In this document: piece by piece, positions 1 through 64,000 of the stretch
Position numbering within the stretch: the first letter of the stretch is position 1
How the letters are laid out: every line of letters starts with the position of its first letter
Source: Flavobacterium jumunjinense
GTDB lineage: Bacteria; Bacteroidota; Bacteroidia; Flavobacteriales; Flavobacteriaceae
DNA length: 64,000 bases
Direction: 5' to 3'
Assembly (NCBI RefSeq): GCF_021650975.2
Contig: NZ_CP091285.1
Span: forward strand, 2,046,001-2,110,000
Program-made: the position numbers and the translations under genes
Notes under the pieces: generated by a model
Seen by the model: the letters and a program-made list of their open reading frames with translations, nothing else
Told to the model about the DNA's origin: nothing
The model's database searches: none

Positions 1-445
1 TTTTGGTGGTTGTTATTAAATTTTCATTAACAACTTTTCCTTTTTTAAGATCTGTATCTTTAATTAAATCTTCTGCTTTTCCTTTTCTAATTCCTAGAAT
101 TTTAATATCGGAAAGCTTTGGTGATTCCATTAGGTTTAATTCTAAGAAAATACTATCTCCCTTAATCTCATTTACATAAAAATTAACATCACTGAACAGT
201 CCAAGTTTCCAAAGTTTTTTAATTGCAGAACTGATGTCTTCACCAGGGACTTGAATTTTTTGCCCTTTTTCAAGGCCAGAAAATGTTACAACGGTTTGTT
301 CGCTATATTTATTCTTACCCGTTACATTAATACTTCCTAAGATGTATTCTTTTCCGTTTTCTAATTTTGTTTCCTGAGCAACTAACTTTGTACTGTTACC
401 AATAATTAATATGGTAAAAAGTAATTGTAAACCTTTTTTTAACAT
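1..445 (-). CDS. bamA: BamA, outer membrane protein assembly factor (partial, N-terminal part)
   Basis: The first 148 residues are present; the rest lies beyond the left edge of the window. The protein starts with a signal peptide (MLKKGLQLLFTILIIGNST, cleavage near VAQ). POTRA-type sequence follows: YILGSINVTGKNKYSEQTVV, then an IKKLWKLGLFSDVNFYV segment typical of the POTRA helix-strand unit, and the start of the next repeat at SDIKILGIRKGK. BamA folds and inserts beta-barrel proteins in the outer membrane. The gene lies 7 bp downstream of uppS and follows porG on the same strand, a usual envelope arrangement in Flavobacteriia. The identity rests on the POTRA pattern and the context, because the barrel cannot be seen. 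Confidence 0.9.
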   Translation of the reverse strand, partial: MLKKGLQLLFTILIIGNSTKLVAQETKLENGKEYILGSINVTGKNKYSEQTVVTFSGLEKGQKIQVPGEDISSAIKKLWKLGLFSDVNFYVNEIKGDSIFLELNLMESPKLSDIKILGIRKGKAEDLIKDTDLKKGKVVNENLITTTK

Positions 446-452
446 TGTTTTT

Positions 453-1199
453 TTATGAAATTTGTTCACTAGTTTTTCCAAATCGTCTTTCTCTACTTTG
501 ATAATTCCTTATGGCTTCAAATAAATCTTTTTCACTAAAATCAGGCCATAATACATCTGTAAAATAAAATTCTGCATATGCAATTTGCCAAAGTAAGAAA
601 TTACTTATTCTGTGTTCTCCACTTGTTCTTATCACTAAATCTACATCTGGCAGATTATGCGTGTAAAGATGCTCATTAATAATTGATTGGTCAATAGCGT
701 CATTGGAAATTATATTATTTTTAACTTTATCAGAAATTTTTTTAACAGCTTGAATAAGCTCTTCTCTTGCTCCGTAACTAAGCGCTAAGGTTAACGTCAT
801 TCTAGTGTTTGCTGACGTTTTCTGAATAACTTCGTTTAATTCTTTTTGAACTTTCTCGGGGAGATTTGTTAAATTTCCTATTGCGTTCAAACGTATGTTG
901 TTTTTCTCTAAAGTGTTTAATTCTTTCTTGAGCGATCCAACTAAAAGCCTCATTAAAGTATCAACTTCTAGTTTTGGTCTGTTCCAGTTTTCTGTTGAAA
1001 AAGCATAAAGTGTAAGGTTTTTTATTCCGATTTTTGCACACAATTCAACAGTTGTTCTAACCGATTTAGTGCCTTTTTCATGTCCAAAAGCTCTTAAGAA
1101 TCCTTTTTGTTTTGCCCATCTACCATTTCCATCCATTATAATTGCTAAATGGTTGGGAAGATTATTTAGGTTTATGTCTTTAGCTGTTTCTATACTCAT
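453..1199 (-). CDS. uppS: Isoprenyl transferase (undecaprenyl diphosphate synthase)
   Basis: A cis-prenyltransferase of 248 residues, the normal family length. It condenses isopentenyl diphosphate onto farnesyl diphosphate to give the C55 lipid carrier for peptidoglycan and polysaccharide synthesis. The catalytic signature HLAIIMDGNGRWAKQKG is near residue 18-34, with the Asp of MDGNGRWA, and is followed by GHEKG. The C-terminal signature DLVIRTSGEHRISNFLLWQ and the final WPDFSEKDLFEAI and RRFG motifs are intact. In the usual family sequence the segment reads RTSGExRxSNFLLWQ, as here. The start is 3 bp after the porG stop and the stop is 7 bp before the bamA start, so the three genes are probably one transcript. 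Confidence 0.97.
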   Translation of the reverse strand: MSIETAKDINLNNLPNHLAIIMDGNGRWAKQKGFLRAFGHEKGTKSVRTTVELCAKIGIKNLTLYAFSTENWNRPKLEVDTLMRLLVGSLKKELNTLEKNNIRLNAIGNLTNLPEKVQKELNEVIQKTSANTRMTLTLALSYGAREELIQAVKKISDKVKNNIISNDAIDQSIINEHLYTHNLPDVDLVIRTSGEHRISNFLLWQIAYAEFYFTDVLWPDFSEKDLFEAIRNYQSRERRFGKTSEQIS

Positions 1200-1202
1200 A
1201 TA

Positions 1203-1886
1203 TTAATTTGCACAAAAGCAAGGATTTTTTCCAAAAGTATAGGTCAATGTTATACCTGAGAAAACATACCAGTCTTTACTGTTTAAATTACCAAATTGAA
1301 ATCCTTTTAGGTTATTGTTTCTTGGGTTACTTCCATCTAGATTGTCAGTGAATGTATATCTAGCTCCAATTTCTGCTCCTAATACGAAATGACTAAATAA
1401 TCTTGTTTTTAAGCCTATAATCATTGGAATAGCGAATTGACTATGTCTATAGTCTAGTTTGTCTGTTTTGTTTACAATGTAATTTTCATTATAAATGAAG
1501 TAATTTAAACCAGTTGAAACATAAGGTGTCATTGCCCAGTCTGAATTATGTAAGTCAAAATCAAAAAAATTAAATTCTAAACCTGCTGAGAATTCATCAA
1601 TATTATTTTGAAAATTAATACCTCTTAAATTTCTGCTAGGAACGTCACTGTCATAATCATTTGATCCTATTTGTCCATGAATATAAGAAAATCTCCATGA
1701 ATGCCTAGGACTCCTGTTCCATTTGTATATAATACCAAATGCAGGTTTGTTAGGTGATATATAAGTAGTTGGACCTACATCTCCAATGTAGTTAGTACCT
1801 CCTAAAAATACGCCTAATTCGTTGATTTGAGCATTAATACTTAATGAACTAAAAAGTATAAATATGTAAAATAATAAATTTCTCAT
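1203..1886 (-). CDS. porG: PorG-like outer membrane protein (T9SS-associated DUF6089 family)
   Basis: 227 residues with a signal peptide (MRNLLFYIFILFSSLSINAQ) and an amphipathic beta-barrel pattern that ends in an aromatic-rich strand (DWYVFSGITLTYTFGKNPCFCAN). The ELGVFLGGTNYIGDVGPTTY opening is typical of the PorG/DUF6089 family, which contributes to the type IX secretion outer-membrane complex. In many Flavobacteriia this gene precedes uppS and bamA, exactly as here. The C-terminal Cys-x-Cys is an unusual detail. Assignment is by family pattern and neighbourhood, not by a unique catalytic motif. Confidence 0.85.
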   Translation of the reverse strand: MRNLLFYIFILFSSLSINAQINELGVFLGGTNYIGDVGPTTYISPNKPAFGIIYKWNRSPRHSWRFSYIHGQIGSNDYDSDVPSRNLRGINFQNNIDEFSAGLEFNFFDFDLHNSDWAMTPYVSTGLNYFIYNENYIVNKTDKLDYRHSQFAIPMIIGLKTRLFSHFVLGAEIGARYTFTDNLDGSNPRNNNLKGFQFGNLNSKDWYVFSGITLTYTFGKNPCFCAN

Positions 1887-2010
1887 TTTTGAAAATAGTT
1901 TGCAAATATAACAATATAGATTTCTTTACCACGTTTTAATGGAAAAATTATTCCTAAATAAATGGGTTTAATACAAACGTAAAAAGGAGTTAAAAGTTAT
2001 GTTTCATGTA

Positions 2011-2889
2011 TTAATTTCTTCGATCTTCACCCCAAAGTAGTTTTTTTCTTATTGTTTTTAAGAAGCCTTCCTCTTTGAATTCGATCATATTTATCTGAAA
2101 AGAGGTTTTTTTTATCCTTAATAGGGTGTCGTTGGTAACAGATGTGATTCTTGAATCTAAAGAAACTAAATATTGCTCTTCTCTACCGGAGACTTTCAAT
2201 TCTATTTCTGTGTCATCTGGAATAACCAAGGGTCTTGCGTTTAAATTATGTGGAGCAATTGGTGTTATTGCAAGGCTTTTTACTTCTGGTATTAAAACTG
2301 GGCCACCACAACTTAGTGAGTATCCCGTTGAACCAGTTGGTGTTGATATTATTAATCCGTCTGCCCAATAAGATGTTAGATATTCACCATTTAAATAGGT
2401 GTCTATTGTAATCATGGAAGTGGTATCTTTTCTAGAAACAGTTACTTCGTTTAATGCAAAATTTAAATCTACTAAATCCGGATTTCTTGGTGAACAAGTT
2501 AAACTTAATAAGCTTCTTTTGGAGATTGTATAATCTCTTGATAGGATTTTAAGTAGCATAACTTCAATGTTTTGTACCTGAACAGTTGCCAAAAAACCTA
2601 GTCTTCCTGTGTTTATTCCAATAATAGGTATCTTTTTGTCTCGAACATAAGTCACAGCTCTTAGTATTGTTCCATCTCCACCTATGCTAATTAGTGCTTC
2701 AATATCGTTGTTTAACTCTTCGTGATTTGAATAGGTATTGCATTTGTCTTTTAATGGACTTGAAATACTATTAAAGTAGCTTTCCTCTATGATTAATGTA
2801 GTGTTATTCTGAAGTAAAACTTCTAAGACTTTTTCAATTATTTCTTCGGTACTTGATTGATAATGTTGACCAAATATTGCAATTTTCAT
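2011..2889 (-). CDS. nadK: NAD kinase
   Basis: 292 residues. NAD kinase phosphorylates NAD to NADP in the cytoplasm. The diagnostic GGDGT motif is present (ALISIGGDGTILRAV, about residues 66-80). The second conserved block, NEVTVSRKDTTSMITIDTYL, and the glycine-rich DGLIISTPTGSTGYSLSCGG segment that forms the NAD site are also present. The gene is 32 bp downstream of the CBS-domain gene on the same strand and is likely co-transcribed with it. Length and motifs are standard. Confidence 0.97.
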   Translation of the reverse strand: MKIAIFGQHYQSSTEEIIEKVLEVLLQNNTTLIIEESYFNSISSPLKDKCNTYSNHEELNNDIEALISIGGDGTILRAVTYVRDKKIPIIGINTGRLGFLATVQVQNIEVMLLKILSRDYTISKRSLLSLTCSPRNPDLVDLNFALNEVTVSRKDTTSMITIDTYLNGEYLTSYWADGLIISTPTGSTGYSLSCGGPVLIPEVKSLAITPIAPHNLNARPLVIPDDTEIELKVSGREEQYLVSLDSRITSVTNDTLLRIKKTSFQINMIEFKEEGFLKTIRKKLLWGEDRRN

Positions 2890-2921
2890 GTTGTTATCCT
2901 TTTGATGTTGCTTTAATTGAT

Positions 2922-3581
2922 TTAGATATTTAAATATTTATCTAAATAATCAGAACGATCTTTTAAGTTTTTTAAATAGCTATCTTCTTGATGTTCAGAA
3001 ACGATTTCATATTCATATCTTCGAAATGTTTGTATGATGTCGTTTAAAGCACTTTGACTAATTTTTAGTGTGAATTCGATATGGTTGGCTTCTGTTTTTG
3101 ATATGAATAGACCCAACAGCTTAGCATTATTGCTTTCTACAATCTGAGCGACTTGACTCATAGAAAAACCATTTATTTCTTTCCTGATAACTAATAAAGC
3201 TCCTTCATCTCTTAAGAAAGGTGTTTCGTGGAAGAAACGAATTACGTCTTCTAGTTCATAATAACCGATATATTTGTTTTGGTTGTTTAAAACTGGAACT
3301 ATATTGGTTTCGTTTTTCGCAAATTCTTCTAAAACTTCGAGCCAAATCATTTCAGAGCGAACATAAAATCGCTCGAAATCATAACGATTTTCTTCTATTT
3401 TTGAGTCAGAATCTAGTATTTCTGCATTTTCCTTAGTGATACATCCAATATAGATTCCATTTTCTGTAATTGGAAAATGAGAATACGCATAGTCTAAGAA
3501 TAAGTCCTGAGCATCAGCTATTTTGCCTTCGCTATTAAGGGGCTTGATATCGTTGTTTAGAAAATCAATTAATGAGTTCAT
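2922..3581 (-). CDS. CBS-domain protein (AcuB-like)
   Basis: 219 residues. The N-terminal half (about 1-130) has the pattern of two CBS motifs, which usually bind adenosyl ligands; an example is WLEVLEEFAKNETNIVPVLNNQ followed by YIGYYELEDVIRFF. The C-terminal part (about 135-210) resembles an ACT-like alpha-beta fold (GFSMSQVAQIVESNNAKLLGLFISK). Similar proteins are annotated as acetoin-utilisation AcuB-like or CBS proteins; the true ligand is unknown. It is divergent from pdxJ and directly upstream of nadK, a pairing that is common in this family of bacteria. A link to NAD(P) or PLP metabolism is only inferred. Confidence 0.8.
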   Translation of the reverse strand: MNSLIDFLNNDIKPLNSEGKIADAQDLFLDYAYSHFPITENGIYIGCITKENAEILDSDSKIEENRYDFERFYVRSEMIWLEVLEEFAKNETNIVPVLNNQNKYIGYYELEDVIRFFHETPFLRDEGALLVIRKEINGFSMSQVAQIVESNNAKLLGLFISKTEANHIEFTLKISQSALNDIIQTFRRYEYEIVSEHQEDSYLKNLKDRSDYLDKYLNI

Positions 3582-3618
3582 TGTGTATTTTGAGCTTATT
3601 TCGATGCAAAATAATTAA

Positions 3619-3640
3619 AAATAGCTTATTAAAGCTATTT
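3619..3640. promoter_or_regulatory. 22-bp perfect palindrome in the divergent CBS/pdxJ intergenic region
   Basis: Arms AAATAGCTT and AAGCTATTT (9 bp each) are separated by ATTA. The palindrome lies just upstream of the pdxJ -7 element, where the -33 region would be, and inside the leader of the divergent CBS gene. It could be an operator for a dimeric repressor or a short hairpin. No regulator is assigned. Confidence 0.45.
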
Positions 3641-3648
3641 ATACTTTG

Positions 3649-3656
3649 TATTTTTG
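3649..3656 (+). promoter_or_regulatory. Bacteroidota-type -7 element for pdxJ
   Basis: TATTTTTG matches the TAnnTTTG consensus and lies 20 bp before the pdxJ start codon at 3677. No clear TTG is found at the -33 distance, where the palindrome lies instead. Confidence 0.5.
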
Positions 3657-3676
3657 TAAAGTTAATAAAAAAGATC

Positions 3677-4390
3677 ATGACAAAGTTATCAGTAAATATC
3701 AATAAAATAGCAACTTTAAGAAATTCTCGTGGAGGAAATGTTCCCGATTTATTAAAGGTTGCTAAAGACGTACAGAATTTTGGTGCAGAAGGAATAACAA
3801 TTCACCCTAGACCAGATGAAAGGCATATTCGTTATCAAGATGCGAGAGACTTAAAACCTGTAGTTTTTACAGAATACAACATAGAAGGAAATCCTGTGAA
3901 AAAATTCATGGATTTGATTTTAGAGGTTAAGCCAACTCAGGTAACATTAGTTCCAGATGCTGATAATGCGATTACATCAAATGCAGGCTGGGATACTATT
4001 AAACATAAAGATTTTCTTGTAGAGATTATTGAGGAGTGTAAAAGAAATAGTATTAGGACTTCAATTTTTGTTGATCCAGATGTAAAAATGATTGAAGGAG
4101 CAAAGCTTACAGGAGCAGATAGGATTGAATTGTATACTGAAGCATTTGCGCATGAGTATTCTTTAGGGAATCGAAAAGGTATAGATGATTATGTTAAAGT
4201 TGCTTTAGTTGCAAACGATTTGGGTTTAGGTATTAATGCAGGTCACGATTTAAGTCTGGATAATATCAGGTTTTTCAAAGAAAATATTCCAAATTTATTA
4301 GAAGTGTCTATTGGTCACGCATTAATTTCAGAATCACTATATTTAGGAATAGAGAATGTGGTAAATATGTATCTTCAAAAATTAAAATAA
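3677..4390 (+). CDS. pdxJ: Pyridoxine 5'-phosphate synthase
   Basis: 237 residues when started at the ATG of MTKLSVNINKIATLRNSRGG. An in-frame upstream extension to 3572 exists but overlaps the divergent promoter region and does not match the family. PdxJ condenses 1-deoxyxylulose 5-phosphate with 3-amino-2-oxopropyl phosphate to form pyridoxine 5-phosphate, the last ring-closing step of de novo vitamin B6 synthesis. Conserved features are visible: SVNINKIATLRNSRGG (N-terminal substrate site), ITIHPRPDERHI, the EVKPTQVTLVPD segment, and GINAGHDLSLDN near the C-terminus. The stop codon overlaps the start of the next gene (TAATG). Confidence 0.97.
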   Translation: MTKLSVNINKIATLRNSRGGNVPDLLKVAKDVQNFGAEGITIHPRPDERHIRYQDARDLKPVVFTEYNIEGNPVKKFMDLILEVKPTQVTLVPDADNAITSNAGWDTIKHKDFLVEIIEECKRNSIRTSIFVDPDVKMIEGAKLTGADRIELYTEAFAHEYSLGNRKGIDDYVKVALVANDLGLGINAGHDLSLDNIRFFKENIPNLLEVSIGHALISESLYLGIENVVNMYLQKLK

Positions 4391-5151
4391 TGTTATTTTC
4401 AAAAATAGAAGGAAAAGGAAAACCTTTTGTAATAATACATGGTTTTCTAGGAATGTCAGACAATTGGAAAACTTTGGGAGCTCAATTTGCAGAGCAAGGT
4501 TTTGAAGTTCATATGTTGGATATGAGGAATCATGGAAGAAGTCTTCAGTCGGAAGAATTTAGTTATGATTTGATGGTTGAGGATGTTGTAACCTATTGTA
4601 AAGAGAAGGAGTTAAAGGAAATTATTTTGCTCGGTCATTCGATGGGTGGAAAAGTAGCAATGCAATTAGCGTGTTTGTATCCAGATTTATTGGAAAAACT
4701 CTTGATTGCAGATATCGGGCCTAAATATTATGCACCACATCATCAAAAAATTATAGAGGGTCTTCAAGCGGTTGATTTTAGTACTCAACCAAGTAGGAGT
4801 GATGTAGATGAAATTGTATCGAAATATATATCAGATTTTGGAACAAGGCAGTTTTTGTTAAAAAATTTATACTGGGAAACTCAAGGTCAGTTAGCTTTTC
4901 GATTTAATTTAGATGCTCTAGTCAAAAACATTGAAGAAATTGGTAGAGTTTTGCCTGATGATTTAAGTTTTGAAAAAGAAACTATGTTCTTAAGGGGAGC
5001 GAATTCTAATTATATTCTAGACGATGATATTTCAAGTATCGAGCATCAATTTCCTAAGATGAAATTAGTAACTGTTCCAAATTCAGGGCATTGGTTGCAT
5101 GCAGAACAGCCTAAGATTTTCTATTCTGAGGTTATGAATTTTATTAAATAG
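4390..5151 (+). CDS. Alpha/beta-fold hydrolase (YbfF-like esterase)
   Basis: 253 residues. The oxyanion region HGFLGMSDNWKTLG is near residue 18. The nucleophile elbow GHSMGG (serine near residue 84) follows LKEIILL. A catalytic His is in SGHWLHAEQP near residue 236. The VHMLDMRNHGRS segment is typical of YbfF/acyl-CoA esterase-like proteins. The cytoplasmic substrate is unknown. The start codon overlaps the pdxJ stop by one base, so translation is probably coupled and the gene belongs to the pdxJ transcript. Confidence 0.88.
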   Translation: MLFSKIEGKGKPFVIIHGFLGMSDNWKTLGAQFAEQGFEVHMLDMRNHGRSLQSEEFSYDLMVEDVVTYCKEKELKEIILLGHSMGGKVAMQLACLYPDLLEKLLIADIGPKYYAPHHQKIIEGLQAVDFSTQPSRSDVDEIVSKYISDFGTRQFLLKNLYWETQGQLAFRFNLDALVKNIEEIGRVLPDDLSFEKETMFLRGANSNYILDDDISSIEHQFPKMKLVTVPNSGHWLHAEQPKIFYSEVMNFIK

Positions 5152-5192
5152 CAGAAAAATATTATGAATGCATAATATTTTTTGATAAAAAA

Positions 5193-5222
5193 TTGTTAAT
5201 TCCATATTTTATTATAATTTTG
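5193..5222 (+). promoter_or_regulatory. Bacteroidota-type promoter for the FadL-like gene
   Basis: TTG at 5193-5195, a 19-bp spacer, then TAATTTTG at 5215-5222, matching TTG-N19-TAnnTTTG. The start codon is at 5269. Confidence 0.65.
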
Positions 5223-5268
5223 AAAGATAGATGATAATAATTCAAGAAACTAAACACATTTTAACATT

Positions 5269-6501
5269 ATGAGAAAATTACTTTCTTTAACATTAATGGC
5301 TTTGGCGAGCTCAACTGCTTTTGCGGGTGGTTATAGAGTAAGTATTCAAGGTCAGAAGCAATTAGCAATGGGGCATACTGGTGTTGCTGTAATTAATAGC
5401 GCAGAGGTTGCCTTTTTTAATCCAGCAGGAATGGCTTATTTAGATAAGAAATTCAATGTCTCTGTAGGTGCAAATGCGCTTTTTTCGAAAACGAGATTTC
5501 AAAACTCAGAATACAATTGGACAAACAAGAGTGATAACTTAGGAACACCATTTAGTGTTTATGCAACATATAAATTAAACGATTGGTTAACTGCTGGTTT
5601 AGCGGTTTATACACCTTACGGAAGTGCTGTGGCTTGGGAGAAGAACTGGGAAGGTGCTCATTTAGTAAATGATATCGACTTACAAGCAATTTTTGTTCAG
5701 CCATCTATTTCGATAAGAGTGGGTGAGCATTTTAGTGTAGGTGGAGGACCAATTTATGCAATGGGTTCTGTGAATTTTAATAGAAACTTAGCACCAGCAG
5801 GTGGATTAACTGAGAATGCAGATGTTACTATTGATGGTAAAAATATTTCTGCATGGGGATATAACTTAGGAATGATGATTAATCCAGTGGAAGGATTTAG
5901 ATTAGGTTTAAATTATCGTTCAGAAATTATAATGGAAGCTCGTGATGGCGATGCTACTTTTAATAATTTACCTGCATTATTACAAAATGATCCAAGATTT
6001 AATCCTACAACATTTGACGCAGATTTACCATTGCCAGCAGAATTAACAGCAGGTCTTTCTGTAAATGTAACAGATAAATGGTTGGTAGCATTTGATTATA
6101 ATTACGCTATGTGGAGTGCTTATAAAGCTTTAGATGTTAGGTTTGGTAACGGACAAGAGTCTATTAATCCTAGAAATTATAAAAATTCTAGTACTTATAG
6201 ATTTGGTACGCAGTACTTAGCAAATGATAAATTTACTTTTAGAGCAGGATATTATATAGATGAAAGCCCAGTTCAAGATGGCTATTTTGCACCAGAAACT
6301 CCAAGAAACGAATCTATGGGATTTACGGGTGGTTTAACATATCAGTTTAGTGAAAAATTAGGGGTTGACTTATCATTCTTGTACTTACATTTTGATCAAG
6401 TTGATAATTCTTATGATCATTTTTCAGACGGAAGTAGCTTTGGAGGTACTTATAAATCTTCAGTATTTTCTCCTGGGCTTGGTATAACATATGGTTTTTA
6501 A
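5269..6501 (+). CDS. OmpP1/FadL/TodX-family outer membrane transporter
   Basis: 410 residues with a signal peptide (cleavage near AFAGG). After it comes the family signature in which mature FadL-type proteins begin with a glycine-rich hatch: GGYRVSIQGQKQLAMGHTG, then VAFFNPAGMAYL (the conserved NPAG/A motif). The rest is a long beta-barrel pattern that ends with a terminal phenylalanine (PGLGITYGF). FadL proteins move long-chain fatty acids or other hydrophobic compounds across the outer membrane. The gene is 17 bp upstream of an SGNH-hydrolase lipoprotein. The two may act together on a lipid or ester substrate, which is inference from adjacency. Confidence 0.92.
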   Translation: MRKLLSLTLMALASSTAFAGGYRVSIQGQKQLAMGHTGVAVINSAEVAFFNPAGMAYLDKKFNVSVGANALFSKTRFQNSEYNWTNKSDNLGTPFSVYATYKLNDWLTAGLAVYTPYGSAVAWEKNWEGAHLVNDIDLQAIFVQPSISIRVGEHFSVGGGPIYAMGSVNFNRNLAPAGGLTENADVTIDGKNISAWGYNLGMMINPVEGFRLGLNYRSEIIMEARDGDATFNNLPALLQNDPRFNPTTFDADLPLPAELTAGLSVNVTDKWLVAFDYNYAMWSAYKALDVRFGNGQESINPRNYKNSSTYRFGTQYLANDKFTFRAGYYIDESPVQDGYFAPETPRNESMGFTGGLTYQFSEKLGVDLSFLYLHFDQVDNSYDHFSDGSSFGGTYKSSVFSPGLGITYGF

Positions 6502-6518
6502 TCTAAAATAAAATTAAA

Positions 6519-8069
6519 ATGAAAAATAAATTTATATACTTAGCTATTTTAGCGGCTGGTTTTATTTCATGTGAACCAGAATTTGAAAATGAAGTAGATG
6601 CAGATTATACTAATGGTAATGCGAATTTTTCTTCATACGTTGCCGTTGGTAATTCATTAACTGCAGGATATATGGATGGTACTGTTTATAAATCGGGTCA
6701 AATGAATTCGTTTCCTAATTTGTTAGCGCAAAAATTTTCTCTTGTTGGTGGTGGTGCTTTTACACAGCCATCATATGAAGAAGATGTTAATGATTTAGGA
6801 GGTATTTCAGGAATACCAGGTTTCGGTACAAGATTAGTTATTGATGCTTCTCAAGGGAGACCTGAAAATTTAGCAGGAACACCTACAATTACTTTAACTC
6901 CTCAAGCTACGGCTTATAATAATATGGGAGTTCCAGGTGCAAAATCATTTCATTTATTAGCTGCGGGCTATGGAAATGTAGCTAATTTACCAAATGCGAA
7001 CCCTTTTTATATAAGACATGCAACATCTGCAACATCTACTGTTTTAGGAGATGCAATGTCAAAAAATCCAACATTTTTTACCAACTGGATTGGAGCAAAT
7101 GATGTTTTATCATACGCTACTAATGGAGGTGCGCAAGCAGACGGAGTAACTCCAGCTGTAGATCATAACGTTACTGGGAATTTAGATCCAAGTACTTATG
7201 GTAGTAATGATATTACTAATTCAACTGCTTTTGGCGGGGTTTATACGCAAATAGTAAATACTTTAACTTCTAACGGAGCAAAGGGTGTTGTTGCGACTAT
7301 TCCAAGTGTAACTTCTATTCCTTACTTTACAACAGTACCTTACAATGCATTGCCTGCTGAGGCTACTTCTTCAAACGCTACTGCTGTAGCATTATATCAG
7401 TTTTTAGCTTTGGCTACTGGTGGAAGAATAGCGCCCTTAAATACTGCTGCTGGGACTAAAAATCCAGTATTAATTAGAGATGAGGACTTGACAGATATTG
7501 GAGGTACAATTCAAGCATTTGCAGCAGGTTCTGGAAACCCATTATTAGTGTCAAATGCTGCTGCTTTAGGTGCTTTATACGGAAAAGCTAGACATACTAC
7601 TGCTAATGACTTAATGATTTTGCCTTCTAGTTCAGTAATTGGTCAGCCAAGTGCAACAGGTACAGCTCCTTTTAATGTGAACGGTGTAACTTTGCCTTTA
7701 GCGAATAGATGGGTATTAACTTCAAATGAGAAAACAAAAGTGCAAAATGCCATAACAGCATATAATGCAGCTATAGTTTCAATAGCTAATTCAAAAGGAT
7801 TAGCTATTGCAGATATGAATGCAATATTAGGACAGTTAGTAACAGGGCTTAGAGTAGATTCTGGACAATTTTATACTGCAAATTATTTTAGCGGTTCCGC
7901 TACTGAAAATAAAGTATTATTCTCTTTAGATGGAGTTCATCCTAATGCTCGTGGTTATGCAGTAATAACAAATGAGATTATAAAAGTAATAAATCAACAT
8001 TATGGTTCTAAAATGCCATTATATTACCCTTCTTTTTTTCAAGGGATACATATAGTAGCAACGAATTAG
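6519..8069 (+). CDS. SGNH/GDSL-family hydrolase lipoprotein
   Basis: 516 residues. The N-terminus is a lipoprotein signal (LAILAAGFISCEPEFENE, lipidated Cys near residue 18) followed by acidic residues, which in Flavobacteriia often marks surface export. Block I of the SGNH fold is VAVGNSLTAGYMDG (serine nucleophile in GNSLTAG, near residue 46). A later TNWIGANDVL fits the conserved GxND block III. The final SLDGVHPNARGY carries the catalytic Asp and His (DxxH). It is probably an esterase or lipase acting at the outer membrane, transcribed with the FadL-like porin before it. The product ends before a strong terminator. Confidence 0.88.
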   Translation: MKNKFIYLAILAAGFISCEPEFENEVDADYTNGNANFSSYVAVGNSLTAGYMDGTVYKSGQMNSFPNLLAQKFSLVGGGAFTQPSYEEDVNDLGGISGIPGFGTRLVIDASQGRPENLAGTPTITLTPQATAYNNMGVPGAKSFHLLAAGYGNVANLPNANPFYIRHATSATSTVLGDAMSKNPTFFTNWIGANDVLSYATNGGAQADGVTPAVDHNVTGNLDPSTYGSNDITNSTAFGGVYTQIVNTLTSNGAKGVVATIPSVTSIPYFTTVPYNALPAEATSSNATAVALYQFLALATGGRIAPLNTAAGTKNPVLIRDEDLTDIGGTIQAFAAGSGNPLLVSNAAALGALYGKARHTTANDLMILPSSSVIGQPSATGTAPFNVNGVTLPLANRWVLTSNEKTKVQNAITAYNAAIVSIANSKGLAIADMNAILGQLVTGLRVDSGQFYTANYFSGSATENKVLFSLDGVHPNARGYAVITNEIIKVINQHYGSKMPLYYPSFFQGIHIVATN

Positions 8070-8094
8070 AACTGACAAAATAGCATACTGATTA

Positions 8095-8122
8095 AAAAAG
8101 GCACCATTTTTGGTGCCTTTTT
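8095..8122 (+). terminator. Intrinsic terminator after the SGNH gene
   Basis: A 12-bp perfect stem (AAAAAGGCACCA with its complement) around a TTTT loop ends in a T run. Confidence 0.85.
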
Positions 8123-8135
8123 CTGTATATTTAAA

Positions 8136-8495
8136 ATGGAAAAGATGAATTTAATAATACGCCTTTTAATAACAACTGTACTTATCTTTTTTCTTGGTAA
8201 TTTTTTACCAGGAATTCATGTCCTCGATTATAAAGCAGCCGTTTTTGTTGCAATTGTCTTAGGTTTTCTTAATGTTTTTTTAAAACCGATCCTTGTGTTT
8301 TTAACGATACCTGCAACGATTGTTACTTTAGGTTTGTTTTTGTTGGTGATTAATGCTGCTATAATTTTGATAGCAGATTATTTTATAGAAGGATTTAGAG
8401 TAGACGGTTTTTGGTATGCGTTTTTGTTCAGTATTATCCTATCAATTGGGCAATCCTTCCTGAATGGGATATTTATAGATGAAAATAAAAATTAG
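8136..8495 (+). CDS. Phage-holin-family (YvlD-like) four-helix membrane protein
   Basis: 119 residues, almost entirely hydrophobic, with about four transmembrane segments (residues about 5-25, 32-52, 56-80 and 90-112). The pattern AVFVAIVLGFLNVFLKPILVFLTIPATIVTLG is typical of the YvlD/phage holin family 4 superfamily, which is widespread in chromosomes and not evidence of a prophage. Function is unknown. It is a single gene between a terminator and the tig promoter. Confidence 0.8.
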   Translation: MEKMNLIIRLLITTVLIFFLGNFLPGIHVLDYKAAVFVAIVLGFLNVFLKPILVFLTIPATIVTLGLFLLVINAAIILIADYFIEGFRVDGFWYAFLFSIILSIGQSFLNGIFIDENKN

Positions 8496-8522
8496 GTAAT
8501 TGAAATTCAATTAATTAAAAAC

Positions 8523-8553
8523 TTGTTTGAGTTGTAAAAAATATATAATTTTG
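8523..8553 (+). promoter_or_regulatory. Bacteroidota-type promoter for tig
   Basis: TTG at 8523-8525, a 20-bp spacer and TAATTTTG at 8546-8553, 35 bp before the tig start. Confidence 0.65.
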
Positions 8554-8588
8554 CAACCCAAATTTCATGACATTTAAAAAATAAGATA

Positions 8589-9914
8589 ATGAATATTACA
8601 AAAGAGCAAATAGATGCTTTAAATGCAGTTGTTAAAGTTGCAGTTACTAAAGAAGATTACGCAGATAAAGTGAAGAATGTATTAGCAGATTATAGAAAAA
8701 ATGCTAATATTCCAGGTTTTAGAAAAGGAGCTGTACCAATGAGTTTAATAGAAAAACAATATGGTAAAGCAGTTCTTTTAGATGAAGTTAATAAAATTTT
8801 ACAATCTTCTTTAAATGATTATTTAGTAGAAGAAAAGTTAGATATATTAGGGAATCCACTTCCTAAAGTTACAGAAGATTTCGATTGGAATAAAGATGAT
8901 TTTACTTTTGAATTCGAATTAGGATTAGCTCCAGAATTTACAGTTGATTTATCGGCTAAATCTAAAGTTGCTAAATTTGATATTGAAGCAGATGATAAAA
9001 TGTTAGAAGAGCAAGTTGATCGTATTCAAAAACAATACGGAAAAATGATCTCTGAAGATAAAGTAACTGAAGATACTACATTAAGAGGAACTTTCTCTAA
9101 TGAAGAAAAAGGAATTAATAACGCTACTAATATCACATTAGATATCTTCAAAGATAAAAAAGTAGTAAAACAATTTGTAGGTAAAAAAGTTGGAGACGTA
9201 GTTGAATTGTCTACTAAAGGACTTTTTGAAGATGATCATAAATTAATGGACTATTTAAAAGTTAATCATGATGATGTTCATGGTTTAGATATAATTGTTA
9301 AATTTACAATTGAAGAAATTAATTCAGTTGAAAAGGCAGAATTAAATCAAGAATTGTTCGATAAATTATTTGGTGAAGGTACTGTTAGTTCATTAGAAGA
9401 ATTAAAAGGAAAGATCAAAGAAGATGCAGAAGTGCAATTTGCACAACAAGCAGATCAAAAATTCTTAAACGATGTAATAGAATCATTAATTGAGAATACA
9501 TCTTTTGATTTACCATCAGAATTCTTAAAAAAATGGATACAAACTGTTGGGGAAACACCTTTAACAAAAGAACAAGCAGAAGAAGAATATGCTAAATCTG
9601 AAAAAGGTTTACGTTATCAGTTAATTGAAAATAAAATTATTGCGGATAATGATTTGCAAATTCAATTTGAAGATTTGAAAGCACATACTTCAGAATTAAT
9701 TAAGAAGCAAATGGCACAATTTGGACAATCTAATCCTACAGATGAAGAAGTTGAAGGGATTGTTGCACGTGTTCTTTCTAATCAAGAAGAAACGAAACGT
9801 TTGTCTGAGCAAATCATGAGTGAGAAAATGCTTGCATTATTTAAAGAAAAAATAAATGTTAAAGCGAAGAAAGTAAACTATCAAGAGTTTGTGAAAGAAA
9901 TGTATGGGGAATAA
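8589..9914 (+). CDS. tig: Trigger factor
   Basis: 441 residues. Trigger factor is the ribosome-bound chaperone that meets nascent chains. The ribosome-docking signature is clear: IPGFRKGAVPMSLIEKQYG at about residues 40-58 (GFRxGxxP). The peptidyl-prolyl isomerase region (about 150-240) is poorly conserved, which is common in Bacteroidota. The rest is the helical C-terminal chaperone domain, rich in Glu and Lys. It heads the tig-clpP-clpX block, the standard order in many bacteria. Confidence 0.96.
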   Translation: MNITKEQIDALNAVVKVAVTKEDYADKVKNVLADYRKNANIPGFRKGAVPMSLIEKQYGKAVLLDEVNKILQSSLNDYLVEEKLDILGNPLPKVTEDFDWNKDDFTFEFELGLAPEFTVDLSAKSKVAKFDIEADDKMLEEQVDRIQKQYGKMISEDKVTEDTTLRGTFSNEEKGINNATNITLDIFKDKKVVKQFVGKKVGDVVELSTKGLFEDDHKLMDYLKVNHDDVHGLDIIVKFTIEEINSVEKAELNQELFDKLFGEGTVSSLEELKGKIKEDAEVQFAQQADQKFLNDVIESLIENTSFDLPSEFLKKWIQTVGETPLTKEQAEEEYAKSEKGLRYQLIENKIIADNDLQIQFEDLKAHTSELIKKQMAQFGQSNPTDEEVEGIVARVLSNQEETKRLSEQIMSEKMLALFKEKINVKAKKVNYQEFVKEMYGE

Positions 9915-9940
9915 TTTCTCATAAAAAATAATTATCTTTG

Positions 9941-9970
9941 AGCGTCAAACTTGTTTTGGCGCTTTTTTGT
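9941..9970 (+). terminator. Hairpin with T run between tig and clpP
   Basis: A 9-bp stem (AGCGTCAAA pairing with TTTGGCGCT, including one G-T pair) and a 5-nt loop are followed by TTTTT. It may attenuate transcription rather than fully separate tig from clpPX. Confidence 0.7.
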
Positions 9971-10082
9971 TCTAAATTAGATTTAGAAAGTTTAAAGTTT
10001 TATTAAAATGTTTATGTATATAAAAATAAATGTAGAACTTTAGAATTAAAAGAGAAAATAAATATTTAAACCATTCAAAGAA

Positions 10083-10742
10083 ATGAACTACGGAAAAGAA
10101 TTTAAAAAATATGCTACTAAGCATCATGGAGTAAATAGCTTGTATTATGATAAAATTGTAGCAAGTATGACTCCCTATATTATTGAAGAACGTCAATTAA
10201 ATGTGGCATCAATGGATGTTTTTTCACGTTTAATGATGGATAGAATTATATTTTTAGGAACAGGAGTAGATGATTATGTAGCAAACATTATTCAAGCACA
10301 ATTATTGTTCTTAGAAAGCGATAATCCTTCTAAAGATATCAGTATTTATATTAATTCACCAGGAGGAAGTGTTTATGCAGGTTTAGGTATCTACGATACT
10401 ATGCAACTTGTAAAACCAGATGTAGCTACAATTTGCACAGGAATGGCTGCTTCTATGGGTGCTGTGCTTTTGTGTGCAGGAGCAGAAGGTAAGCGTTCTG
10501 CTTTACCTCATTCAAGAGTAATGATTCACCAGCCATCTGGAGGAGCTCAAGGAGTAGCGTCTGATATGGAAATTAATTTGAAAGAAATGTTGAAATTAAA
10601 AGAAGAGTTATATCAAATAATTTCTCAACATTCAAATCAACCTTACGATAAAGTATATAAAGACAGTGAAAGAGATTACTGGATGATTGCTGCAGAAGCA
10701 AAAGAGTACGGTATGATTGATGAGGTTTTAACTAGAAAATAA
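10083..10742 (+). CDS. clpP: ATP-dependent Clp protease proteolytic subunit
   Basis: 219 residues. The serine peptidase active site is intact: the Ser in GMAASMGAVLL near residue 124, the His in MIHQPSGGAQG near residue 149, and the usual downstream Asp region (ERDYWMIAAEAKEYGMID). The core begins at NVASMDVFSRLMMDRIIFLG. A roughly 25-residue N-terminal extension before the core is common in this phylum. It forms the tetradecameric chamber that works with ClpX, encoded 59 bp downstream. Confidence 0.97.
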   Translation: MNYGKEFKKYATKHHGVNSLYYDKIVASMTPYIIEERQLNVASMDVFSRLMMDRIIFLGTGVDDYVANIIQAQLLFLESDNPSKDISIYINSPGGSVYAGLGIYDTMQLVKPDVATICTGMAASMGAVLLCAGAEGKRSALPHSRVMIHQPSGGAQGVASDMEINLKEMLKLKEELYQIISQHSNQPYDKVYKDSERDYWMIAAEAKEYGMIDEVLTRK

Positions 10743-10801
10743 TAAAAGGTTATAGGTAATGGAGTGTTTATCTATTATCTATTGCCAATTACTAAATAAA
10801 A

Positions 10802-12034
10802 ATGGCAAAAGAAGTATTAGAATGTTCGTTTTGTGGAAGGAAAAAGCCAGAAACTAATTTGTTAATAGCAGGTATAGATGCACATATTTGTGATAAATGT
10901 ATTGAACAAGCTCATGGAATTGTTTTAGAAGAATTAAAGCAGAATGGGAATAGTGATCTTTTATCAGAATTAGTGTTGCTAAAACCTAAAGAAATTAAAT
11001 CGTTCTTGGATGAGTATATAATTGGTCAAGACAGAACGAAAAAAGTCATGAGTGTAGCGGTTTATAATCACTACAAAAGATTGATGCAAAAGCAACTGGA
11101 AGACGAAGTTGAGATTGAAAAGAGTAACATAATAATGGTTGGTCAAACAGGTACAGGAAAAACATTAGTTGCGAAAACAATTGCAAAGATGTTAAATGTG
11201 CCATTGGCAATTGTTGATGCTACTGTTTTAACAGAAGCAGGTTATGTTGGTGAAGATGTTGAGAGTATTTTAACACGTTTATTGCAAGCTGCAGATTATG
11301 ATGTAGCAAAAGCAGAAAGAGGAATTGTTTTTATTGATGAAATTGATAAAATTGCTCGTAAGAGTGATAATCCATCAATAACAAGAGATGTTTCTGGGGA
11401 AGGTGTGCAACAAGCTTTGTTGAAATTACTTGAAGGAACGGTTGTTAATGTGCCACCAAAAGGAGGTAGAAAACATCCAGACCAGAAGTTTGTTGAGGTA
11501 AACACTCAGAATATATTGTTTATTGCAGGAGGTGCTTTTGATGGAATTGAGAGAATAATCTCTAAGCGTTTAAATAGACAAACGGTAGGTTATAGTTCGT
11601 CTAAAAATGTTAATACTATTGATAAAGAAAACGTATTACAATATGTTATTCCAAAGGATTTAAAAGATTTTGGTCTAATTCCTGAAATAATAGGAAGGTT
11701 GCCTGTTTTAACTCACATGGATCCATTGGATGCAGCAACATTACGATCGATACTTACAGAGCCTAAAAATGCATTAATTAAACAGTATAAAAAATTGTTT
11801 GAAATGGATGATGTGGATTTCTCTATTGAAGAAGGAGCGCTTCAGTTCATTGTTGAAAAAGCATTAGAATATAAATTAGGAGCTCGTGGTTTGCGTTCGC
11901 TTTGTGAAGCAATCTTAACAGATGTAATGTTTGAACTTCCTAGTTCTTCTGAAAAGATATTGAATGTTACTAAAGAGTTTGCAGAACAAAGTTTGAATAA
12001 AAATTTATTACAGCGTTTAAAAACGGCTTCTTAA
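10802..12034 (+). CDS. clpX: ATP-dependent Clp protease ATP-binding subunit ClpX
   Basis: 410 residues. The N-terminal zinc-binding domain has four cysteines ([11 protein letters not shown] and ICDKCIEQ). Walker A GQTGTGKT follows NIIMVG near residue 120. Walker B is [14 protein letters not shown]. The pore-loop region GYVGEDVE and the sensor [11 protein letters not shown] are present. ClpX unfolds substrates and feeds them to ClpP. The length is typical. Confidence 0.97.
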
Positions 12035-12060
12035 GTTTAGACTTTAAATTCATATATAAA

Positions 12061-12090
12061 AAAATCTCGATTGTCAAATCGAGATTTTTT
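12061..12090 (+). terminator. Terminator of clpX
   Basis: A 12-bp perfect stem (AAAATCTCGATT and its complement), loop GTCA, then a T run, placed between the convergent clpX and OmpA-family genes. Confidence 0.85.
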
Positions 12091-12102
12091 TATTCTGTAA
12101 AC

Positions 12103-12134
12103 TAAAAAAAACAGCCTAATGGAATTAAGCTGTT
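12103..12134 (-). terminator. Terminator of the OmpA-family gene (minus strand)
   Basis: On the minus strand the stem AACAGCTTAAT pairs with ATTAGGCTGTT around TCC and is followed by a T run. Its single non-Watson-Crick pair is a T-G wobble only in the minus-strand transcript, which fits a minus-strand terminator. Confidence 0.75.
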
Positions 12135-12142
12135 TAGTTGAA

Positions 12143-13714
12143 TTATTCGTTTATTTTAAACTCTATTCGTCTGTTTTCTAAGTCTTGTTGTTTAGTACAC
12201 GTTTTACAATCATGTAATGGTTGGGATTCTCCTTTTCCAGAATGTGATAGTCTAGTTTTTTCTATACCTTCCTTGATTAAGAAATCATAAGCAGATTTAG
12301 CTCTTTTTTCAGATAAAACTTGATTGTATTTTTCAGATCCTTTATTGTCAGTATGAGCAATAATTGAGATTTTAGTATTTGGATGGTCATTTAATTGCTT
12401 AACAATCGTCATTAGAGAAGATTTAGACTCTTCTTTAATAGAAGCTTTGTTGAAGTCAAAATAGATGTTGTCAAATGTAAATACAATTTCTGTGTTTTCT
12501 ACAATTGGTTTTTTAGCAACTAAATTAACGATTTTACTTATTGTTGGGCTGTTAGGAGAAGCAACAATATCTGTTGAGTTTGAATCGTAGCCTTCTTTGT
12601 TTGTTGTAATAGTGTATTTTGTTAATGGAATAGACTTTAAAACAATTTTACCTTCATTGTCTGTTACTGTTTTTTTAATTATATCACCAAATTCATCTTT
12701 AATTATAACATTAGCATTTGTTAGTTTAGTATTAGAATCAATATCAATAATTGTAATGTTTAATTCTTGCTCTTTTTCATTAATATCAAAACGATAAATA
12801 TCAAAATCTTCTCTGTTACTTCTTTTGTTAATAGAAATATAACCTTGAGTATCACTTGTTAGCATGAAGGCAGTTTCATCTTTATCAGTGTTTAATCCAG
12901 ATCCAATATTTACAGTATTTTCAAAGCTATTATTGTTTACGATTGAACTTCTGAAAATATCATATCCACCATTTCCTTTATGCCCGTTTGAAGAGAAATA
13001 AATGTATTTGTTACTTGGTGTAACGAAAATATATTTTTCATCCTTTTTAGAATTTACTTTATTACCAAGATTTTTTATGTTTGTAACTGTACCATTTTCT
13101 GCTACATCTGCTTCGTAAATATCATAGCCTCCAAATCCTCCAGGCATATTTGAAGAGAAATAAAGTTTATTGTTTGTTTTGTTTAAGAATGGTGTTTCAA
13201 TTGAATATTCTTCACTTGTAATCTTAATTTCCGTAATGTTTTTCCAATATCCTTTTGCTTCTAGATCGAAACTAGCTTTGAATAACTTGAAAGGCTTATT
13301 GTCTCCACTATTTTTTGTAAAATAGATTGTTTTTTCATCTTCAGAAAAAGTCATTGCACCTTCATTAAATTCATTGTCTAATATTTTAGAAAAATGTAAA
13401 GGGAATGATAAATTTCCATGATCATCTACATCTGTGCAATAGGTATTGTTGTTGTATTTTTTAGACGATTCATTAAGTGTTGTTTGAGCATGCCTTCTTT
13501 TTTTATTTGAAACAATAATAAATTTGTTCTTAAAAAAAGTAGCTCCAACTTCAGATAATTCACTATTTATTCCAGTATCGGAAAAAGTATAATGTACTAA
13601 AGAATTAGTATTTAATTCACTAATTTCTTGCGTTGAGTTTGTAGTCACGTTATTTTGCGAGAACCCAATAAATGGGATGCTTAAAGCGCAAAAAAATAAT
13701 TTTTTCATATTCAT
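12143..13714 (-). CDS. OmpA-family protein with PD40 beta-propeller repeats
   Basis: 523 residues with a signal peptide (FFCALSIPFIGFSQ). Domains in order are: PD40/WD40-like repeats (about 95-300, for example LYFSSNMPGGFGGYDIYEA and IYFSSNGHKGNGGYDIFRS); a carboxypeptidase-regulatory-like beta-sandwich (about 305-390, TNANVIIKDEFGDIIKKTV); and a C-terminal OmpA domain that binds peptidoglycan (about 405-523), with NQVLSEKRAKSAYDFL matching the family signature. Such proteins tie the outer membrane to the cell wall and are often found with T9SS components (PorE-like). A specific T9SS role is not shown. Confidence 0.9.
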   Translation of the reverse strand: MNMKKLFFCALSIPFIGFSQNNVTTNSTQEISELNTNSLVHYTFSDTGINSELSEVGATFFKNKFIIVSNKKRRHAQTTLNESSKKYNNNTYCTDVDDHGNLSFPLHFSKILDNEFNEGAMTFSEDEKTIYFTKNSGDNKPFKLFKASFDLEAKGYWKNITEIKITSEEYSIETPFLNKTNNKLYFSSNMPGGFGGYDIYEADVAENGTVTNIKNLGNKVNSKKDEKYIFVTPSNKYIYFSSNGHKGNGGYDIFRSSIVNNNSFENTVNIGSGLNTDKDETAFMLTSDTQGYISINKRSNREDFDIYRFDINEKEQELNITIIDIDSNTKLTNANVIIKDEFGDIIKKTVTDNEGKIVLKSIPLTKYTITTNKEGYDSNSTDIVASPNSPTISKIVNLVAKKPIVENTEIVFTFDNIYFDFNKASIKEESKSSLMTIVKQLNDHPNTKISIIAHTDNKGSEKYNQVLSEKRAKSAYDFLIKEGIEKTRLSHSGKGESQPLHDCKTCTKQQDLENRRIEFKINE

Positions 13715-13892
13715 AGGTTAATTTAATCCTTAGCAGTTGCAAATATTAAGGTTTAAATTCAGAAAACAGATGAATTATCGGTTAATTGCTATAAATACTC
13801 GTTATATAGTTGAAAAAAGGGAATATAATATCAATTTTTGGTAATAAATAGATATTGTGTTGTTAATCAGTTTATTATGTATGTTTTTGTTT

Positions 13893-14045
13893 TTAGCAGA
13901 AAATATTGTTTTCTAAATCTATGTTTTGTTGCTTAAATTCAACATTACATCTTCTGTAAGGTCCACATTTATATCTTCTTGGCCCACAAGAAGCAAAGAA
14001 TGAAAGTGTAAGAAGTATGAAAAGTAGTTTTTTTATCTTTTTCAT
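13893..14045 (-). CDS. Very small lipoprotein (50 residues)
   Basis: The reading frame has a clean lipoprotein signal: MKKIKKLLFILLTLSFFASC (lipidated Cys at residue 20). A short, strongly basic and cysteine-containing tail of 30 residues follows (GPRRYKCGPYRRCN and then VEFKQQN), ending in a terminal Cys. No family was recognised. It fills most of an otherwise empty 336-bp gap between the OmpA-family gene and the GH3 gene. It starts 5 bp downstream of the GH3 stop on the same strand, so it is probably the distal gene of that transcript. A signal peptide with a lipobox in so short a frame is unlikely by chance. Confidence 0.65.
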   Translation of the reverse strand: MKKIKKLLFILLTLSFFASCGPRRYKCGPYRRCNVEFKQQNIDLENNIFC

Positions 14046-14050
14046 TTTAA

Positions 14051-15571
14051 TTATTTTAAGGTTTGTATTTTTAATAGCTCATCGAGGTATTTTCTTTCAT
14101 TAGAAAGTCTAGGTATTTTGTGTTGTCCACCAAGTTTATCATTGTCTTTTAACCAATCATAAAAAAGATTATTTCTAGCAACATTAACCTTTATAGGGTT
14201 TAATGTCATGTTGTTGAATCTTTTTGCTTCGTAATCAGAATTTAAAAACTGTAAATTTTTGTCTAATTTATAAGAAAAAGTCTCAATGCTATCGGGCTTA
14301 GATTTGAATTCGATTATCCATTCATGAGCTCCTTTTTCTTTGTTTTCCATAAATATTGGAGCAACTGTATAATCGATAACTTCACAGTTTAATTCACAGC
14401 ATGTTTTTGCAATCGCCTTGTCAGTATTTTCAACCATTAATTCTTCTCCAAATACATTAATATGGTGCTTTGTTCTTCCACTAACAATTATTCGATAGGG
14501 ATTTATTGAAGTAAAACGAATAGTGTCTCCAATTAAATAACGCCATAATCCTGAATTAGTTGTAATAACTAAAGCATAATTTTTGTTTAACTCTACATCA
14601 TTTAAAGGAATTACTCTTTGATTTAGTGTTCCAAAGGTATCCATGGGGATAAATTCATAGAAAATGCCATAATCAAGCATTAACAATAATTCATTAGAAT
14701 CATTTTGGTCTTGTATAGCGAAAAAACCTTCGGAAGCATTATAGATTTCATAATATCTAAAATTATCCTTTGGAAAGAGTTTCTTATACTGTTCTCTGTA
14801 AGGATCAAAACTAACACCTCCATGGAAGTATACTTCCGCATTTGGCCAAATTTCTAAAATATTATTTTTCCCAGTTTCTTCAAGTGTCTTGTTTAATAAA
14901 ACCATTAGCCAACTCGGAACACCTGCTAAACTAGTAACGTTTTCTATTTTTGTTTCATTAATAATTGCGGGTAATTTTGTTTCCCAATCTCCCATTAATG
15001 ATGTTTTGTTACTTGGTGTAGAGCTAAATTCGGCCCATATCGGCATGTTATCTATTAAAATAGCCGATAAATCTCCGAAAAATGTATTGTTGTTTTCATA
15101 TAGTTGCTTACTACCGCCAAGTCGTAAACTTTTTCCTGTAAACATTTGGGATTCTTCATTATTATTCAAATATAAGCAAAGTAAATCTTTACTTGCTTTA
15201 TAATGACAAAGGTCTAGTGCTTCTTGACTAACAGGGATAAACTTACTTTTAGCATTTGTAGTTCCACTAGATTTTGCAAACCATTTTATAGGTGTGTTCC
15301 AAAAAACGTTTTGAGCTCCTTTTCTTGTTTGTTCTATTAGAGGTTCTAATTCTTCATAGGTTGAAACTGGAATTCTTTCTGAAAAGGTATTATAATTTTT
15401 AATTGTGGAGAATTCATATTTTTTCCCAATAACGGTGTTCTCGGCAGATTTTATTAAGCTGAAAAGTAATTCTTCTTGTACTTCATTAGGGTATTTTATA
15501 AACAATTCTATTTGATGGATTCGTTTTTTTAATAGCCATGAAGCAATTGAATTTATTATTGGAAGCGCCAT
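14051..15571 (-). CDS. GH3 auxin-responsive promoter family protein (acyl-adenylate-forming enzyme family)
   Basis: 506 residues. The family resembles plant GH3 amido synthetases of the ANL superfamily. Visible features are the phosphate-binding-like KSSGTTNAKSKFIPVS near residue 110, YFHGGVSFDPYREQYKKLFP in the middle, the tyrosine-containing YYEIYNASEGFFAIQD, YALVITTNSGLWRYLIGDTI, and the hinge segment ISGRTKHHINVFGEELM (here beginning IIVSGRTKH). Bacterial members are thought to join an amino acid to an acyl substrate, but their substrates are not known. Its only companion is the small lipoprotein gene downstream. Confidence 0.85.
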   Translation of the reverse strand: MALPIINSIASWLLKKRIHQIELFIKYPNEVQEELLFSLIKSAENTVIGKKYEFSTIKNYNTFSERIPVSTYEELEPLIEQTRKGAQNVFWNTPIKWFAKSSGTTNAKSKFIPVSQEALDLCHYKASKDLLCLYLNNNEESQMFTGKSLRLGGSKQLYENNNTFFGDLSAILIDNMPIWAEFSSTPSNKTSLMGDWETKLPAIINETKIENVTSLAGVPSWLMVLLNKTLEETGKNNILEIWPNAEVYFHGGVSFDPYREQYKKLFPKDNFRYYEIYNASEGFFAIQDQNDSNELLLMLDYGIFYEFIPMDTFGTLNQRVIPLNDVELNKNYALVITTNSGLWRYLIGDTIRFTSINPYRIIVSGRTKHHINVFGEELMVENTDKAIAKTCCELNCEVIDYTVAPIFMENKEKGAHEWIIEFKSKPDSIETFSYKLDKNLQFLNSDYEAKRFNNMTLNPIKVNVARNNLFYDWLKDNDKLGGQHKIPRLSNERKYLDELLKIQTLK

Positions 15572-15584
15572 TTTTTAGAATTAC

Positions 15585-15612
15585 AAATTATGAATTATAA
15601 ATTATGAATTAT
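15585..15612. repeat. Two tandem copies of a 14-bp AT-rich unit
   Basis: AAATTATGAATTAT occurs twice without a gap between the divergent GH3 and DUF2797 genes. It is probably a short slippage-type repeat. Confidence 0.7.
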
Positions 15613-15671
15613 AACTTTACCAAAAATAACATTTTTTTTAATTTATCAATCATTAAATAACAAAAACCAAC

Positions 15672-16469
15672 ATGACATATCAAGGTGTGCTACAAAAAAT
15701 GCAAACAGAATTAATGAATCCAATTCAATACTATTTAGTGTTTGAAGATAGTTTCTTGAATGTTAATCAATTGTTGAATAAAGAGATACAAATTAAATTT
15801 GAAGGGTTTCAATGCTTAAATTGTGGTCTTCAAAAGAAAATATTCAGACAAGGTTTTTGTTATGATTGTTTTATGAGTAGTCCAGCAGTTGGGGATTGGA
15901 TTATGAGACCAGAGTTAAGTACAGCTCACTTAGATATTGAAGATAGAGATTTGTCTTATGAAAAAAGAGTGCAATTGCAACCTCATGTTGTGTATTTAGC
16001 TTTGTCTAGTGATGTGAAAGTAGGAGTTACTCGAAAAACACAAGTGCCAACACGTTGGATCGATCAAGGTGCGGTTCAAGCTGTGCCTATTGTTGAGGTT
16101 CCAAACAGATATTTAGCAGGAATAGCAGAGGTCGCTTTGAAAAATCATTATGCAGACAAAACAAGTTGGCAAAAAATGTTGAAGAACGATTTTCCAGAGG
16201 CTGATTTATTACTTGAAAGGAAAAAAGCTTTTGAATGGTTACCAGAAGAAGTAAAGCAGCATTTCTCTAATGATATTTCTGTTCTAGATTTAAATTTTCC
16301 TGTTTTAGAATATCCGAAAAAGGTTAAAAGTTTAAATTTAGACAAAACACCATTCTTCACAGGTAAGGTTTCTGGGATCAAAGGACAGTATTTATTGTTT
16401 GAAGATGGAACTGTATTTAATGTGAGAAGTAATGAAGGTTATGTAGTGAAAATTAATGTGTTAAATTAA
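15672..16469 (+). CDS. DUF2797 family protein
   Basis: 265 residues. Four cysteines form a probable zinc site (CLNCGLQKKIFRQGFCYDC, about residues 52-70). A GIY-YIG-like segment follows: VYLALSSDVKVGVTRK (about 108-123), then PTRWIDQGA and a helix with a conserved Glu (IAEVALKNHY). That resembles the GIY-YIG nuclease core and suggests a nucleic-acid role, but catalysis is not shown and the function of the family is unknown. It lies upstream of an unrecognised gene and ferritin, separated from them by its own promoter signals. Confidence 0.85.
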   Translation: MTYQGVLQKMQTELMNPIQYYLVFEDSFLNVNQLLNKEIQIKFEGFQCLNCGLQKKIFRQGFCYDCFMSSPAVGDWIMRPELSTAHLDIEDRDLSYEKRVQLQPHVVYLALSSDVKVGVTRKTQVPTRWIDQGAVQAVPIVEVPNRYLAGIAEVALKNHYADKTSWQKMLKNDFPEADLLLERKKAFEWLPEEVKQHFSNDISVLDLNFPVLEYPKKVKSLNLDKTPFFTGKVSGIKGQYLLFEDGTVFNVRSNEGYVVKINVLN

Positions 16470-16477
16470 AGCTTTTT

Positions 16478-16498
16478 TATTTAGATTAAATACAAATA
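16478..16498. promoter_or_regulatory. Putative iron-responsive box, copy 1
   Basis: TATTTAGATTAAATACAAAT (first 20 of 21 bp) is an imperfect palindrome with 16 of 20 paired positions symmetric. It lies directly upstream of the promoter at 16502. Near-identical boxes precede the ferritin (16916) and, inverted, the siderophore operon (55797). Confidence 0.55.
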
Positions 16499-16501
16499 GT
16501 T

Positions 16502-16531
16502 TTGTGGTTTAGATATTTGTTATTAAATTTG
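16502..16531 (+). promoter_or_regulatory. Bacteroidota-type promoter
   Basis: TTG at 16502-16504, a 19-bp spacer and TAAATTTG at 16524-16531, 22 bp before the start codon at 16553. Confidence 0.65.
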
Positions 16532-16552
16532 TGCCGCTATTAATAACACATT

Positions 16553-16909
16553 ATGGTAGAGTATAATAATTTAGTAAAAGATAATTTGTTCGAAACAAAA
16601 CATGGATTTAGTTATCAATGTGATCTTACAAATAGTATAATTATAAATTTTGGAGGGACTATTGCCACATATAAAGTACGTGACTTTTTAATTTTTCAAA
16701 GAAAAGTCAATAGTGTTGCAATTTTAGAGATGTTATATGATCTGTCTGATAAATGCGATACTAAACTTATTGAAGCGACTAAAAGAAACTTTTCTAGAAA
16801 CCTTACCATTTGTGAAATTGTTCAACTTCGAGAATTGCTTAATGGAACTAAGTTTTCATTAACACTCTATTCGATGTTAAATGAAGTTTTAAGCGATGTT
16901 TTAGTCTAA
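16553..16909 (+). CDS. Uncharacterised protein of 118 residues
   Basis: I do not recognise this protein. It has no signal peptide or membrane segment. The N-terminal half looks like a small beta-rich unit (FSYQCDLTNSIIINFGGTIATY) and the C-terminal half is helical (TICEIVQLRELLNGTKFSLT). Cysteines at about residues 23, 70 and 86 show no metal-site spacing. It has its own promoter, and the same box that precedes the ferritin and siderophore operon sits directly upstream. That suggests iron-linked expression, which is inference from the shared box. It lies between DUF2797 and ferritin. Confidence 0.75.
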   Translation: MVEYNNLVKDNLFETKHGFSYQCDLTNSIIINFGGTIATYKVRDFLIFQRKVNSVAILEMLYDLSDKCDTKLIEATKRNFSRNLTICEIVQLRELLNGTKFSLTLYSMLNEVLSDVLV

Positions 16910-16915
16910 CTTTTT

Positions 16916-16936
16916 TATTTAGATTAAATTCAAATT
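16916..16936. promoter_or_regulatory. Putative iron-responsive box, copy 2 (ferritin)
   Basis: TATTTAGATTAAATTCAAAT is identical to copy 1 except at one position over 20 bp. It is about 80 bp before the ferritin start codon. Confidence 0.55.
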
Positions 16937-17014
16937 TATAGTTAATTTTTCATTATCTCTTTCTGTTCCTTTATTTATGAGTAACTTTATGCTTGTAAAT
17001 AAAAATTGGGAAAA

Positions 17015-17542
17015 ATGAAAGATCTATTAAGAACAAATACTTCACTACACGAAGGTGTTGAAAAACTATTAAACTTACAATCAAAAATAGAAAGCGATGC
17101 TTCAACCAAATATTTAGCTATGGCTGCATGGTTAGATAGGAACGGTTATGAATGTACTGCTGAATATATGTATAAGCAATCTGAAGAAGAGCGCGAACAT
17201 TTTCTAAAAGTTTTTAAATACATTACAGAAATGGGAGGAATTGCAATTACTCCTTCGGTTTCAGAAGTGCAACAAGAATTTGCTTCTTTTAGAGAAGTTT
17301 TTGAAATTGCTTTGCAAAATGAAATTACTGTTACTCATGCAGTAAACAAGGTAATTGCAAAATGCAGATTAGAAAACGATTATGCTACAGAAGAATTTAT
17401 GATGTGGTATGTTAAAGAGCAAAGAGAAGAAGAAAGAAATGCAAGAAGAGCTTTAGAGCTTTTTGAATTGATTGATGAAGATTCTGCGACAGGGAAATTT
17501 CAATTGGATAAAGAAATTGCTAAAATTGGAGCAAACGAATAA
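17015..17542 (+). CDS. Ferritin
   Basis: 175 residues from the ATG of MKDLLRTNTSLHEG. An in-frame TTG nine bases upstream is less likely. A four-helix ferritin fold is indicated, with ferroxidase residues in place: a Glu in helix A (KIESDASTKYLAMAAWLDRNGY), ExxH in helix B (QSEEEREHFLKVFKYI), and Glu and Gln ligands in helices C and D (NEITVTHAVNKVI and WYVKEQREEERNARR). It stores iron as a mineral in a 24-subunit shell and lacks the Met ligand that would suggest bacterioferritin. The shared box upstream fits iron control. Confidence 0.93.
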   Translation: MKDLLRTNTSLHEGVEKLLNLQSKIESDASTKYLAMAAWLDRNGYECTAEYMYKQSEEEREHFLKVFKYITEMGGIAITPSVSEVQQEFASFREVFEIALQNEITVTHAVNKVIAKCRLENDYATEEFMMWYVKEQREEERNARRALELFELIDEDSATGKFQLDKEIAKIGANE

Positions 17543-17563
17543 GTTTGAGTATATAAAAATATC

Positions 17564-17595
17564 AAAAACTCTTAATAGAAATATTAGGAGTTTTT
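17564..17595 (+). terminator. Terminator of ferritin
   Basis: A 14-bp stem (AAAAACTCTTAATA with TATTAGGAGTTTTT, one wobble pair) with a 4-nt loop and a T run. Its right arm overlaps the end of the convergent gene. Confidence 0.8.
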
Positions 17596-17853
17596 TTGTG
17601 GAATTATTGTACTGATCATTTTTTTAGCTTTATCTAAACTTACTTTCTCAAACCATTCATTTTCTGGTTGAAAAAATACAATTGGAGCACTTTTGCATCG
17701 ATTGGAACATTCCATCTTGAAGATTTCAATATCTTGTTTTAGGTTGTTTTCTTTAATAGTATTTTTGAAATATTTGCGAACTTCTTTGTGTTTACCACAC
17801 TTGCTACCATTACAGATAAATAATGCCTTTGCAGGGAATTCTATTTTACTCAT
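17584..17853 (-). CDS. (2Fe-2S) thioredoxin-like ferredoxin domain protein
   Basis: 89 residues from MSKIEFPAKALFICNGSKCG. An upstream in-frame ATG at 17892 would add 13 residues that do not look like the family. The four cluster ligands match thioredoxin-like [2Fe-2S] proteins: CNGSKC near the N-terminus and CSNRC about 45 residues later, the second followed by KSAPIVFFQPENEWF. Such proteins carry electrons; the partner is unknown. The gene converges on ferritin, so an iron-related role is possible but rests only on position. Confidence 0.82.
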   Translation of the reverse strand: MSKIEFPAKALFICNGSKCGKHKEVRKYFKNTIKENNLKQDIEIFKMECSNRCKSAPIVFFQPENEWFEKVSLDKAKKMISTIIPQKNS

Positions 17854-17918
17854 AAAATGTGAATTTTGAATATTATATCTAGAAATAGACATATGAAATT
17901 AACTAAATTTTTGACATG

Positions 17919-17955
17919 AAAAAGCCTCAATTTATAATTTAAAATGAGGCTTTTT
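17919..17955 (-). terminator. Terminator (minus strand) of the sorting-domain protein
   Basis: An 11-bp stem (AAAAAGCCTCA with TGAGGCTTTTT) around a 15-nt AT loop lies just after the gene that ends at 17965. Confidence 0.75.
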
Positions 17956-17964
17956 TAATTTTTA

Positions 17965-18876
17965 TTATTCTTTTATAATTTTTCCTTCTTGTTTATAATT
18001 AGATCCATTAGTTATAATGTATGAATATATACCAGGGATATTTTTTTCTATGTTTAGAGGTTTGTCAATTGTCTGATTCTTTATAATTTGAACTCCGTTG
18101 TTATCGTAAATATTAATTATAAAATTACTTAGCTCTTCACCTTCGAAGTTAATTAATGATTTTGTTGGATTTGGAAAAATTTTTATTTTATCCTCATTGA
18201 AGGTATTTTTTTTATTAAGTTGTTTAGGACTTCCTTGGTCAAAAAAGTTTTCAAATATTTCTACTGGAGGACAATCATTTTTGTATGATATTTTGGCGTA
18301 AATTCCAACGCTACTTCCTCCAGTGCAATTAGGACCAGTAAAAGACAAGTGGAAAGGGTTATTAAATGGACCATTTAATGTTCCAAAATATTGCCCTGAA
18401 AGTGGGGCGGTGTTAAACGTTGCCCCGTTTAGCTCAATGTATATATTTGAAACGTTACTCCAGTCGATTTCGCAGGTAGATGATGTTTCGAACCTAACAG
18501 TACCTCCTCCATTTCCTGCCGGTCTACATTCATAAAAACCAGTCAAGATTGGAGCGCAACATGTTGTGTTAGGATTACATGTTCCTTTTAATACACAAGT
18601 ATGACATCCATTCTCGTCAAAATAAGTTAATTGCAAGTCAAAACTTCCACTACCTAAAGCTAGAATTGAAACTGAACTATTCTGGTCAGATCCAACTATT
18701 TCTATGTTAGAAGTTATTGTATCCCAGTCATAGCAATTAGAGCATTGCGCATTTGCAGGAATAGAGTAGGTTTGGGTTTGACCAACAATTATTTCTGAGG
18801 GTCCATTAATTAAACATTGTGAATTAGCGTAATTAATGGTTAGACTAATTAAAACTAGATAAAAAAGATTTTTCAT
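17965..18876 (-). CDS. Secreted protein with type IX sorting domain
   Basis: 303 residues with a signal peptide (FYLVLISLTINYANSQ). The middle is a cysteine-rich beta-sandwich region that starts with a PKD-like stretch (INGPSEIIVGQTQTYSIP) and has paired cysteines (CSNCYDW, CHTC, CCAP). The last roughly 75 residues are a type A T9SS sorting domain: IKIFPNPTKSLINFEGEELS, a central INIYDNNGVQI strand, and the basic end EGKIIKE. The function of the cargo is unknown. The protein is secreted through the type IX system and probably surface-bound or released. Confidence 0.88.
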   Translation of the reverse strand: MKNLFYLVLISLTINYANSQCLINGPSEIIVGQTQTYSIPANAQCSNCYDWDTITSNIEIVGSDQNSSVSILALGSGSFDLQLTYFDENGCHTCVLKGTCNPNTTCCAPILTGFYECRPAGNGGGTVRFETSSTCEIDWSNVSNIYIELNGATFNTAPLSGQYFGTLNGPFNNPFHLSFTGPNCTGGSSVGIYAKISYKNDCPPVEIFENFFDQGSPKQLNKKNTFNEDKIKIFPNPTKSLINFEGEELSNFIINIYDNNGVQIIKNQTIDKPLNIEKNIPGIYSYIITNGSNYKQEGKIIKE

Positions 18877-18956
18877 TTTAAAATATTGTTTATTTGTTAA
18901 TCACAAATTTATCGTTTTTTTAATTAAATTTGAAAAAAATCTGTTTTTTATAAAAT

Positions 18957-21575
18957 TTATTCTTTCTTTTTCTTTCCACCAAGAAGGCCACCAAGAACAT
19001 TTTTAACCTCGTTTTTCACACTTTCTTTAGGTGTTGTAGTTGTCTTTGTAGAATCAGTAGTTGTTGCATTTGCGTTATTACTACTTCCTCCAAGTAAATT
19101 AGTTAAAGCACTAGTTCCTTGTCCTAGTAACTTGTCTTTTTGCATTTGAACAATTTGCGATGCAATATTTGTAGTTGCTTGCTTTAAATCTGTTTTAACA
19201 GTTGGTTTACTAAAGTTTCCACCTAAGTTTGCAGTAATAGGAACGTTTTGTAACTTTTGTTGATCAGCTGGTGATAATTTAGCTAATAATGAAGTTACTT
19301 CTGTACCTAAATATTTTGCAGGAACATCAAACTTAACATCATAATTCATCGATTGATCAAAACCATGTGTTCCTCCAACTACCATATTGATGTCTTGGTA
19401 TTTTACATTCATTGGTTTTAAAGCAACTTTTCCATCTTTAAAAGAAAGAGACGCTTTAATATCGTTTAGGTTTAATTTGCTAGGGTCTAAAAATTTGACA
19501 TTAGAACTCAAGGCTGTTAAAAGTGTTGAGCCATTCTCATTTACTGTTGCAGATAATAACTGACCTAATAAATCACCAGAAAGTGTTTTTAAATCAGGAG
19601 TCATATCATTTGTAAGGTTACCCGATAATTTGATAGTAGAATTTAATTTTCCACTAATTGCACCAGCTATAGGAGCAATGCTTTTTAACATGTCTAATTG
19701 TGTAAATGATTCAGCGATGTTTACCGCATTTAAACCTAAATCCATATTAAACTTTGGAGTATTTCCTTTTGTAGAAACAGTTCCTGTTAAGCCAATGTTT
19801 CCACCGAAAATATCCATTTTTAAGTTACTTAATGTAACTGCTTCATCTTTAATTCCTAAATTCCCAGAAACATTTTTTAAATTTAAATTATCATAAACAA
19901 CAGTTCCAGCCTTAGCCGTTAAATTACAATCTAAGAAAGAAGGAATTTTTACTGCTTCTGTAGATTTTGTACCTTCCTCTGTAGTTGTTGTACTTGGAGC
20001 CATAAAATCTGAAACTACTAATTTTGTAGAGTTCATGTTGAAGTTTCCTTTTAAAACTTGATTCTTAAACAAGAAACCATAGAAATTATCTAAAGCACCA
20101 GACACTTGAATGTCAGATTCACCAGTTTTAGCATCAAACTCATTTAATTTAATTTGATTTGGATTAAATGTAATCGATGTGTTTTTAATTTCGAATGGTT
20201 TTGCCATTTCTGGTCCTTCATATTTAAATCCACTTAGCGAAACATTTCCAGCATTTTGTATGTTTTGATATTGACTAGTTTCTACCGATTTCATATCGAA
20301 TTTAGTAGTTACATCTGCTTTAAGAATACCTGTTAAAGGTTTGTCTAACTGCACAGGGTAGGCCTTAGTAACATTCGCTAAATTAATTGTTCCTTTTAAA
20401 GCAGCATCTACTAGAATGTTTTCTGTTAAATTTCTAACATTTGCTTTAGCATTAAATACGTCTTGGTCAATAGTAAACGAAAGTTGGTCTAAATTCACAT
20501 AGGTATCGTTCATAATACCTGTTTCGTTTACAATGTGAGTATCAATAATTATATTTTTAACCGATTTAGGTAAATCAGGATATTGGAATGACGCATTGTT
20601 AGATGCCAATTCTATGTTGAATTTAGGAATCGTAGTTTCGGTTAATTTTCCATCAACTTTTCCGCTAACTGTAAATTCTCCTGTAGTTTTTACTTGATTC
20701 ACACTTCCTGCATAAGCTTCAGGTATTAAACCTAAGAAGTTTTTAAAGTCTGAAGTTGGAGTTTTAAAAGATAAATCATACAATTGTCCATCTTCTAGCA
20801 TCTGAATGAAACCATTAAATTCTAAAGGTAATTGGTTAATTAATGCTTTGTTATTTTTGAATTCATATTTGCTTTTATCTAAATCGATACCTAAAACGGC
20901 GTCTAAAGACAAAGCAACATTTTTCATGAAATTCGTGTTGTCCATTTCGAAAGACACTTTTGTAGTGGTCTTGGTGTCTAAATCTAATTTTTGTGCAGCA
21001 AAGTTTCCTTTTCCTTGATGATTGATGCTGTCTAGTACCATTTTCATGTTAGAAGCTTGATCAACAAAAGAGAAACGCATATTGTTTACAGCATATTCTT
21101 GAATGTTTAACGCAAAAGGTTTGCTTTCTTCTTTCGATTTGTCTTCTTCTTGGTTTTTTAAAGCAATATCAAAGTTACCTAATCCATCTTTGTTAAAAAT
21201 TACATTAACAACTGCATTAGTACTACTAAAGCCTTGAAGATTCATTGGTTCGTTTTCTCCTTTGAATAGTTCTTTAATACTCATCCTTAAATTAAGTTCG
21301 CCCGAATAAAATAAGGTGTCACCTTCAAAAGGAGCTTTGTTTATTATACTTAATTTGTCGATAGTAACATTTGCATTTGGAAAACTTTTAAACAAGCTTA
21401 AATCTACATCTTCAAAAGCAACTTTCGCATCTACGTTTTCATTTATAGATTTTAAAACTAAAGCTTTAATTTTATCTTTAAAAATAAATGGAGCAGCAGC
21501 GAGTGCAATAATAGCAACTAAAAGAAATATTCCCAATCCTTTTAGTAGTTTTTTGAAATTGAATTTTTTAGACAT
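18957..21575 (-). CDS. AsmA-family protein (AsmA-like C-terminal domain)
   Basis: 872 residues. One N-terminal membrane anchor (LLKGLGIFLLVAIIALAAAP, about residues 9-28) precedes a long repetitive beta-rich periplasmic body. The body has the AsmA opening (INENVDAKVAFEDVDLSLFK) and C-terminal AsmA pattern (LSGDLLGQLLSATV to LNLNDIKASLSFKDGKVALK). The tail (about 815-872) is a low-complexity Thr/Asn/Lys segment. AsmA-like proteins belong to the VPS13/TamB-like lipid-bridge superfamily and are thought to move phospholipids to the outer membrane or influence its assembly. It is 80 bp upstream of the sorting-domain gene on the same strand. Confidence 0.9.
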   Translation of the reverse strand: MSKKFNFKKLLKGLGIFLLVAIIALAAAPFIFKDKIKALVLKSINENVDAKVAFEDVDLSLFKSFPNANVTIDKLSIINKAPFEGDTLFYSGELNLRMSIKELFKGENEPMNLQGFSSTNAVVNVIFNKDGLGNFDIALKNQEEDKSKEESKPFALNIQEYAVNNMRFSFVDQASNMKMVLDSINHQGKGNFAAQKLDLDTKTTTKVSFEMDNTNFMKNVALSLDAVLGIDLDKSKYEFKNNKALINQLPLEFNGFIQMLEDGQLYDLSFKTPTSDFKNFLGLIPEAYAGSVNQVKTTGEFTVSGKVDGKLTETTIPKFNIELASNNASFQYPDLPKSVKNIIIDTHIVNETGIMNDTYVNLDQLSFTIDQDVFNAKANVRNLTENILVDAALKGTINLANVTKAYPVQLDKPLTGILKADVTTKFDMKSVETSQYQNIQNAGNVSLSGFKYEGPEMAKPFEIKNTSITFNPNQIKLNEFDAKTGESDIQVSGALDNFYGFLFKNQVLKGNFNMNSTKLVVSDFMAPSTTTTEEGTKSTEAVKIPSFLDCNLTAKAGTVVYDNLNLKNVSGNLGIKDEAVTLSNLKMDIFGGNIGLTGTVSTKGNTPKFNMDLGLNAVNIAESFTQLDMLKSIAPIAGAISGKLNSTIKLSGNLTNDMTPDLKTLSGDLLGQLLSATVNENGSTLLTALSSNVKFLDPSKLNLNDIKASLSFKDGKVALKPMNVKYQDINMVVGGTHGFDQSMNYDVKFDVPAKYLGTEVTSLLAKLSPADQQKLQNVPITANLGGNFSKPTVKTDLKQATTNIASQIVQMQKDKLLGQGTSALTNLLGGSSNNANATTTDSTKTTTTPKESVKNEVKNVLGGLLGGKKKKE

Positions 21576-21679
21576 AATGTTTGTTTTTTTGCCGAATTAG
21601 ACTTTAATGAGTACAAATGTAATACACAATTGAAAAAGAATATATTAAGATTCCGATAATTTTTTTATCGAAACTCAAT

Positions 21680-22387
21680 TTAATCAATTTTGAGCTCTTC
21701 GTTAACTTTTAGATTGAATTTTTTTCTAAAAAAGTAAACGGCTAGATACATAAAAGGTGTATCTATAAAAGCAATTATAATTTTAAAAAGAAATCCACTG
21801 ATGAATAAAGGTACAAATAATTCCCATTTTAAAATATCAAAAGCACATAATAAAAACAAAACTGAGAGTGTGTCAATAGCTTGTGAAGTCATTGTTGAAA
21901 AATTATTTCTAAGCCATAATTTTTTACCTTTTGTTTTGGTTTTCCAGAAATGATACACATGAATGTCTATATATTGTGCGAAAAGATAAGCTAACATTGA
22001 AGCAATTACTGCTTTAGATGATTGACCGAAAACTTTGGTGAAAAGTTCATTGTTAACAGGAGAATAGTCTAATGCAGGAACATAATTAGCTATAAAAACA
22101 ATGACAAGTGAAAAAACAGAAGCAAAAATACCTGTTGTAACGACTTGATTTGCTTTTTTCTTTCCATAAATTTCTGAGATAATATCAGTTACTAAAAACG
22201 TAATTGGGTAAGGAATTATTCCAACAGAAATTTCAAATAATTTGGCTCCAAAAATTTCTAGGTCTCCAAAAGGATACCAATAGAAAAATTTTTGAAAAAT
22301 GAGATTAGAAACAACAAGCGAACAAATAAAAAGCCCTGCTAGGATTAAGTAGATACGTTGTGCTAAAAGTTTGTCATTAATACTCAT
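21680..22387 (-). CDS. Queuosine precursor transporter (YhhQ family)
   Basis: 235 residues with about six transmembrane segments. The family pattern is clear: VSVGIIPYPITFLVTDIISEIYGKKKANQVV (shown in two parts, VGIIPYPITFLVTDIISE and IYGKKKANQVV) and the late FISGFLFKIIIAFIDTPFMY. YhhQ proteins import queuosine precursors (preQ0/preQ1) for tRNA-G34 modification. No other queuosine genes are in the window. The gene is bounded by its own terminator-free gap and by the sppA terminator. Confidence 0.88.
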   Translation of the reverse strand: MSINDKLLAQRIYLILAGLFICSLVVSNLIFQKFFYWYPFGDLEIFGAKLFEISVGIIPYPITFLVTDIISEIYGKKKANQVVTTGIFASVFSLVIVFIANYVPALDYSPVNNELFTKVFGQSSKAVIASMLAYLFAQYIDIHVYHFWKTKTKGKKLWLRNNFSTMTSQAIDTLSVLFLLCAFDILKWELFVPLFISGFLFKIIIAFIDTPFMYLAVYFFRKKFNLKVNEELKID

Positions 22388-22418
22388 CTTATCAAAATTA
22401 ATAAATGCAAGTATACTA

Positions 22419-22457
22419 AAAAAGCTATTTCAAATTATTAAAATGAAATAGCTTTTT
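22419..22457 (-). terminator. Terminator of sppA (minus strand)
   Basis: A 14-bp perfect stem (AAAAAGCTATTTCA and complement) with an AT-rich loop and terminal T/A run, between sppA and the transporter gene. Confidence 0.8.
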
Positions 22458-22479
22458 GTAATGACTTTATAACGAAATG

Positions 22480-24246
22480 TTATTTTATTTTCAACTCGAA
22501 AGGCATCATAGCTTGTACACCTTTTAATTGATTTGCTCTTTTAATTTGTTGTAGTAACTCATAGCTTTCTACTCCAATTTGTTCTTTTAGCAAATCTTCT
22601 TTAGATTGAAACATTGAAATCCCTGTAAGACTTCCTAACAAATCTTCGAAATTCTTTTCATATTCAGGGAAATTTTCCGTTTTGTAGTCTTTAATTTTAG
22701 CCAATTTTGCAGCATGTTTCAAAGCATCGTCAAGTCCTCCTAATTCATCCACTAATCCATTTTTCAATGCATCAGTACCTGTCCAAACTCTTCCTTGCGC
22801 AATAGAATCAACTTGTGCAGTTGTCATTTTTCTTCCAGTAGCCACTCTGCTTAAGAAAGTAGCATAGATTGTTTCGATACTTTCTAATGTGAAAGCTTTG
22901 AATTTTTCATCAGCTGGTTCAAAAACACTATATCCAGAAGCATTATCATGCGTTCTAACTTGTTCTGCATTAACACCAATATTTTTAGCTAATTGATTCA
23001 TGTTTGGTAACATTCCAAACACACCAATTGATCCTGTAATTGTACTTGGTTCTGCAAAAATTCTATCTGCATTACAAGCAATATAATAACCACCAGAAGC
23101 AGCTACATTACCCATAGAAACTACAACAGGTTTTACTTTTTTAGTAATTTCAATTTCTCTCCAAATCAATTCAGAAGTTAAAGCACTTCCACCTGGACTA
23201 TCCACACGAAGCACAATCGCTTTTACATTTTCATCGTTTCTAGCATCTTCTAAAGAACGTTTAATTGATCCTTCACCAATAATATTAATATCACCTTCAC
23301 CACCTCTAATTTCTCCTTGTGCGTAGACAACAGCGATAATATCTTTGGTTTTGTAGTCTTTAGATGAAGTTGCTACTTTTTTAGCATAATCTAAAATGCT
23401 CACTTTATTATAGTCTTCGTTTAATTCTACTTTTAATCTGTTTTTAATTGCATTATGATACTCATCTTCATAGCTTACTTTGTCTACTAAGTTTTTTGCT
23501 AATGCTAATTCGGGTGTTCTTGCTCCTAAAGTATTTGCAATCATATTTAAACTGTCGACAGAAATTTTTCTACTTACAGAAATATCTGTAACAATAGTGT
23601 TCCAAACTGAATTTAAAAGAACGGTAATTTGCTCTCTGTTTTCTGGACTCATTTCTTGTAATAAATAAGGCTCTACAGCACTTTTATATTTTCCATGACG
23701 AATAACTTCCATTTTAACACCTGTTTTTTCTTGTAATTCTTTCATGAATAACATTTCAGTTGCCAAACCTTTAAAGTCTAATTCACCAATTGGATTCAAG
23801 TAGATAGAATCGGCAACAGAGTTTAAATAGTAATCATTTTGAGAAATAACATCAGAGTAGGCCACAACGAATTTCCCCGATTTTTTAAAGTCTTCTAATT
23901 TATCACGTAGTGCTTTGCTTTGTGCTAACCCTAATTGCGACTGGTTTTTTAAAATAGAGATTCCTTTAATATTGTTGTCTTTTTTTGCTTCTTCAATGGC
24001 TTTTAAAATATCAATTAAACCATTATGATTGGTTTCAAAATAATTAAACTCTTTAAAGTTTACTTTTCCTGCATAATCAAGATTTACTTTAGATAAGTCT
24101 AATTCAATAACCGAATTCGTTTTTACTTTAACCTTGTCATTATCGCCACCCATTATTGCTCCAATAAATATGATTCCAAAGAAGAAAACCATACAGAATA
24201 CAAATATTCCAATAACAGTAGATAATACGTTTCCTAAAAATTTCAT
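22480..24246 (-). CDS. sppA: Signal peptide peptidase SppA, 67K type
   Basis: 588 residues. One N-terminal transmembrane segment (STVIGIFVFCMVFFFGIIFI) is followed by two tandem S49 peptidase domains, as expected for the long form. The catalytic dyad is visible: Lys in RHGKYKSAVEPYL in the first domain, and Ser in the VDSPGGSALTSELIW plus GNVAASGGYYIA region of the second. It cleaves signal peptide remnants in the cytoplasmic membrane. It is divergent from the folK fusion gene and monocistronic on the evidence of the downstream terminator. Confidence 0.95.
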   Translation of the reverse strand: MKFLGNVLSTVIGIFVFCMVFFFGIIFIGAIMGGDNDKVKVKTNSVIELDLSKVNLDYAGKVNFKEFNYFETNHNGLIDILKAIEEAKKDNNIKGISILKNQSQLGLAQSKALRDKLEDFKKSGKFVVAYSDVISQNDYYLNSVADSIYLNPIGELDFKGLATEMLFMKELQEKTGVKMEVIRHGKYKSAVEPYLLQEMSPENREQITVLLNSVWNTIVTDISVSRKISVDSLNMIANTLGARTPELALAKNLVDKVSYEDEYHNAIKNRLKVELNEDYNKVSILDYAKKVATSSKDYKTKDIIAVVYAQGEIRGGEGDINIIGEGSIKRSLEDARNDENVKAIVLRVDSPGGSALTSELIWREIEITKKVKPVVVSMGNVAASGGYYIACNADRIFAEPSTITGSIGVFGMLPNMNQLAKNIGVNAEQVRTHDNASGYSVFEPADEKFKAFTLESIETIYATFLSRVATGRKMTTAQVDSIAQGRVWTGTDALKNGLVDELGGLDDALKHAAKLAKIKDYKTENFPEYEKNFEDLLGSLTGISMFQSKEDLLKEQIGVESYELLQQIKRANQLKGVQAMMPFELKIK

Positions 24247-24364
24247 TTTCTATTCATTTAATTTTATACACCATAAGTCTTATAAACTTATAAAATGTTA
24301 CATGTTCATAAAAAAATAGAAAACCTAAATAAGAAACCTAAAATTGTTCGTTATTTTGCCACAG

Positions 24365-25507
24365 ATGAAAAAACAACATCAAATTATCGTTTCAATAGGT
24401 AGTAATCAGGGTAATCGTTTAGAGCACCTAATTACGGCTATTTCTTTAATTCATAAGGAAGTAGCAACTGTTATTAAGGTCTCTAAAGTATACGAAACAC
24501 CCTCTTGGGGGTTCGAAAGTGATGCTTTCTATAATGGTGCTTTAATGGTGCATTCTAATAAATCGGCTCAGAAAATTTTATCTCTTTTATTAAAAATAGA
24601 AAAAAAGATGGGTCGTAGTCGTACAAAAGAGAGCGGATATGAAGCTAGGATTATAGATTTAGATATTATTTCTTTTGATGAAGAAGTGATTGAAACCGAA
24701 AATTTACACATTCCGCACCGTCAAATGCAAAACCGAAAATTTGTTTTGTTACCAATGCTTGATTTAAGGGTAGATTGGATACATCCTGTACTTAAAAAGA
24801 GTATAGCCGAATTAATTTTAGAAACTACCGATGAAAGTAATTGCGAAATTGTTGAAAATATAAGTTCCCCAATTGAAGCAATGGGCCTGAATGCTTATAA
24901 CTATATTGCAATTGAAGGAAATATTGGAGCTGGAAAAACAACATTGACAAACAAAATTGCAGAAGATTGTAATGCAAAAGTAGTTTTAGAGCGTTTTGCA
25001 GACAATCCTTTTTTACCAAAATTTTATAAAGATCAAAGTAGGTATGCTTTTCCTTTAGAAATGTCTTTTTTAGCAGATCGATACCAACAATTATCAGACG
25101 ATTTAGCACAATTTGATTTGTTTAAGGATTTTATTGTAGCCGATTATCATATCTTTAAATCTTTGATTTTTGCTAAAGTAACCTTGCAAGAAGATGAATA
25201 TCGATTGTATAAAACAATGTTCGATATTATTAATAAAGAAACGCCCAAGCCCGATTTATATATTTATTTGTATCAAAACACCGAACGATTATTAGATAAT
25301 ATTAAGAAAAGAGGGAGAAGTTATGAACAAGATATTCCAGCAGATTATTTAGAACGAATCAATAAGGGATATTTGGATTATATAAAAACACAATCTGACT
25401 TAAATATATTAATTATTGATGTTTCCGAATTGGACTTTGTAAAGAAGCAAGAAGACTATCTTTATATTTTAGAGATGATAAATGAAAAGATCAAACAAAG
25501 ACAATAA
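24365..25507 (+). CDS. folK: Bifunctional HPPK (FolK) / deoxynucleoside kinase fusion
   Basis: 380 residues from MKKQHQIIVSIGSNQGN. An in-frame ATG at 24344 adds 7 residues. Residues 1-165 are HPPK, which pyrophosphorylates 6-hydroxymethyl-dihydropterin for folate synthesis: GSNQGNR, YETPSWGFESDAFYNG, and the diagnostic ARIIDLDIISFDEE plus IPHRQMQNRKFVLLPM. Residues 178-380 are a deoxynucleoside kinase: P-loop GNIGAGKT at 185-192, VLERFADNPFLPKFY, and the arginine-rich lid NIKKRGRSYEQDIP. The frame is continuous, so this is a real fusion; similar fusions occur in other Bacteroidota. It couples folate and deoxynucleotide salvage, two inputs to thymidylate and DNA synthesis. Confidence 0.92.
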   Translation: MKKQHQIIVSIGSNQGNRLEHLITAISLIHKEVATVIKVSKVYETPSWGFESDAFYNGALMVHSNKSAQKILSLLLKIEKKMGRSRTKESGYEARIIDLDIISFDEEVIETENLHIPHRQMQNRKFVLLPMLDLRVDWIHPVLKKSIAELILETTDESNCEIVENISSPIEAMGLNAYNYIAIEGNIGAGKTTLTNKIAEDCNAKVVLERFADNPFLPKFYKDQSRYAFPLEMSFLADRYQQLSDDLAQFDLFKDFIVADYHIFKSLIFAKVTLQEDEYRLYKTMFDIINKETPKPDLYIYLYQNTERLLDNIKKRGRSYEQDIPADYLERINKGYLDYIKTQSDLNILIIDVSELDFVKKQEDYLYILEMINEKIKQRQ

Positions 25508-25582
25508 AAAATAGGGTGAGTACTACTTTTTCTTTTTTGTCAATCTATTTTAATATGAGATTACTAATTGAAAAAAATAAAA

Positions 25583-26155
25583 ATGCAAAAATTATTCGAT
25601 CATATAAAAAAGTATATCAATATTAATGAAAATGAGTTTCAAGAGATCGCATCATTTTTTGAAACAAAACCAGTTCATAAAAAAGAAGTGTTTTATACAC
25701 CAGGAAGCACATCGTTAAAACACTATTTTGTTTTAGAAGGTTGCGTTCATATGTATTTTGTAAATGATAGAGGTACAGAACAAACTCTTCAATTTGCAAT
25801 TGAGAACTGGTGGATTACAGATTGTTTAGCATTTCAAAATAATAGAAGTTCAGAATTTTTTATTCAAGCAGTTGAGTCATCGGTTATATTGCAAATAGGG
25901 TATAAAGAACAAGAAGAATTACTATTGAAATTTCCTAAAATGGAAATCTATTTTAGGAATATTTATCAAACAGCCTATGGTGCAGCCATAATGAGAATGA
26001 AATACATGTTTAGTTATTCGAAAGAAGAAATTTATTGTAGATTCAAAGAGGCTTTTCCCGAATTTATAAATAATGTTCCTCAATATTTAGTAGCTACCTA
26101 CTTAGGACTTTCTCCTGAATATGTTAGTAAAATAAGGCGAAAAAGCATTTCTTGA
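25583..26155 (+). CDS. Crp/Fnr-family transcriptional regulator
   Basis: 190 residues from the ATG of MQKLFDHIKKYININ; an in-frame TTG 15 bp upstream is less likely. The N-terminal cyclic-nucleotide-binding-like beta-roll is seen (KKEVFYTPGSTSLKHYFVLEGCVHMYFV, quoted in part as FYTPGSTSLKHYFVLEG). The C-terminal helix-turn-helix is VPQYLVATYLGLSPEYVSKI. No FNR-type N-terminal cysteine cluster is present, so it is unlikely to bind an iron-sulfur cluster. The next gene, a DJ-1-like lipoprotein 99 bp downstream, may be its target, a common pairing for this regulator type in Flavobacteriia. Confidence 0.88.
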   Translation: MQKLFDHIKKYININENEFQEIASFFETKPVHKKEVFYTPGSTSLKHYFVLEGCVHMYFVNDRGTEQTLQFAIENWWITDCLAFQNNRSSEFFIQAVESSVILQIGYKEQEELLLKFPKMEIYFRNIYQTAYGAAIMRMKYMFSYSKEEIYCRFKEAFPEFINNVPQYLVATYLGLSPEYVSKIRRKSIS

Positions 26156-26254
26156 ACCAGTTCAATTTTATTGTGATGGAATATAGGTAGTTTTGTTTCT
26201 AGATAATTCTTGTAAAAATACAAGATGAAGAAAATAGAATTAAAAACAAACCTT

Positions 26255-27007
26255 ATGAAAAAGAACTTAGTTATAATATTAATTTTGACAGCTATTTGTA
26301 TTAGTTGTAATTCGGACAAATCAAAGACAACAGTAGAAAAGATTGAAGCCAATAACACAGAAACTAATGCAGCTACTTTAACAAAGCACCTCAAGCCTTT
26401 TAAATCAGAACTCCCAACAATTGGACTTTTAATGTATAATGGAGTGCTTCAAAGTGAAGTTATAGCTACTTCCGATGTTTTTGCAAAGCCAACAGAAGAC
26501 GGAAAGCAACTTTTCAATGTTATAACAATAGCACAAACTAAAAATCCAATTACTACAGAAGAAGGAATGCGATTTGTTCCTGATTACACTTTTGAAAACT
26601 GTCCAAGATTAACAGCCTTATTTGTTCCAAGTGCTTATGATATGTTTGCTCAAGTGCATAACGAACAAATTATTGATTTTATAAAGCTGAAAAGCAAAGA
26701 GACTAAATATATCGTGAGTAATTGTGCAGGAGCTCAATTAATAGGAGCATCAGGAATTGCAGACGGAAGAAAAATAGTTACATGGATTGGTGGTGGTGAT
26801 CAATTACAAAAAGACTATCCAAATTTAAAAGTTCAGGATGATAGTGTAATAACTTTTGTAGAGGACGGAAAATTTAGTTCTTCTAATGGAAATTTAGCAA
26901 GCTATATTTCAGCATTAAATTTATTAGAAAAAATAACAGATGCCGAGCATAGAAAATTTGTAGAAAGTTACCTCTATCTTGATAGACTTCAAAATTGGAA
27001 AAAATAA
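26255..27007 (+). CDS. DJ-1/PfpI-family lipoprotein
   Basis: 250 residues from the ATG of MKKNLVIILILTAICISC; an in-frame ATG at 26225 adds 10 residues before the signal. The Cys of the lipobox is residue 18. The mature part (about 55-245) is a class I glutamine amidotransferase-like fold: IGLLMYNGVLQSEVIATSDV at the first strand and a nucleophile elbow YIVSNCAGAQLIGASGIADG, with Cys in NCAGA, followed by GRKIVTWIGGG. DJ-1/PfpI proteins are usually cytoplasmic hydrolases, deglycases or regulators; here the domain is anchored at the envelope. The substrate is unknown. Confidence 0.85.
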   Translation: MKKNLVIILILTAICISCNSDKSKTTVEKIEANNTETNAATLTKHLKPFKSELPTIGLLMYNGVLQSEVIATSDVFAKPTEDGKQLFNVITIAQTKNPITTEEGMRFVPDYTFENCPRLTALFVPSAYDMFAQVHNEQIIDFIKLKSKETKYIVSNCAGAQLIGASGIADGRKIVTWIGGGDQLQKDYPNLKVQDDSVITFVEDGKFSSSNGNLASYISALNLLEKITDAEHRKFVESYLYLDRLQNWKK

Positions 27008-27091
27008 ATTAAACATAAAAAAAGAGGTCATTACAGTAGTTTTTTTAACTTTAAGACATAAAATAATCAGTATAGAGACAAAAATAAAATA

Positions 27092-27643
27092 TTAAGCACT
27101 ATCCGATTTCTTTAATCTTTTTTTTAAAAGTTTCTCCTCATATTGTAAGGTTTTAAGTTTAACTTCATAATCAAGTTGTACGTGTAAACCATGTCTCTCC
27201 ATCGTGTTTTTAGCCTTGTTGCTCATATCTTGTAAAAGTGTTTGATGTTTTGTGCTTATTTCATTATCGTTTTGCAGAAGACATATAAAATGATGAGTAC
27301 GCAAGGCTTCATGATATTTCCGTTGTATTGTTTCAAGCTTTCTTAAAGTGCTGAGCTGTTTGATGTAATTGTCGTTAATGTATTTGTTTAGCAATTCGTT
27401 TATTTTTCCTTCTTGTAAAATTTCCTGATCTGTTTTTTGTTGTCCTTCTTGTAAAGCAGTTGCAACAGCAAGTAGTTTTGCTAATTTTAGTTTCGCATCA
27501 TTTGGTAAATCGCGTTCCCCGATTTCAAACATAGCCCATTGACTTTTGTTTACGTGTAGTAATAGCGCCATATCTTCTTGTGAAACAAGAAGTGTTTCTT
27601 TAAAAATATTTTTCTTTCTCATGGGTTTGTAATTTAATAGCAT
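27092..27643 (-). CDS. Helix-turn-helix (XRE-like) DNA-binding protein with long coiled C-terminus
   Basis: 183 residues; MRKKNIFKETLLVSQEDM at 27622 is an alternative start. The N-terminal region (about 15-60) fits a Cro/C1-type helix-turn-helix: VSQEDMALLLHVNKSQWAMF, then EIGERDLPNDAKLKLAKLL. The rest is predicted helical, charged and coiled (ETIQRKYHEALRTHH, YEEKLLKKRLKKSD). No partner toxin or phage gene is adjacent. The upstream intergenic region carries repeated ATCAC-N6-GTGAT palindromes, which suggests that the protein controls its own gene. That link is inference from position. Confidence 0.75.
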   Translation of the reverse strand: MLLNYKPMRKKNIFKETLLVSQEDMALLLHVNKSQWAMFEIGERDLPNDAKLKLAKLLAVATALQEGQQKTDQEILQEGKINELLNKYINDNYIKQLSTLRKLETIQRKYHEALRTHHFICLLQNDNEISTKHQTLLQDMSNKAKNTMERHGLHVQLDYEVKLKTLQYEEKLLKKRLKKSDSA

Positions 27644-27686
27644 TCATTTTAAATGCCGTGATAATCTTTTTTAAATTTTATTTTCT

Positions 27687-27753
27687 ATCACATTTCTGTG
27701 ATTGTTTTCATAAAAATAAAAAAAGTATCACGTTTTTGTGATAAAAAAATCAC
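27687..27753. promoter_or_regulatory. Cluster of ATCAC/GTGAT palindromes, probable operators
   Basis: ATCAC-N6-GTGAT is found at 27687-27702 and again at 27727-27742, with centres 40 bp apart. The overlapping GTGAT-A6-ATCAC lies at 27738-27753. Single ATCAC half-sites recur, the last at 27767-27771. They lie between the divergent HTH gene (start 27643) and the YCF48-type gene (27927), close to the HTH gene start. Confidence 0.65.
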
Positions 27754-27926
27754 AAAATAAAAAATAATCACTGCGTTATTTTAACTATAGTTTTAACCTT
27801 GTTTAGTAGATGCCATTGTAAAGATATTGTTAATACTTATTTATAGGTTTTTTTTTATTAAAGATAATACTTTAATTTTGTCAGAATATATAAACAATTT
27901 TATAATAAGCTAAAAAAAAGATTACG

Positions 27927-29024
27927 ATGAACAAAAGGTCAATTCTGCAACTATTAGTGATAATCCTAACATTTAATGCATGCTCAACGGATGATGATAA
28001 TACGGCAACAGATAACGGTACTACAGATGGAGATTCTCTAACACAGATTGTTGGAACAGAGGTAACAACAAATACAGATAAAACATTAAAATCTGTTTGT
28101 TTTGCTAATGAAACTGTTGGTTATATAGCAGGTGGTAAAGCGGAGTTAGTTACTGCAGATAATTCAGCAATTATATTAAAAACAACTGATGGTGGTACAA
28201 CATGGAACTCGGTGTTTACAGACACTGGGTATTATGCTATTAGTATATATGCTACTTCGCCTACAGTTGCTTATGCTACTACGTCAAGTAATTTTATTTT
28301 AAAAACAACAGATGGTGGTGCAACTTGGGAACAAAAACAGATTGGTACCAATAATTTCTATATGTCACATGTCAATTTTGTAAGTAATGATGTAGGATAC
28401 GTTGTGGGGTCTAATAGCGCAAATGGAGAATTGTATAAAACTACTGACGCTGGTGAAACTTGGATTGATTTAAAGGAGGATAATACAATTCTAACAAATC
28501 TTTTAATTGATAATCAGCTTACAAATATTGAATTTTCAGCTACAGAAACGATTTCAATTTCAGGTGGATTGTGGAACAATGGAACATTGCTTAGAAGTAC
28601 AAATGCAGGAGTAGATTGGAATAAGATAAGTGTTTCTGGGAATATTAAAACTACCGATGTGAGTATAGCGGGTAATACAGGATTTTTAGTAGGAAATAAC
28701 GGAATAACTAATGCAAGTTCAGAGCTGGGGGAGTTATTTAAAACAACAGATAGTGGTGTCACTTGGAGTTTAGTAAATACGGGATTTAATAATCGAATAG
28801 AAAAACTTAGTTATAAAAATGATGTTATTTGTGTTGTAGGAAAAAATAAATCGAATAATTTGAGTGATCCAGAATTTTTGATGCTTTCTAAAGATAACGG
28901 AAACACATGGAGTCGTGTAGGGCATAATTTTGCGGTTGTAGGATGGGAAGATGTAACTTTTATTTCTGCAACAAAAATTATCGCAGTAGGTTATAGTGGG
29001 CGTTCTATTTTAATTCAATTATAA
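27927..29024 (+). CDS. YCF48/BNR-repeat beta-propeller lipoprotein
   Basis: 365 residues. A lipoprotein signal (LQLLVIILTFNACSTDDDN, Cys near residue 19) is followed by acidic residues that resemble the flavobacterial surface-export signal. The body has repeated propeller motifs of the YCF48/sialidase BNR type, each with a TTDGGTTW-like turn: ILKTTDGGTTWNSV, ILKTTDGGATWEQK, LYKTTDAGETWIDL, LFKTTDSGVTWSLV and LSKDNGNTWSRV. It is likely a surface-exposed binding or scaffold protein of unknown ligand. A -7-like TAATTTTG at 27873 lies 54 bp upstream. A terminator follows. Confidence 0.88.
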   Translation: MNKRSILQLLVIILTFNACSTDDDNTATDNGTTDGDSLTQIVGTEVTTNTDKTLKSVCFANETVGYIAGGKAELVTADNSAIILKTTDGGTTWNSVFTDTGYYAISIYATSPTVAYATTSSNFILKTTDGGATWEQKQIGTNNFYMSHVNFVSNDVGYVVGSNSANGELYKTTDAGETWIDLKEDNTILTNLLIDNQLTNIEFSATETISISGGLWNNGTLLRSTNAGVDWNKISVSGNIKTTDVSIAGNTGFLVGNNGITNASSELGELFKTTDSGVTWSLVNTGFNNRIEKLSYKNDVICVVGKNKSNNLSDPEFLMLSKDNGNTWSRVGHNFAVVGWEDVTFISATKIIAVGYSGRSILIQL

Positions 29025-29052
29025 TTTCTTCTAAAGAAATTCTAGAATAATA

Positions 29053-29092
29053 AAAAAACCTTCTTTTAAAATTATTTTTAAGAAGGTTTTTT
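29053..29092 (+). terminator. Terminator after the YCF48-type gene
   Basis: A 13-bp stem (AAAAAACCTTCTT and complement) with a T run. Confidence 0.8.
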
Positions 29093-29154
29093 GTGATGTA
29101 AAAGATATGAATATACATTTGTAGTTATAAACAGGTTTCAAACATTTAAAAAGC

Positions 29155-29568
29155 GTGGATAGAAAATTAAAAATAGTTAGTAAAACCTTTTCTTTTGTAA
29201 TAATAATTGGAGTGTTGTTGATTTTGTTTCTAGTTTTTCCAGTATTTGGGGGTAAATATTCTTTAATTGGATTTTCAATTGGAACAATGCTTGGGGAGGT
29301 ATTAAATAAATTTTGGGCAGAACCATTATATATAGATACAATTACAGTTGAGAATGATACTGTAATTATCGGTCATACAAATCCATTTTTAAAAAAAGGA
29401 ATAAAAATTTATGAGGTTGCTGAAATTTCAAATTTTAAAAATGTTAAGAAAAATATATTTAGGAAAAATAGTCGTCTTGAATTTGATTATAAAAAAGCAA
29501 AAATGGATTTTGCTTATTTAAAATCTGAAAAAGAGTTAATTAATAAATTTCTGAATAATTTTATATAG
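29155..29568 (+). CDS. Uncharacterised membrane protein, 137 residues
   Basis: Not recognised. It would begin with GTG (MDRKLKIVSKTF). There are two hydrophobic segments (about residues 12-28 and 33-48), then a soluble C-terminal domain of about 85 residues, rich in beta strands and Lys (LYIDTITVENDTVIIGHTNP, KKGIKIYEVAEISNFKNV). The arrangement of two membrane helices plus a small beta domain is like bacterial PH-domain (YcxB-like) proteins, but I cannot confirm that. It is followed closely by a 49-residue frame on the same strand. Confidence 0.6.
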   Translation: MDRKLKIVSKTFSFVIIIGVLLILFLVFPVFGGKYSLIGFSIGTMLGEVLNKFWAEPLYIDTITVENDTVIIGHTNPFLKKGIKIYEVAEISNFKNVKKNIFRKNSRLEFDYKKAKMDFAYLKSEKELINKFLNNFI

Positions 29569-29603
29569 AAAAAGATTTTTAAATTGATAGTAAAATAAAA
29601 CAC

Positions 29604-29753
29604 ATGAAAATTACAAAAAAAAGAGAAAATATTCTTTTCATTTTAGTAGGACTTATTTTTTTAGTTATAAGTGCCAATAAAAATTGGGACGATATAAAAA
29701 AAGGAGCTAAAGATGGTTATGAAGATGCAAAAAGAACCGAATCAATAAAGTAG
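29604..29753 (+). CDS. Small single-pass membrane protein, 49 residues
   Basis: ATG-started frame of 49 codons, not recognised. A basic N-terminus (MKITKKREN) precedes one hydrophobic helix (ILFILVGLIFLVISA) and a charged tail (WDDIKKGAKDGYEDAKR). The topology is coherent and the frame sits 36 bp after the preceding membrane protein gene. The tail motif KxGxxDGYxDxK is seen in small Bacteroidota proteins next to orphan genes. It may be real but is unsupported by any known family. Confidence 0.45.
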   Translation: MKITKKRENILFILVGLIFLVISANKNWDDIKKGAKDGYEDAKRTESIK

Positions 29754-29877
29754 AATTTAATAGTAAAATAACCTTTTTTCTTAAGAGGTCAAAGTAGTTT
29801 TGTACATGTAGATTTTCGTCTTAAATTTACATGTTATCACATAAGGCTAACATTACAAAAAATTTAAAAAATAACAT

Positions 29878-30438
29878 ATGAAAAAATATTTTATAATCCT
29901 GATTTTGATTGCATCAAGTATTCAAATCAATGCACAGAATGATACATCAGATTTAATTATTGTTGCAGATAAATTGTCTTCTGAACAACTATATAGTATT
30001 AAAAGTGAGGGATGGGTATTGCTACAAAATAAAGACAGTAAATATTTGTGTAATTTTTCAAATCCAGATTACGTACTTTTTTTACCTGTTACCTGCTTAA
30101 ATAAATCTCAAAAACCAAATTACTTAATTGAATTCTCTAATAATTATAGAGATGGTGATTTTGGTGGAATTGATTTTGATAGTTCTCGTTCAGCTAAATA
30201 CAAGAAGAAAATATTTTTAATTGATGATGTTGAATTTGGAAATCCTTATAAAGATTTTGATGTAAAAAAATTCGAAAATTTTAAAGATGCCCTTAAAAAA
30301 GGAAAAACCTTATCAATCAAATTTTTTGATAGTGCTTATAATCCTGAAACTGGAGATGAAGGATTGGATTTAAATCGCGAAATAAGTTTTGCATTAGCAA
30401 ATAGTGAATTATTAGAAACGCCAATTGATTGTGAATAG
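29878..30438 (+). CDS. Uncharacterised secreted protein, 186 residues
   Basis: Not recognised. It has a clear signal peptide (MKKYFIILILIASSIQINAQ). The mature part has one Cys pair candidate (KYLCNFS and VTCLNKS), a Lys/Asp-rich middle, and a Cys near the C-terminus (ETPIDCE). No membrane segment follows the signal, so the product is probably periplasmic or secreted without a visible sorting domain. It stands alone between the small membrane protein and the GNAT gene. Confidence 0.7.
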   Translation: MKKYFIILILIASSIQINAQNDTSDLIIVADKLSSEQLYSIKSEGWVLLQNKDSKYLCNFSNPDYVLFLPVTCLNKSQKPNYLIEFSNNYRDGDFGGIDFDSSRSAKYKKKIFLIDDVEFGNPYKDFDVKKFENFKDALKKGKTLSIKFFDSAYNPETGDEGLDLNREISFALANSELLETPIDCE

Positions 30439-30553
30439 TAATTAAATTACGAGATAATAAAACATAGATATAATTGGCATTGAACGTCATGATAATAATA
30501 AAAAGATAGAAACAGAAAGACTTATTTTAAAACCATTAACTTATGATCAGTTA

Positions 30554-31009
30554 GTGAAATATACAAAATGCGACAACTCTTTGGAAGAAGAACTCAATTT
30601 GAATAGAACTTCAAGAACAATTTCTCCTGAATTAAAAGAAGCATTTGAGCAAACAATTCTACCAAATGTAGCAGACAAAAGTAAAAACTATTTGTATTCA
30701 ACACTTTGGACAGCAATTTCAAAAAATGAAAACAAAATGGTTGGTGATTTGTGTATTGTTGGCGAACCAAACTCTGACGGAGAAATTGAAATTGGTTATG
30801 GAACTTATGACGGATTTCAGAATAAAGGATTTATGACGGAAGTTGTAAGTGGAATTGTTGTTTGGACAAAAACGCAACCAACAGTAAAAGGAATAATTGC
30901 TTCAACAGACAAAACAAACGAAGCGTCTTTTAAAGTACTTGAAAAAAATAATTTCATTAAAATTGGAGAAACTGAAACATTGTTTAATTGGAAATTAGAA
31001 GTAAAATAA
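30554..31009 (+). CDS. GNAT N-acetyltransferase, apparently with a broken 5' end
   Basis: The GNAT core is present: the conserved acetyl-CoA loop region IGYGTYDGFQNKGFMTEVV (the Q/RxxGxG/A region is NKGFMT) and the final TNEASFKVLEKNNFIKIGE. The frame coded from GTG at 30554 lacks the first beta strand of the fold. That strand is encoded directly upstream in the same frame (IETERLILKPLTYDQLVKYT, from 30506) but has no ATG or GTG before the in-frame stop at 30462-30464. An ATG at 30489 is one base out of frame: an extra A in the A5 run at 30500-30504 would join it (MIIIKKIETERL). This suggests a one-base deletion, an unusual start codon or a sequence error. The substrate is unknown. Confidence 0.6.
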   Translation: MKYTKCDNSLEEELNLNRTSRTISPELKEAFEQTILPNVADKSKNYLYSTLWTAISKNENKMVGDLCIVGEPNSDGEIEIGYGTYDGFQNKGFMTEVVSGIVVWTKTQPTVKGIIASTDKTNEASFKVLEKNNFIKIGETETLFNWKLEVK

Positions 31010-31025
31010 AAAAATCACTTTCTTT

Positions 31026-31094
31026 AACTCGTCGGGTGTAATTATTCGAACTGAAGAAAAAAGCTCATCAAAAACTAATTACACCCAACGAGTT
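31026..31094. repeat. Long inverted repeat after the GNAT gene
   Basis: Two 19-bp arms (31026-31044 and 31076-31094) pair at 18 of 19 positions around a 31-nt loop. The left arm reads AACTCGTCGGGTGTAATTA. A short TTTT follows. It may be a terminator or a mobile-type repeat; the loop is longer than in the other terminators here. Confidence 0.75.
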
Positions 31095-31136
31095 TTCTTT
31101 GTATCTGCACAACATCTAAAAGTATGAACCAATAAA

Positions 31137-31176
31137 AAATCAACCTCTTTTAAATTGCTTTAGAAGGGGTTGATTT
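31137..31176 (-). terminator. Terminator of the TrmH-family gene (minus strand)
   Basis: On the minus strand a 9-bp perfect outer stem (AAATCAACC with GGTTGATTT), with further inner pairing, is followed by a T run. Confidence 0.65.
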
Positions 31177-31201
31177 GTGTAATATGAAAAACAATTTTAT
31201 T

Positions 31202-31735
31202 TTAATCGTGTTGTAATTTCTGAAACAAATCCCAAATTACAATACCAGCGCTAACAGAAATATTTAAGGAATGTTTGCTTCCTAATTGTGGAATTTCAAT
31301 TACACCATCGCTTAAATTAATGGCTTTTTGCGAAACACCTTTCACTTCATTACCAAAAATCAAAGCATATTTTTCGTTAGTTGTAACAGCGAAATCATTT
31401 AACATTATTGCTTTTTCTGTTTGTTCTATAGCATAAACCTTTGTTTTTTCTTCTTTTAGTTTAGCAATAACGTCTAAAACATCCTCTGCATATTCCCAAG
31501 TTACTGTTTCAGTAGCTCCAAGGGCAGTTTTGTGAATCTCTTTGTTTGGAGGAATAGCGGTAATACCACACAAGTAGATTTTTTCAATTAAAAAAGCATC
31601 AGAAGTTCTAAAAACCGAACCGATATTGTGTAAACTTCTAATATCGTCTAAAACGATAATAATAGGTGTTTTTTCGGCTTCTTTAAATTCGGCAACATTC
31701 TTTCTTTCTAATTCTGCGTTAGCTAGTTTTCTCAT
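31202..31735 (-). CDS. TrmH-family RNA 2'-O-methyltransferase (SpoU)
   Basis: 177 residues of a minimal SPOUT methyltransferase. Its motifs are complete: motif 1 with the invariant Asn and Arg (IIIVLDDIRSLHNIGSVFRT, in part LHNIGSVFRTSDAF), motif 2 ALIFGNEVKGVS, and motif 3 IEIPQLGSKHSLNISVSAGI with the conserved SLNVS-type segment. It methylates the 2'-hydroxyl of a tRNA or rRNA ribose using S-adenosylmethionine bound in a trefoil knot. The exact target (for instance tRNA G18 or nucleotide 34) cannot be told from the sequence. Confidence 0.92.
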   Translation of the reverse strand: MRKLANAELERKNVAEFKEAEKTPIIIVLDDIRSLHNIGSVFRTSDAFLIEKIYLCGITAIPPNKEIHKTALGATETVTWEYAEDVLDVIAKLKEEKTKVYAIEQTEKAIMLNDFAVTTNEKYALIFGNEVKGVSQKAINLSDGVIEIPQLGSKHSLNISVSAGIVIWDLFQKLQHD

Positions 31736-31846
31736 AGTGCAAATATATTAAAGCAAAAGCGACTATGAAATTTTTTTTCAAAGCCATTAACAAATCAATA
31801 ACAGAAATAGAAAAAAGAGTTTTCTATATTGCCACAAAATAAAAAC

Positions 31847-32653
31847 ATGAGAGTAGTTCTATCATTATTTTTTTTTCAATCTATATTGTTAACTTGTTTT
31901 TCGCAAACTAATACAATTCAAACGAAAAAAGAACAACAGCAAGTAATTATTGATGAGTACCATACTAATTGTGCTACTAAATTCAATTATTATTATCAAA
32001 TGGCACAATGGCAAGAATGTTTAGATGCTGGCTTAAAGAAAGATGCTACGATAGCCTATTTATGGCAGCAAAAAGCAATGCCGCTGTTTAAAACAAGAAA
32101 ATATGAAGCAGGTATGGTGTTTTTGGATAAGGCTGTTGCTTTAGATGAAGAAAAATGGTTAGATTACAGAGCATTCATTAAATGTATTTTTGCAAAAACA
32201 TATAAAGAAGCAATAGTAGACTTCGAAAAATGTAAGTTAATGAGAGGGAATACCTATGTGATGGATCACACCTATGATTTTCATATTGCATTAAGTTATT
32301 TGCAATTAAATGAGTTCAAAAAAGCAGAGGCAATTTTTAAAGCCGATATTGAAGACCAGATTTCAAAATATAAAGAAGCGCATTATTTAGATTTGTTTTA
32401 TTATGGCATAACACTCTATGAACAAAAAAGATGGGATAAAGCCATTTCAATTTTCGATAAAGCATTAGGGCAATATTCCGAATTCTCAGATGTTAAGTTT
32501 TATAAAGGAATTTGCTTAGTTCAATTGGGGAAAAAAGAGGAAGCTAAAATTATTTTTGAAGAGTCTCAAAATGATTTTAAAAACGGATATACAATAAATG
32601 AAGATCAAATTTTTTATGAAACCTATCCCTATCAAGTTAAAAGAAAAGAATAA
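31847..32653 (+). CDS. TPR-repeat secreted protein
   Basis: 268 residues from the ATG of MRVVLSLFFFQSILLTCFSQ, a signal peptide; an in-frame TTG 18 bp upstream is less likely. The body is helical, with tetratricopeptide repeats (AGMVFLDKAVALDEEKWLDY, YGITLYEQKRWDKAISIFDKAL, FYKGICLVQLGKKEEAKIIF). TPRs mediate protein contact. It is 38 bp upstream of an exported amidohydrolase and probably in one transcript. Function is not known. Confidence 0.82.
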   Translation: MRVVLSLFFFQSILLTCFSQTNTIQTKKEQQQVIIDEYHTNCATKFNYYYQMAQWQECLDAGLKKDATIAYLWQQKAMPLFKTRKYEAGMVFLDKAVALDEEKWLDYRAFIKCIFAKTYKEAIVDFEKCKLMRGNTYVMDHTYDFHIALSYLQLNEFKKAEAIFKADIEDQISKYKEAHYLDLFYYGITLYEQKRWDKAISIFDKALGQYSEFSDVKFYKGICLVQLGKKEEAKIIFEESQNDFKNGYTINEDQIFYETYPYQVKRKE

Positions 32654-32691
32654 TTAAAAACACTAATACTATTAATCAATAAAATTAAAAC

Positions 32692-33987
32692 ATGAAAAAC
32701 TTTTTAAGGCTTTCGTTATTGTTACTTTGTCAAATTGCTTTTTCTCAAAAAAATGAAGCAGATTATGTAATTAAAAACGTTTCCATTATTCCAATGAATA
32801 AAGAAACAGTACTAAAAGATAAAGATGTTTTTATTACCAAAGGAAAAATTATAAGTATTGAAAAGTCAGGAAAGTCAAAGATAAAAGCAAGGCAAGAGGT
32901 TAATGGAATGGGGAAATATATTATGCCTTCATTGTCTGATGCACATGTTCATTTACCAGAAGAAGAAAAAGATTTGAAACGTTTTTTCGATTTGAATTTA
33001 ATGAACGGTGTAACCAAATTGCGTTCTATGCGAGGGACTTGGGGACACAAAGACTGGAGAGATAAATACAACTCTAAAGATGTAATGGCTCCAAGACTAT
33101 ATATATCATCACCACCTATAAGTAGAAATTACGATTTAACCAAAGAAGATATTGTTGCCTATGTTAAAGCCGCTAAGGATAATGATTATGATATTGTGAA
33201 AATGATGAGTATTAAAAGTCAAGATGTTTTTGTGCTTTTTGATGACGTTTGTAAGCAGTACGACATGAAAATAGCAGGGCATTTTATTAGTAATCCAAAA
33301 GGGATAGTAATAGAAGATGATATTATCTTTAAATCAAGTTTCAATTCGATTGAACATTTAGGGGGTTTAATTGGAGAACCTGAAAAATTGGAAAGTAGAA
33401 TTAATGCATTAAAAAATAACGACATTTATGTTTGTCCAACATTGTTATGGTATAAAATAGCATATGGATTATTTGATTTGGATGAAATTATCAAAATTCC
33501 TGGAATGGAGTTCTATGATGAAAAAACAAAAAAAGAATGGGTAGAGAAAACTAAAATATACAGAGAAAAAACGGGAAAAGAAGCAATTGAAGAAGAATTG
33601 AGGCTTTATGGGAAAGAAATGGAAGAAAGATTAATAGTGCTGAAACAGTTAGAGGCGGCAGGAATTAAGCTTTTGTTAAGTCCAGATAGTAGCTCAAAAT
33701 ATACTGTTCCAGGCTTTAGTGCTTTAACAGAAATGCAATTGTATAAAAAAGCGGGACTTTCTAATTATGCAATTTTGCAAGCATCAACCGTGAATTTTGC
33801 AAATTATTTTAATGACACTACCTATGGAACAATTGAAGAAGGAAAATCAGCCGATTTCATATTGTTAAACGAAAACCCTTTAGAAGATTTAAATACGTTA
33901 CAAAATATAGAAGGTGTTTTTTATAATTTTCAGTTTCTAAATAAAACAGATTTAGAAAAACTAAGAAAAGAGCATTCTTTATATTAA
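32692..33987 (+). CDS. Exported amidohydrolase-family protein
   Basis: 431 residues with a signal peptide (LLLLCQIAFSQ). The composite layout of the amidohydrolase superfamily is visible: an N-terminal beta-sandwich start (YVIKNVSIIPMNKETVLKDK), the metal HxH in MPSLSDAHVHLPEEE, a central Lys (DIVKMMSIKSQ) and His (KIAGHFISNP), a His in FNSIEHLGGLIG, the metal Asp in LLLSPDSSSKYTVPG, and the closing sandwich TIEEGKSADFILLNENPLEDL. It resembles imidazolonepropionase/prolidase-type hydrolases. The substrate is unknown; a dipeptide or cyclic amide is a guess. Confidence 0.9.
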   Translation: MKNFLRLSLLLLCQIAFSQKNEADYVIKNVSIIPMNKETVLKDKDVFITKGKIISIEKSGKSKIKARQEVNGMGKYIMPSLSDAHVHLPEEEKDLKRFFDLNLMNGVTKLRSMRGTWGHKDWRDKYNSKDVMAPRLYISSPPISRNYDLTKEDIVAYVKAAKDNDYDIVKMMSIKSQDVFVLFDDVCKQYDMKIAGHFISNPKGIVIEDDIIFKSSFNSIEHLGGLIGEPEKLESRINALKNNDIYVCPTLLWYKIAYGLFDLDEIIKIPGMEFYDEKTKKEWVEKTKIYREKTGKEAIEEELRLYGKEMEERLIVLKQLEAAGIKLLLSPDSSSKYTVPGFSALTEMQLYKKAGLSNYAILQASTVNFANYFNDTTYGTIEEGKSADFILLNENPLEDLNTLQNIEGVFYNFQFLNKTDLEKLRKEHSLY

Positions 33988-34010
33988 AAGAAAGCTTGTT
34001 TTTTTAGCTA

Positions 34011-34040
34011 TTGAGATTGCGAATGAATTTCTTACCTTCG
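34011..34040 (+). promoter_or_regulatory. Bacteroidota-type promoter for mutS
   Basis: TTG at 34011, a 19-bp spacer and TACCTTCG at 34033-34040 (one mismatch to TAnnTTTG), 25 bp before the GTG start. Confidence 0.5.
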
Positions 34041-34065
34041 CAATCTTGACTAAAATAAAATAATT

Positions 34066-36684
34066 GTGGCTAAAAAGACCTCTGTAACTAAAGAAAAAAA
34101 AGAAACTCCATTAATGAAACAATACAACGGGATAAAAGTAAAATATCCTGATGCTTGTTTGTTGTTTCGAGTGGGAGACTTCTATGAAACTTTTGGAGAA
34201 GATGCCGTTAGGGCAGCAAGAATTCTTGGAATAACACTAACAAAAAGAGGAGCAGGTTCAGATAGTGAAACGGCTTTAGCTGGCTTTCCGCACCATTCAT
34301 TAAATACCTATTTGCCTAAATTGGTAAAAGCCGGTCTTCGTGTGGCAATTTGCGATCAATTAGAAGATCCAAAAATGACAAAAACGATTGTGAAACGTGG
34401 AGTAACCGAGTTGGTAACGCCAGGAGTTTCAATGAATGATGAGGTTTTGCATTCTAAATCGAATAACTTTTTAGCCTCTGTTCACTTTGGCAAGAAAATG
34501 CTAGGTGTTTCATTTTTAGATGTTTCAACAGGAGAATTCTTAACAGCACAGGGTAATGAGGAATATATAGACAAATTATTGCAAAATTTTAGTCCAAGCG
34601 AAATTTTAGTTCCAAAACAAAATAAAGCACAATTTAAACAAGTCTTTGGAGAAGATTTTCATACTTTCTTTTTAGAAGATTGGATCTACAAGGAAGATTA
34701 TGCAATAGAAACGCTAACAAAACATTTTCAAACGAATTCACTAAAAGGTTTTGGAATAGAAGAGTTGTTAGAAGGTGTTATTGCTTCAGGTGCAATTTTG
34801 TACTATTTGTCAGAAACACAACACAATAAAATACAGCATATAACCAATATTCAACGTATTGCAGAAGATGCATATGTTTGGATGGATCGTTTTACGATTC
34901 GTAATCTCGAATTGTATCATTCAAACAATGTAAACGCAGTTACACTTTTAGATGTAATTGATAAAACATTGTCACCAATGGGAGCGCGTTTATTGAAAAG
35001 ATGGTTGGCGTTGCCATTGAAAGATGCAACTAAAATAAAAAGCCGTCATGAAGTGGTGGCATATCTAAAAGAGAATTCAGAGATATTACAAAAAATACAA
35101 TATCAAATTAAACAAATATCAGATTTAGAACGTTTAATTTCTAAAGTAGCAACAGGAAAAGTTTCTCCAAGAGAGGTAAATTATTTAAACGATTCTTTAA
35201 ACGCAATCATTCCAATTAAAGAATTAGCATTAAAAAGTGATAATGAAGCCTTAAAAGTAATTGGAGATAGTTTGCATGCTTGCGAGCTTTTGAGAGAAAA
35301 AATTAAAAACACCATTAATAATGAAGCACCCGTTCATGTCAATAAAGGAAATGCAATTGCAACAGGTGTAAATGAAGAGCTAGATGAATTGAGAGTTATT
35401 TCGTCTAAAGGAAAAGGGTATTTAGATGATTTAGAGAAACGAGAAAGTGAGAAAACAGGAATTCCATCTTTGAAAGTTTCGTTTAATAATGTTTTCGGAT
35501 ATTATATTGAAGTAAGAAACACGCATAAAGACAAAGTGCCTTCCGAATGGATACGAAAGCAAACTTTGGTTAATGCAGAAAGATATATTACAGAAGAATT
35601 AAAAGAATATGAAGCGAAAATATTAGGAGCTGAAGAAAAGATTCAACAATTAGAATCGCAATTGTTTGAGCAATTGGTCAATTGGATGGCAACTTATATT
35701 AGACCTGTGCAACACAATGCTAATTTAATTGCTCAAATAGATTGTTTGAATTCGTTTACGCAATTGGCAATAGAGAATAATTATTCGCAACCTTTTTTAG
35801 ATGATAGTTTTGATTTAGAAATTAAAGAAGGTCGCCACCCAGTTATTGAAAAGCAATTGCCAGTAGGCGTTCCTTATATTTCGAATGATGTTTTTTTAGA
35901 TAGAGTAACACAGCAAATTATCATGATTACTGGGCCTAATATGTCGGGTAAATCGGCAATATTAAGGCAAACAGCATTGATTGTATTGTTGGCTCAAATG
36001 GGAAGTTTTGTGCCTGCTGAAAGTGTAAAAATGGGTGTGGTAGATAAAATTTTTACTAGGGTAGGAGCTAGTGATAATATCTCAATGGGAGAGTCTACAT
36101 TCATGGTAGAAATGAATGAAACCGCTTCTATTTTGAATAATATTTCAGATAGGAGTTTAGTGCTTTTAGATGAAATCGGAAGAGGAACATCTACCTATGA
36201 TGGTATTTCGATTGCTTGGGCAATTTCAGAATATTTACACGAACACCCAAACAAGCCAAAAACACTATTTGCTACCCATTATCATGAGTTAAATGAAATG
36301 GAAGTGCTGTTTGATCGTATTCAAAATTATAATGTTTCTGTAAAAGAGCTAAAAGATACGGTTCTGTTTATTCGTAAACTAGTAAAAGGAGGAAGTGCGC
36401 ACAGTTTCGGTATTCATGTTGCTAAAATGGCTGGAATGCCACAAACAGTAATTCAAAAGGCACAGAAAATATTAAAAAAACTAGAGAAAGATCATTCAGG
36501 AGAAGCCTTAAACGGAAGTAAAATGGCAACTGATGATGAATTACAATTGAGTTTCTTTAATTTAGACGATCCGCTTTTAGAAGAAATAAAAGAAGAAATC
36601 ATTAATATTGATATTAATACATTAACTCCAGTAGAGGCATTAATGAAGTTGAATGAGATAAAAAGGATGTTGACTAAAAAATAA
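34066..36684 (+). CDS. mutS: DNA mismatch repair protein MutS
   Basis: 872 residues, beginning with GTG ([12 protein letters not shown]; the MutS body starts at about residue 17). MutS recognises mispaired bases and small loops. The mismatch-binding Phe-x-Glu is in [13 protein letters not shown] near residue 42. Walker A is TGPNMSGKS near 626, followed by the signature block [20 protein letters not shown] and Walker B in [17 protein letters not shown]. The C-terminal helix-turn-helix region ([14 protein letters not shown]) is present. The length is standard for the MutS1 family. Confidence 0.98.
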
Positions 36685-36749
36685 TTTTTTAATAAAACAT
36701 TCGTAATCAAAAGGTTGTGAAAAGGTTAATTTTTTTGTTTAAAAAGTTC

Positions 36750-36779
36750 TTGTAAGTTTAAAAATATGTTTTATATTTG
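36750..36779 (+). promoter_or_regulatory. Bacteroidota-type promoter for the tRNA pair
   Basis: TTG at 36750-36752, a 19-bp spacer and TATATTTG at 36772-36779; the first tRNA begins 50 bp later. Confidence 0.7.
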
Positions 36780-36829
36780 CACTCGCAATACGGAACAAGT
36801 ATAGCGAAGTTCTTTTAAAAATGAAAAAT

Positions 36830-36902
36830 GCGAAAATAGCTCAGTTGGTAGAGCGCGACCTTGCCAAGGTCGAGGTCGCGGGTTCGAATCCCGTTTTTCG
36901 CT
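36830..36902 (+). tRNA. tRNA-Gly (GCC)
   Basis: 73 nt with a GCGAAAA / TTTTCGC acceptor stem, an anticodon stem-loop with loop TTGCCAA (anticodon GCC), and a T-arm with GGTTCGAATCC. No CCA is encoded. The tRNA-Leu gene follows 19 bp later. Confidence 0.95.
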
Positions 36903-36921
36903 CAACTACCTAAAAATATTT

Positions 36922-37007
36922 GCTTGAGTGGTGGAATTGGTAGACACGCTGGACTTAAAATCCAGTGGGTAGTAATGCCCGTGCGGGTTCAAGTCCCGCC
37001 TTGAGTA
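36922..37007 (+). tRNA. tRNA-Leu (TAA)
   Basis: 86 nt with a long variable arm typical of class II tRNAs. The anticodon stem CTGGA/TCCAG encloses loop CTTAAAA (anticodon TAA). The T-arm contains GGTTCAAGTCC. The acceptor stem contains several G-T pairs. CCA is not encoded. Confidence 0.93.
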
Positions 37008-37008
37008 C

Positions 37009-37040
37009 AAAAGCTCCAAACATTGTTTGGAGCTTTTTTT
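37009..37040 (+). terminator. Terminator of the tRNA pair
   Basis: A 12-bp perfect stem (AAAAGCTCCAAA and complement) with loop CATTG and a T run. Confidence 0.85.
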
Positions 37041-37082
37041 GTTTAAAACATTTTCATTTTATCCCTTTTTTAAAATAAAATG

Positions 37083-37090
37083 TATCTTTG
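37083..37090 (+). promoter_or_regulatory. -7 element for the trhO operon
   Basis: TATCTTTG fits TAnnTTTG and lies 52 bp before the start codon. No TTG is found at the expected -33 distance. Confidence 0.45.
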
Positions 37091-37142
37091 TCGCTAAATC
37101 CTTCCATTTAGGATATTAATTTCTCACTTAAAAGTTTATAGC

Positions 37143-38501
37143 ATGCAACTGTATAACACCTTAAGCGCAGAGGAAAGAGCAGAGCTTATCGATCAAGCTG
37201 GCAAACAACGTTTAACGTTGTCTTTCTATGCGTATGCAAAAATTGAAGACCCACAAAAATTTCGTAACGATTTATTTATTGCTTGGAACGCATTAGACGC
37301 TCTTGGTAGAATCTATGTAGCACAAGAAGGAATAAATGCTCAAATGAGTGTTCCTGCGGATAATTTCGAAGCATTTCGCGATACATTAGAAGTGTATGAA
37401 TTTATGAAAGGCATTCGTTTGAATGTTGCTGTGGAGCAAGATGATCACTCTTTTTTAAAATTGACAATAAAAGTGCGTCATAAAATTGTTGCAGATGGAT
37501 TAAATGATGAAACCTTTGATGTAACAAATAAAGGAATTCATCTAAAAGCAGCCGAATTTAACCAAATTTTAGATGACCCAAATACTATTGTAGTAGATTT
37601 TAGGAATCATTACGAAAGTGAAATTGGGCACTTTAAAGGAGCAATTACTCCAGATGTAGAAACATTCAGAGAAAGTCTGCCAATAATAAACGATCAGTTA
37701 AAAGATCATAAAGAAGATAAAAATCTTGTAATGTATTGTACCGGAGGAATTCGCTGCGAAAAAGCAAGTGCTTATTTTAAACATCAAGGTTTTAAGAATG
37801 TGTTTCAGTTAGAAGGAGGAATCATTCAATATGCAAAACAAATAAAAGAAGAAGGTTTAGATAGTAAATTTATCGGTAAGAACTTTGTTTTTGATAATCG
37901 TTTAGGAGAACGTATTACAGATGATATTGTATCAAAATGCCATCAATGTGGAAATCCATGCGATAATCATACGAATTGCGCGAATGATGGTTGTCATTTA
38001 TTATTTATTCAATGTGATAGTTGTCAGTCTATAATGGAGAATTGTTGTTCTACAGAATGTTTAGAAACAACGCATTTGCCATTGGCGGAACAAGTAAAAA
38101 TAAGAAAAGGAAAGCAAGTTGGAAACAAGGTCTTTCGTAAAGGAAAGTCAGAATCTTTAAAGTTTAAACAATCAGGAGATTTAACAGATTTAGCCTTGGC
38201 GACTGCTCCAAAAGCGAAAGATATTCGTCAGAAAATAAAAATCAAAAAGGTTTTAGTTGGTAAAGCAGAACATTATTATGTGAAAGCGCAAATTGGACTT
38301 TTTATTGTAGAAAATCAAGAAATAAAAATAGGAGACAAGATTTTAATTTCAGGTCCAACAACAGGGAATCAAGAATTGATTTTAGATAAAATGTTGGTAA
38401 ACGGAAAAGAGATTGATGTGGCTAAAAAAGGAGATAAAATAACTTTTGAAGTTCCTTTTAGAATTAGACTTTCAGATAAATTATTTAAAATTATTAAGTA
38501 A
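37143..38501 (+). CDS. trhO: Oxygen-dependent tRNA U34 hydroxylase TrhO with an added U32-type C-terminal domain
   Basis: 452 residues; E. coli TrhO (YceA) is about 350. Residues 1-110 are the N-terminal TrhO domain (GRIYVAQEGINAQMSV). Residues about 130-240 are a rhodanese domain with catalytic C199 (YCTGGIRCEKAS). A cysteine-rich zinc-like segment follows (CHQCGNPCDNHTNC and CDSCQSIMENCC). Residues 368-452 form an extra domain that aligns without gaps to the C-terminus of the next gene product, 48 of 85 identical by eye (GDKILISGPTTGNQEL, VPFRIRLSDK). TrhO makes 5-hydroxyuridine at tRNA position 34. The stop codon is directly followed by the TrhP start. Confidence 0.92.
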   Translation: MQLYNTLSAEERAELIDQAGKQRLTLSFYAYAKIEDPQKFRNDLFIAWNALDALGRIYVAQEGINAQMSVPADNFEAFRDTLEVYEFMKGIRLNVAVEQDDHSFLKLTIKVRHKIVADGLNDETFDVTNKGIHLKAAEFNQILDDPNTIVVDFRNHYESEIGHFKGAITPDVETFRESLPIINDQLKDHKEDKNLVMYCTGGIRCEKASAYFKHQGFKNVFQLEGGIIQYAKQIKEEGLDSKFIGKNFVFDNRLGERITDDIVSKCHQCGNPCDNHTNCANDGCHLLFIQCDSCQSIMENCCSTECLETTHLPLAEQVKIRKGKQVGNKVFRKGKSESLKFKQSGDLTDLALATAPKAKDIRQKIKIKKVLVGKAEHYYVKAQIGLFIVENQEIKIGDKILISGPTTGNQELILDKMLVNGKEIDVAKKGDKITFEVPFRIRLSDKLFKIIK

Positions 38502-39742
38502 TGACTACTTCTGGAAAAATTGAATTGATGGCTCCTGCTGGAAATTTCGAATCGATGCAGGCAGCTCTAGATAATGGTTGTGATTCAATCTATTTTGGTG
38601 TGGAGCAATTGAATATGCGGGCTCGAGCAACAGTGAATTTTGTTTTAGAAGATTTACCAGAAATTGCTCGAAGATGTAATGAAAAAAACGTTAGAACCTA
38701 TTTAACGTTAAATACAATTATTTACGACCATGATTTGTCGGTTGTAAAAACGCTTTTGTCTAAGGCTAAAGAGGCGGGCATTACAGCAGTTATCGCTTCA
38801 GATCAGGCGGTAATAATGACGGCAAAAACAATGGGAATTGAAGTGCATATTTCCACGCAGTTGAATGTAACAAATATTGAAACAGTTAAGTTTTATGCTA
38901 TGTTTGCTGATACAATTGTACTGTCGAGAGAATTAAGTTTACGTCAAGTAAAAAATATCACGGCCAATATAGAAAAGGAAGAAATAAAAGGACCAAGTGG
39001 AAATTTGGTAGAAATTGAAATTTTCGGACATGGTGCTTTGTGTATGGCAGTTTCTGGGAAATGTTACCTGAGCTTGCATTCGCATAATTCTTCTGCAAAT
39101 AGAGGAGCGTGTAAGCAAAATTGTAGAAAAAAATACACAGTTATAGATCAGGAATCTGGTTTTGAAATTGAAGTAGATAATGAGTATTTAATGTCGCCAA
39201 AAGACCTATGTACTTTGGATTTCTTAGATCAAGTAATAGATTCGGGAATAAAAGTGTTAAAAATTGAAGGTAGAGGTAGAGCTGCTGATTATGTGGCGAC
39301 AGTTATAAAAACCTATAGAGAAGCTATTGATGCGTATTATGAAGGTGTCTTTACAAAAGAAAAAGTTGATGTATGGATGCAAACTTTAGCAACTGTTTAT
39401 AATCGTGGTTTTTGGAGTGGTTATTACTTAGGTCAAAAGCTAGGAGAATGGTCAGATAATCCTGGATCTAGTGCTACACAAAAGAAAGTGTATGTGGGGA
39501 AAGGAATGCATTATTTTCCGAAATCTAATATTGCTGAATTTAAAATTGAAGCTTACGATATTAAAAAAGGAGATAAAATTTTAATTACAGGACCAAGTAC
39601 AGGTGCGCAAGAGCTGGTTCTAGAAGAAATGTACGTGAATGATGTAGATGCTGAAAAAGCAATAAAAGGAGATAGTTGTACTTTAAAAGTACCTTTTAGA
39701 ATTCGTTTGTCGGATAAAATGTATAAAATTGTAGCAAGTTAA
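38501..39742 (+). CDS. trhP: Peptidase U32 family protein, TrhP-type tRNA U34 hydroxylase
   Basis: 413 residues. The family signature is KIELMAPAGNFESMQAALDN with a TIM-barrel-like body. It has the conserved cysteine cluster GHGALCMAVSGKCYLS then ANRGACKQNCRKKY (about residues 175-212), likely iron-sulfur ligands, and DNEYLMSPKDLCTLDFL. The C-terminal domain (about 328-412) is the U32 C-terminal beta domain, shared with TrhO upstream. In E. coli TrhP makes 5-hydroxyuridine at position 34 using prephenate and depends on iron-sulfur biogenesis. Both routes therefore lie in one operon here. Its stop overlaps the start of the ferredoxin gene (TAATG). Confidence 0.92.
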   Translation: MTTSGKIELMAPAGNFESMQAALDNGCDSIYFGVEQLNMRARATVNFVLEDLPEIARRCNEKNVRTYLTLNTIIYDHDLSVVKTLLSKAKEAGITAVIASDQAVIMTAKTMGIEVHISTQLNVTNIETVKFYAMFADTIVLSRELSLRQVKNITANIEKEEIKGPSGNLVEIEIFGHGALCMAVSGKCYLSLHSHNSSANRGACKQNCRKKYTVIDQESGFEIEVDNEYLMSPKDLCTLDFLDQVIDSGIKVLKIEGRGRAADYVATVIKTYREAIDAYYEGVFTKEKVDVWMQTLATVYNRGFWSGYYLGQKLGEWSDNPGSSATQKKVYVGKGMHYFPKSNIAEFKIEAYDIKKGDKILITGPSTGAQELVLEEMYVNDVDAEKAIKGDSCTLKVPFRIRLSDKMYKIVAS

Positions 39743-39972
39743 TGGTTGTTGTAACATTGCAAAGAGATAAATGTATTGGGTGTAATTACTGTGTAGAAAT
39801 GGCTCCCAATTTATTTCAGATGTCAAAAAAAGACGGTAAAACTGTTTTGTTGAACTCAAATGATGCAAAAGGATTTTTCACATTAAAATCGCCAGATCAT
39901 ACAATTTTTGAAGATGGAGAGTTGGCTGTTAAGGCATGTCCGGTTAAAATTATTTCAATTAAAGAAGTCTGA
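39742..39972 (+). CDS. Single-cluster 4Fe-4S ferredoxin
   Basis: 76 residues. Three closely spaced cysteines CIGCNYC (about residues 10-16) and the distant CP in VKACPVKII (about residue 67) are the ligand pattern of a one-cluster 4Fe-4S ferredoxin; the second typical CxxC pair is absent. The N-terminus VVTLQRDKCIGC fits. It overlaps the trhP stop by one base, so it is translationally coupled and probably donates electrons to an enzyme of this operon, most plausibly TrhP. That partnership is inference. Confidence 0.88.
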   Translation: MVVVTLQRDKCIGCNYCVEMAPNLFQMSKKDGKTVLLNSNDAKGFFTLKSPDHTIFEDGELAVKACPVKIISIKEV

Positions 39973-39996
39973 AAAATAATTAAAAATGTACTATAT

Positions 39997-40036
39997 AAAA
40001 CCTATTTACGTTACCATGTAAATAGGTTTTCTTTTT
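39997..40036 (+). terminator. Terminator of the trhO-trhP-ferredoxin operon
   Basis: A 13-bp stem (AAAACCTATTTAC with its complement) and an 8-nt loop are followed by a T-rich run. Confidence 0.85.
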
Positions 40037-40051
40037 TGTGTAATTTTTAGC

Positions 40052-40083
40052 TTGAAACCATTAACAAAATTATATTATCTTTA
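40052..40083 (+). promoter_or_regulatory. Promoter for ricT
   Basis: TTG at 40052-40054, a 21-bp spacer and TATCTTTA at 40076-40083 (one mismatch), 64 bp before the start codon. Confidence 0.45.
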
Positions 40084-40147
40084 CACTCAAAATACATTTT
40101 CGACAAGTAGTCACCGTAAAACGTGGCAATCAATATATAAACAAATT

Positions 40148-41479
40148 ATGGCATGTAATAACTGTTCCACAGGAACTAAAGACGGAGTTCCTAAAGGATG
40201 TAATAATAAAGGGTCATGTGGTACTGGAAGTTGTAATAAATTAACAGTTTTCGATTGGTTATCAAACATGACGCTTCCCCAAGGCCAAGAGCCTTTCGAT
40301 TGCGTAGAAATTAGATTTAAAAACGGAAGAAAAGAGTTTTTTAGAAATACAGAAAAGTTGACACTTTCAATGGGTGATATTGTGGCTACGGAAGCATCAC
40401 CAGGTCACGATGTTGGAATCGTATCTTTATCAGGAGAATTAGTAAAAATTCAAATGAAAAAGAAAAATGTGCCAATAGGAAGTGAATTGGCAAAAATATA
40501 TAGAAAAGCATCACAAAAAGATATTGACATTTGGAGCGAAGCTAGAAAAAAAGAAGAGGTAATAAGAATGCGTGCTAGAGAATTAGCAATCGCTCTAAAT
40601 TTGGAAATGAAAATTTCAGATGTTGAATTTCAGGGCGATAGCTCAAAGGCAACGTTTTATTACACTGCAAATGATAGGGTAGATTTCCGTCAGTTGATTA
40701 AGGATTTCGCAAGAGAGTTTAGTATTCGTATCGAGATGAAACAAGTAGGTTTTCGTCAAGAAGCATCTAGACTAGGGGGAATAGGTTCTTGTGGTAGAGA
40801 ACTGTGTTGTTCTACGTGGTTAACCGATTTTAGAAGTGTGAACACTTCAGCAGCTCGTTACCAACAATTGTCTTTAAATCCTCAAAAATTAGCAGGACAA
40901 TGTGGGAAGTTAAAATGTTGTTTAAATTATGAGTTAGATACTTATTTAGATGCATTGAAAGATTTTCCAGATTTAGATACAAAACTATACACGGAAAAAG
41001 GAAATGCAAATTGTCAAAAAGTTGATATTTTCAAGGAGTTGATGTGGTTTTCGTATGAAAATCAACCAGCACATTGGCATGTCTTATCTGTTTCTAGTGT
41101 AAGAGAGATTTTAGATTTAAATAAACAGAAAATTAGAGTTGAAGCAATTGAAGAATTCGTGGTTGAAACAACGAAAGAGATTGAGAATAATTTCCAAAAC
41201 GTTGTAGGGCAAGATAGTTTAACACGTTTTGATAATAAGACAAAAAAGCGCAGTAATAAAAGCAGTAATAAAAACAAAAAGCGTAGTAAGGTTGTGGTTC
41301 AAGGAGATGCAACAAAAACAATAAGCCGACCAAAGAAAGTAGATCAAAAACAGACAGCACAGCCAAAACAAGCAGCACAGCCGAAAAAACAGTCTACTTC
41401 TCCAAAGCAATCAGCTGCTCCTAAAAAAGCAAACCAATCGAAACCAATAATTAAAAAAAATGATTCTAAGAAAAAATAA
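40148..41479 (+). CDS. ricT: PSP1-domain regulatory iron-sulfur protein RicT
   Basis: 443 residues from ATG of MACNNCSTGTKDG. An in-frame upstream extension of 32 codons lacks the family start and lies within the promoter region. A cysteine-rich N-terminus (MACNNCSTGTKDGVPKGC, then GSCGTGSCNKL) precedes the PSP1 domain, whose cysteine clusters GIGSCGRELCC and GQCGKLKCC match RicT, a subunit of the [4Fe-4S] Ric/Y-complex in Bacillus. In Flavobacteriia the same gene is next to gldH. The last roughly 75 residues are a low-complexity Lys/Gln/Ala tail. The gene overlaps gldH by 20 bp. Confidence 0.9.
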   Translation: MACNNCSTGTKDGVPKGCNNKGSCGTGSCNKLTVFDWLSNMTLPQGQEPFDCVEIRFKNGRKEFFRNTEKLTLSMGDIVATEASPGHDVGIVSLSGELVKIQMKKKNVPIGSELAKIYRKASQKDIDIWSEARKKEEVIRMRARELAIALNLEMKISDVEFQGDSSKATFYYTANDRVDFRQLIKDFAREFSIRIEMKQVGFRQEASRLGGIGSCGRELCCSTWLTDFRSVNTSAARYQQLSLNPQKLAGQCGKLKCCLNYELDTYLDALKDFPDLDTKLYTEKGNANCQKVDIFKELMWFSYENQPAHWHVLSVSSVREILDLNKQKIRVEAIEEFVVETTKEIENNFQNVVGQDSLTRFDNKTKKRSNKSSNKNKKRSKVVVQGDATKTISRPKKVDQKQTAQPKQAAQPKKQSTSPKQSAAPKKANQSKPIIKKNDSKKK

Positions 41480-41951
41480 AATAATATTATTTTTTATAAT
41501 GTCGGTATTTTTTATTTCTTGTGATGAAAAAAGGGTATTTGACGAGTATAAAGAAATGGGAGGAGTATGGAAAAAAGAAGATGTAAAGCGTTTTGTTTTT
41601 AAACAAGAAGATACAATCAATCCTTATAATCTATTTTTGAATATTAGAAATACAAATGAGTATCCATTTAGAAACTTGTTTGTAATTGTTAATTTGAAAC
41701 AACCAGATAACCTAGTTAAGGTAGATACCTTAGAATATTTAATGACCAATCCGGACGGTTCTTTGTTGGGAGAAGGTTTTTCAGATGTTAAGGAAAGTAA
41801 GCTGTGGTATCAAGAAAAATTTGTTTTTAAGCAAAAAGGAGAATATGTTTTAGAAGTTCAACAGGCTTTAAGAGAAACAGGTAGTGTTTCAGGTGTTGAA
41901 GAATTAAAAGGAGTAACAGATATAGGTTTTAGAATAGAAAAAGTAAAGTAA
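41460..41951 (+). CDS. gldH: Gliding motility lipoprotein GldH
   Basis: 163 residues. A lipoprotein signal with lipobox at IMSVFFISCDEKRVFDEY (Cys near residue 21). The mature part FDEYKEMGGVWKKEDVKRFVF and LNIRNTNEYPFRNLFVIVNL is the GldH pattern. GldH is required for gliding motility in Flavobacterium, where the Gld lipoproteins act with the type IX secretion apparatus. The start is inside the end of ricT, so these are translated from overlapping frames in one transcript. PBP1A starts one base after its stop. Confidence 0.92.
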   Translation: MILRKNKIILFFIMSVFFISCDEKRVFDEYKEMGGVWKKEDVKRFVFKQEDTINPYNLFLNIRNTNEYPFRNLFVIVNLKQPDNLVKVDTLEYLMTNPDGSLLGEGFSDVKESKLWYQEKFVFKQKGEYVLEVQQALRETGSVSGVEELKGVTDIGFRIEKVK

Positions 41952-41952
41952 T

Positions 41953-44241
41953 ATGGCTACTAAAAAAAAGGTAAAGAATAATTTTTCTAAATACATTAGA
42001 ATTTTTTGGATAACCTTCATATCGGGTTTTTCATTGATAATTTTATTGTTTTTGTTTGCTTCATGGGGATTTTTTGGAGCAATGCCAACTTTTGAAAATT
42101 TGGAAAATCCAGATTCTAACGTGGCAACAGAAATAATTTCTTCAGACGGAGTTGTTTTGGGTAAGTTTTATGCGCAAAATAGAGTGCCAATAAAATATGA
42201 AGATCTTCCAAAGCATTTGGTTCAAGCATTAGTTGCTACAGAAGACGAGCGTTTTTACGACCACTCAGGTATAGATCCTCGCGGTACTATTAGAGCAGTT
42301 GTTATGCTTGGAAGAGATGGAGGAGCAAGTACAATCACACAACAATTAGCTAAATTGTTATTTCATGGAGAGAGATCTAAAAATATTTTTGAAGCGATTG
42401 CGCAGAAAATCAAGGAATGGATTATCGCAGTTCGTTTAGAGCGTCAATATACGAAACAAGAAATTGTAGCAATGTATTTAAATCAGGTTGACTTTGTTAA
42501 TGGAGCCATTGGAATTCGTTCTGCATCTAAAATTTATTTTAATAAAGAGCCTAAAGATTTAAAAGTAGAAGAAGCAGCTCTTTTTGTTGGAATGTTGGTA
42601 AATCCTTCGCTTCATAATCCTCGTCGTGAGTCTAGAATTGTAATGATTAAAGATAGAAGAAATACTGTTCTTGGGCAAATGGAAAGAAGTGGTTTTTTAA
42701 CTAAGGCAAAGAAAGAAGAATTGCAAAAAACACCAATAACATTAGATTATAAACCTGAAAGTCATAAAGAAGGAATTGCAACCTATTTTAGAGAGTACCT
42801 TAAGGTGTATATGAAAGATTGGACGAAAGAGCATTTAAAAGAAGATGGCTCAGAATATGATATTTATAGAGATGGATTAAGAATATATACTACAATCGAT
42901 TCTCGTATGCAAAAACATGCTGAAGAAGCTGTAGCAGAACATTTAACTATTCTGCAAGCAAAGTTTTTTGCAGAAGCTAAAGGGAAGAAAAATGCACCTT
43001 TTTTAAAAATATCAACAGATGAAACAGAAGCAATTGTAAAAAGAGCAATGAAGAATTCTGAAAGATGGAGAATACTAAAAGAAGAAGGAAAATCAGAAGG
43101 TGAGATATTAAAATCATTCGATGTAAAAACAAAGATGAAAGTGTTTTCTTGGAAAGGAGAGAGAGATACTATTATGACGCCAAGAGATTCTATTATCTAT
43201 TACAAGCATATACTTCAAGTAGGAATGATGGCTATGGAGCCACAAACGGGTCATATCAAAGCTTGGGTTGGAGGAAATAATTACAAACATTTTCAATATG
43301 ATCATGTTGGTCAAGGAGCAAGACAAGTTGGTTCAACATTTAAACCATTTGTTTATTCTACAGCAATGGAACAATTAGGAATGTCTCCTTGTGATTCTAT
43401 TATCGATGGACCTTTTACGATTCCGAAAGGAAAATGGGGAATTTCTAAAGATTGGTCGCCTACAAATTCAAGTGGGAAATACATGGGAATGGTAACATTG
43501 AAACAAGCTTTGGCAAATTCATTAAATCCTGTTTCTGCGAAGTTAATGGACAGAGTAGGTCCTCAGGCGGTTGTTGATATGGCACATGATTTGGGTGTTA
43601 CTTCTGAAATTCCAGTTACGCCGGCTATTGCATTAGGAAGTGTCGAGATTACGGTGAAAGAAATGGTTGGAGCTTTTAGTACATTCGTTAATCAAGGAGT
43701 TTATATTAAGCCTTCTTTTATTACTAGAATAGAAGATAAGAACGGTGTTATATTGGATCAATTAATTCCAGAGTCTAAAGATGTAATGAATAAAGATGTG
43801 GCTTATGCTATCATAAAGTTAATGGAAGGTGTAACACAATCGGGTACAGGTGCTCGTTTGAGAGGAGGATATGTAAACGGATTAACGTCATATAAGTATA
43901 GGTTTAGTAATCCAATTGCTGGAAAAACAGGAACAACACAGAATAATTCCGACGGATGGTTTATTGGTATGGTACCAAATCTTGCTGCGGGTGTTTGGGT
44001 TGGAAATGAAGATCGATCGGCGCATTTTAGAAGAACGCTCTACGGACAAGGGGCTTGTATGTCTCTGCCGATTTGGGGATTGTTTATGGATAAGTGTTAT
44101 AAAGATAAAGACTTGAGTGTGTCTAAAGGTGCTTTTGAAAAACCAGATAAGATTACAATAAGTGTAGACTGTAGTAAAGTTGTTCCTACTGTTGATTCGA
44201 CAGATGTTGAAGATGTAGATATGAATCAATTTGATACTTAG
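41953..44241 (+). CDS. Class A penicillin-binding protein 1A
   Basis: 762 residues. One N-terminal membrane anchor (IFWITFISGFSLIILLFLF) is followed by a glycosyltransferase domain with ALVATEDERFYDHSGIDPRG and GASTITQQLAKLLF, and a transpeptidase domain with active-site Ser in GSTFKPFVYSTAM, the SxN motif ANSLNPVSA and KTGTTQNNSD. It polymerises and cross-links peptidoglycan. It lies one base after gldH, as in other Flavobacteriia, which ties cell-wall synthesis and gliding genes to one transcript. Confidence 0.96.
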   Translation: MATKKKVKNNFSKYIRIFWITFISGFSLIILLFLFASWGFFGAMPTFENLENPDSNVATEIISSDGVVLGKFYAQNRVPIKYEDLPKHLVQALVATEDERFYDHSGIDPRGTIRAVVMLGRDGGASTITQQLAKLLFHGERSKNIFEAIAQKIKEWIIAVRLERQYTKQEIVAMYLNQVDFVNGAIGIRSASKIYFNKEPKDLKVEEAALFVGMLVNPSLHNPRRESRIVMIKDRRNTVLGQMERSGFLTKAKKEELQKTPITLDYKPESHKEGIATYFREYLKVYMKDWTKEHLKEDGSEYDIYRDGLRIYTTIDSRMQKHAEEAVAEHLTILQAKFFAEAKGKKNAPFLKISTDETEAIVKRAMKNSERWRILKEEGKSEGEILKSFDVKTKMKVFSWKGERDTIMTPRDSIIYYKHILQVGMMAMEPQTGHIKAWVGGNNYKHFQYDHVGQGARQVGSTFKPFVYSTAMEQLGMSPCDSIIDGPFTIPKGKWGISKDWSPTNSSGKYMGMVTLKQALANSLNPVSAKLMDRVGPQAVVDMAHDLGVTSEIPVTPAIALGSVEITVKEMVGAFSTFVNQGVYIKPSFITRIEDKNGVILDQLIPESKDVMNKDVAYAIIKLMEGVTQSGTGARLRGGYVNGLTSYKYRFSNPIAGKTGTTQNNSDGWFIGMVPNLAAGVWVGNEDRSAHFRRTLYGQGACMSLPIWGLFMDKCYKDKDLSVSKGAFEKPDKITISVDCSKVVPTVDSTDVEDVDMNQFDT

Positions 44242-44336
44242 AGGGTAATTTTTCTATGTTGAAGCAGTTATAAATTGAAAAAAACCAAGTTTTGTTGATT
44301 AGTAAAATAGTTGTATAAAACGAAATAAAAAAAAAT

Positions 44337-45038
44337 ATGATTAATCGTAAAGTAAATAATGTAACAGAGGCATTGCAAGGCATTGAAGACGGAATGACAA
44401 TTATGTTAGGAGGGTTTGGATTATGTGGAATTCCTGAAAATAGTATTGCAGAATTAGTAAATAAAAAAACAACAAATCTAACTTGTATCTCTAATAATGC
44501 AGGTGTTGATGATTTTGGATTGGGATTATTATTGCATAATCGTCAAATAAAAAAAATGATTTCTTCTTATGTGGGAGAAAATGCTGAATTTGAAAGACAA
44601 ATGCTTTCAGGAGAATTAGATGTAGAATTAACACCACAAGGAACATTGGCAGAAAAATGCCGTGCAGCTCAAGCTGGTATTCCTGCGTTTTTCACTCCTG
44701 CTGGTTTTGGTACTGAAGTTGCAGAAGGAAAAGAAACAAGAGCGTTTAATGGAAAAATGCATGTAATGGAACATGCTTTTAATGCCGATTTTGCGATTGT
44801 TAAAGCTTGGAAAGGTGATGAAGCAGGTAATTTGATTTTTAAAGGTACGGCAAGAAACTTCAATGCGGTTATGGCGGGTGCTGGTAAAATTACTATTGCT
44901 GAGGTAGAAGAATTGGTTCCTGCTGGAACATTAGACCCAAATCAAATTCATATTCCTGGAATTATGGTGAATCGTATTTTTCAAGGTGAAAAATTTGAAA
45001 AGAGAATTGAGCAAAGAACGGTAAGACAAAAAAGTTAA
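44337..45038 (+). CDS. scoA: CoA transferase subunit A (3-oxoacid type)
   Basis: 233 residues. The family pattern includes the opening [38 protein letters not shown], and [19 protein letters not shown]. With the subunit encoded 2 bp downstream it forms a succinyl-CoA:3-ketoacid CoA transferase-like enzyme that activates acetoacetate or related acids. The active-site Glu is in subunit B. The precise acid cannot be told. Confidence 0.93.
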
Positions 45039-45040
45039 TC

Positions 45041-45697
45041 ATGGCATTAGATAAAAATCAAATAGCACAAAGAATAGCGAAAGAAGTAAAAGACGGATAT
45101 TATGTTAATTTAGGTATCGGAATTCCGACTTTAGTAGCTAATTATGTACGTGAAGATATTTCAGTTGAATTTCAAAGTGAAAATGGAGTTTTAGGTATGG
45201 GACCATTTCCGTTTGAAGGGGAAGAGGATGCGGATATTATCAATGCTGGAAAGCAAACGATAACAACTTTAGCAGGAGCTAGTTTTTTTGATTCTGCTTT
45301 TAGTTTTGGAATGATTCGTAGTCAAAAAGTAGATTTAACTATTTTAGGAGCAATGGAAGTTGCGGAAAACGGAGATATTGCCAATTGGAAAATACCAGGT
45401 AAAATGGTGAAAGGTATGGGCGGTGCAATGGATTTAGTTGCTTCTGCTGAAAATATCATAGTCGCTATGATGCATGTTAATAAGGCGGGTGAGTCTAAAT
45501 TATTAAAAAAATGCTCATTACCTTTAACAGGAGTTGGTTGTGTGAAAAAAATTGTAACAGAATTAGCTGTAATTGAAGTTACTCCAAAAGGATTTAAATT
45601 GTTAGAAAGAGCTCCAGGTGTTACTGTTGAAGATATAAAAAATGCGACAGAAGGAACGTTAATTATTGAAGGTGAAATACCAGAAATGGAGTTCTAA
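45041..45697 (+). CDS. scoB: CoA transferase subunit B (3-oxoacid type)
   Basis: 218 residues. The catalytic glutamate motif QSENGVLGMGPFPFEGEED is intact (Glu of SENG near residue 47). GYYVNLGIGIPTLVANYV and the C-terminal PLTGVGCVKKIVTELAVIEV follow the family. It starts two bases after the scoA stop; both end at a strong terminator. Confidence 0.94.
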   Translation: MALDKNQIAQRIAKEVKDGYYVNLGIGIPTLVANYVREDISVEFQSENGVLGMGPFPFEGEEDADIINAGKQTITTLAGASFFDSAFSFGMIRSQKVDLTILGAMEVAENGDIANWKIPGKMVKGMGGAMDLVASAENIIVAMMHVNKAGESKLLKKCSLPLTGVGCVKKIVTELAVIEVTPKGFKLLERAPGVTVEDIKNATEGTLIIEGEIPEMEF

Positions 45698-45720
45698 AAG
45701 AAATATAATATAAAAACAAA

Positions 45721-45757
45721 AAAAAGGCAATTTCTCTTTTGAAATTGCCTTTTTTTT
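45721..45757 (+). terminator. Terminator of scoAB
   Basis: A 14-bp stem (AAAAAGGCAATTTC and complement), loop TCTTTT, and T run. Confidence 0.85.
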
Positions 45758-45840
45758 GTTTTTATAGGATTGTGTAAATGTTAATTAAATTATGTTTTTT
45801 CTATATATTTAGTTATTTTAATGAGTTTAATGTAAAATTA

Positions 45841-45873
45841 TTGTTATTTTATTATTGTTTTTTGTTAGTTTTG
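45841..45873 (+). promoter_or_regulatory. Promoter for the subtilase gene
   Basis: TTG at 45841-45843 and TAGTTTTG at 45866-45873 (TAnnTTTG) with a 22-bp spacer, 53 bp before the start codon at 45927. Confidence 0.55.
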
Positions 45874-45926
45874 CGATGTATTTGCAAATGCGTATAAAAC
45901 ATAAACAAACAAAAAACAATTTAACT

Positions 45927-48578
45927 ATGGTGACAAAAAACAATTTTAGAGGACTGCTCTTTGCGAGCTTATTGTGTTCCTTGCCTAATGTTTTTGGGCA
46001 AACTGAGACGGAAAGAATGCAAATTATAAATGAGTATGATACACAAGAAATCACAAAACTATCAAGTTCGTTTCTTGAAAAAGAAAAAGCAAATAAAAAA
46101 GCAGCTGTTGCATTTGCTAAAACAAATAATATACCAGTGTATGTTAATCTGGAAGATGGAGGAGTTGCTGAATTGCAAAAAATAGAAACAGACGGTAGTT
46201 TGATTTATTATAGAACTTTTAATGTAGCGGCGGCTAAATCTACAAGAGCAAATCATCTTAATTCAGGAGGGAGTTTAGGTTTAAATCTAGATGGTCAAAA
46301 TATGATTGCTTATGTTTGGGATGGTGGTCATGCAAGAGTAACGCATCAAGAATATGACGGAGTAGGAGGTTCAAACAGAGTTAGTGTAGAGGATGCGTCA
46401 ACTGAAGGTGGAACTCGGTTGAATTTTCATGCTGCACATGTAACAGGAACAATAACGGCTTCTGGAGCTGTTGCTAGTGCTAAAGGAATGGCTTCTCAGT
46501 CGCGTGTTAGAGGGTATATGTGGAATAATGATTTGTCTGAAGCGACTACGGCAGCTGGAAACGGAATGTTGATTTCGAATCATTCTTACGGTTATCGTTC
46601 CGACCTGGTTTCCGATTATTATTTTGGGGCTTATATAACTGATTCAAAAGATTGGGATAATTTAATGTATAATGCGCCAAATTATCTAATGGTCGTAGCA
46701 GCAGGAAATGATGGGAATACGAACTATAATTCACAACCATTAAATAGTAGTTATCCTCAGTATGATAAATTAACAGGGCATTCAACTTCTAAAAACAATT
46801 TAGTTGTAGCTAATGCTCAGGATGCAAACATCGATTCAAATGGAAATCTGGTTTCTGTATCTATCAATAGTTCAAGTAGTCAGGGACCAACAGATGATTT
46901 AAGAATTAAGCCAGATATTACGGGTAATGGTACTAGTGTTTATTCTTCATCACATAGTAGTGATACTGCTTATCAATCTTTAACAGGTACTTCAATGGCA
47001 TCTCCAAATGTAGCGGGTACTTTATTGTTGTTGCAACAGCATTATAATAATTTAAATGGAAGCTTTATGCGTTCTGCAACATTGAAAGGAGTTGCATTGC
47101 ATACGGCAGACGATGCAGGTTCAAACGGACCAGATGCAATTTTTGGATGGGGGCTTTTAAATGGAAAAAAAGCGGCACAGGCAATTTCTCAAAGAGGAAA
47201 TCAGTCAATTGTAGATCAAAGAACATTGCAGCCAGGTCAGTCGTATACTGTTACAGTGAATAGTGATGGGGTTAATAGCTTGTTGGCATCTGTTTGTTGG
47301 ACAGATCCTGCAGGAACTGCAACTACAACAGCTAATTCATCTATAGCTAGATTAGTGAATGATTTAGATATTAGAATTACAAAAGCAAGTACAACTTATC
47401 TTCCTTGGAGATTAACAGGTGTAAATACCAATGGATTAGGGGATAATTCTAAAGACAATTTTGAAAGGGTTGATCTAGCTAATGCTTCTGGTCAATATAC
47501 AATAACTATAACTCATAAAGGATCAACTTTAGTAGGCGGAAGTCAGAATTATACTCTTGTTGTTACTGGTGTAACAAATACAACTACAGTATGTGATGCT
47601 ACGGTTCCTGTGAGTTTAAATAGCTCTGGAACAACTTCGTCAAGTACTTCTTTAAGTTGGTCTTCAGTGGCAGGAGCAAGTTATGAAGTTAGGTATAAAA
47701 CAATAACAGCTTCAACATGGACAACTGTAACTTCAGGTTCTAACAGTATAGTTATTTCTGGACTTTTATCGGAAACAAATTATGAAGCACAAGTGAGAAG
47801 TATTTGTTCAAATGGTGATGCATCAGCTTTTTCAAGTTCGAAACAGTTTACAACATTAGCAGATTCTGCTGTCACATATTGTGATTCTAAAGGTAATAGT
47901 GTAGCCGATGAATATATTGATTTTGTTGGATTGAATAATATGTCAAATGCTACTGGAGCAAATGGAGGTTACGCAGATTTTACAAATTTAACAGCAAATC
48001 TTCCTTATGGTACAAATACCGTATATGTTAGTGCAGGCTTTACAGGTTCTTCTTATAATGAATACTGGTCGGTTTGGATTGATTACGATAAGAATGGTAC
48101 TTTTGAAAATTCAGAAAGAGTAGTAAACGGATCGTCATCAAGTAGTGCTACTTTGTCTGGATCGTTTACTGTGCCAACAACTGCTTTGTCAGGAAATACA
48201 AGAATGAGAGTTCAAATGAAGTATAATGCAAACTCGACACCATGTGAAGCTTTTACTTATGGAGAAGTAGAGGATTATACCGTTAATATTGGAGCAACTG
48301 CAGGTGTGAATTCGATAAGTTCTAATGAAGGATTTGGAAACGAAGAAGGTAATTATGACTTTATTGTATATCCAAATCCAGTTAAAGGGATGTTGAATAT
48401 AAATGTATTAGATAATAGAGTTGTGACTTTTACGATCTATAATTTAATTGGTCAAAAAATAATTTCTGGTGATAATAATGAAGCAGGAATTGATGTGTCT
48501 AAAATGCCTTCAGGAATATACGTTGTTGAAGTGAATGACGGACAGAAAACAATTTCGAAGAAATTTGTTAAAGAATAA
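45927..48578 (+). CDS. Secreted S8 subtilisin-type serine protease with GEVED and type IX sorting domains
   Basis: 883 residues from the ATG of MVTKNNFRGLLFASLL, a signal peptide; a longer frame from 45855 runs through the promoter. The catalytic triad is D132 (AYVWDGGHA), H171 (NFHAAHVTG) and S356 (GTSMASPNVAG). Further on come a jelly-roll C-terminal region, a fibronectin III-like segment (about 550-640), and a GEVED domain (WIDYDKNGTFENSERV and EAFTYGEVEDYTVNI). The last domain is type A sorting (DFIVYPNPVKGMLNINVLDN to KKFVKE). It is exported by the type IX system and degrades protein outside the cell. Confidence 0.95.
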   Translation: MVTKNNFRGLLFASLLCSLPNVFGQTETERMQIINEYDTQEITKLSSSFLEKEKANKKAAVAFAKTNNIPVYVNLEDGGVAELQKIETDGSLIYYRTFNVAAAKSTRANHLNSGGSLGLNLDGQNMIAYVWDGGHARVTHQEYDGVGGSNRVSVEDASTEGGTRLNFHAAHVTGTITASGAVASAKGMASQSRVRGYMWNNDLSEATTAAGNGMLISNHSYGYRSDLVSDYYFGAYITDSKDWDNLMYNAPNYLMVVAAGNDGNTNYNSQPLNSSYPQYDKLTGHSTSKNNLVVANAQDANIDSNGNLVSVSINSSSSQGPTDDLRIKPDITGNGTSVYSSSHSSDTAYQSLTGTSMASPNVAGTLLLLQQHYNNLNGSFMRSATLKGVALHTADDAGSNGPDAIFGWGLLNGKKAAQAISQRGNQSIVDQRTLQPGQSYTVTVNSDGVNSLLASVCWTDPAGTATTTANSSIARLVNDLDIRITKASTTYLPWRLTGVNTNGLGDNSKDNFERVDLANASGQYTITITHKGSTLVGGSQNYTLVVTGVTNTTTVCDATVPVSLNSSGTTSSSTSLSWSSVAGASYEVRYKTITASTWTTVTSGSNSIVISGLLSETNYEAQVRSICSNGDASAFSSSKQFTTLADSAVTYCDSKGNSVADEYIDFVGLNNMSNATGANGGYADFTNLTANLPYGTNTVYVSAGFTGSSYNEYWSVWIDYDKNGTFENSERVVNGSSSSSATLSGSFTVPTTALSGNTRMRVQMKYNANSTPCEAFTYGEVEDYTVNIGATAGVNSISSNEGFGNEEGNYDFIVYPNPVKGMLNINVLDNRVVTFTIYNLIGQKIISGDNNEAGIDVSKMPSGIYVVEVNDGQKTISKKFVKE

Positions 48579-48597
48579 AAATTATATATTTCTTATT

Positions 48598-48627
48598 AAA
48601 ACGCCTTGAACATCAAGGCGTTTTTTT
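48598..48627 (+). terminator. Terminator of the subtilase
   Basis: A 12-bp stem (AAAACGCCTTGA with TCAAGGCGTTTT), a 3-nt loop and a T run. Confidence 0.85.
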
Positions 48628-48664
48628 ATTTCAAAAAGTTAGATTAGTTTTGCTAAAAAAAAGA

Positions 48665-49831
48665 ATGAGTTTTTCAAAAGTAATATTAAAGCAGGGAAAA
48701 GATAAATCAATAAAAAGACGTCACCCGTGGATTTTTAGTGGTGCAGTCTTTGGTGTAAGTCAAGAATTGGAAGATGGAGAAATGGTGGATGTTGTAGATG
48801 ATAGAAATAATCACCTTGGAACTGGTTTTTTTAGTAATAGAGGAAGTATAGTAGTTCGTCTTTTGACTTTTGGAGAAGAAGTTTTTGATGAAAATTTCTG
48901 GAAAAATAGACTAGAATCTGCTTGGTTGTTGAGAAGGAAACTGTTAGATTTTGATGTTACTAATTCATTTCGATTAATTCATGGAGAAGGTGATGGAATT
49001 CCAGGTTTGATAATTGATTATTATGATAAAAACTGGGTGATACAAGCTCATTCTGCAGGTATATATTTACAAATTGAAGAAATTGCTAAGGCGATAAAAA
49101 CGTATTATTCAGATTTTTGTGAAACTATCTATTGTAAAAGTAGTGGAACATTACCGCAAACAGGAAGAGATTTCTTTCTTTTTGGAGAGAAATCAGAAAC
49201 AATTGCTTTGGAAAACAATGTGAAATTTGCAGTGAATTGGGTTGAAGGGCAGAAAACTGGTTTTTTTCTAGATCAAAGAGAAAATAGAAAGCTACTTATG
49301 GAATATGCAAAAGGGAAGAAAGTTTTGAATACTTTTTGTTATACTGGTGGTTTTTCAATATATGCAATGAGCGCAGGAGCAGAATTGGTTACATCGGTTG
49401 ATATTTCTCAAAAAGCGGTTGATTTAGCCGATAGAAACATGGAGTTGAATTTTAAAGATGCAAATCATAAACCTGTCGCATCTGATGTTTTTGAGTATAT
49501 GAAAGAGAATCATCAAGAATATGATGTGATAATTTTAGATCCGCCAGCATTTGCAAAAAATATAAAAAGTAAACATACAGCTACTCAGGCTTATAAAAGA
49601 TTAAATATCGCAGGTTTAAAAGCATTAGGTCCTAAGGGAATTCTATTTACTTTTTCTTGTTCGCAAGTAATAGATGACGTGTTGTTTTATAATACAGTGG
49701 CTGCGGCTGCAATTGAAACAGGACGAAATATTCGTGTTTTACACAAGCTATCTCAAGGTCCAGATCATCCAACGAATATTTATCATCCAGAAGGTCATTA
49801 TTTAAAAGGATTAGTGCTTTTTGTTGAATAA
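48665..49831 (+). CDS. Class I SAM-dependent rRNA methyltransferase, RlmI-like
   Basis: 388 residues from MSFSKVILKQGKDKSIKRRHPW; an in-frame TTG at 48650 is less likely. An N-terminal PUA-like domain (RHPWIFSGAVFGV) and a linker (KTGFFLDQRENRKLL) precede the Rossmann methyltransferase domain (VLNTFCYTGGFSIYAMSAGA, SVDISQKAVDLADRN, DVIILDPPAFAK). That is the RlmI architecture, which methylates C5 of a 23S rRNA cytosine. A TAGTTTTG -7 element at 48645-48652 lies 13 bp before the start, so the leader is short. Confidence 0.93.
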   Translation: MSFSKVILKQGKDKSIKRRHPWIFSGAVFGVSQELEDGEMVDVVDDRNNHLGTGFFSNRGSIVVRLLTFGEEVFDENFWKNRLESAWLLRRKLLDFDVTNSFRLIHGEGDGIPGLIIDYYDKNWVIQAHSAGIYLQIEEIAKAIKTYYSDFCETIYCKSSGTLPQTGRDFFLFGEKSETIALENNVKFAVNWVEGQKTGFFLDQRENRKLLMEYAKGKKVLNTFCYTGGFSIYAMSAGAELVTSVDISQKAVDLADRNMELNFKDANHKPVASDVFEYMKENHQEYDVIILDPPAFAKNIKSKHTATQAYKRLNIAGLKALGPKGILFTFSCSQVIDDVLFYNTVAAAAIETGRNIRVLHKLSQGPDHPTNIYHPEGHYLKGLVLFVE

Positions 49832-49910
49832 AATTCAATCATGACTATTTTTTAACTTAAAATATTTAATTAATTATGATAATTTAACAAATTATACATA
49901 AATACTGTAT

Positions 49911-49939
49911 TTGGATAATTCTAATACTTCATATCTTTG
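49911..49939 (+). promoter_or_regulatory. Bacteroidota-type promoter for the M4 peptidase
   Basis: TTG at 49911-49913, an 18-bp spacer and TATCTTTG at 49932-49939, 36 bp before the start codon. Confidence 0.65.
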
Positions 49940-49974
49940 TTTTTCTAACCTATACAATTAAAAACTAATTAATT

Positions 49975-52887
49975 ATGAAAAACAAATTACAGAAAAATGT
50001 AGTAATGCTATTGCTTGCTACTTCTTCTTTTTTGTCAACAGCTCAGGTTGCTGATAAAAATGTTAAGGAGATGGTGTTGGATGACAAAGGACAACCTTCA
50101 TTAATTATCTTTAATGAAAGTGCTAATGTTTCAAGTGCTAACTTCCAGAATGTATTAAAAGAAAATCTTAAATTGAGAAGCGATTTTAATTTCGTGAAGA
50201 TTAAAGATGAAATGGACAATTTAGGTATTGTTCATGAAAAGTATCAGTTGTACTATAAAACTGTAAAAGTAGAATTCGCTACCTATACAATCCACTCTAA
50301 AAACGGTAGAATAGTTTCAATGAGTGGTGATATTTATAATGCAAATACAATTAATATTACGCCATCTATTAATGGTGAAAAAGCATTAGAGTTTGCCAAA
50401 AAAGCAGCAGGAAATAGTTCTTTTTTATGGGAAGACAAAAGAGAGGCTTCTTTAATAAACTATACAAAACCTCAAGGGGAATTAGTATTGTTGCCAGATA
50501 TGGCAAGTATTGGTGTTGAAAGAGAAACAACAGATTTAATTTTAGCGTATAAATTTGATATTTATGCTACAAATCCGATTAGTAGAGGAGATGTTTATGT
50601 AGATGCAAAATCGGGAAAAGTTTTATTTTATAATGCAACAATTAAGCATGCAACAAATTTCGGACATGGATCTGCTCATTTGTTTGCTAAAAAACATAGC
50701 TGCGAATCAAATAATGTTGAAAACAATTATAATTTAACTAAAACTTTAGAAGCTTTAGTTACAGGTAATGCAGCAACAAGATATAGTGGTAGTCAGAGTA
50801 TTGAAACTACTTTAAGTGGTGGTAGCTATATCTTAAAAGACAACACTAGAGGTAGTGGAGTTAATACCTATGATCTGAACACAGGGACTAATTATGGATC
50901 TGCTGTAAATTTTACTGATAATGATAATAATTGGACAACTGCTGAGCATAGTGCAAACAAAGATAACGGCGCTTTAGATGCGCATTGGGGAGCAGAGAAA
51001 ACATATGATTACTGGACTACAAAGCACAGTAGAAATAGTTTTAATGGTTCTGGAGCTGCAATAAATAGTTATGTGCATTATAGTTCTAATTATGATAATG
51101 CATTTTGGGATGGTTCTAGAATGACTTACGGTGATGGTAGTGGTACTTATTTTGATATTTTAACTGCATTAGATGTAGCAGCTCATGAAATTGGTCATGC
51201 AGTATGTACTTATACAGCTAATTTGGCGTATCAAAGAGAGTCTGGGGCATTAAATGAAGGTTTTTCAGATATTTGGGGAGCAGCTGTTGAGTTTTATGCA
51301 GCACCAACTAAGAGCCCATGGTTAATTGGAGAAGATATTGAAAGACGTTCAGGGCATGCAGCACTTCGTTCAATGAGTAATCCAAAAAGTGAAGGACAAC
51401 CAGATACTTATGGTGGTACAAATTGGAAAAACCCAAACTGTGGAACTCCAACTCAGTCAAATGATTATTGTGGTGTTCATACAAATAGCGGAGTATTAAA
51501 CCATTGGTTCTATATTTTAGTTCAAGGAAAAACAGGAACTAATGATATTGGTAGCGCATATAATGTTACAGGAATAGGAATGGATAAAGCGGCAAATATT
51601 GCATATCGTTTAGAAAGTGTTTATTTATCTGCAAATTCAACTTTCGCTAATGCAAGGTCATTTGGTATTCAAGCAGCAACAGATTTGTATGGAGCTGCTT
51701 CTCCAGAAGTAATCGCAACAACAAATGCTTTTTATGCTGTTGGAGTTGGCGCTGCTTATTCTGATGGTGGTGGAGATCCAACAACATGTACAACAACAGT
51801 AACTTCTTACCCATATGCTGAAGGTTTTGAAAATACTTTAGGAGCTTGGGCTCAAGGTTCAGGTGATGATTTTGATTGGGCAGTAAACTCAAACGGAACA
51901 CCTTCAAGTAATACAGGACCGTCTAGTGCTTCTCAAGGATCATATTATGTATATGTAGAAGCTTCTAGCCCTAATTATCCAAGTAAATCTACAATTTTAA
52001 ATTCACCTTGTTTCAATTTAACTGGAGCATCTGCGGCTACTTTTACATTCAAATACCACATGTATGGAGCTGCTGGAATGGGAGGTTTAAAATTACAAGC
52101 AAGTACGAATGGTACTACTTGGGCAGATGTTTGGTCTAAAACAGGTGATCAAGGTAATTCATGGTTAAGTGCTTCTGTTGATTTAGCTTCTTATGCAGGA
52201 AATACAGTAAGATTAAGATTTGTAGGAACTACAGGTTCAACTTGGCAAGGTGATATAGCTGTTGATGATGTTGCATTATCTACAGGAACAGTAACTGATC
52301 CAACATGTACTAACGTGAATATTAATTTAACATTCGATAATTATCCAGAAGAAACTAGCTGGCAAATATTGAATGCTAGTAATCAAGTAGTAGAATCAGG
52401 TGGAACATATGGAAGTCAAGCAGACGGTTCTTCTTTAACAATTACAAAATGTTTAACTGCAGGTTGTTATACTTTTAAAATTAATGATAGCTATGGAGAT
52501 GGTATTTGTTGTTCATATGGTAACGGAAGTTATTCTGTTAAAGCAGGTGCAACTACTCTAGCAAGTGGAGCTAGTTTTGGAGCAAGTGAGTCTACAAACT
52601 TCTGCGTTGGAACAACAGGAATAGTTTCTAACCTAAGTACAATAACAGAAGTACAAGAAACAATTTCATTCTCAATGTATCCAAATCCAGTAAAAGGAGA
52701 TTATCTAAACGTTATCTCTAATGATGGAATGAAAGATTATAAAGTATATAATTTAGTAGGACAATTAGTTTTACAAGGTCAAATTAAAAATGACCAAGTT
52801 AATGTGAGCTCTCTAAATAGTGGAGTTTATGTTATCGAGTTAAATACTTATAAAGAGAAAATAACTAAGAAATTCATAAAAGAATAA
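49975..52887 (+). CDS. Secreted M4 (thermolysin-type) zinc metalloprotease with type IX sorting domain
   Basis: 970 residues. Signal peptide (MLLLATSSFLSTAQ), then an FTP/PepSY-type propeptide (about 50-220), then the catalytic domain with the zinc motif HEIGH (H404, E405, H408 in VAAHEIGHAVCTY) and third ligand E428 in GALNEGFSDIWG. A C-terminal His follows in CGVHTNSGVLNHWFYILV. A MAM-like jelly-roll (about 605-760) and a second beta-sandwich precede the sorting domain (SMYPNPVKGDYLNVISND to KKFIKE). Like the subtilase, it is a type IX cargo and a secreted protein-degrading enzyme. Confidence 0.95.
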   Translation: MKNKLQKNVVMLLLATSSFLSTAQVADKNVKEMVLDDKGQPSLIIFNESANVSSANFQNVLKENLKLRSDFNFVKIKDEMDNLGIVHEKYQLYYKTVKVEFATYTIHSKNGRIVSMSGDIYNANTINITPSINGEKALEFAKKAAGNSSFLWEDKREASLINYTKPQGELVLLPDMASIGVERETTDLILAYKFDIYATNPISRGDVYVDAKSGKVLFYNATIKHATNFGHGSAHLFAKKHSCESNNVENNYNLTKTLEALVTGNAATRYSGSQSIETTLSGGSYILKDNTRGSGVNTYDLNTGTNYGSAVNFTDNDNNWTTAEHSANKDNGALDAHWGAEKTYDYWTTKHSRNSFNGSGAAINSYVHYSSNYDNAFWDGSRMTYGDGSGTYFDILTALDVAAHEIGHAVCTYTANLAYQRESGALNEGFSDIWGAAVEFYAAPTKSPWLIGEDIERRSGHAALRSMSNPKSEGQPDTYGGTNWKNPNCGTPTQSNDYCGVHTNSGVLNHWFYILVQGKTGTNDIGSAYNVTGIGMDKAANIAYRLESVYLSANSTFANARSFGIQAATDLYGAASPEVIATTNAFYAVGVGAAYSDGGGDPTTCTTTVTSYPYAEGFENTLGAWAQGSGDDFDWAVNSNGTPSSNTGPSSASQGSYYVYVEASSPNYPSKSTILNSPCFNLTGASAATFTFKYHMYGAAGMGGLKLQASTNGTTWADVWSKTGDQGNSWLSASVDLASYAGNTVRLRFVGTTGSTWQGDIAVDDVALSTGTVTDPTCTNVNINLTFDNYPEETSWQILNASNQVVESGGTYGSQADGSSLTITKCLTAGCYTFKINDSYGDGICCSYGNGSYSVKAGATTLASGASFGASESTNFCVGTTGIVSNLSTITEVQETISFSMYPNPVKGDYLNVISNDGMKDYKVYNLVGQLVLQGQIKNDQVNVSSLNSGVYVIELNTYKEKITKKFIKE

Positions 52888-52915
52888 AACGATATTTTTT
52901 GTTAAGTTAATAAGT

Positions 52916-52950
52916 GAAAAGGCTGCTCTAATTTTTTAGGCAGCCTTTTC
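52916..52950. terminator. Terminator shared by the M4 peptidase and fumarase genes
   Basis: An 11-bp perfect stem (GAAAAGGCTGC with GCAGCCTTTTC) with an A run on one side and a T run on the other, so it can serve both convergent genes. Confidence 0.8.
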
Positions 52951-52976
52951 TAATTATAGTAATAGAGTTAATCTAT

Positions 52977-54578
52977 TTATAGATTTGCAAAGAAATCATT
53001 TCCTTTATCATCTGTAATAATAAATGCAGGGAAATCTTTAACTGTAATTTTTCTTACCGCTTCCATTCCTAATTCAGGAAAATCGACAACTTCAACTTTT
53101 AAAATGTTGTCTTTTGCTAGAATTGCAGCAGGACCACCAATAGAACCAAGGTAAAAACCGCCATATTTACCACAAGCCTCAGTAACTTGTTGCGAACGAT
53201 TTCCTTTAGCTAACATAATCATACTTCCACCAGCAGCTTGGAACTCTCCAACATAAGGATCCATTCTTCCAGCTGTAGTTGGTCCAAAACTTCCAGAAGG
53301 CATTCCCTCTGGTGTCTTTGCAGGACCAGCATAATAAATAGGATGATTTTTAAAATACTCAGGCATTGGTTTCCCAGTATCTAAGAGTTCTTTAATTTTT
53401 GCATGTGCAATATCTCTAGCAACGATAACTGTTCCGTTTAATTTTAAACGTGTCTTAATTGGATATTTAGTTAATTCTGCTAAAATATCAGCCATCGGAC
53501 GATTTAAATCGATTTCAACGGCTGGTTGTAAATGAGGTGCAACTTCAGGAAGAAATTGACCAGGATTTGTTTCTAATTGCTCAACAAAAATTCCTTCTTT
53601 AGTAATTTTTCCTTTAATGTTTCTATCTGCTGAACACGATACTCCTAATCCAACTGGACAAGAAGCAGCATGACGTGGTAAGCGGATAACACGAACATCA
53701 TGTGTGAAATATTTTCCACCAAATTGTGCTCCAATAGCACTTTCTTGGCAAATTTGTTGTACTTTTTTCTCCCATTCTAAATCTCTAAAAGCCTGACCAG
53801 CCATATTTCCAGAAGTAGGGAGGTTGTCGAAATAGCCTGCAGATGCTTTTTTTACAGCAGCTAGGTTGGCTTCTGCAGATGTACCACCAATTACTAATGC
53901 TAAATGATAAGGTGGGCAAGCAGAAGTTCCTAAATCTTTAATTTTTTCTTTAATAAACTCCTCCATTGACTTTTCATTTAATAATGATTTCGTCTTTTGG
54001 TATAAGAAAGTTTTGTTTGCAGAACCACCACCTTTGGCAAGAAATAAAAACTCATAAGAAGCTCCTTTTTTTGCATAAATATCAATTTGTGCGGGCAAAT
54101 TAGAGCCTGAATTTTTTTCTTCAAACATACTGATAGGTACAATTTGAGAATAACGAAGGTTCTTTTTTTCGTAAGTATTAAAAATACCTCTTGATAACCA
54201 TTCAGCATCATCTACTCCTGTGTAAACATTTTCCCCTTTTTTTCCCATTACAATGGCTGTTCCAGTATCTTGACAAGAAGGAAGCTCTCCTTCTATAGCA
54301 ACAGAAGCATTTTGTAATAAATTGTAAGCAACAAAACGATCGTTATCAGTTGCTTCTGGGTCTTCTAGTATGTTAGCCAAACTTTTTAAGTGTTTTGTTC
54401 TAAGCATAAAAGAAACATCATTCATTGCTACTTCAGAAAGCAGTTCTAAACCTTTTGGGGCAATTGTTAAAATTTCTCTGTCGCCTAGTTTTTCAACTTT
54501 TACGTAATCAGAACTTATTTTTTTGTATTGCGTATCGTCTTTTTCAATTGGATACGGATCTTGATATATAAAATCCAT
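52977..54578 (-). CDS. Class I fumarate hydratase (iron-sulfur)
   Basis: 533 residues of the single-chain class I type, which needs a [4Fe-4S] cluster and interconverts fumarate and malate. The N-terminal alpha-type half has cluster cysteines in [34 protein letters not shown] and [18 protein letters not shown]. The C-terminal beta-type half carries the [19 protein letters not shown] motif and [18 protein letters not shown]. It is oxygen-sensitive by class and iron-dependent. A related L(+)-tartrate or mesaconate hydratase cannot be excluded, but the length and motifs fit fumarase. Confidence 0.93.
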
Positions 54579-54690
54579 TGTGTTAGTTTTTAGAAGTGTA
54601 AAGTTACGTAATGTTTAAAAATTAGATAAATATTCCTAGAAGCTTTTCCTGTTTTAGTTGGTATTTTGAATAATTCTAAAGTAATAGTAA

Positions 54691-54903
54691 TTAATTTGTA
54701 TTAGAATGATGGTTTGTAATAACTATAACTCCAATCATAATTAGTAGTACAAAAACACCAAGTAGTGTGTTTCCGCTTTCTTTTTTAATTTTATCCATAG
54801 GTTTCTTTCCACCATAACAAAGCCACTTTATCCATTTACCGACTATTCTAGGAGTATAAAAAAATAAAATTTCTGCAAGTAGTTCAATTAAGAATTCAAA
54901 CAT
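54691..54903 (-). CDS. Small membrane protein, 70 residues
   Basis: Not recognised. Two hydrophobic segments (FEFLIELLAEILFFYTP and LLGVFVLLIMIGVIVITN) are joined by a basic, Trp- and Cys-containing loop (GKWIKWLCYGGKKPMDKIKK). The topology is coherent. The gene stands alone upstream of fumarase, separated by about 110 bp on the same strand. Confidence 0.55.
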   Translation of the reverse strand: MFEFLIELLAEILFFYTPRIVGKWIKWLCYGGKKPMDKIKKESGNTLLGVFVLLIMIGVIVITNHHSNTN

Positions 54904-55055
54904 ATGCTTTCTATATTAAAAATGATAGTACTTTAAATTGCTAAAATAGATAGTATTTAAAGTCGTTAATATAAATAAGTGTTAAAAAAGTAATAATTAT
55001 AATTAGAAAATCTGTTTCAAATGTATTATTTTTATCGAGTCTAAATAAATAAAAC

Positions 55056-55688
55056 ATGAAACCGATTACAATTGTTATTGCAGATAGTCAAAATCTATAT
55101 AGAATTGGACTTAGATCAGTAATAAAAAAACACTTTAAGAATGTACAAATTAGGGAAACATGCATAAAAAATGAGGTGTTAAAATGGTTAAAAAAAGAGG
55201 AGATAAATTACTTGTTTTTAGATCCTTATAATATAAAAAGCTTTGAAATAGATGAAATTAAAACACTTAATATAGCTTACCCAAATTGTAAAATCATTAT
55301 AACTACTTGCTCACATAATGAACTTTCTGAGGAACTTTTAATTAGAAAAATAATAAAAGGCTATATCTGTAAAACAAATAAAGAGTTAATTTTTCATGAA
55401 GCAATAAGTAAGATCGAAGAAAACGAAGAATATGTTTGCAATGAAATATTAAGTAAGTTTTTCAAAAATAAAGTTGAAAATAAATTTAAGGCACAATATC
55501 AATTAACAGAAAGGGAAACTGAAATTTTAAAATTAATTGGTCAAGGAAAGAGTGGCGAACAAATAGCAAACGACTTGTTTATAAGCATACATACATTTAG
55601 AACGCATAGAAAAAATATAATGAAAAAGACAAATATAAATTCTACTTCAAAATTAGTTGTTCACGCAATAAGTAATCATTTAAGCTAA
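55056..55688 (+). CDS. LuxR-type response regulator (NarL family)
   Basis: 210 residues. The N-terminal receiver domain is about 1-120, with an early acidic residue (IVIADSQNLY) and phospho-acceptor Asp in YLFLDPYN; the conserved Lys lies in YICKTNKELI. A C-terminal LuxR helix-turn-helix follows (about 145-205): LTERETEILKLIGQGKSGEQ, with IANDLFISIHTFRTHRKNIM. No sensor kinase is adjacent, so it is an orphan here. It ends about 140 bp upstream of the siderophore operon and could influence it, though the shared iron box is the stronger candidate control. Confidence 0.88.
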   Translation: MKPITIVIADSQNLYRIGLRSVIKKHFKNVQIRETCIKNEVLKWLKKEEINYLFLDPYNIKSFEIDEIKTLNIAYPNCKIIITTCSHNELSEELLIRKIIKGYICKTNKELIFHEAISKIEENEEYVCNEILSKFFKNKVENKFKAQYQLTERETEILKLIGQGKSGEQIANDLFISIHTFRTHRKNIMKKTNINSTSKLVVHAISNHLS

Positions 55689-55756
55689 AGATTGCTACTC
55701 TAATTGCGGTATAATATCTACTGCTTTTAATTAATTAATTTACTATTAAGGTTGTA

Positions 55757-55787
55757 TTGACACTTTTTTATTTTGGGCATACTTTTG
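55757..55787 (+). promoter_or_regulatory. Bacteroidota-type promoter of the siderophore operon
   Basis: TTG at 55757-55759, a 20-bp spacer and TACTTTTG at 55780-55787, matching TTG-N20-TAnnTTTG. Confidence 0.7.
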
Positions 55788-55796
55788 TTTTTTTAT

Positions 55797-55817
55797 TCTT
55801 TAGAATTAATCTAAATA
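55797..55817. promoter_or_regulatory. Putative iron-responsive box of the siderophore operon (inverted copy)
   Basis: The core TTTAGA-ATTAA-TCTAAA is a perfect 6-5-6 palindrome placed 10 bp after the -7 element, where a bound repressor would block initiation. The minus strand reads TATTTAGATTAATTCTAAA, sharing its first 12 bases with the boxes before the ferritin and the 16553 gene. Confidence 0.6.
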
Positions 55818-55827
55818 AAAATAACAA

Positions 55828-57363
55828 ATGAATATACTTGAACAAACAAAGCAAGATTCAAAAAATAAATTAGTAGTTGTAAATCATCCTAGAGAGCATA
55901 TTTTTTCAAATGAAAAGATTGGGATTTCAAATTACAAAAAGAGTATGAAAAAAGCAATTCACGCTATTAGTAATACGCTAAAAGATAGGAAAACTCCTTT
56001 TACAGGGAAGTCAATTGCTGTATTAAGAGAAAAATTTAACAAGATTCAGTTGGAACATTTTAAAGAAACACATTCTTTAGAATATGTTATTGAAGAGTTG
56101 AAGGAATTGTATTTAGATGATTGTGTGCATTTTCATCATCCAAAATATATTGCGCATTTAAATTGTCCGATTCTTACTCCAACTTTGGTAGCAGAAACTT
56201 TTATTTCTTCTCTAAATTCATCTATGGATACTTGGGATCAAAGTACAGGAGGAACTTTTATAGAGTTAAAATTGATCGAATGGACCTTAGATATCTTAGG
56301 TTTTCCTACAGAAGGTGATGGGATTTTTACCAGTGGAGGAACACAGTCTAACATGATGGGATTATTGTTAGCAAGGGATTTTTACATTAAAAACAATTAT
56401 GATATTGATCCAAAAATGGAGGGTTTACCAGCAGATGCTTCTAAATTTAGGGTATTTTGTTCAGATGTAAGTCATTTTAGTTTAAAGAAAAACCTGAGCT
56501 TGTTAGGACTAGGACAAAACGCTGTTATTCCGATTACAGTTGATGCTGATTTTAAAATGGACGTTAAAAAATTAGAATTAGCCATTGAAGAGCAGAAGCA
56601 ATTAGGAAATATTCCTATAGCTATTGTAGGAACAGCAGGGACAACCGATTTTGGCTCAATTGATCCATTACCAATAATTTCAGCCATAGCAAAACAAAAT
56701 AAATTATGGTTTCATGTTGATGCGGCTTATGGCGGTGGTTTGCTAATAAGTGAGAAACATAAAAGCAAACTAAGAGGTATAGAATTAGCCGATTCGGCAA
56801 CGATAGATTATCATAAAACATTTTATCAACCAGTAAGTTCTAGTGGGTTTTTCATGAGAGATAAATCTTTTATAGACTATATAAAATACCATGCAGATTA
56901 CCTTAATTCGAAAGAACAAGAAGAAGAAGGTATTCCCAATATGGTTAAAAAATCAATACAAACCACAAGACGATTTGATGCTTTGAAACTTTGGTTTACA
57001 TTAAGAATGATTGGTGTTGAAGGATTGAGTTCCTATTTAGAAAAAGCAATAGAGAGCGCTCAATTTACAGCTCAGTATTTAAGCGAGAGGAAAGATTTTG
57101 AAATCATTCATCAACCGGAAATTAGTGCAGTTGTTTTTAGATATACTCCTTATTCTGGTTTAGATGCTACCTATTGTAACTTGAATAGTCACATTCGAAA
57201 GGCAATGTTTAATGAAGGAAAAGCGATCATTACAAGTACAAAAGTGAAGGAAGAAGTGTTTTTAAAATTCACCTTATTAAATCCGTTAACAACAACAAAA
57301 GATATTGAAGAAGTGATTGACCTAATTGTTTTTCATGGGCAACAATATTCATTAAAAAATTAG
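55828..57363 (+). CDS. PLP-dependent group II decarboxylase (lysine or diamine-precursor decarboxylase of siderophore synthesis)
   Basis: 511 residues. The PLP lysine is K330 in TIDYHKTFYQPVSSSGFF, and the PLP-stacking and phosphate region is FTSGGTQSNMMGLLLARD and FHVDAAYGGGLLIS. Its group II sequence resembles DesA-type lysine decarboxylases and diaminobutyrate decarboxylases. In hydroxamate pathways such an enzyme makes cadaverine or putrescine, which is then N-hydroxylated and acylated. The substrate cannot be settled from the sequence. It heads the operon, 4 bp before the hydroxylase gene. The promoter and box upstream fit iron-controlled expression. Confidence 0.88.
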   Translation: MNILEQTKQDSKNKLVVVNHPREHIFSNEKIGISNYKKSMKKAIHAISNTLKDRKTPFTGKSIAVLREKFNKIQLEHFKETHSLEYVIEELKELYLDDCVHFHHPKYIAHLNCPILTPTLVAETFISSLNSSMDTWDQSTGGTFIELKLIEWTLDILGFPTEGDGIFTSGGTQSNMMGLLLARDFYIKNNYDIDPKMEGLPADASKFRVFCSDVSHFSLKKNLSLLGLGQNAVIPITVDADFKMDVKKLELAIEEQKQLGNIPIAIVGTAGTTDFGSIDPLPIISAIAKQNKLWFHVDAAYGGGLLISEKHKSKLRGIELADSATIDYHKTFYQPVSSSGFFMRDKSFIDYIKYHADYLNSKEQEEEGIPNMVKKSIQTTRRFDALKLWFTLRMIGVEGLSSYLEKAIESAQFTAQYLSERKDFEIIHQPEISAVVFRYTPYSGLDATYCNLNSHIRKAMFNEGKAIITSTKVKEEVFLKFTLLNPLTTTKDIEEVIDLIVFHGQQYSLKN

Positions 57364-57367
57364 AAAA

Positions 57368-58699
57368 ATGCAAAATACAACATACGATTTTATAGCAGTA
57401 GGAGTAGGTCCATTCAATTTAGGTTTGGCTTGTTTAACACAACCAATAAAAGATATAAACGGTTTGTTTTTTGATAAAAATGAATCATTCAATTGGCATC
57501 CAGGCATGCTTTTAGAAGATACAACCTTACAAATTCCATTTCTTGCTGATTTGGTCACTCTTGCTGATCCAACGAGCCCTTTTAGTTTTCTAAATTACAT
57601 CAAGGAACAAGGAAAAATGTATTCGTTCTATATTAGAGAAAACTTTTTGTTGTTAAGAAACGAATACAATCAATATTGTCAATGGGCAATAGAGAAAATG
57701 TCGAATATTTATTTTAATACTGAAGTAATTCAAATTGATTATAGCGAATCGGAAGCTTATTATATGGTGACAACCAAATGTACAAAAACGGAAACGATAA
57801 CGATTTATACGACTAAGAAAATTGTTTTAGGAACAGGAACGTCTCCACATATTCCAAAATCGTGCCAAAACCTGAAAGAAAATGCAATTCATTCTGCAAA
57901 TTATCTTCAAAACAAAAGCGAACTTCAAAAAAAGAAATCCATCACTGTTTTAGGAAGCGGGCAAAGTGCTGCTGAAGTGTTTAATGATTTACTACAAGAA
58001 ATAGATACGTATAATTATCAACTGAACTGGATAACACGTTCGCCTCGCTTTTTCCCAATGGATTATAGTAAGCTAACCTTAGAAATGACTTCTCCTGAAT
58101 ATGTTGACTATTTCTATAATTTACCAGAAGAGAAAAGAGATGAACTATTAAGTAGTCAGAAATTGCTATATAAAGGAATCAATAAAGATTTGATTGGAAG
58201 TATATTCGATACTATTTATCATAAAAAAGTAATAGGAGCTATCGATGTGAATTTGAGAACCAATTCAGCATGCATTCAATCCAATTATGATGAGGAATCT
58301 GAGAAATTCAATTTAGAATTACATCAGGTAGAACAAGATCAAAAATACCGTCATACCACAGAAGCTTTAGTTTTAGCAACAGGTTATAGTTATAAGTTAC
58401 CGGGATTTTTAGAAGGCATTTCAGAACGCATCCTTTGGGATAAAAAAGGAAGATTTGCAACCAATAGAAATTATAGTATTGATGCAAATGCTGCTGAAAT
58501 TTTTGTGCAAAATGCAGAATCGCATACGCATGGTTTTGTAACACCCGATTTAGGTATGGCTTGTTATAGAAATTCCTATATTATTAAAGAAATTACTGGG
58601 ATAGAATACTATCCAATTGAAAAAAGAATTGCTTTCCAACAATTTGAAGTAACAAAAGAAGAAGCGATTCACTCGGAAGCTTTTGAATTAATCTCATAA
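57368..58699 (+). CDS. Amine/amino acid N-hydroxylase (IucD/PvdA/DesB family flavoprotein)
   Basis: 443 residues. FAD motif AVGVGPFNLGLACL at about residues 10-23 (GxGPFNLG is family-specific), a second FAD site segment NESFNWHPGMLLEDTTLQ, NADPH motif TVLGSGQSAAEVFNDLL (about 195), and the late LVLATGYSYKLP. It uses FAD, NADPH and oxygen to hydroxylate a primary amine, giving the N-hydroxylamine that becomes a hydroxamate ligand for Fe(III). The order after a decarboxylase matches desA-desB and bibA-bibB. The next gene starts 10 bp later. Confidence 0.93.
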   Translation: MQNTTYDFIAVGVGPFNLGLACLTQPIKDINGLFFDKNESFNWHPGMLLEDTTLQIPFLADLVTLADPTSPFSFLNYIKEQGKMYSFYIRENFLLLRNEYNQYCQWAIEKMSNIYFNTEVIQIDYSESEAYYMVTTKCTKTETITIYTTKKIVLGTGTSPHIPKSCQNLKENAIHSANYLQNKSELQKKKSITVLGSGQSAAEVFNDLLQEIDTYNYQLNWITRSPRFFPMDYSKLTLEMTSPEYVDYFYNLPEEKRDELLSSQKLLYKGINKDLIGSIFDTIYHKKVIGAIDVNLRTNSACIQSNYDEESEKFNLELHQVEQDQKYRHTTEALVLATGYSYKLPGFLEGISERILWDKKGRFATNRNYSIDANAAEIFVQNAESHTHGFVTPDLGMACYRNSYIIKEITGIEYYPIEKRIAFQQFEVTKEEAIHSEAFELIS

Positions 58700-58709
58700 A
58701 CAAGAATAC

Positions 58710-59825
58710 ATGAAAACCCTTGAGAAAAGAATTACTGCTATTGATGTGGCTCGTGGAATAAGCGTTTTGTTTATGATTATTATTCATACGATGTTAATTT
58801 ATGGTGATTTGGAGACGCAAAACCATACTATTCTTGGAGAAATTGTGCTTTGGTTAGGTAGAGGAACAGCGATGTTTCTTATTACCATGGGAATTTCTTT
58901 CGTACTCTCTAGAAGACAATCATTTACAGCCGTTTCTAAACGAGCCTTGTATATTTTAGGAATAGGATATGGAATGAATTTATTAAAGTTTATTGTTCCA
59001 GAATTTGTGTTTGGAGGTTTGCCCACAGCTTTTGTAGAAGCTTACGGATTAACTTCTCAAACACTTGAAGCAACACTGTTTTTCTTATTGTTAGGTGATA
59101 TTTTACAATTAGCAGGAATCACATTATTCCTTATGGCAATAATCAATCATTTTAGTAGTAGTAAATACGTGCCCTTACTTATTGCAACCATCATTCTTTT
59201 TGTTTCAAAAGAGGTAAGTGGTTTCCGTATAGATGTTTTAGGAATAAATTATATATGCGATTTGTTTTTTAGCGATCAATTCAACGTTTATTTCCCTGTT
59301 TTCCCTTGGAGCGCTTTTATATTAATAGGAATGTTTTTAGGGAGATGGTATAAAGAGACTAATGAAAATAAAGCACAATTCTTTAAAAACACACTTAAAG
59401 TAGGTTTGTTTTCTGTGGTAGTTGGTGGTCTATTAAATTTTACAAATCCATCCTATCATTTTGCAGATTATTATCATTTGGGACCAGGTGGAACAATTCT
59501 TCTATTAGGGATAAACCTTCTTCTTCTTTGGAGCATAAATAAACTAGTAGTTTTCTTTGGAGAACGAAAAACAATCTTTAAAAGAATAAGTTTCTATAGT
59601 AAAAATGTAACAAGTCTCTATGTAATTCAATGGGTAATCATCAACTGGGGAATGTATGTTTTTGGGTTTTGGAAACACCAACAAGGAATGGTTTTACTAC
59701 TTATTCCATTAATGATTGTACTCACAACGCTGGTGCAAATCGCCTATTCCTATGTTAGAAAACAAATACAATTATCAATAAAAGAAATAAAAATAGCTCC
59801 TAAAAGAATTTTTAAATCAACATAA
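58710..59825 (+). CDS. Multi-pass membrane acyltransferase-like protein (heparan-alpha-glucosaminide N-acetyltransferase-like)
   Basis: 371 residues with about ten membrane segments. The N-terminal motif RITAIDVARGISVLFMIIIH, followed by TMLIYGD, is the hallmark of the DUF1624/acyltransferase-3-like superfamily (R-xxxxD-xxRG-xxxxxM-xxxH). Members transfer acyl groups across membranes or, when degenerate, act as transporters. It stands in the middle of the siderophore operon: 10 bp after the hydroxylase and 1 bp before the acyltransferase-NIS fusion. It could acylate or export the product; both roles are inference. It is not part of the classical desABCD set. Confidence 0.75.
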   Translation: MKTLEKRITAIDVARGISVLFMIIIHTMLIYGDLETQNHTILGEIVLWLGRGTAMFLITMGISFVLSRRQSFTAVSKRALYILGIGYGMNLLKFIVPEFVFGGLPTAFVEAYGLTSQTLEATLFFLLLGDILQLAGITLFLMAIINHFSSSKYVPLLIATIILFVSKEVSGFRIDVLGINYICDLFFSDQFNVYFPVFPWSAFILIGMFLGRWYKETNENKAQFFKNTLKVGLFSVVVGGLLNFTNPSYHFADYYHLGPGGTILLLGINLLLLWSINKLVVFFGERKTIFKRISFYSKNVTSLYVIQWVIINWGMYVFGFWKHQQGMVLLLIPLMIVLTTLVQIAYSYVRKQIQLSIKEIKIAPKRIFKST

Positions 59826-59826
59826 G

Positions 59827-62247
59827 ATGAAAATAGGAAATGCATTCAAAAAAAGAAACGGAATTGTTTTTACCAATTTCATTTCAGACTTAGGGTCAAT
59901 TTCATTTAGACCATTAAATACAGAAAAAGATATACCAATCATTCACAATTGGGTCAATCAAGAATATGCTCAATATTGGGGAATGTTAGGCAAAAGCTTA
60001 GAAGAAGTAACACAAGAGTATGAAAAAATAACCCAACATTCCGATGTCTTTATCGGATTAGTTAACGGAATGGTTTCGTTTCTTTTAGAGCGCTACAATC
60101 CAAGAAAAGACGCAATCGGAGATTATTATAAAGTACAAGAGTATGATTGTGGAATGCATGTTATTGTGGCTCCAGTAGCAAAACCCATACATCAATTTAC
60201 ATGGCATGTGTTTACGAGTATCATGAAATTTATTTTTAACGATTTAACCATACAAAGAGTAGTGGTGGAACCCGATGTTAGAAATGAAAAGATGTTTGCT
60301 ATTTGTCAGAAAGTCGGTTTTGTAAACGATGAAATAGTAAAATTGCCTCATAAAACAGCTCAATTAGCCTTTTGTACCAGAGAACAATTTGTTAAGAAAA
60401 TAGATTCACAATATTTAAAAGAAACAGCCATGCATTATAAAAATCAAATTGAATATCCAGAACAAGCGATTCAACATATCAAGCCAGAAACATGGAAAAA
60501 AGCCAATAGATTATTAGTAAGAAAGGCAATTTGCGAATTCTCTCATGAACAATTATTACAACCTATTTTAGTAAAAAAAGAAAAAGATTGGAGTGAATAT
60601 AATTTGTTTTCCAACAACAATCAAATTGAATATTCCTTTAGAGGAAAAGCATTAGCCTTGAATCATCTTGGCATCGATAGTCAGTCCATAACAAAAAAAG
60701 AAGATGGAAAACCAAAAGAAATAGATGCTATTCATTTTCTATCCGAATTTAAAGAAAATATAGGCATAAGTGAAGAGCAATTCCCATCTTATATTGAAGA
60801 AATTATCAGTACATTATATGGAAGTGCGTACAAATTAGAAAAGAAAGCGCCCTCTGCAAAAGATTTAGCTACTTCTGATTTTCAAACCATTGAACAGTCA
60901 ATGAATGAAGGGCATCCAGGTTTTGTTGCGAATAATGGTAGAATTGGCTTTAACAGTATGGATTACAAAGCCTATACACCAGAAACAGGAAATCCATTTC
61001 AAATTCTGTGGTTAGCAGGTCATAAAGACAGAACGGTTTATGCAGGAACAGAAGAGTTAGCCTATCAAAAACTCATTCATCAAGAGTTAGAAGAACAAAC
61101 TATTGCAACTTTCAATCAAGTGATAAAAAGCAAAGGAGAAAATCCAGAAGACTATTTCTTTATTCCAGTGCATCCTTGGCAATGGTATAATAAATTAGCG
61201 AATATTTTTTCACCAGAAATAGCCAAAAATAAGTTGATTTGTGTGGGTTATGGACCAGATTTGTATCAAGCACAACAATCTATTCGTACATTATTTAATG
61301 TAAGTAACCCAAAAAAATGCTATACCAAAACGTCGCTTTCTATATTGAATATGGGTTTCATGCGCGGTTTGCCTGTTTACTATTTAGGATCAGCTCCAGA
61401 AATGGCAAAATGGCTTGAAAATTTGTTAGGTAGTGATGCTTATTTGCAAAGCGTAAACTTCGGAATGTTAGGTGAGATTGCTTCCATTAGCTACATTAAC
61501 CCTTATTTTGATCATTACGGAAAACACAATCCTTATAATAAAATGATAGCTTCTTTATGGAGAGAAAGTCCTGTGGCTTATCTTAAGGAAGGCGAACAAT
61601 TAATGACAATGGCTGCTTTGTTACATATTGATAAAGAAGGAAATGCCTTATTGCCAGAAATTATAAAAGCGTCCAATTTAACGGTAGATAATTGGTTAAA
61701 AGAATATTTTAAAGTCTATTTAAGTCCGTTGTTGCATTGTTTCTACGAATACGATTTGGTTTTTATGCCGCATGGCGAAAATCTAATTTTAGGATTTAAA
61801 AACAACATTCCTGTGCGTTCTTTTATGAAAGATATTACAGAAGAAGCGGTGATACTAAATCCAGAAGTTGAAATTCCAGAAAACATCAGTAGAATCTATG
61901 CTGAGGTTCCAGAAAACGTAAAACTATTATCCATTTTTATTGATGTTTTTGATGGTTTCTTCCGCTTCATGTCGAGTATATTAGTCGAACAAATTAATTA
62001 TAATGAAAATCGTTTTTGGGAGCTCGTTGCAGAATGTGTTACAGCATATCAAGAAACACAACCACAGCTTGCAGAGAAGTTTGAACGTTATGATATGTTC
62101 GAAACGCAATTCGAATTGTCCTGTTTAAATCGTTTGCAAATTAATAATAATAAAACAATGATCGATTTGGATGATCCTGTTGCTTTGCTTCAATTTCAAG
62201 GAAAATTAGAAAATCCAATTGCTCAATTTAAAAAAATAACGGCTTAA
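59827..62247 (+). CDS. Acyltransferase (GNAT)-NIS synthetase (IucA/IucC) fusion protein
   Basis: 806 residues. Residues about 20-200 are a siderophore-type GNAT: ISFRPLNTEKDIPIIHNWVN, EYAQYW, CGMHVIVAPVAKP and VVVEPDVRNEKMF. Residues about 218-806 are an NIS synthetase: AIQHIKPETWKKANRLLVRK, the ATP/substrate motif MNEGHPGFVANNGRIGFNS, FIPVHPWQWYNK, and LSILNMGFMRGLPVYY with the C-terminal IucA/FhuF-like region. The same fusion type occurs in bisucaberin enzymes (BibC/MbsC). The GNAT part would acylate the hydroxylamine (for instance with succinyl-CoA) and the NIS part would join the units through amide bonds using ATP. Confidence 0.92.
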   Translation: MKIGNAFKKRNGIVFTNFISDLGSISFRPLNTEKDIPIIHNWVNQEYAQYWGMLGKSLEEVTQEYEKITQHSDVFIGLVNGMVSFLLERYNPRKDAIGDYYKVQEYDCGMHVIVAPVAKPIHQFTWHVFTSIMKFIFNDLTIQRVVVEPDVRNEKMFAICQKVGFVNDEIVKLPHKTAQLAFCTREQFVKKIDSQYLKETAMHYKNQIEYPEQAIQHIKPETWKKANRLLVRKAICEFSHEQLLQPILVKKEKDWSEYNLFSNNNQIEYSFRGKALALNHLGIDSQSITKKEDGKPKEIDAIHFLSEFKENIGISEEQFPSYIEEIISTLYGSAYKLEKKAPSAKDLATSDFQTIEQSMNEGHPGFVANNGRIGFNSMDYKAYTPETGNPFQILWLAGHKDRTVYAGTEELAYQKLIHQELEEQTIATFNQVIKSKGENPEDYFFIPVHPWQWYNKLANIFSPEIAKNKLICVGYGPDLYQAQQSIRTLFNVSNPKKCYTKTSLSILNMGFMRGLPVYYLGSAPEMAKWLENLLGSDAYLQSVNFGMLGEIASISYINPYFDHYGKHNPYNKMIASLWRESPVAYLKEGEQLMTMAALLHIDKEGNALLPEIIKASNLTVDNWLKEYFKVYLSPLLHCFYEYDLVFMPHGENLILGFKNNIPVRSFMKDITEEAVILNPEVEIPENISRIYAEVPENVKLLSIFIDVFDGFFRFMSSILVEQINYNENRFWELVAECVTAYQETQPQLAEKFERYDMFETQFELSCLNRLQINNNKTMIDLDDPVALLQFQGKLENPIAQFKKITA

Positions 62248-62257
62248 ATACTATCGT

Positions 62258-62878
62258 ATGACCAATACAAATAATATTGAAACCGGCATTAAACCGACAT
62301 CTTTTAGAAAAGAAAGTGTTGTTTTTAGCAAGAAGATTCCAACAGTTGGCTTGTTTGAATTGCGACCTATAAATATAGAGGAAGACAGTATAATGATTCA
62401 TCAATGGGTACAAAAAGAATACGCAATCTATTGGGAAATGACAAATTTCACCTTAAATGAAGTGAAATTGGCCTATCAAAATATCATTGAAAAAGCGCAA
62501 GTATATATAGGATTATATAATGGAGAAATGACTTTTTTGTTAGAATGTTACCATCCTAAAGAAGATATAATTAGCAAGTATTATAACGTGGAAGAAGGTG
62601 ATAAAGGAATGCATATTTTGGTAGCACCTACAGAAAAACCAATCAAAGGTTTCACTTGGGCAGTTTTTACTACTATTTTAGACTTCATTTTTAAAGATAA
62701 AAACACCAAAAGAATTGTGGTAGAACCAGATGCTCGCAATCATAAAATACATCAGTTGAATAAGAAAGCAGGTTTTGTTTTTCAAAATGTACTCGAATTG
62801 CCACATAAAAAAGCACATTTAGAATTTTGTACACGAGAAGACTATTATAATGCTTTAAAAACACACGAAAAGAATTAA
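62258..62878 (+). CDS. Siderophore-type GNAT acyltransferase, second copy
   Basis: 206 residues, homologous to the N-terminal part of the preceding fusion. Shared blocks are FELRPINIEEDSIMIHQWVQ, EYAIYWEM, FLLECYHPKEDIISKYYNVE, KGMHILVAPTEKPIKGFTW and RIVVEPDARNHKIHQLNKKA. It resembles AlcB/IucB-type hydroxylamine acyltransferases. It starts 10 bp after the fusion gene and ends two bases before the next NIS synthetase. The pair reads as an unfused duplicate of the fusion's two modules. The acyl donor is unknown and may differ from that of the first copy. Confidence 0.88.
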   Translation: MTNTNNIETGIKPTSFRKESVVFSKKIPTVGLFELRPINIEEDSIMIHQWVQKEYAIYWEMTNFTLNEVKLAYQNIIEKAQVYIGLYNGEMTFLLECYHPKEDIISKYYNVEEGDKGMHILVAPTEKPIKGFTWAVFTTILDFIFKDKNTKRIVVEPDARNHKIHQLNKKAGFVFQNVLELPHKKAHLEFCTREDYYNALKTHEKN

Positions 62879-62880
62879 TT

Positions 62881-64000
62881 ATGAGTCAAAAAACACAAAT
62901 TGCGCCAACTGAAAGCATTCAACATATAACAAAAGAGAATTGGAACAAAGCCAATGTCATTTTAGTAAAAAAAGCATTGAGTGAATTTGCCCATGAATTG
63001 CTAGTTAATCCAATATTGATTAATGAAAATACTTATGTGGTTTCAACTTCAGATGAAAAAGTAAAATATACTTTTAAAGCCAATATACTTTCTCTAAATC
63101 ATTGGTCAATAGAAAATAATTCAATCCGAAAATTCATTCTAGAAGAAGAAGTCGCCCTTTCATTGACGAAATTTATTATCGAGTTTAAAGAAGTTTTAGC
63201 TATTTCAGAAGTACTTTTACCTACTTATTTAGAAGAAATAACAAGCACTATTTATAGCGTTGCTTTTAAGATTAGCAATCAGAAATTCACTTCGAAAGAA
63301 TTAGTAGCTCATGAGTATCAAGAAATAGAGCACGCAATGACAGAAGGGCATCCATGTTTTATTGCGAATAGCGGAAAAAACGGATTCAATTGTCTCGATT
63401 TTATGAACTATTCACCAGAAGCGAATGCACCTGTTAAATTAATTTGGTTAGCGGGACATAAAAGTAGGGCTACTTTTTCATGTATTGAATCTTTAAGCTA
63501 TGGTGCGTTAATTCGTCAAGAGTTAGCAATAGATGATTATGTTGCTTTTCAAAATAAGATACAAGAAAAAGGTCTCAATATAGAGGACTATTATTTTTTT
63601 CCTGTGCATCCTTGGCAATGGTATAATAAATTAACGCTAATTTTTTCCCATGATATTGCTTTAGATTATCTAGTGTGTTTAGGTTACGGAAAAGATGATT
63701 ATTCGGCACAACAATCCATTCGTACGTTTTTCAACACAAGCAATCCTGAAAAGTTTTATGCAAAAACCGCTTTATCAGTGGTGAATATGGGTTTCATGCG
63801 TGGACTTTCTCCTTACTATATGGAAAGTACACCAGCGATTACACAATGGGTTGATGATTTGGTGAAAAATGATACTTATCTGCAAGAAAAAGGATTTACT
63901 TTATTAGGGGAAGTGGCAACATTAGGTTACAGAAATTTTTTATATGAACCATTAGGCAGAGCTATTCCACATAATAAAATGTTAGCTACACTTTGGAGAG
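62881..64000 (+). CDS. NIS synthetase (IucA/IucC family), second copy, cut by the window edge
   Basis: The first about 373 residues are present. From MSQKTQIAPTESIQHITKEN the protein aligns with the NIS half of the fusion: NWNKANVILVKKALSEF, TEGHPCFIANSGKNGFNC, FFPVHPWQWYNK and ALSVVNMGFMRGL. The fusion has NGRIG where this one has SGKNG, a difference in the ATP/substrate motif. Only about 13 residues precede the homologous region, which marks the module boundary in the fusion. It would catalyse a second ATP-dependent condensation. Its C-terminus and any further genes (transporter, TonB receptor, reductase) lie outside the window. Confidence 0.9.
   Translation, partial: MSQKTQIAPTESIQHITKENWNKANVILVKKALSEFAHELLVNPILINENTYVVSTSDEKVKYTFKANILSLNHWSIENNSIRKFILEEEVALSLTKFIIEFKEVLAISEVLLPTYLEEITSTIYSVAFKISNQKFTSKELVAHEYQEIEHAMTEGHPCFIANSGKNGFNCLDFMNYSPEANAPVKLIWLAGHKSRATFSCIESLSYGALIRQELAIDDYVAFQNKIQEKGLNIEDYYFFPVHPWQWYNKLTLIFSHDIALDYLVCLGYGKDDYSAQQSIRTFFNTSNPEKFYAKTALSVVNMGFMRGLSPYYMESTPAITQWVDDLVKNDTYLQEKGFTLLGEVATLGYRNFLYEPLGRAIPHNKMLATLWR

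Follow-up and report, generated by a model that had tools for sequence, protein, structure and literature searches.

In E. coli, two unrelated enzymes, one oxygen-using and one not, share a reaction on the wobble base of tRNA. According to one study (PMC6599085), E. coli TrhO makes ho5U34 with O2 and requires its CTGGIR loop and a basic sheet, residues C200, T201, G203, R205, K112, and R114 being essential, while TrhP requires prephenate. In the same study, TrhO bound tRNA-Ala1 and not tRNA-Leu3, the U34 modification of which was made mainly through TrhP, and trhP of the yegQ type was found mainly in gamma- and betaproteobacteria (PMC6599085).

We analyzed a stretch of 64,000 nucleotides (here called the window) from the 4.68-Mb genome of Flavobacterium jumunjinense, in which a predicted trhO adjoins a gene for a U32 protein and the two products end in similar domains (Table 1). 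This locus raises the question of how the C-terminal domain of one enzyme type came to be placed on the other and what it does there. A domain copied between enzyme types and kept by selection amounts to a natural swap experiment on the purpose of the little-studied U32 tail. We found no description of a fusion between TrhO and a U32 tail in open-licence papers, most of which were represented by the openings of their abstracts.

Table 1. Features of the trhO-U32 locus, in positions of the window
Feature	Coordinates	Strand	Description and basis
trhO	37143..38501	+	Predicted oxygen-dependent tRNA U34 hydroxylase of 452 aa; additional domain at the C terminus; NCBIfam, Pfam, and conserved residues
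Basic stretch, TrhO residues 313-367	38079..38243	+	Follows Rhodanese_C; aligned C termini of fused (n = 33) and plain (n = 26) TrhO
U32-type C-terminal beta-barrel, TrhO residues 368-452	38244..38498	+	Copied domain
Gene for TrhP-like U32 protein, 413 aa	38501..39742	+	One-base overlap with trhO; PF01136, 235 bits
Donor-type C-terminal barrel, U32 protein residues 328-413	39482..39739	+	BLASTP, fetched loci, and tail tree

The window encodes a TrhO core with an additional domain

The TrhO of the window scored 265 bits with the NCBIfam model NF001133 (TrhO), above the equivalog cut-off of 170. Pfam domains were found in the order UPF0176_N (residues 25 to 115), Rhodanese (136 to 231), and Rhodanese_C (245 to 306), after which about 145 residues remained blank in the whole-protein scan. 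In an alignment to E. coli TrhO (YceA, UPF0176), the CTGGIR motif (residues 199 to 204), K110, and R112 were conserved, and the counterparts of all six residues essential in E. coli were kept. The likeness to the E. coli protein and to the solved relatives 9j5o (a tRNA uridine(34) hydroxylase) and 4f67 (Legionella lpg2838) covers the rhodanese core with CTGGIR, K110 and R112 as a basic pair, and a Rhodanese_C domain rich in cysteines. On the basis of the family score and the conserved residues, O2-dependent formation of ho5U34 is predicted for this protein.

The two proteins differ at the C terminus. The E. coli enzyme ends at 350 aa and lacks the barrel found in the TrhO of the window; a preliminary description of this DNA had stated as much for E. 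coli, and sequence comparisons with the K-12 protein bore it out. The barrel is reached through a basic stretch (residues 313 to 367; charge, +9.9; pI, 10.5), in contrast to the acidic residues 1 to 312 (charge, -16.6). Plain TrhO proteins of the same family stop at about residue 344, near the middle of this stretch; what follows is a linker that the fused proteins alone possess. At the junction, the plain proteins end at about KGRSEVLKFKK, whereas the fused ones (n = 33) continue through the linker into the opening KK of the U32 barrel (RK in L100).

The neighboring gene encodes a TrhP-like U32 protein

The stop codon of trhO and the start codon of the next gene overlap in TAATG. The product of this gene combines a U32 domain with a C-terminal barrel and lacks the DUF3656 domain that the genome's other U32 protein has, and its cysteines 181, 188, 204, and 208 were invariant in 42 aligned sequences, its own included. 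The closest NCBIfam model was TrhP, at 198 bits against a cut-off of 534; an RlhA-like paralogue of the same genome reached 176 bits with that model. Therefore, the earlier naming of the neighbor as TrhP held as far as the U32 type is concerned and failed at the TrhP cut-off, and "TrhP-like" is used here as a working name. E. coli TrhP (YegQ) has the same arrangement, in which a C-terminal barrel (PF16325) follows the catalytic U32 domain, with 32% identity. However, the protein of the window is shorter and far under the TrhP cut-off, and the resemblance between its tail family and the tail of the E. coli protein is weak. A prephenate-dependent U34 hydroxylase activity of the neighbor is therefore treated as putative. 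With regard to other tRNA-modifying enzymes, a search of the same genome with E. coli CmoB, run without a positive control, gave no match, and an O-methyltransferase considered as TrmR was set aside because it scored higher with general O-methyltransferases than with TrmR.

The two C-terminal tails are homologous

By BLASTP, TrhO residues 368 to 451 and U32 protein residues 328 to 411 aligned without gaps, with 48 of 84 residues identical and 63 of 84 similar (E = 4e-27). The ungapped likeness over 85 residues reported earlier (48 of 85 identical) is the same match with a mismatched last position. When a profile of 26 TrhO tails was compared with a profile of 19 distant U32 tails, the probability was 99.9% over 88 columns (E = 3.5e-37). 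The homology of TrhO residues 368 to 452 to the U32 tail, as proposed in the preliminary description, was thus confirmed, and chance resemblance is ruled out by both E values. In its own genome, the neighboring gene was the only other place with a tail, and no third copy was found, in searches with the whole TrhO (E ≤ 1) or the tail (E ≤ 0.001).

With the Pfam model PF16325, the use of which had been suggested as a check, the TrhO tail scored 16.2 bits, under the gathering score of 28.2, and the U32 tail of the window itself gave no match at E ≤ 1. The model is therefore narrow, and the Pfam label alone would miss a homology that BLASTP and the profiles detect.

Two other readings were rejected. 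A mis-joined reading frame is ruled out since the fused frame was intact in all 33 fetched fused genes, and a domain common to all TrhO is ruled out since all 26 fetched plain genes, as well as E. coli, lack it.

The fusion occurs in Flavobacterium and in a second family

The survey covered Bacteroidota, with E. coli TrhO as the comparison outside this phylum. In a first sample of 395 genomes, 211 had a TrhO core (E ≤ 1e-20) and 176 had a tail match among the matches listed. TrhO was read in 59 genomes, the window plus 58 fetched loci, and proved to be fused in 33 and plain in 26. All 24 Flavobacterium genomes of the sample, that of the window included, had the fused form, as did Planktosalinus lacus, from another genus of the same family, and all eight TrhO genomes of a second family (f2). 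The remaining 15 TrhO proteins of Flavobacterium's family were plain, with 342 to 359 aa. The open frames in the other 152 TrhO genomes were too short for the fusion, as judged among the matches listed and not from loci read singly. Proteins nearly identical to those of family f2 came from Chryseobacterium, Epilithonimonas, Elizabethkingia, Kaistella, and Bergeyella, and we take this family to be Weeksellaceae.

The same order supplied another sample, of 176 genomes, 129 of them with TrhO. The match reached at least residue 450 in 36 of them (14 Flavobacterium and 22 of family f2) and ended by residue 372 in 93, a few of which were short pieces unable to show the end. Among 90 Weeksellaceae genomes, 25 had a TrhO match (E ≤ 1e-30); 24 of these, spread over 6 of 33 genera, were fused, whereas the sole plain one had 59% identity. 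The fused protein was also present in a metagenome-assembled genome called Brumimicrobium. When named genomes were scanned, the best 80 places (TrhO and U32 pooled) all belonged to Flavobacterium, unplaced Flavobacteria or Bacteroidetes, or [Flexibacter] sp. ATCC 35103.

We also examined the co-occurrence of the two enzyme types. Over the 395 genomes, TrhO alone was found in 141, a U32 core alone (E ≤ 1e-55) in 107, both in 70, and neither in 77, a distribution that fits alternative enzymes when kinship is ignored. The TrhP-like gene was present in 16 and absent from 17 of the 33 fused genomes. Thus, the tail cannot exist solely to meet the TrhP-like protein. The gene was commoner in fused genomes (16/33) than in other TrhO genomes (54/178; Fisher p = 0.047, kinship ignored) and was missing from 11 of the 15 Flavobacteriaceae genomes with plain TrhO. 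Since plain relatives also lack the U32 gene, and since it is retained more often with the fusion than without it, the tail does not account for the dispensability of TrhP. The idea that the tail replaces the need for TrhP is likewise unsupported, the TrhP-like gene being absent from 17 of 33 fused and also from 124 of 178 other TrhO genomes.

The fold of the tail is similar to that of translation-factor barrels

In a fold comparison, the TrhO tail matched the solved U32 C-terminal domain of Geobacillus (PDB 4he5 and 4he6), which is part of a U32 protein and not of a rhodanese enzyme. It was the fold that provided this link to U32 tails of known structure; no clear homologue emerged from PDB sequence searches with either the U32 profile or the tail by itself, and a tail profile found weak EF-Tu matches only. 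The crystal packing of a 10-kDa U32 C-terminal domain was reportedly the subject of a 2013 study.

The nearest other folds were translation-factor barrels, namely, the C-terminal barrel of IF2 and domain 2 of EF-Tu, eEF1A, and SelB, at 10 to 22% identity to the tail; the tail proteins, unlike these factors, have no GTPase. Such barrels contact tRNA and, in EF-Tu and IF2, hold its acceptor end, and barrels of this fold also have other jobs. The model of EF-Tu domain 2 (PF03144) matched 21 of 75 tails (E ≤ 0.1; best E = 7.5e-8), the TrhO tail of the window not among them, and 11 of 26 TrhO tails (best E = 9.4e-5), while single EF-Tu and IF2 sequences matched the tail weakly.

Ten charged positions were conserved in both sets of tails (tail K3, K4, K9, E25, D33, D66, R77, D80, K81, and K84, corresponding to K368, K369, K374, E390, D398, D431, R442, D445, K446, and K449 of TrhO). 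The net charge of the window's TrhO tail, +4.6, is above the mean of 33 TrhO tails (+1.8; range, -0.8 to 5.6); the mean of 14 Flavobacterium U32 tails was +1.1.

From fold and conservation, tRNA binding is the most likely role of the tail. The tail would then be an accessory barrel of IF2/EF-Tu-related fold that holds tRNA, by either its acceptor end or its anticodon arm, as a second grip on a basic tether and that raises the affinity of TrhO for its own tRNAs or widens its tRNA range, while catalysis would stay in the rhodanese core. The element shared by the two enzyme types is accordingly predicted to be tRNA handling and not chemistry. Taken jointly, one copying event from a U32 gene and a role of the tail as an accessory tRNA-holding barrel form the best explanation, to which we give slightly better than an even chance, the mildly basic average of the tails and the several donor placements compatible with the tail trees (see below) being counted against it. 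A stronger form, in which the U32 barrel is a portable tRNA-holding module of the EF-Tu/IF2 type that gave TrhO part of the tRNA range of the U32 enzyme, is tentative and, in our estimate, somewhat unlikely. If it is true, two unrelated catalysts for one base read tRNA via the same domain.

A role of the tail in docking to a protein (another tRNA-modifying enzyme, the ribosome, or TrhO itself as an oligomer), in place of RNA binding, is unlikely, though less so than the rivals below. Small barrels often bind proteins, and the mildly basic average of the tails would suit such a role, as would the retention of the tail without a TrhP-like gene, provided that the partner is something other than the TrhP-like protein. 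However, the tail is common to two non-homologous enzymes whose shared known substrate is tRNA (that of TrhP being established in E. coli and putative for the U32 protein of the window), 6 of the 10 conserved charged positions are basic, and the nearest other folds are the translation-factor barrels.

The tail was probably copied once from a U32 gene

U32 proteins with the tail come from many Bacteroidota families, whereas the TrhO proteins that carry it belong to one clade, and this breadth points to copying in the direction from U32 to TrhO. U32 proteins kept their own tail in 16 of the 16 fetched fused loci holding both genes, which rules out that the tail was moved and not copied. The earlier proposal that a U32-type tail had been copied onto TrhO is thus upheld. 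In the core tree (58 rows, the very distant row L148 left out), the fused TrhO cores formed one clade with support of 100/97; in a quick tree enlarged by 19 fused proteins, again without L148, the support was 98. The TrhO tails likewise formed one clade, at 96/89 in a tree of 75 rows and at 97/93 in one of 88 rows (13 tails added, one of which, P0123, was identical to a row already present).

The placement of this clade among U32 tails was less firm. A set supported at 99/97 (88 rows) united the TrhO tails with U32 tails from Flavobacteriaceae, from Weeksellaceae, and from a single f24 genome; inside this set, the TrhO tails joined the Flavobacterium U32 tails at 98/94 (75 rows) and 89/93 (88 rows). 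A tree placing them outside all Flavobacteriaceae and Weeksellaceae U32 tails nevertheless scored 1.1 log units above the free tree (88 rows) and had an AU p of 0.54; the groups for the AU tests of core and tail trees were named after a first tree had been obtained, which makes the p values of these tests optimistic. Consequently, several donor placements are compatible with the data, and with fewer than 90 columns in the tail, the deep forks are soft.

Five Flavobacterium TrhO tails (L094, L095, L097, L098, and L099) were more U32-like than the others. We consider it unlikely that the lineage of these five made a second or replacing capture, besides the one in the ancestor that most fused TrhO share. 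The stems of the two tail groups are long (0.6 and 0.3 to 0.4), and a tree joining the five with the Flavobacterium U32 tails had an AU p of 0.34, both as two captures would predict, but the monophyly of all TrhO tails and of the fused cores and the position of the linker, at the same place in 33 fused proteins, argue against it.

A single copying event, as preferred here, is also compatible with gene order. In fused loci with both genes, these lay on one strand with trhO first in 16 of 16, at gaps of -1 to 1,631 bases (within 1.7 kb). The four plain loci with both genes had them on one strand as well, at gaps of -29 to 243 bases, with trhO first in three (gaps of -29 to 10 bases) and the U32 gene first in the fourth. 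Since the two genes are already neighbors in plain loci, their adjacency probably predates the fusion. As a simple route, the U32 gene behind trhO would have been duplicated in tandem, and a deletion would then have linked the final portion of the first U32 copy to the end of trhO. The donor U32 gene would have come from an ancestor resembling Flavobacteriaceae, with the neighboring trhP-like gene as the likeliest candidate.

The fused gene would later have passed to Weeksellaceae. The cores of this family lie inside the fused clade: trees that kept them out of a clade of all fused Flavobacteriaceae rows, or out of a clade of every Flavobacteriaceae TrhO, were rejected (p = 0.003 and p = 0.0002, respectively). 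Because 65 of 90 Weeksellaceae genomes had no TrhO match and Flavobacterium and Planktosalinus form the early branches of the fused clade, the gene was probably transferred toward Weeksellaceae. A fused tRNA-modifying enzyme seems to have spread across bacterial families, from Flavobacterium to Chryseobacterium and its relatives.

No support for gene conversion between the two tails

The preliminary description had also suggested gene conversion between the adjacent genes. This would fit their position side by side on one strand and the five U32-like TrhO tails, for which joining with Flavobacterium U32 tails had a p of 0.34. In the 16 genomes with both genes, however, the DNA identity of the two tails was 0.614 within a genome versus 0.611 between genomes, and 0.435 versus 0.442 at third positions. 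The TrhO tail was nearer on average to the TrhO tails of other genomes than to its own U32 tail in 15 of 16 (the exception being L099), a tree pairing the two tails of the window was rejected (AU p = 0.0007), and four of the five genomes with U32-like TrhO tails now lack a TrhP-like U32 gene as a partner. On these comparisons, the likeness of the two tails is inherited, and its maintenance by conversion is very improbable.

The tail is kept under purifying selection

We estimated dN/dS with our own script (Nei-Gojobori) from pairs with a core dS of <1.2. The median was 0.095 for the tail and 0.032 for the core over 66 non-independent pairs, and 20 positions were invariant in 26 TrhO tails. Judged by these values, the tail is kept under purifying selection. 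Because it is so kept, also in the 17 fused genomes without a TrhP-like gene, it serves TrhO itself. As far as sequences can tell, the fusion is real, old, and selected, and its tail was probably copied once. A neutral, functionless relic of the fusion is barely credible: a tail dN/dS about three times that of the core would suit one, but the ratio is still about 0.1, the 20 invariant positions speak against it, none of the 33 fetched fused genes has a broken frame, and 24 of the 25 Weeksellaceae TrhO proteins carry the tail.

U32-like TrhO tails and a second U32 protein

The tail of TrhO, that is, its U32-type C-terminal barrel, looked closer to the U32 tail in five Flavobacterium genomes (loci L094, L095, L097, L098, and L099) than did the remaining TrhO tails, with U32-like stretches such as KGTHFFPK and CTFKLPFRIR. 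The TrhP-like gene was absent in four of these five genomes. A second capture of the tail, or its replacement, is possible in these loci. An additional domain match was found in another fused TrhO, P0127, for which a precomputed Pfam match to PF03144 (EF-Tu domain 2) accompanied the TrhO domains; none of the remaining proteins listed alongside it had this match. In the Weeksellaceae, a TrhO match at an E value of up to 1e-30 was missing in 65 of the 90 genomes sampled, and one genome (G458) carried a plain, distant TrhO with 59% identity.

The second U32 protein of the F. jumunjinense genome is presumably RlhA-like. Its nearest NCBIfam model was also TrhP, with a score of 176 bits, under the cut-off. 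Therefore, the NCBIfam TrhP model alone does not separate the U32 types here. The best TrmR candidate of the same genome had general O-methyltransferases as its top PDB matches despite this candidacy, and the gene adjoining it looks like rlmN.

Genes around trhO

Two tRNA genes lie directly 5' of trhO. Neither tRNA is known as a usual substrate for ho5U34 formation. Elsewhere in the window, the gene for a PSP1-domain protein, the long end of which is rich in lysine, serine, and glutamine, and a gldH-type lipoprotein gene overlap at the start of the latter.

Coordinates of the features described
Feature	Location	Strand	Remark
O-methyltransferase, 213 aa	L152:1492-2133, own genome C1	-	best own-genome TrmR candidate
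Second U32 protein, 625 aa	G000:C1:4208088-4209965 (= L007:1276-3153)		DUF3656 present
tRNA-Gly(GCC) and tRNA-Leu(TAA) genes	window 36830-37008		
PSP1-domain protein and gldH-type lipoprotein genes	window 40052-41951
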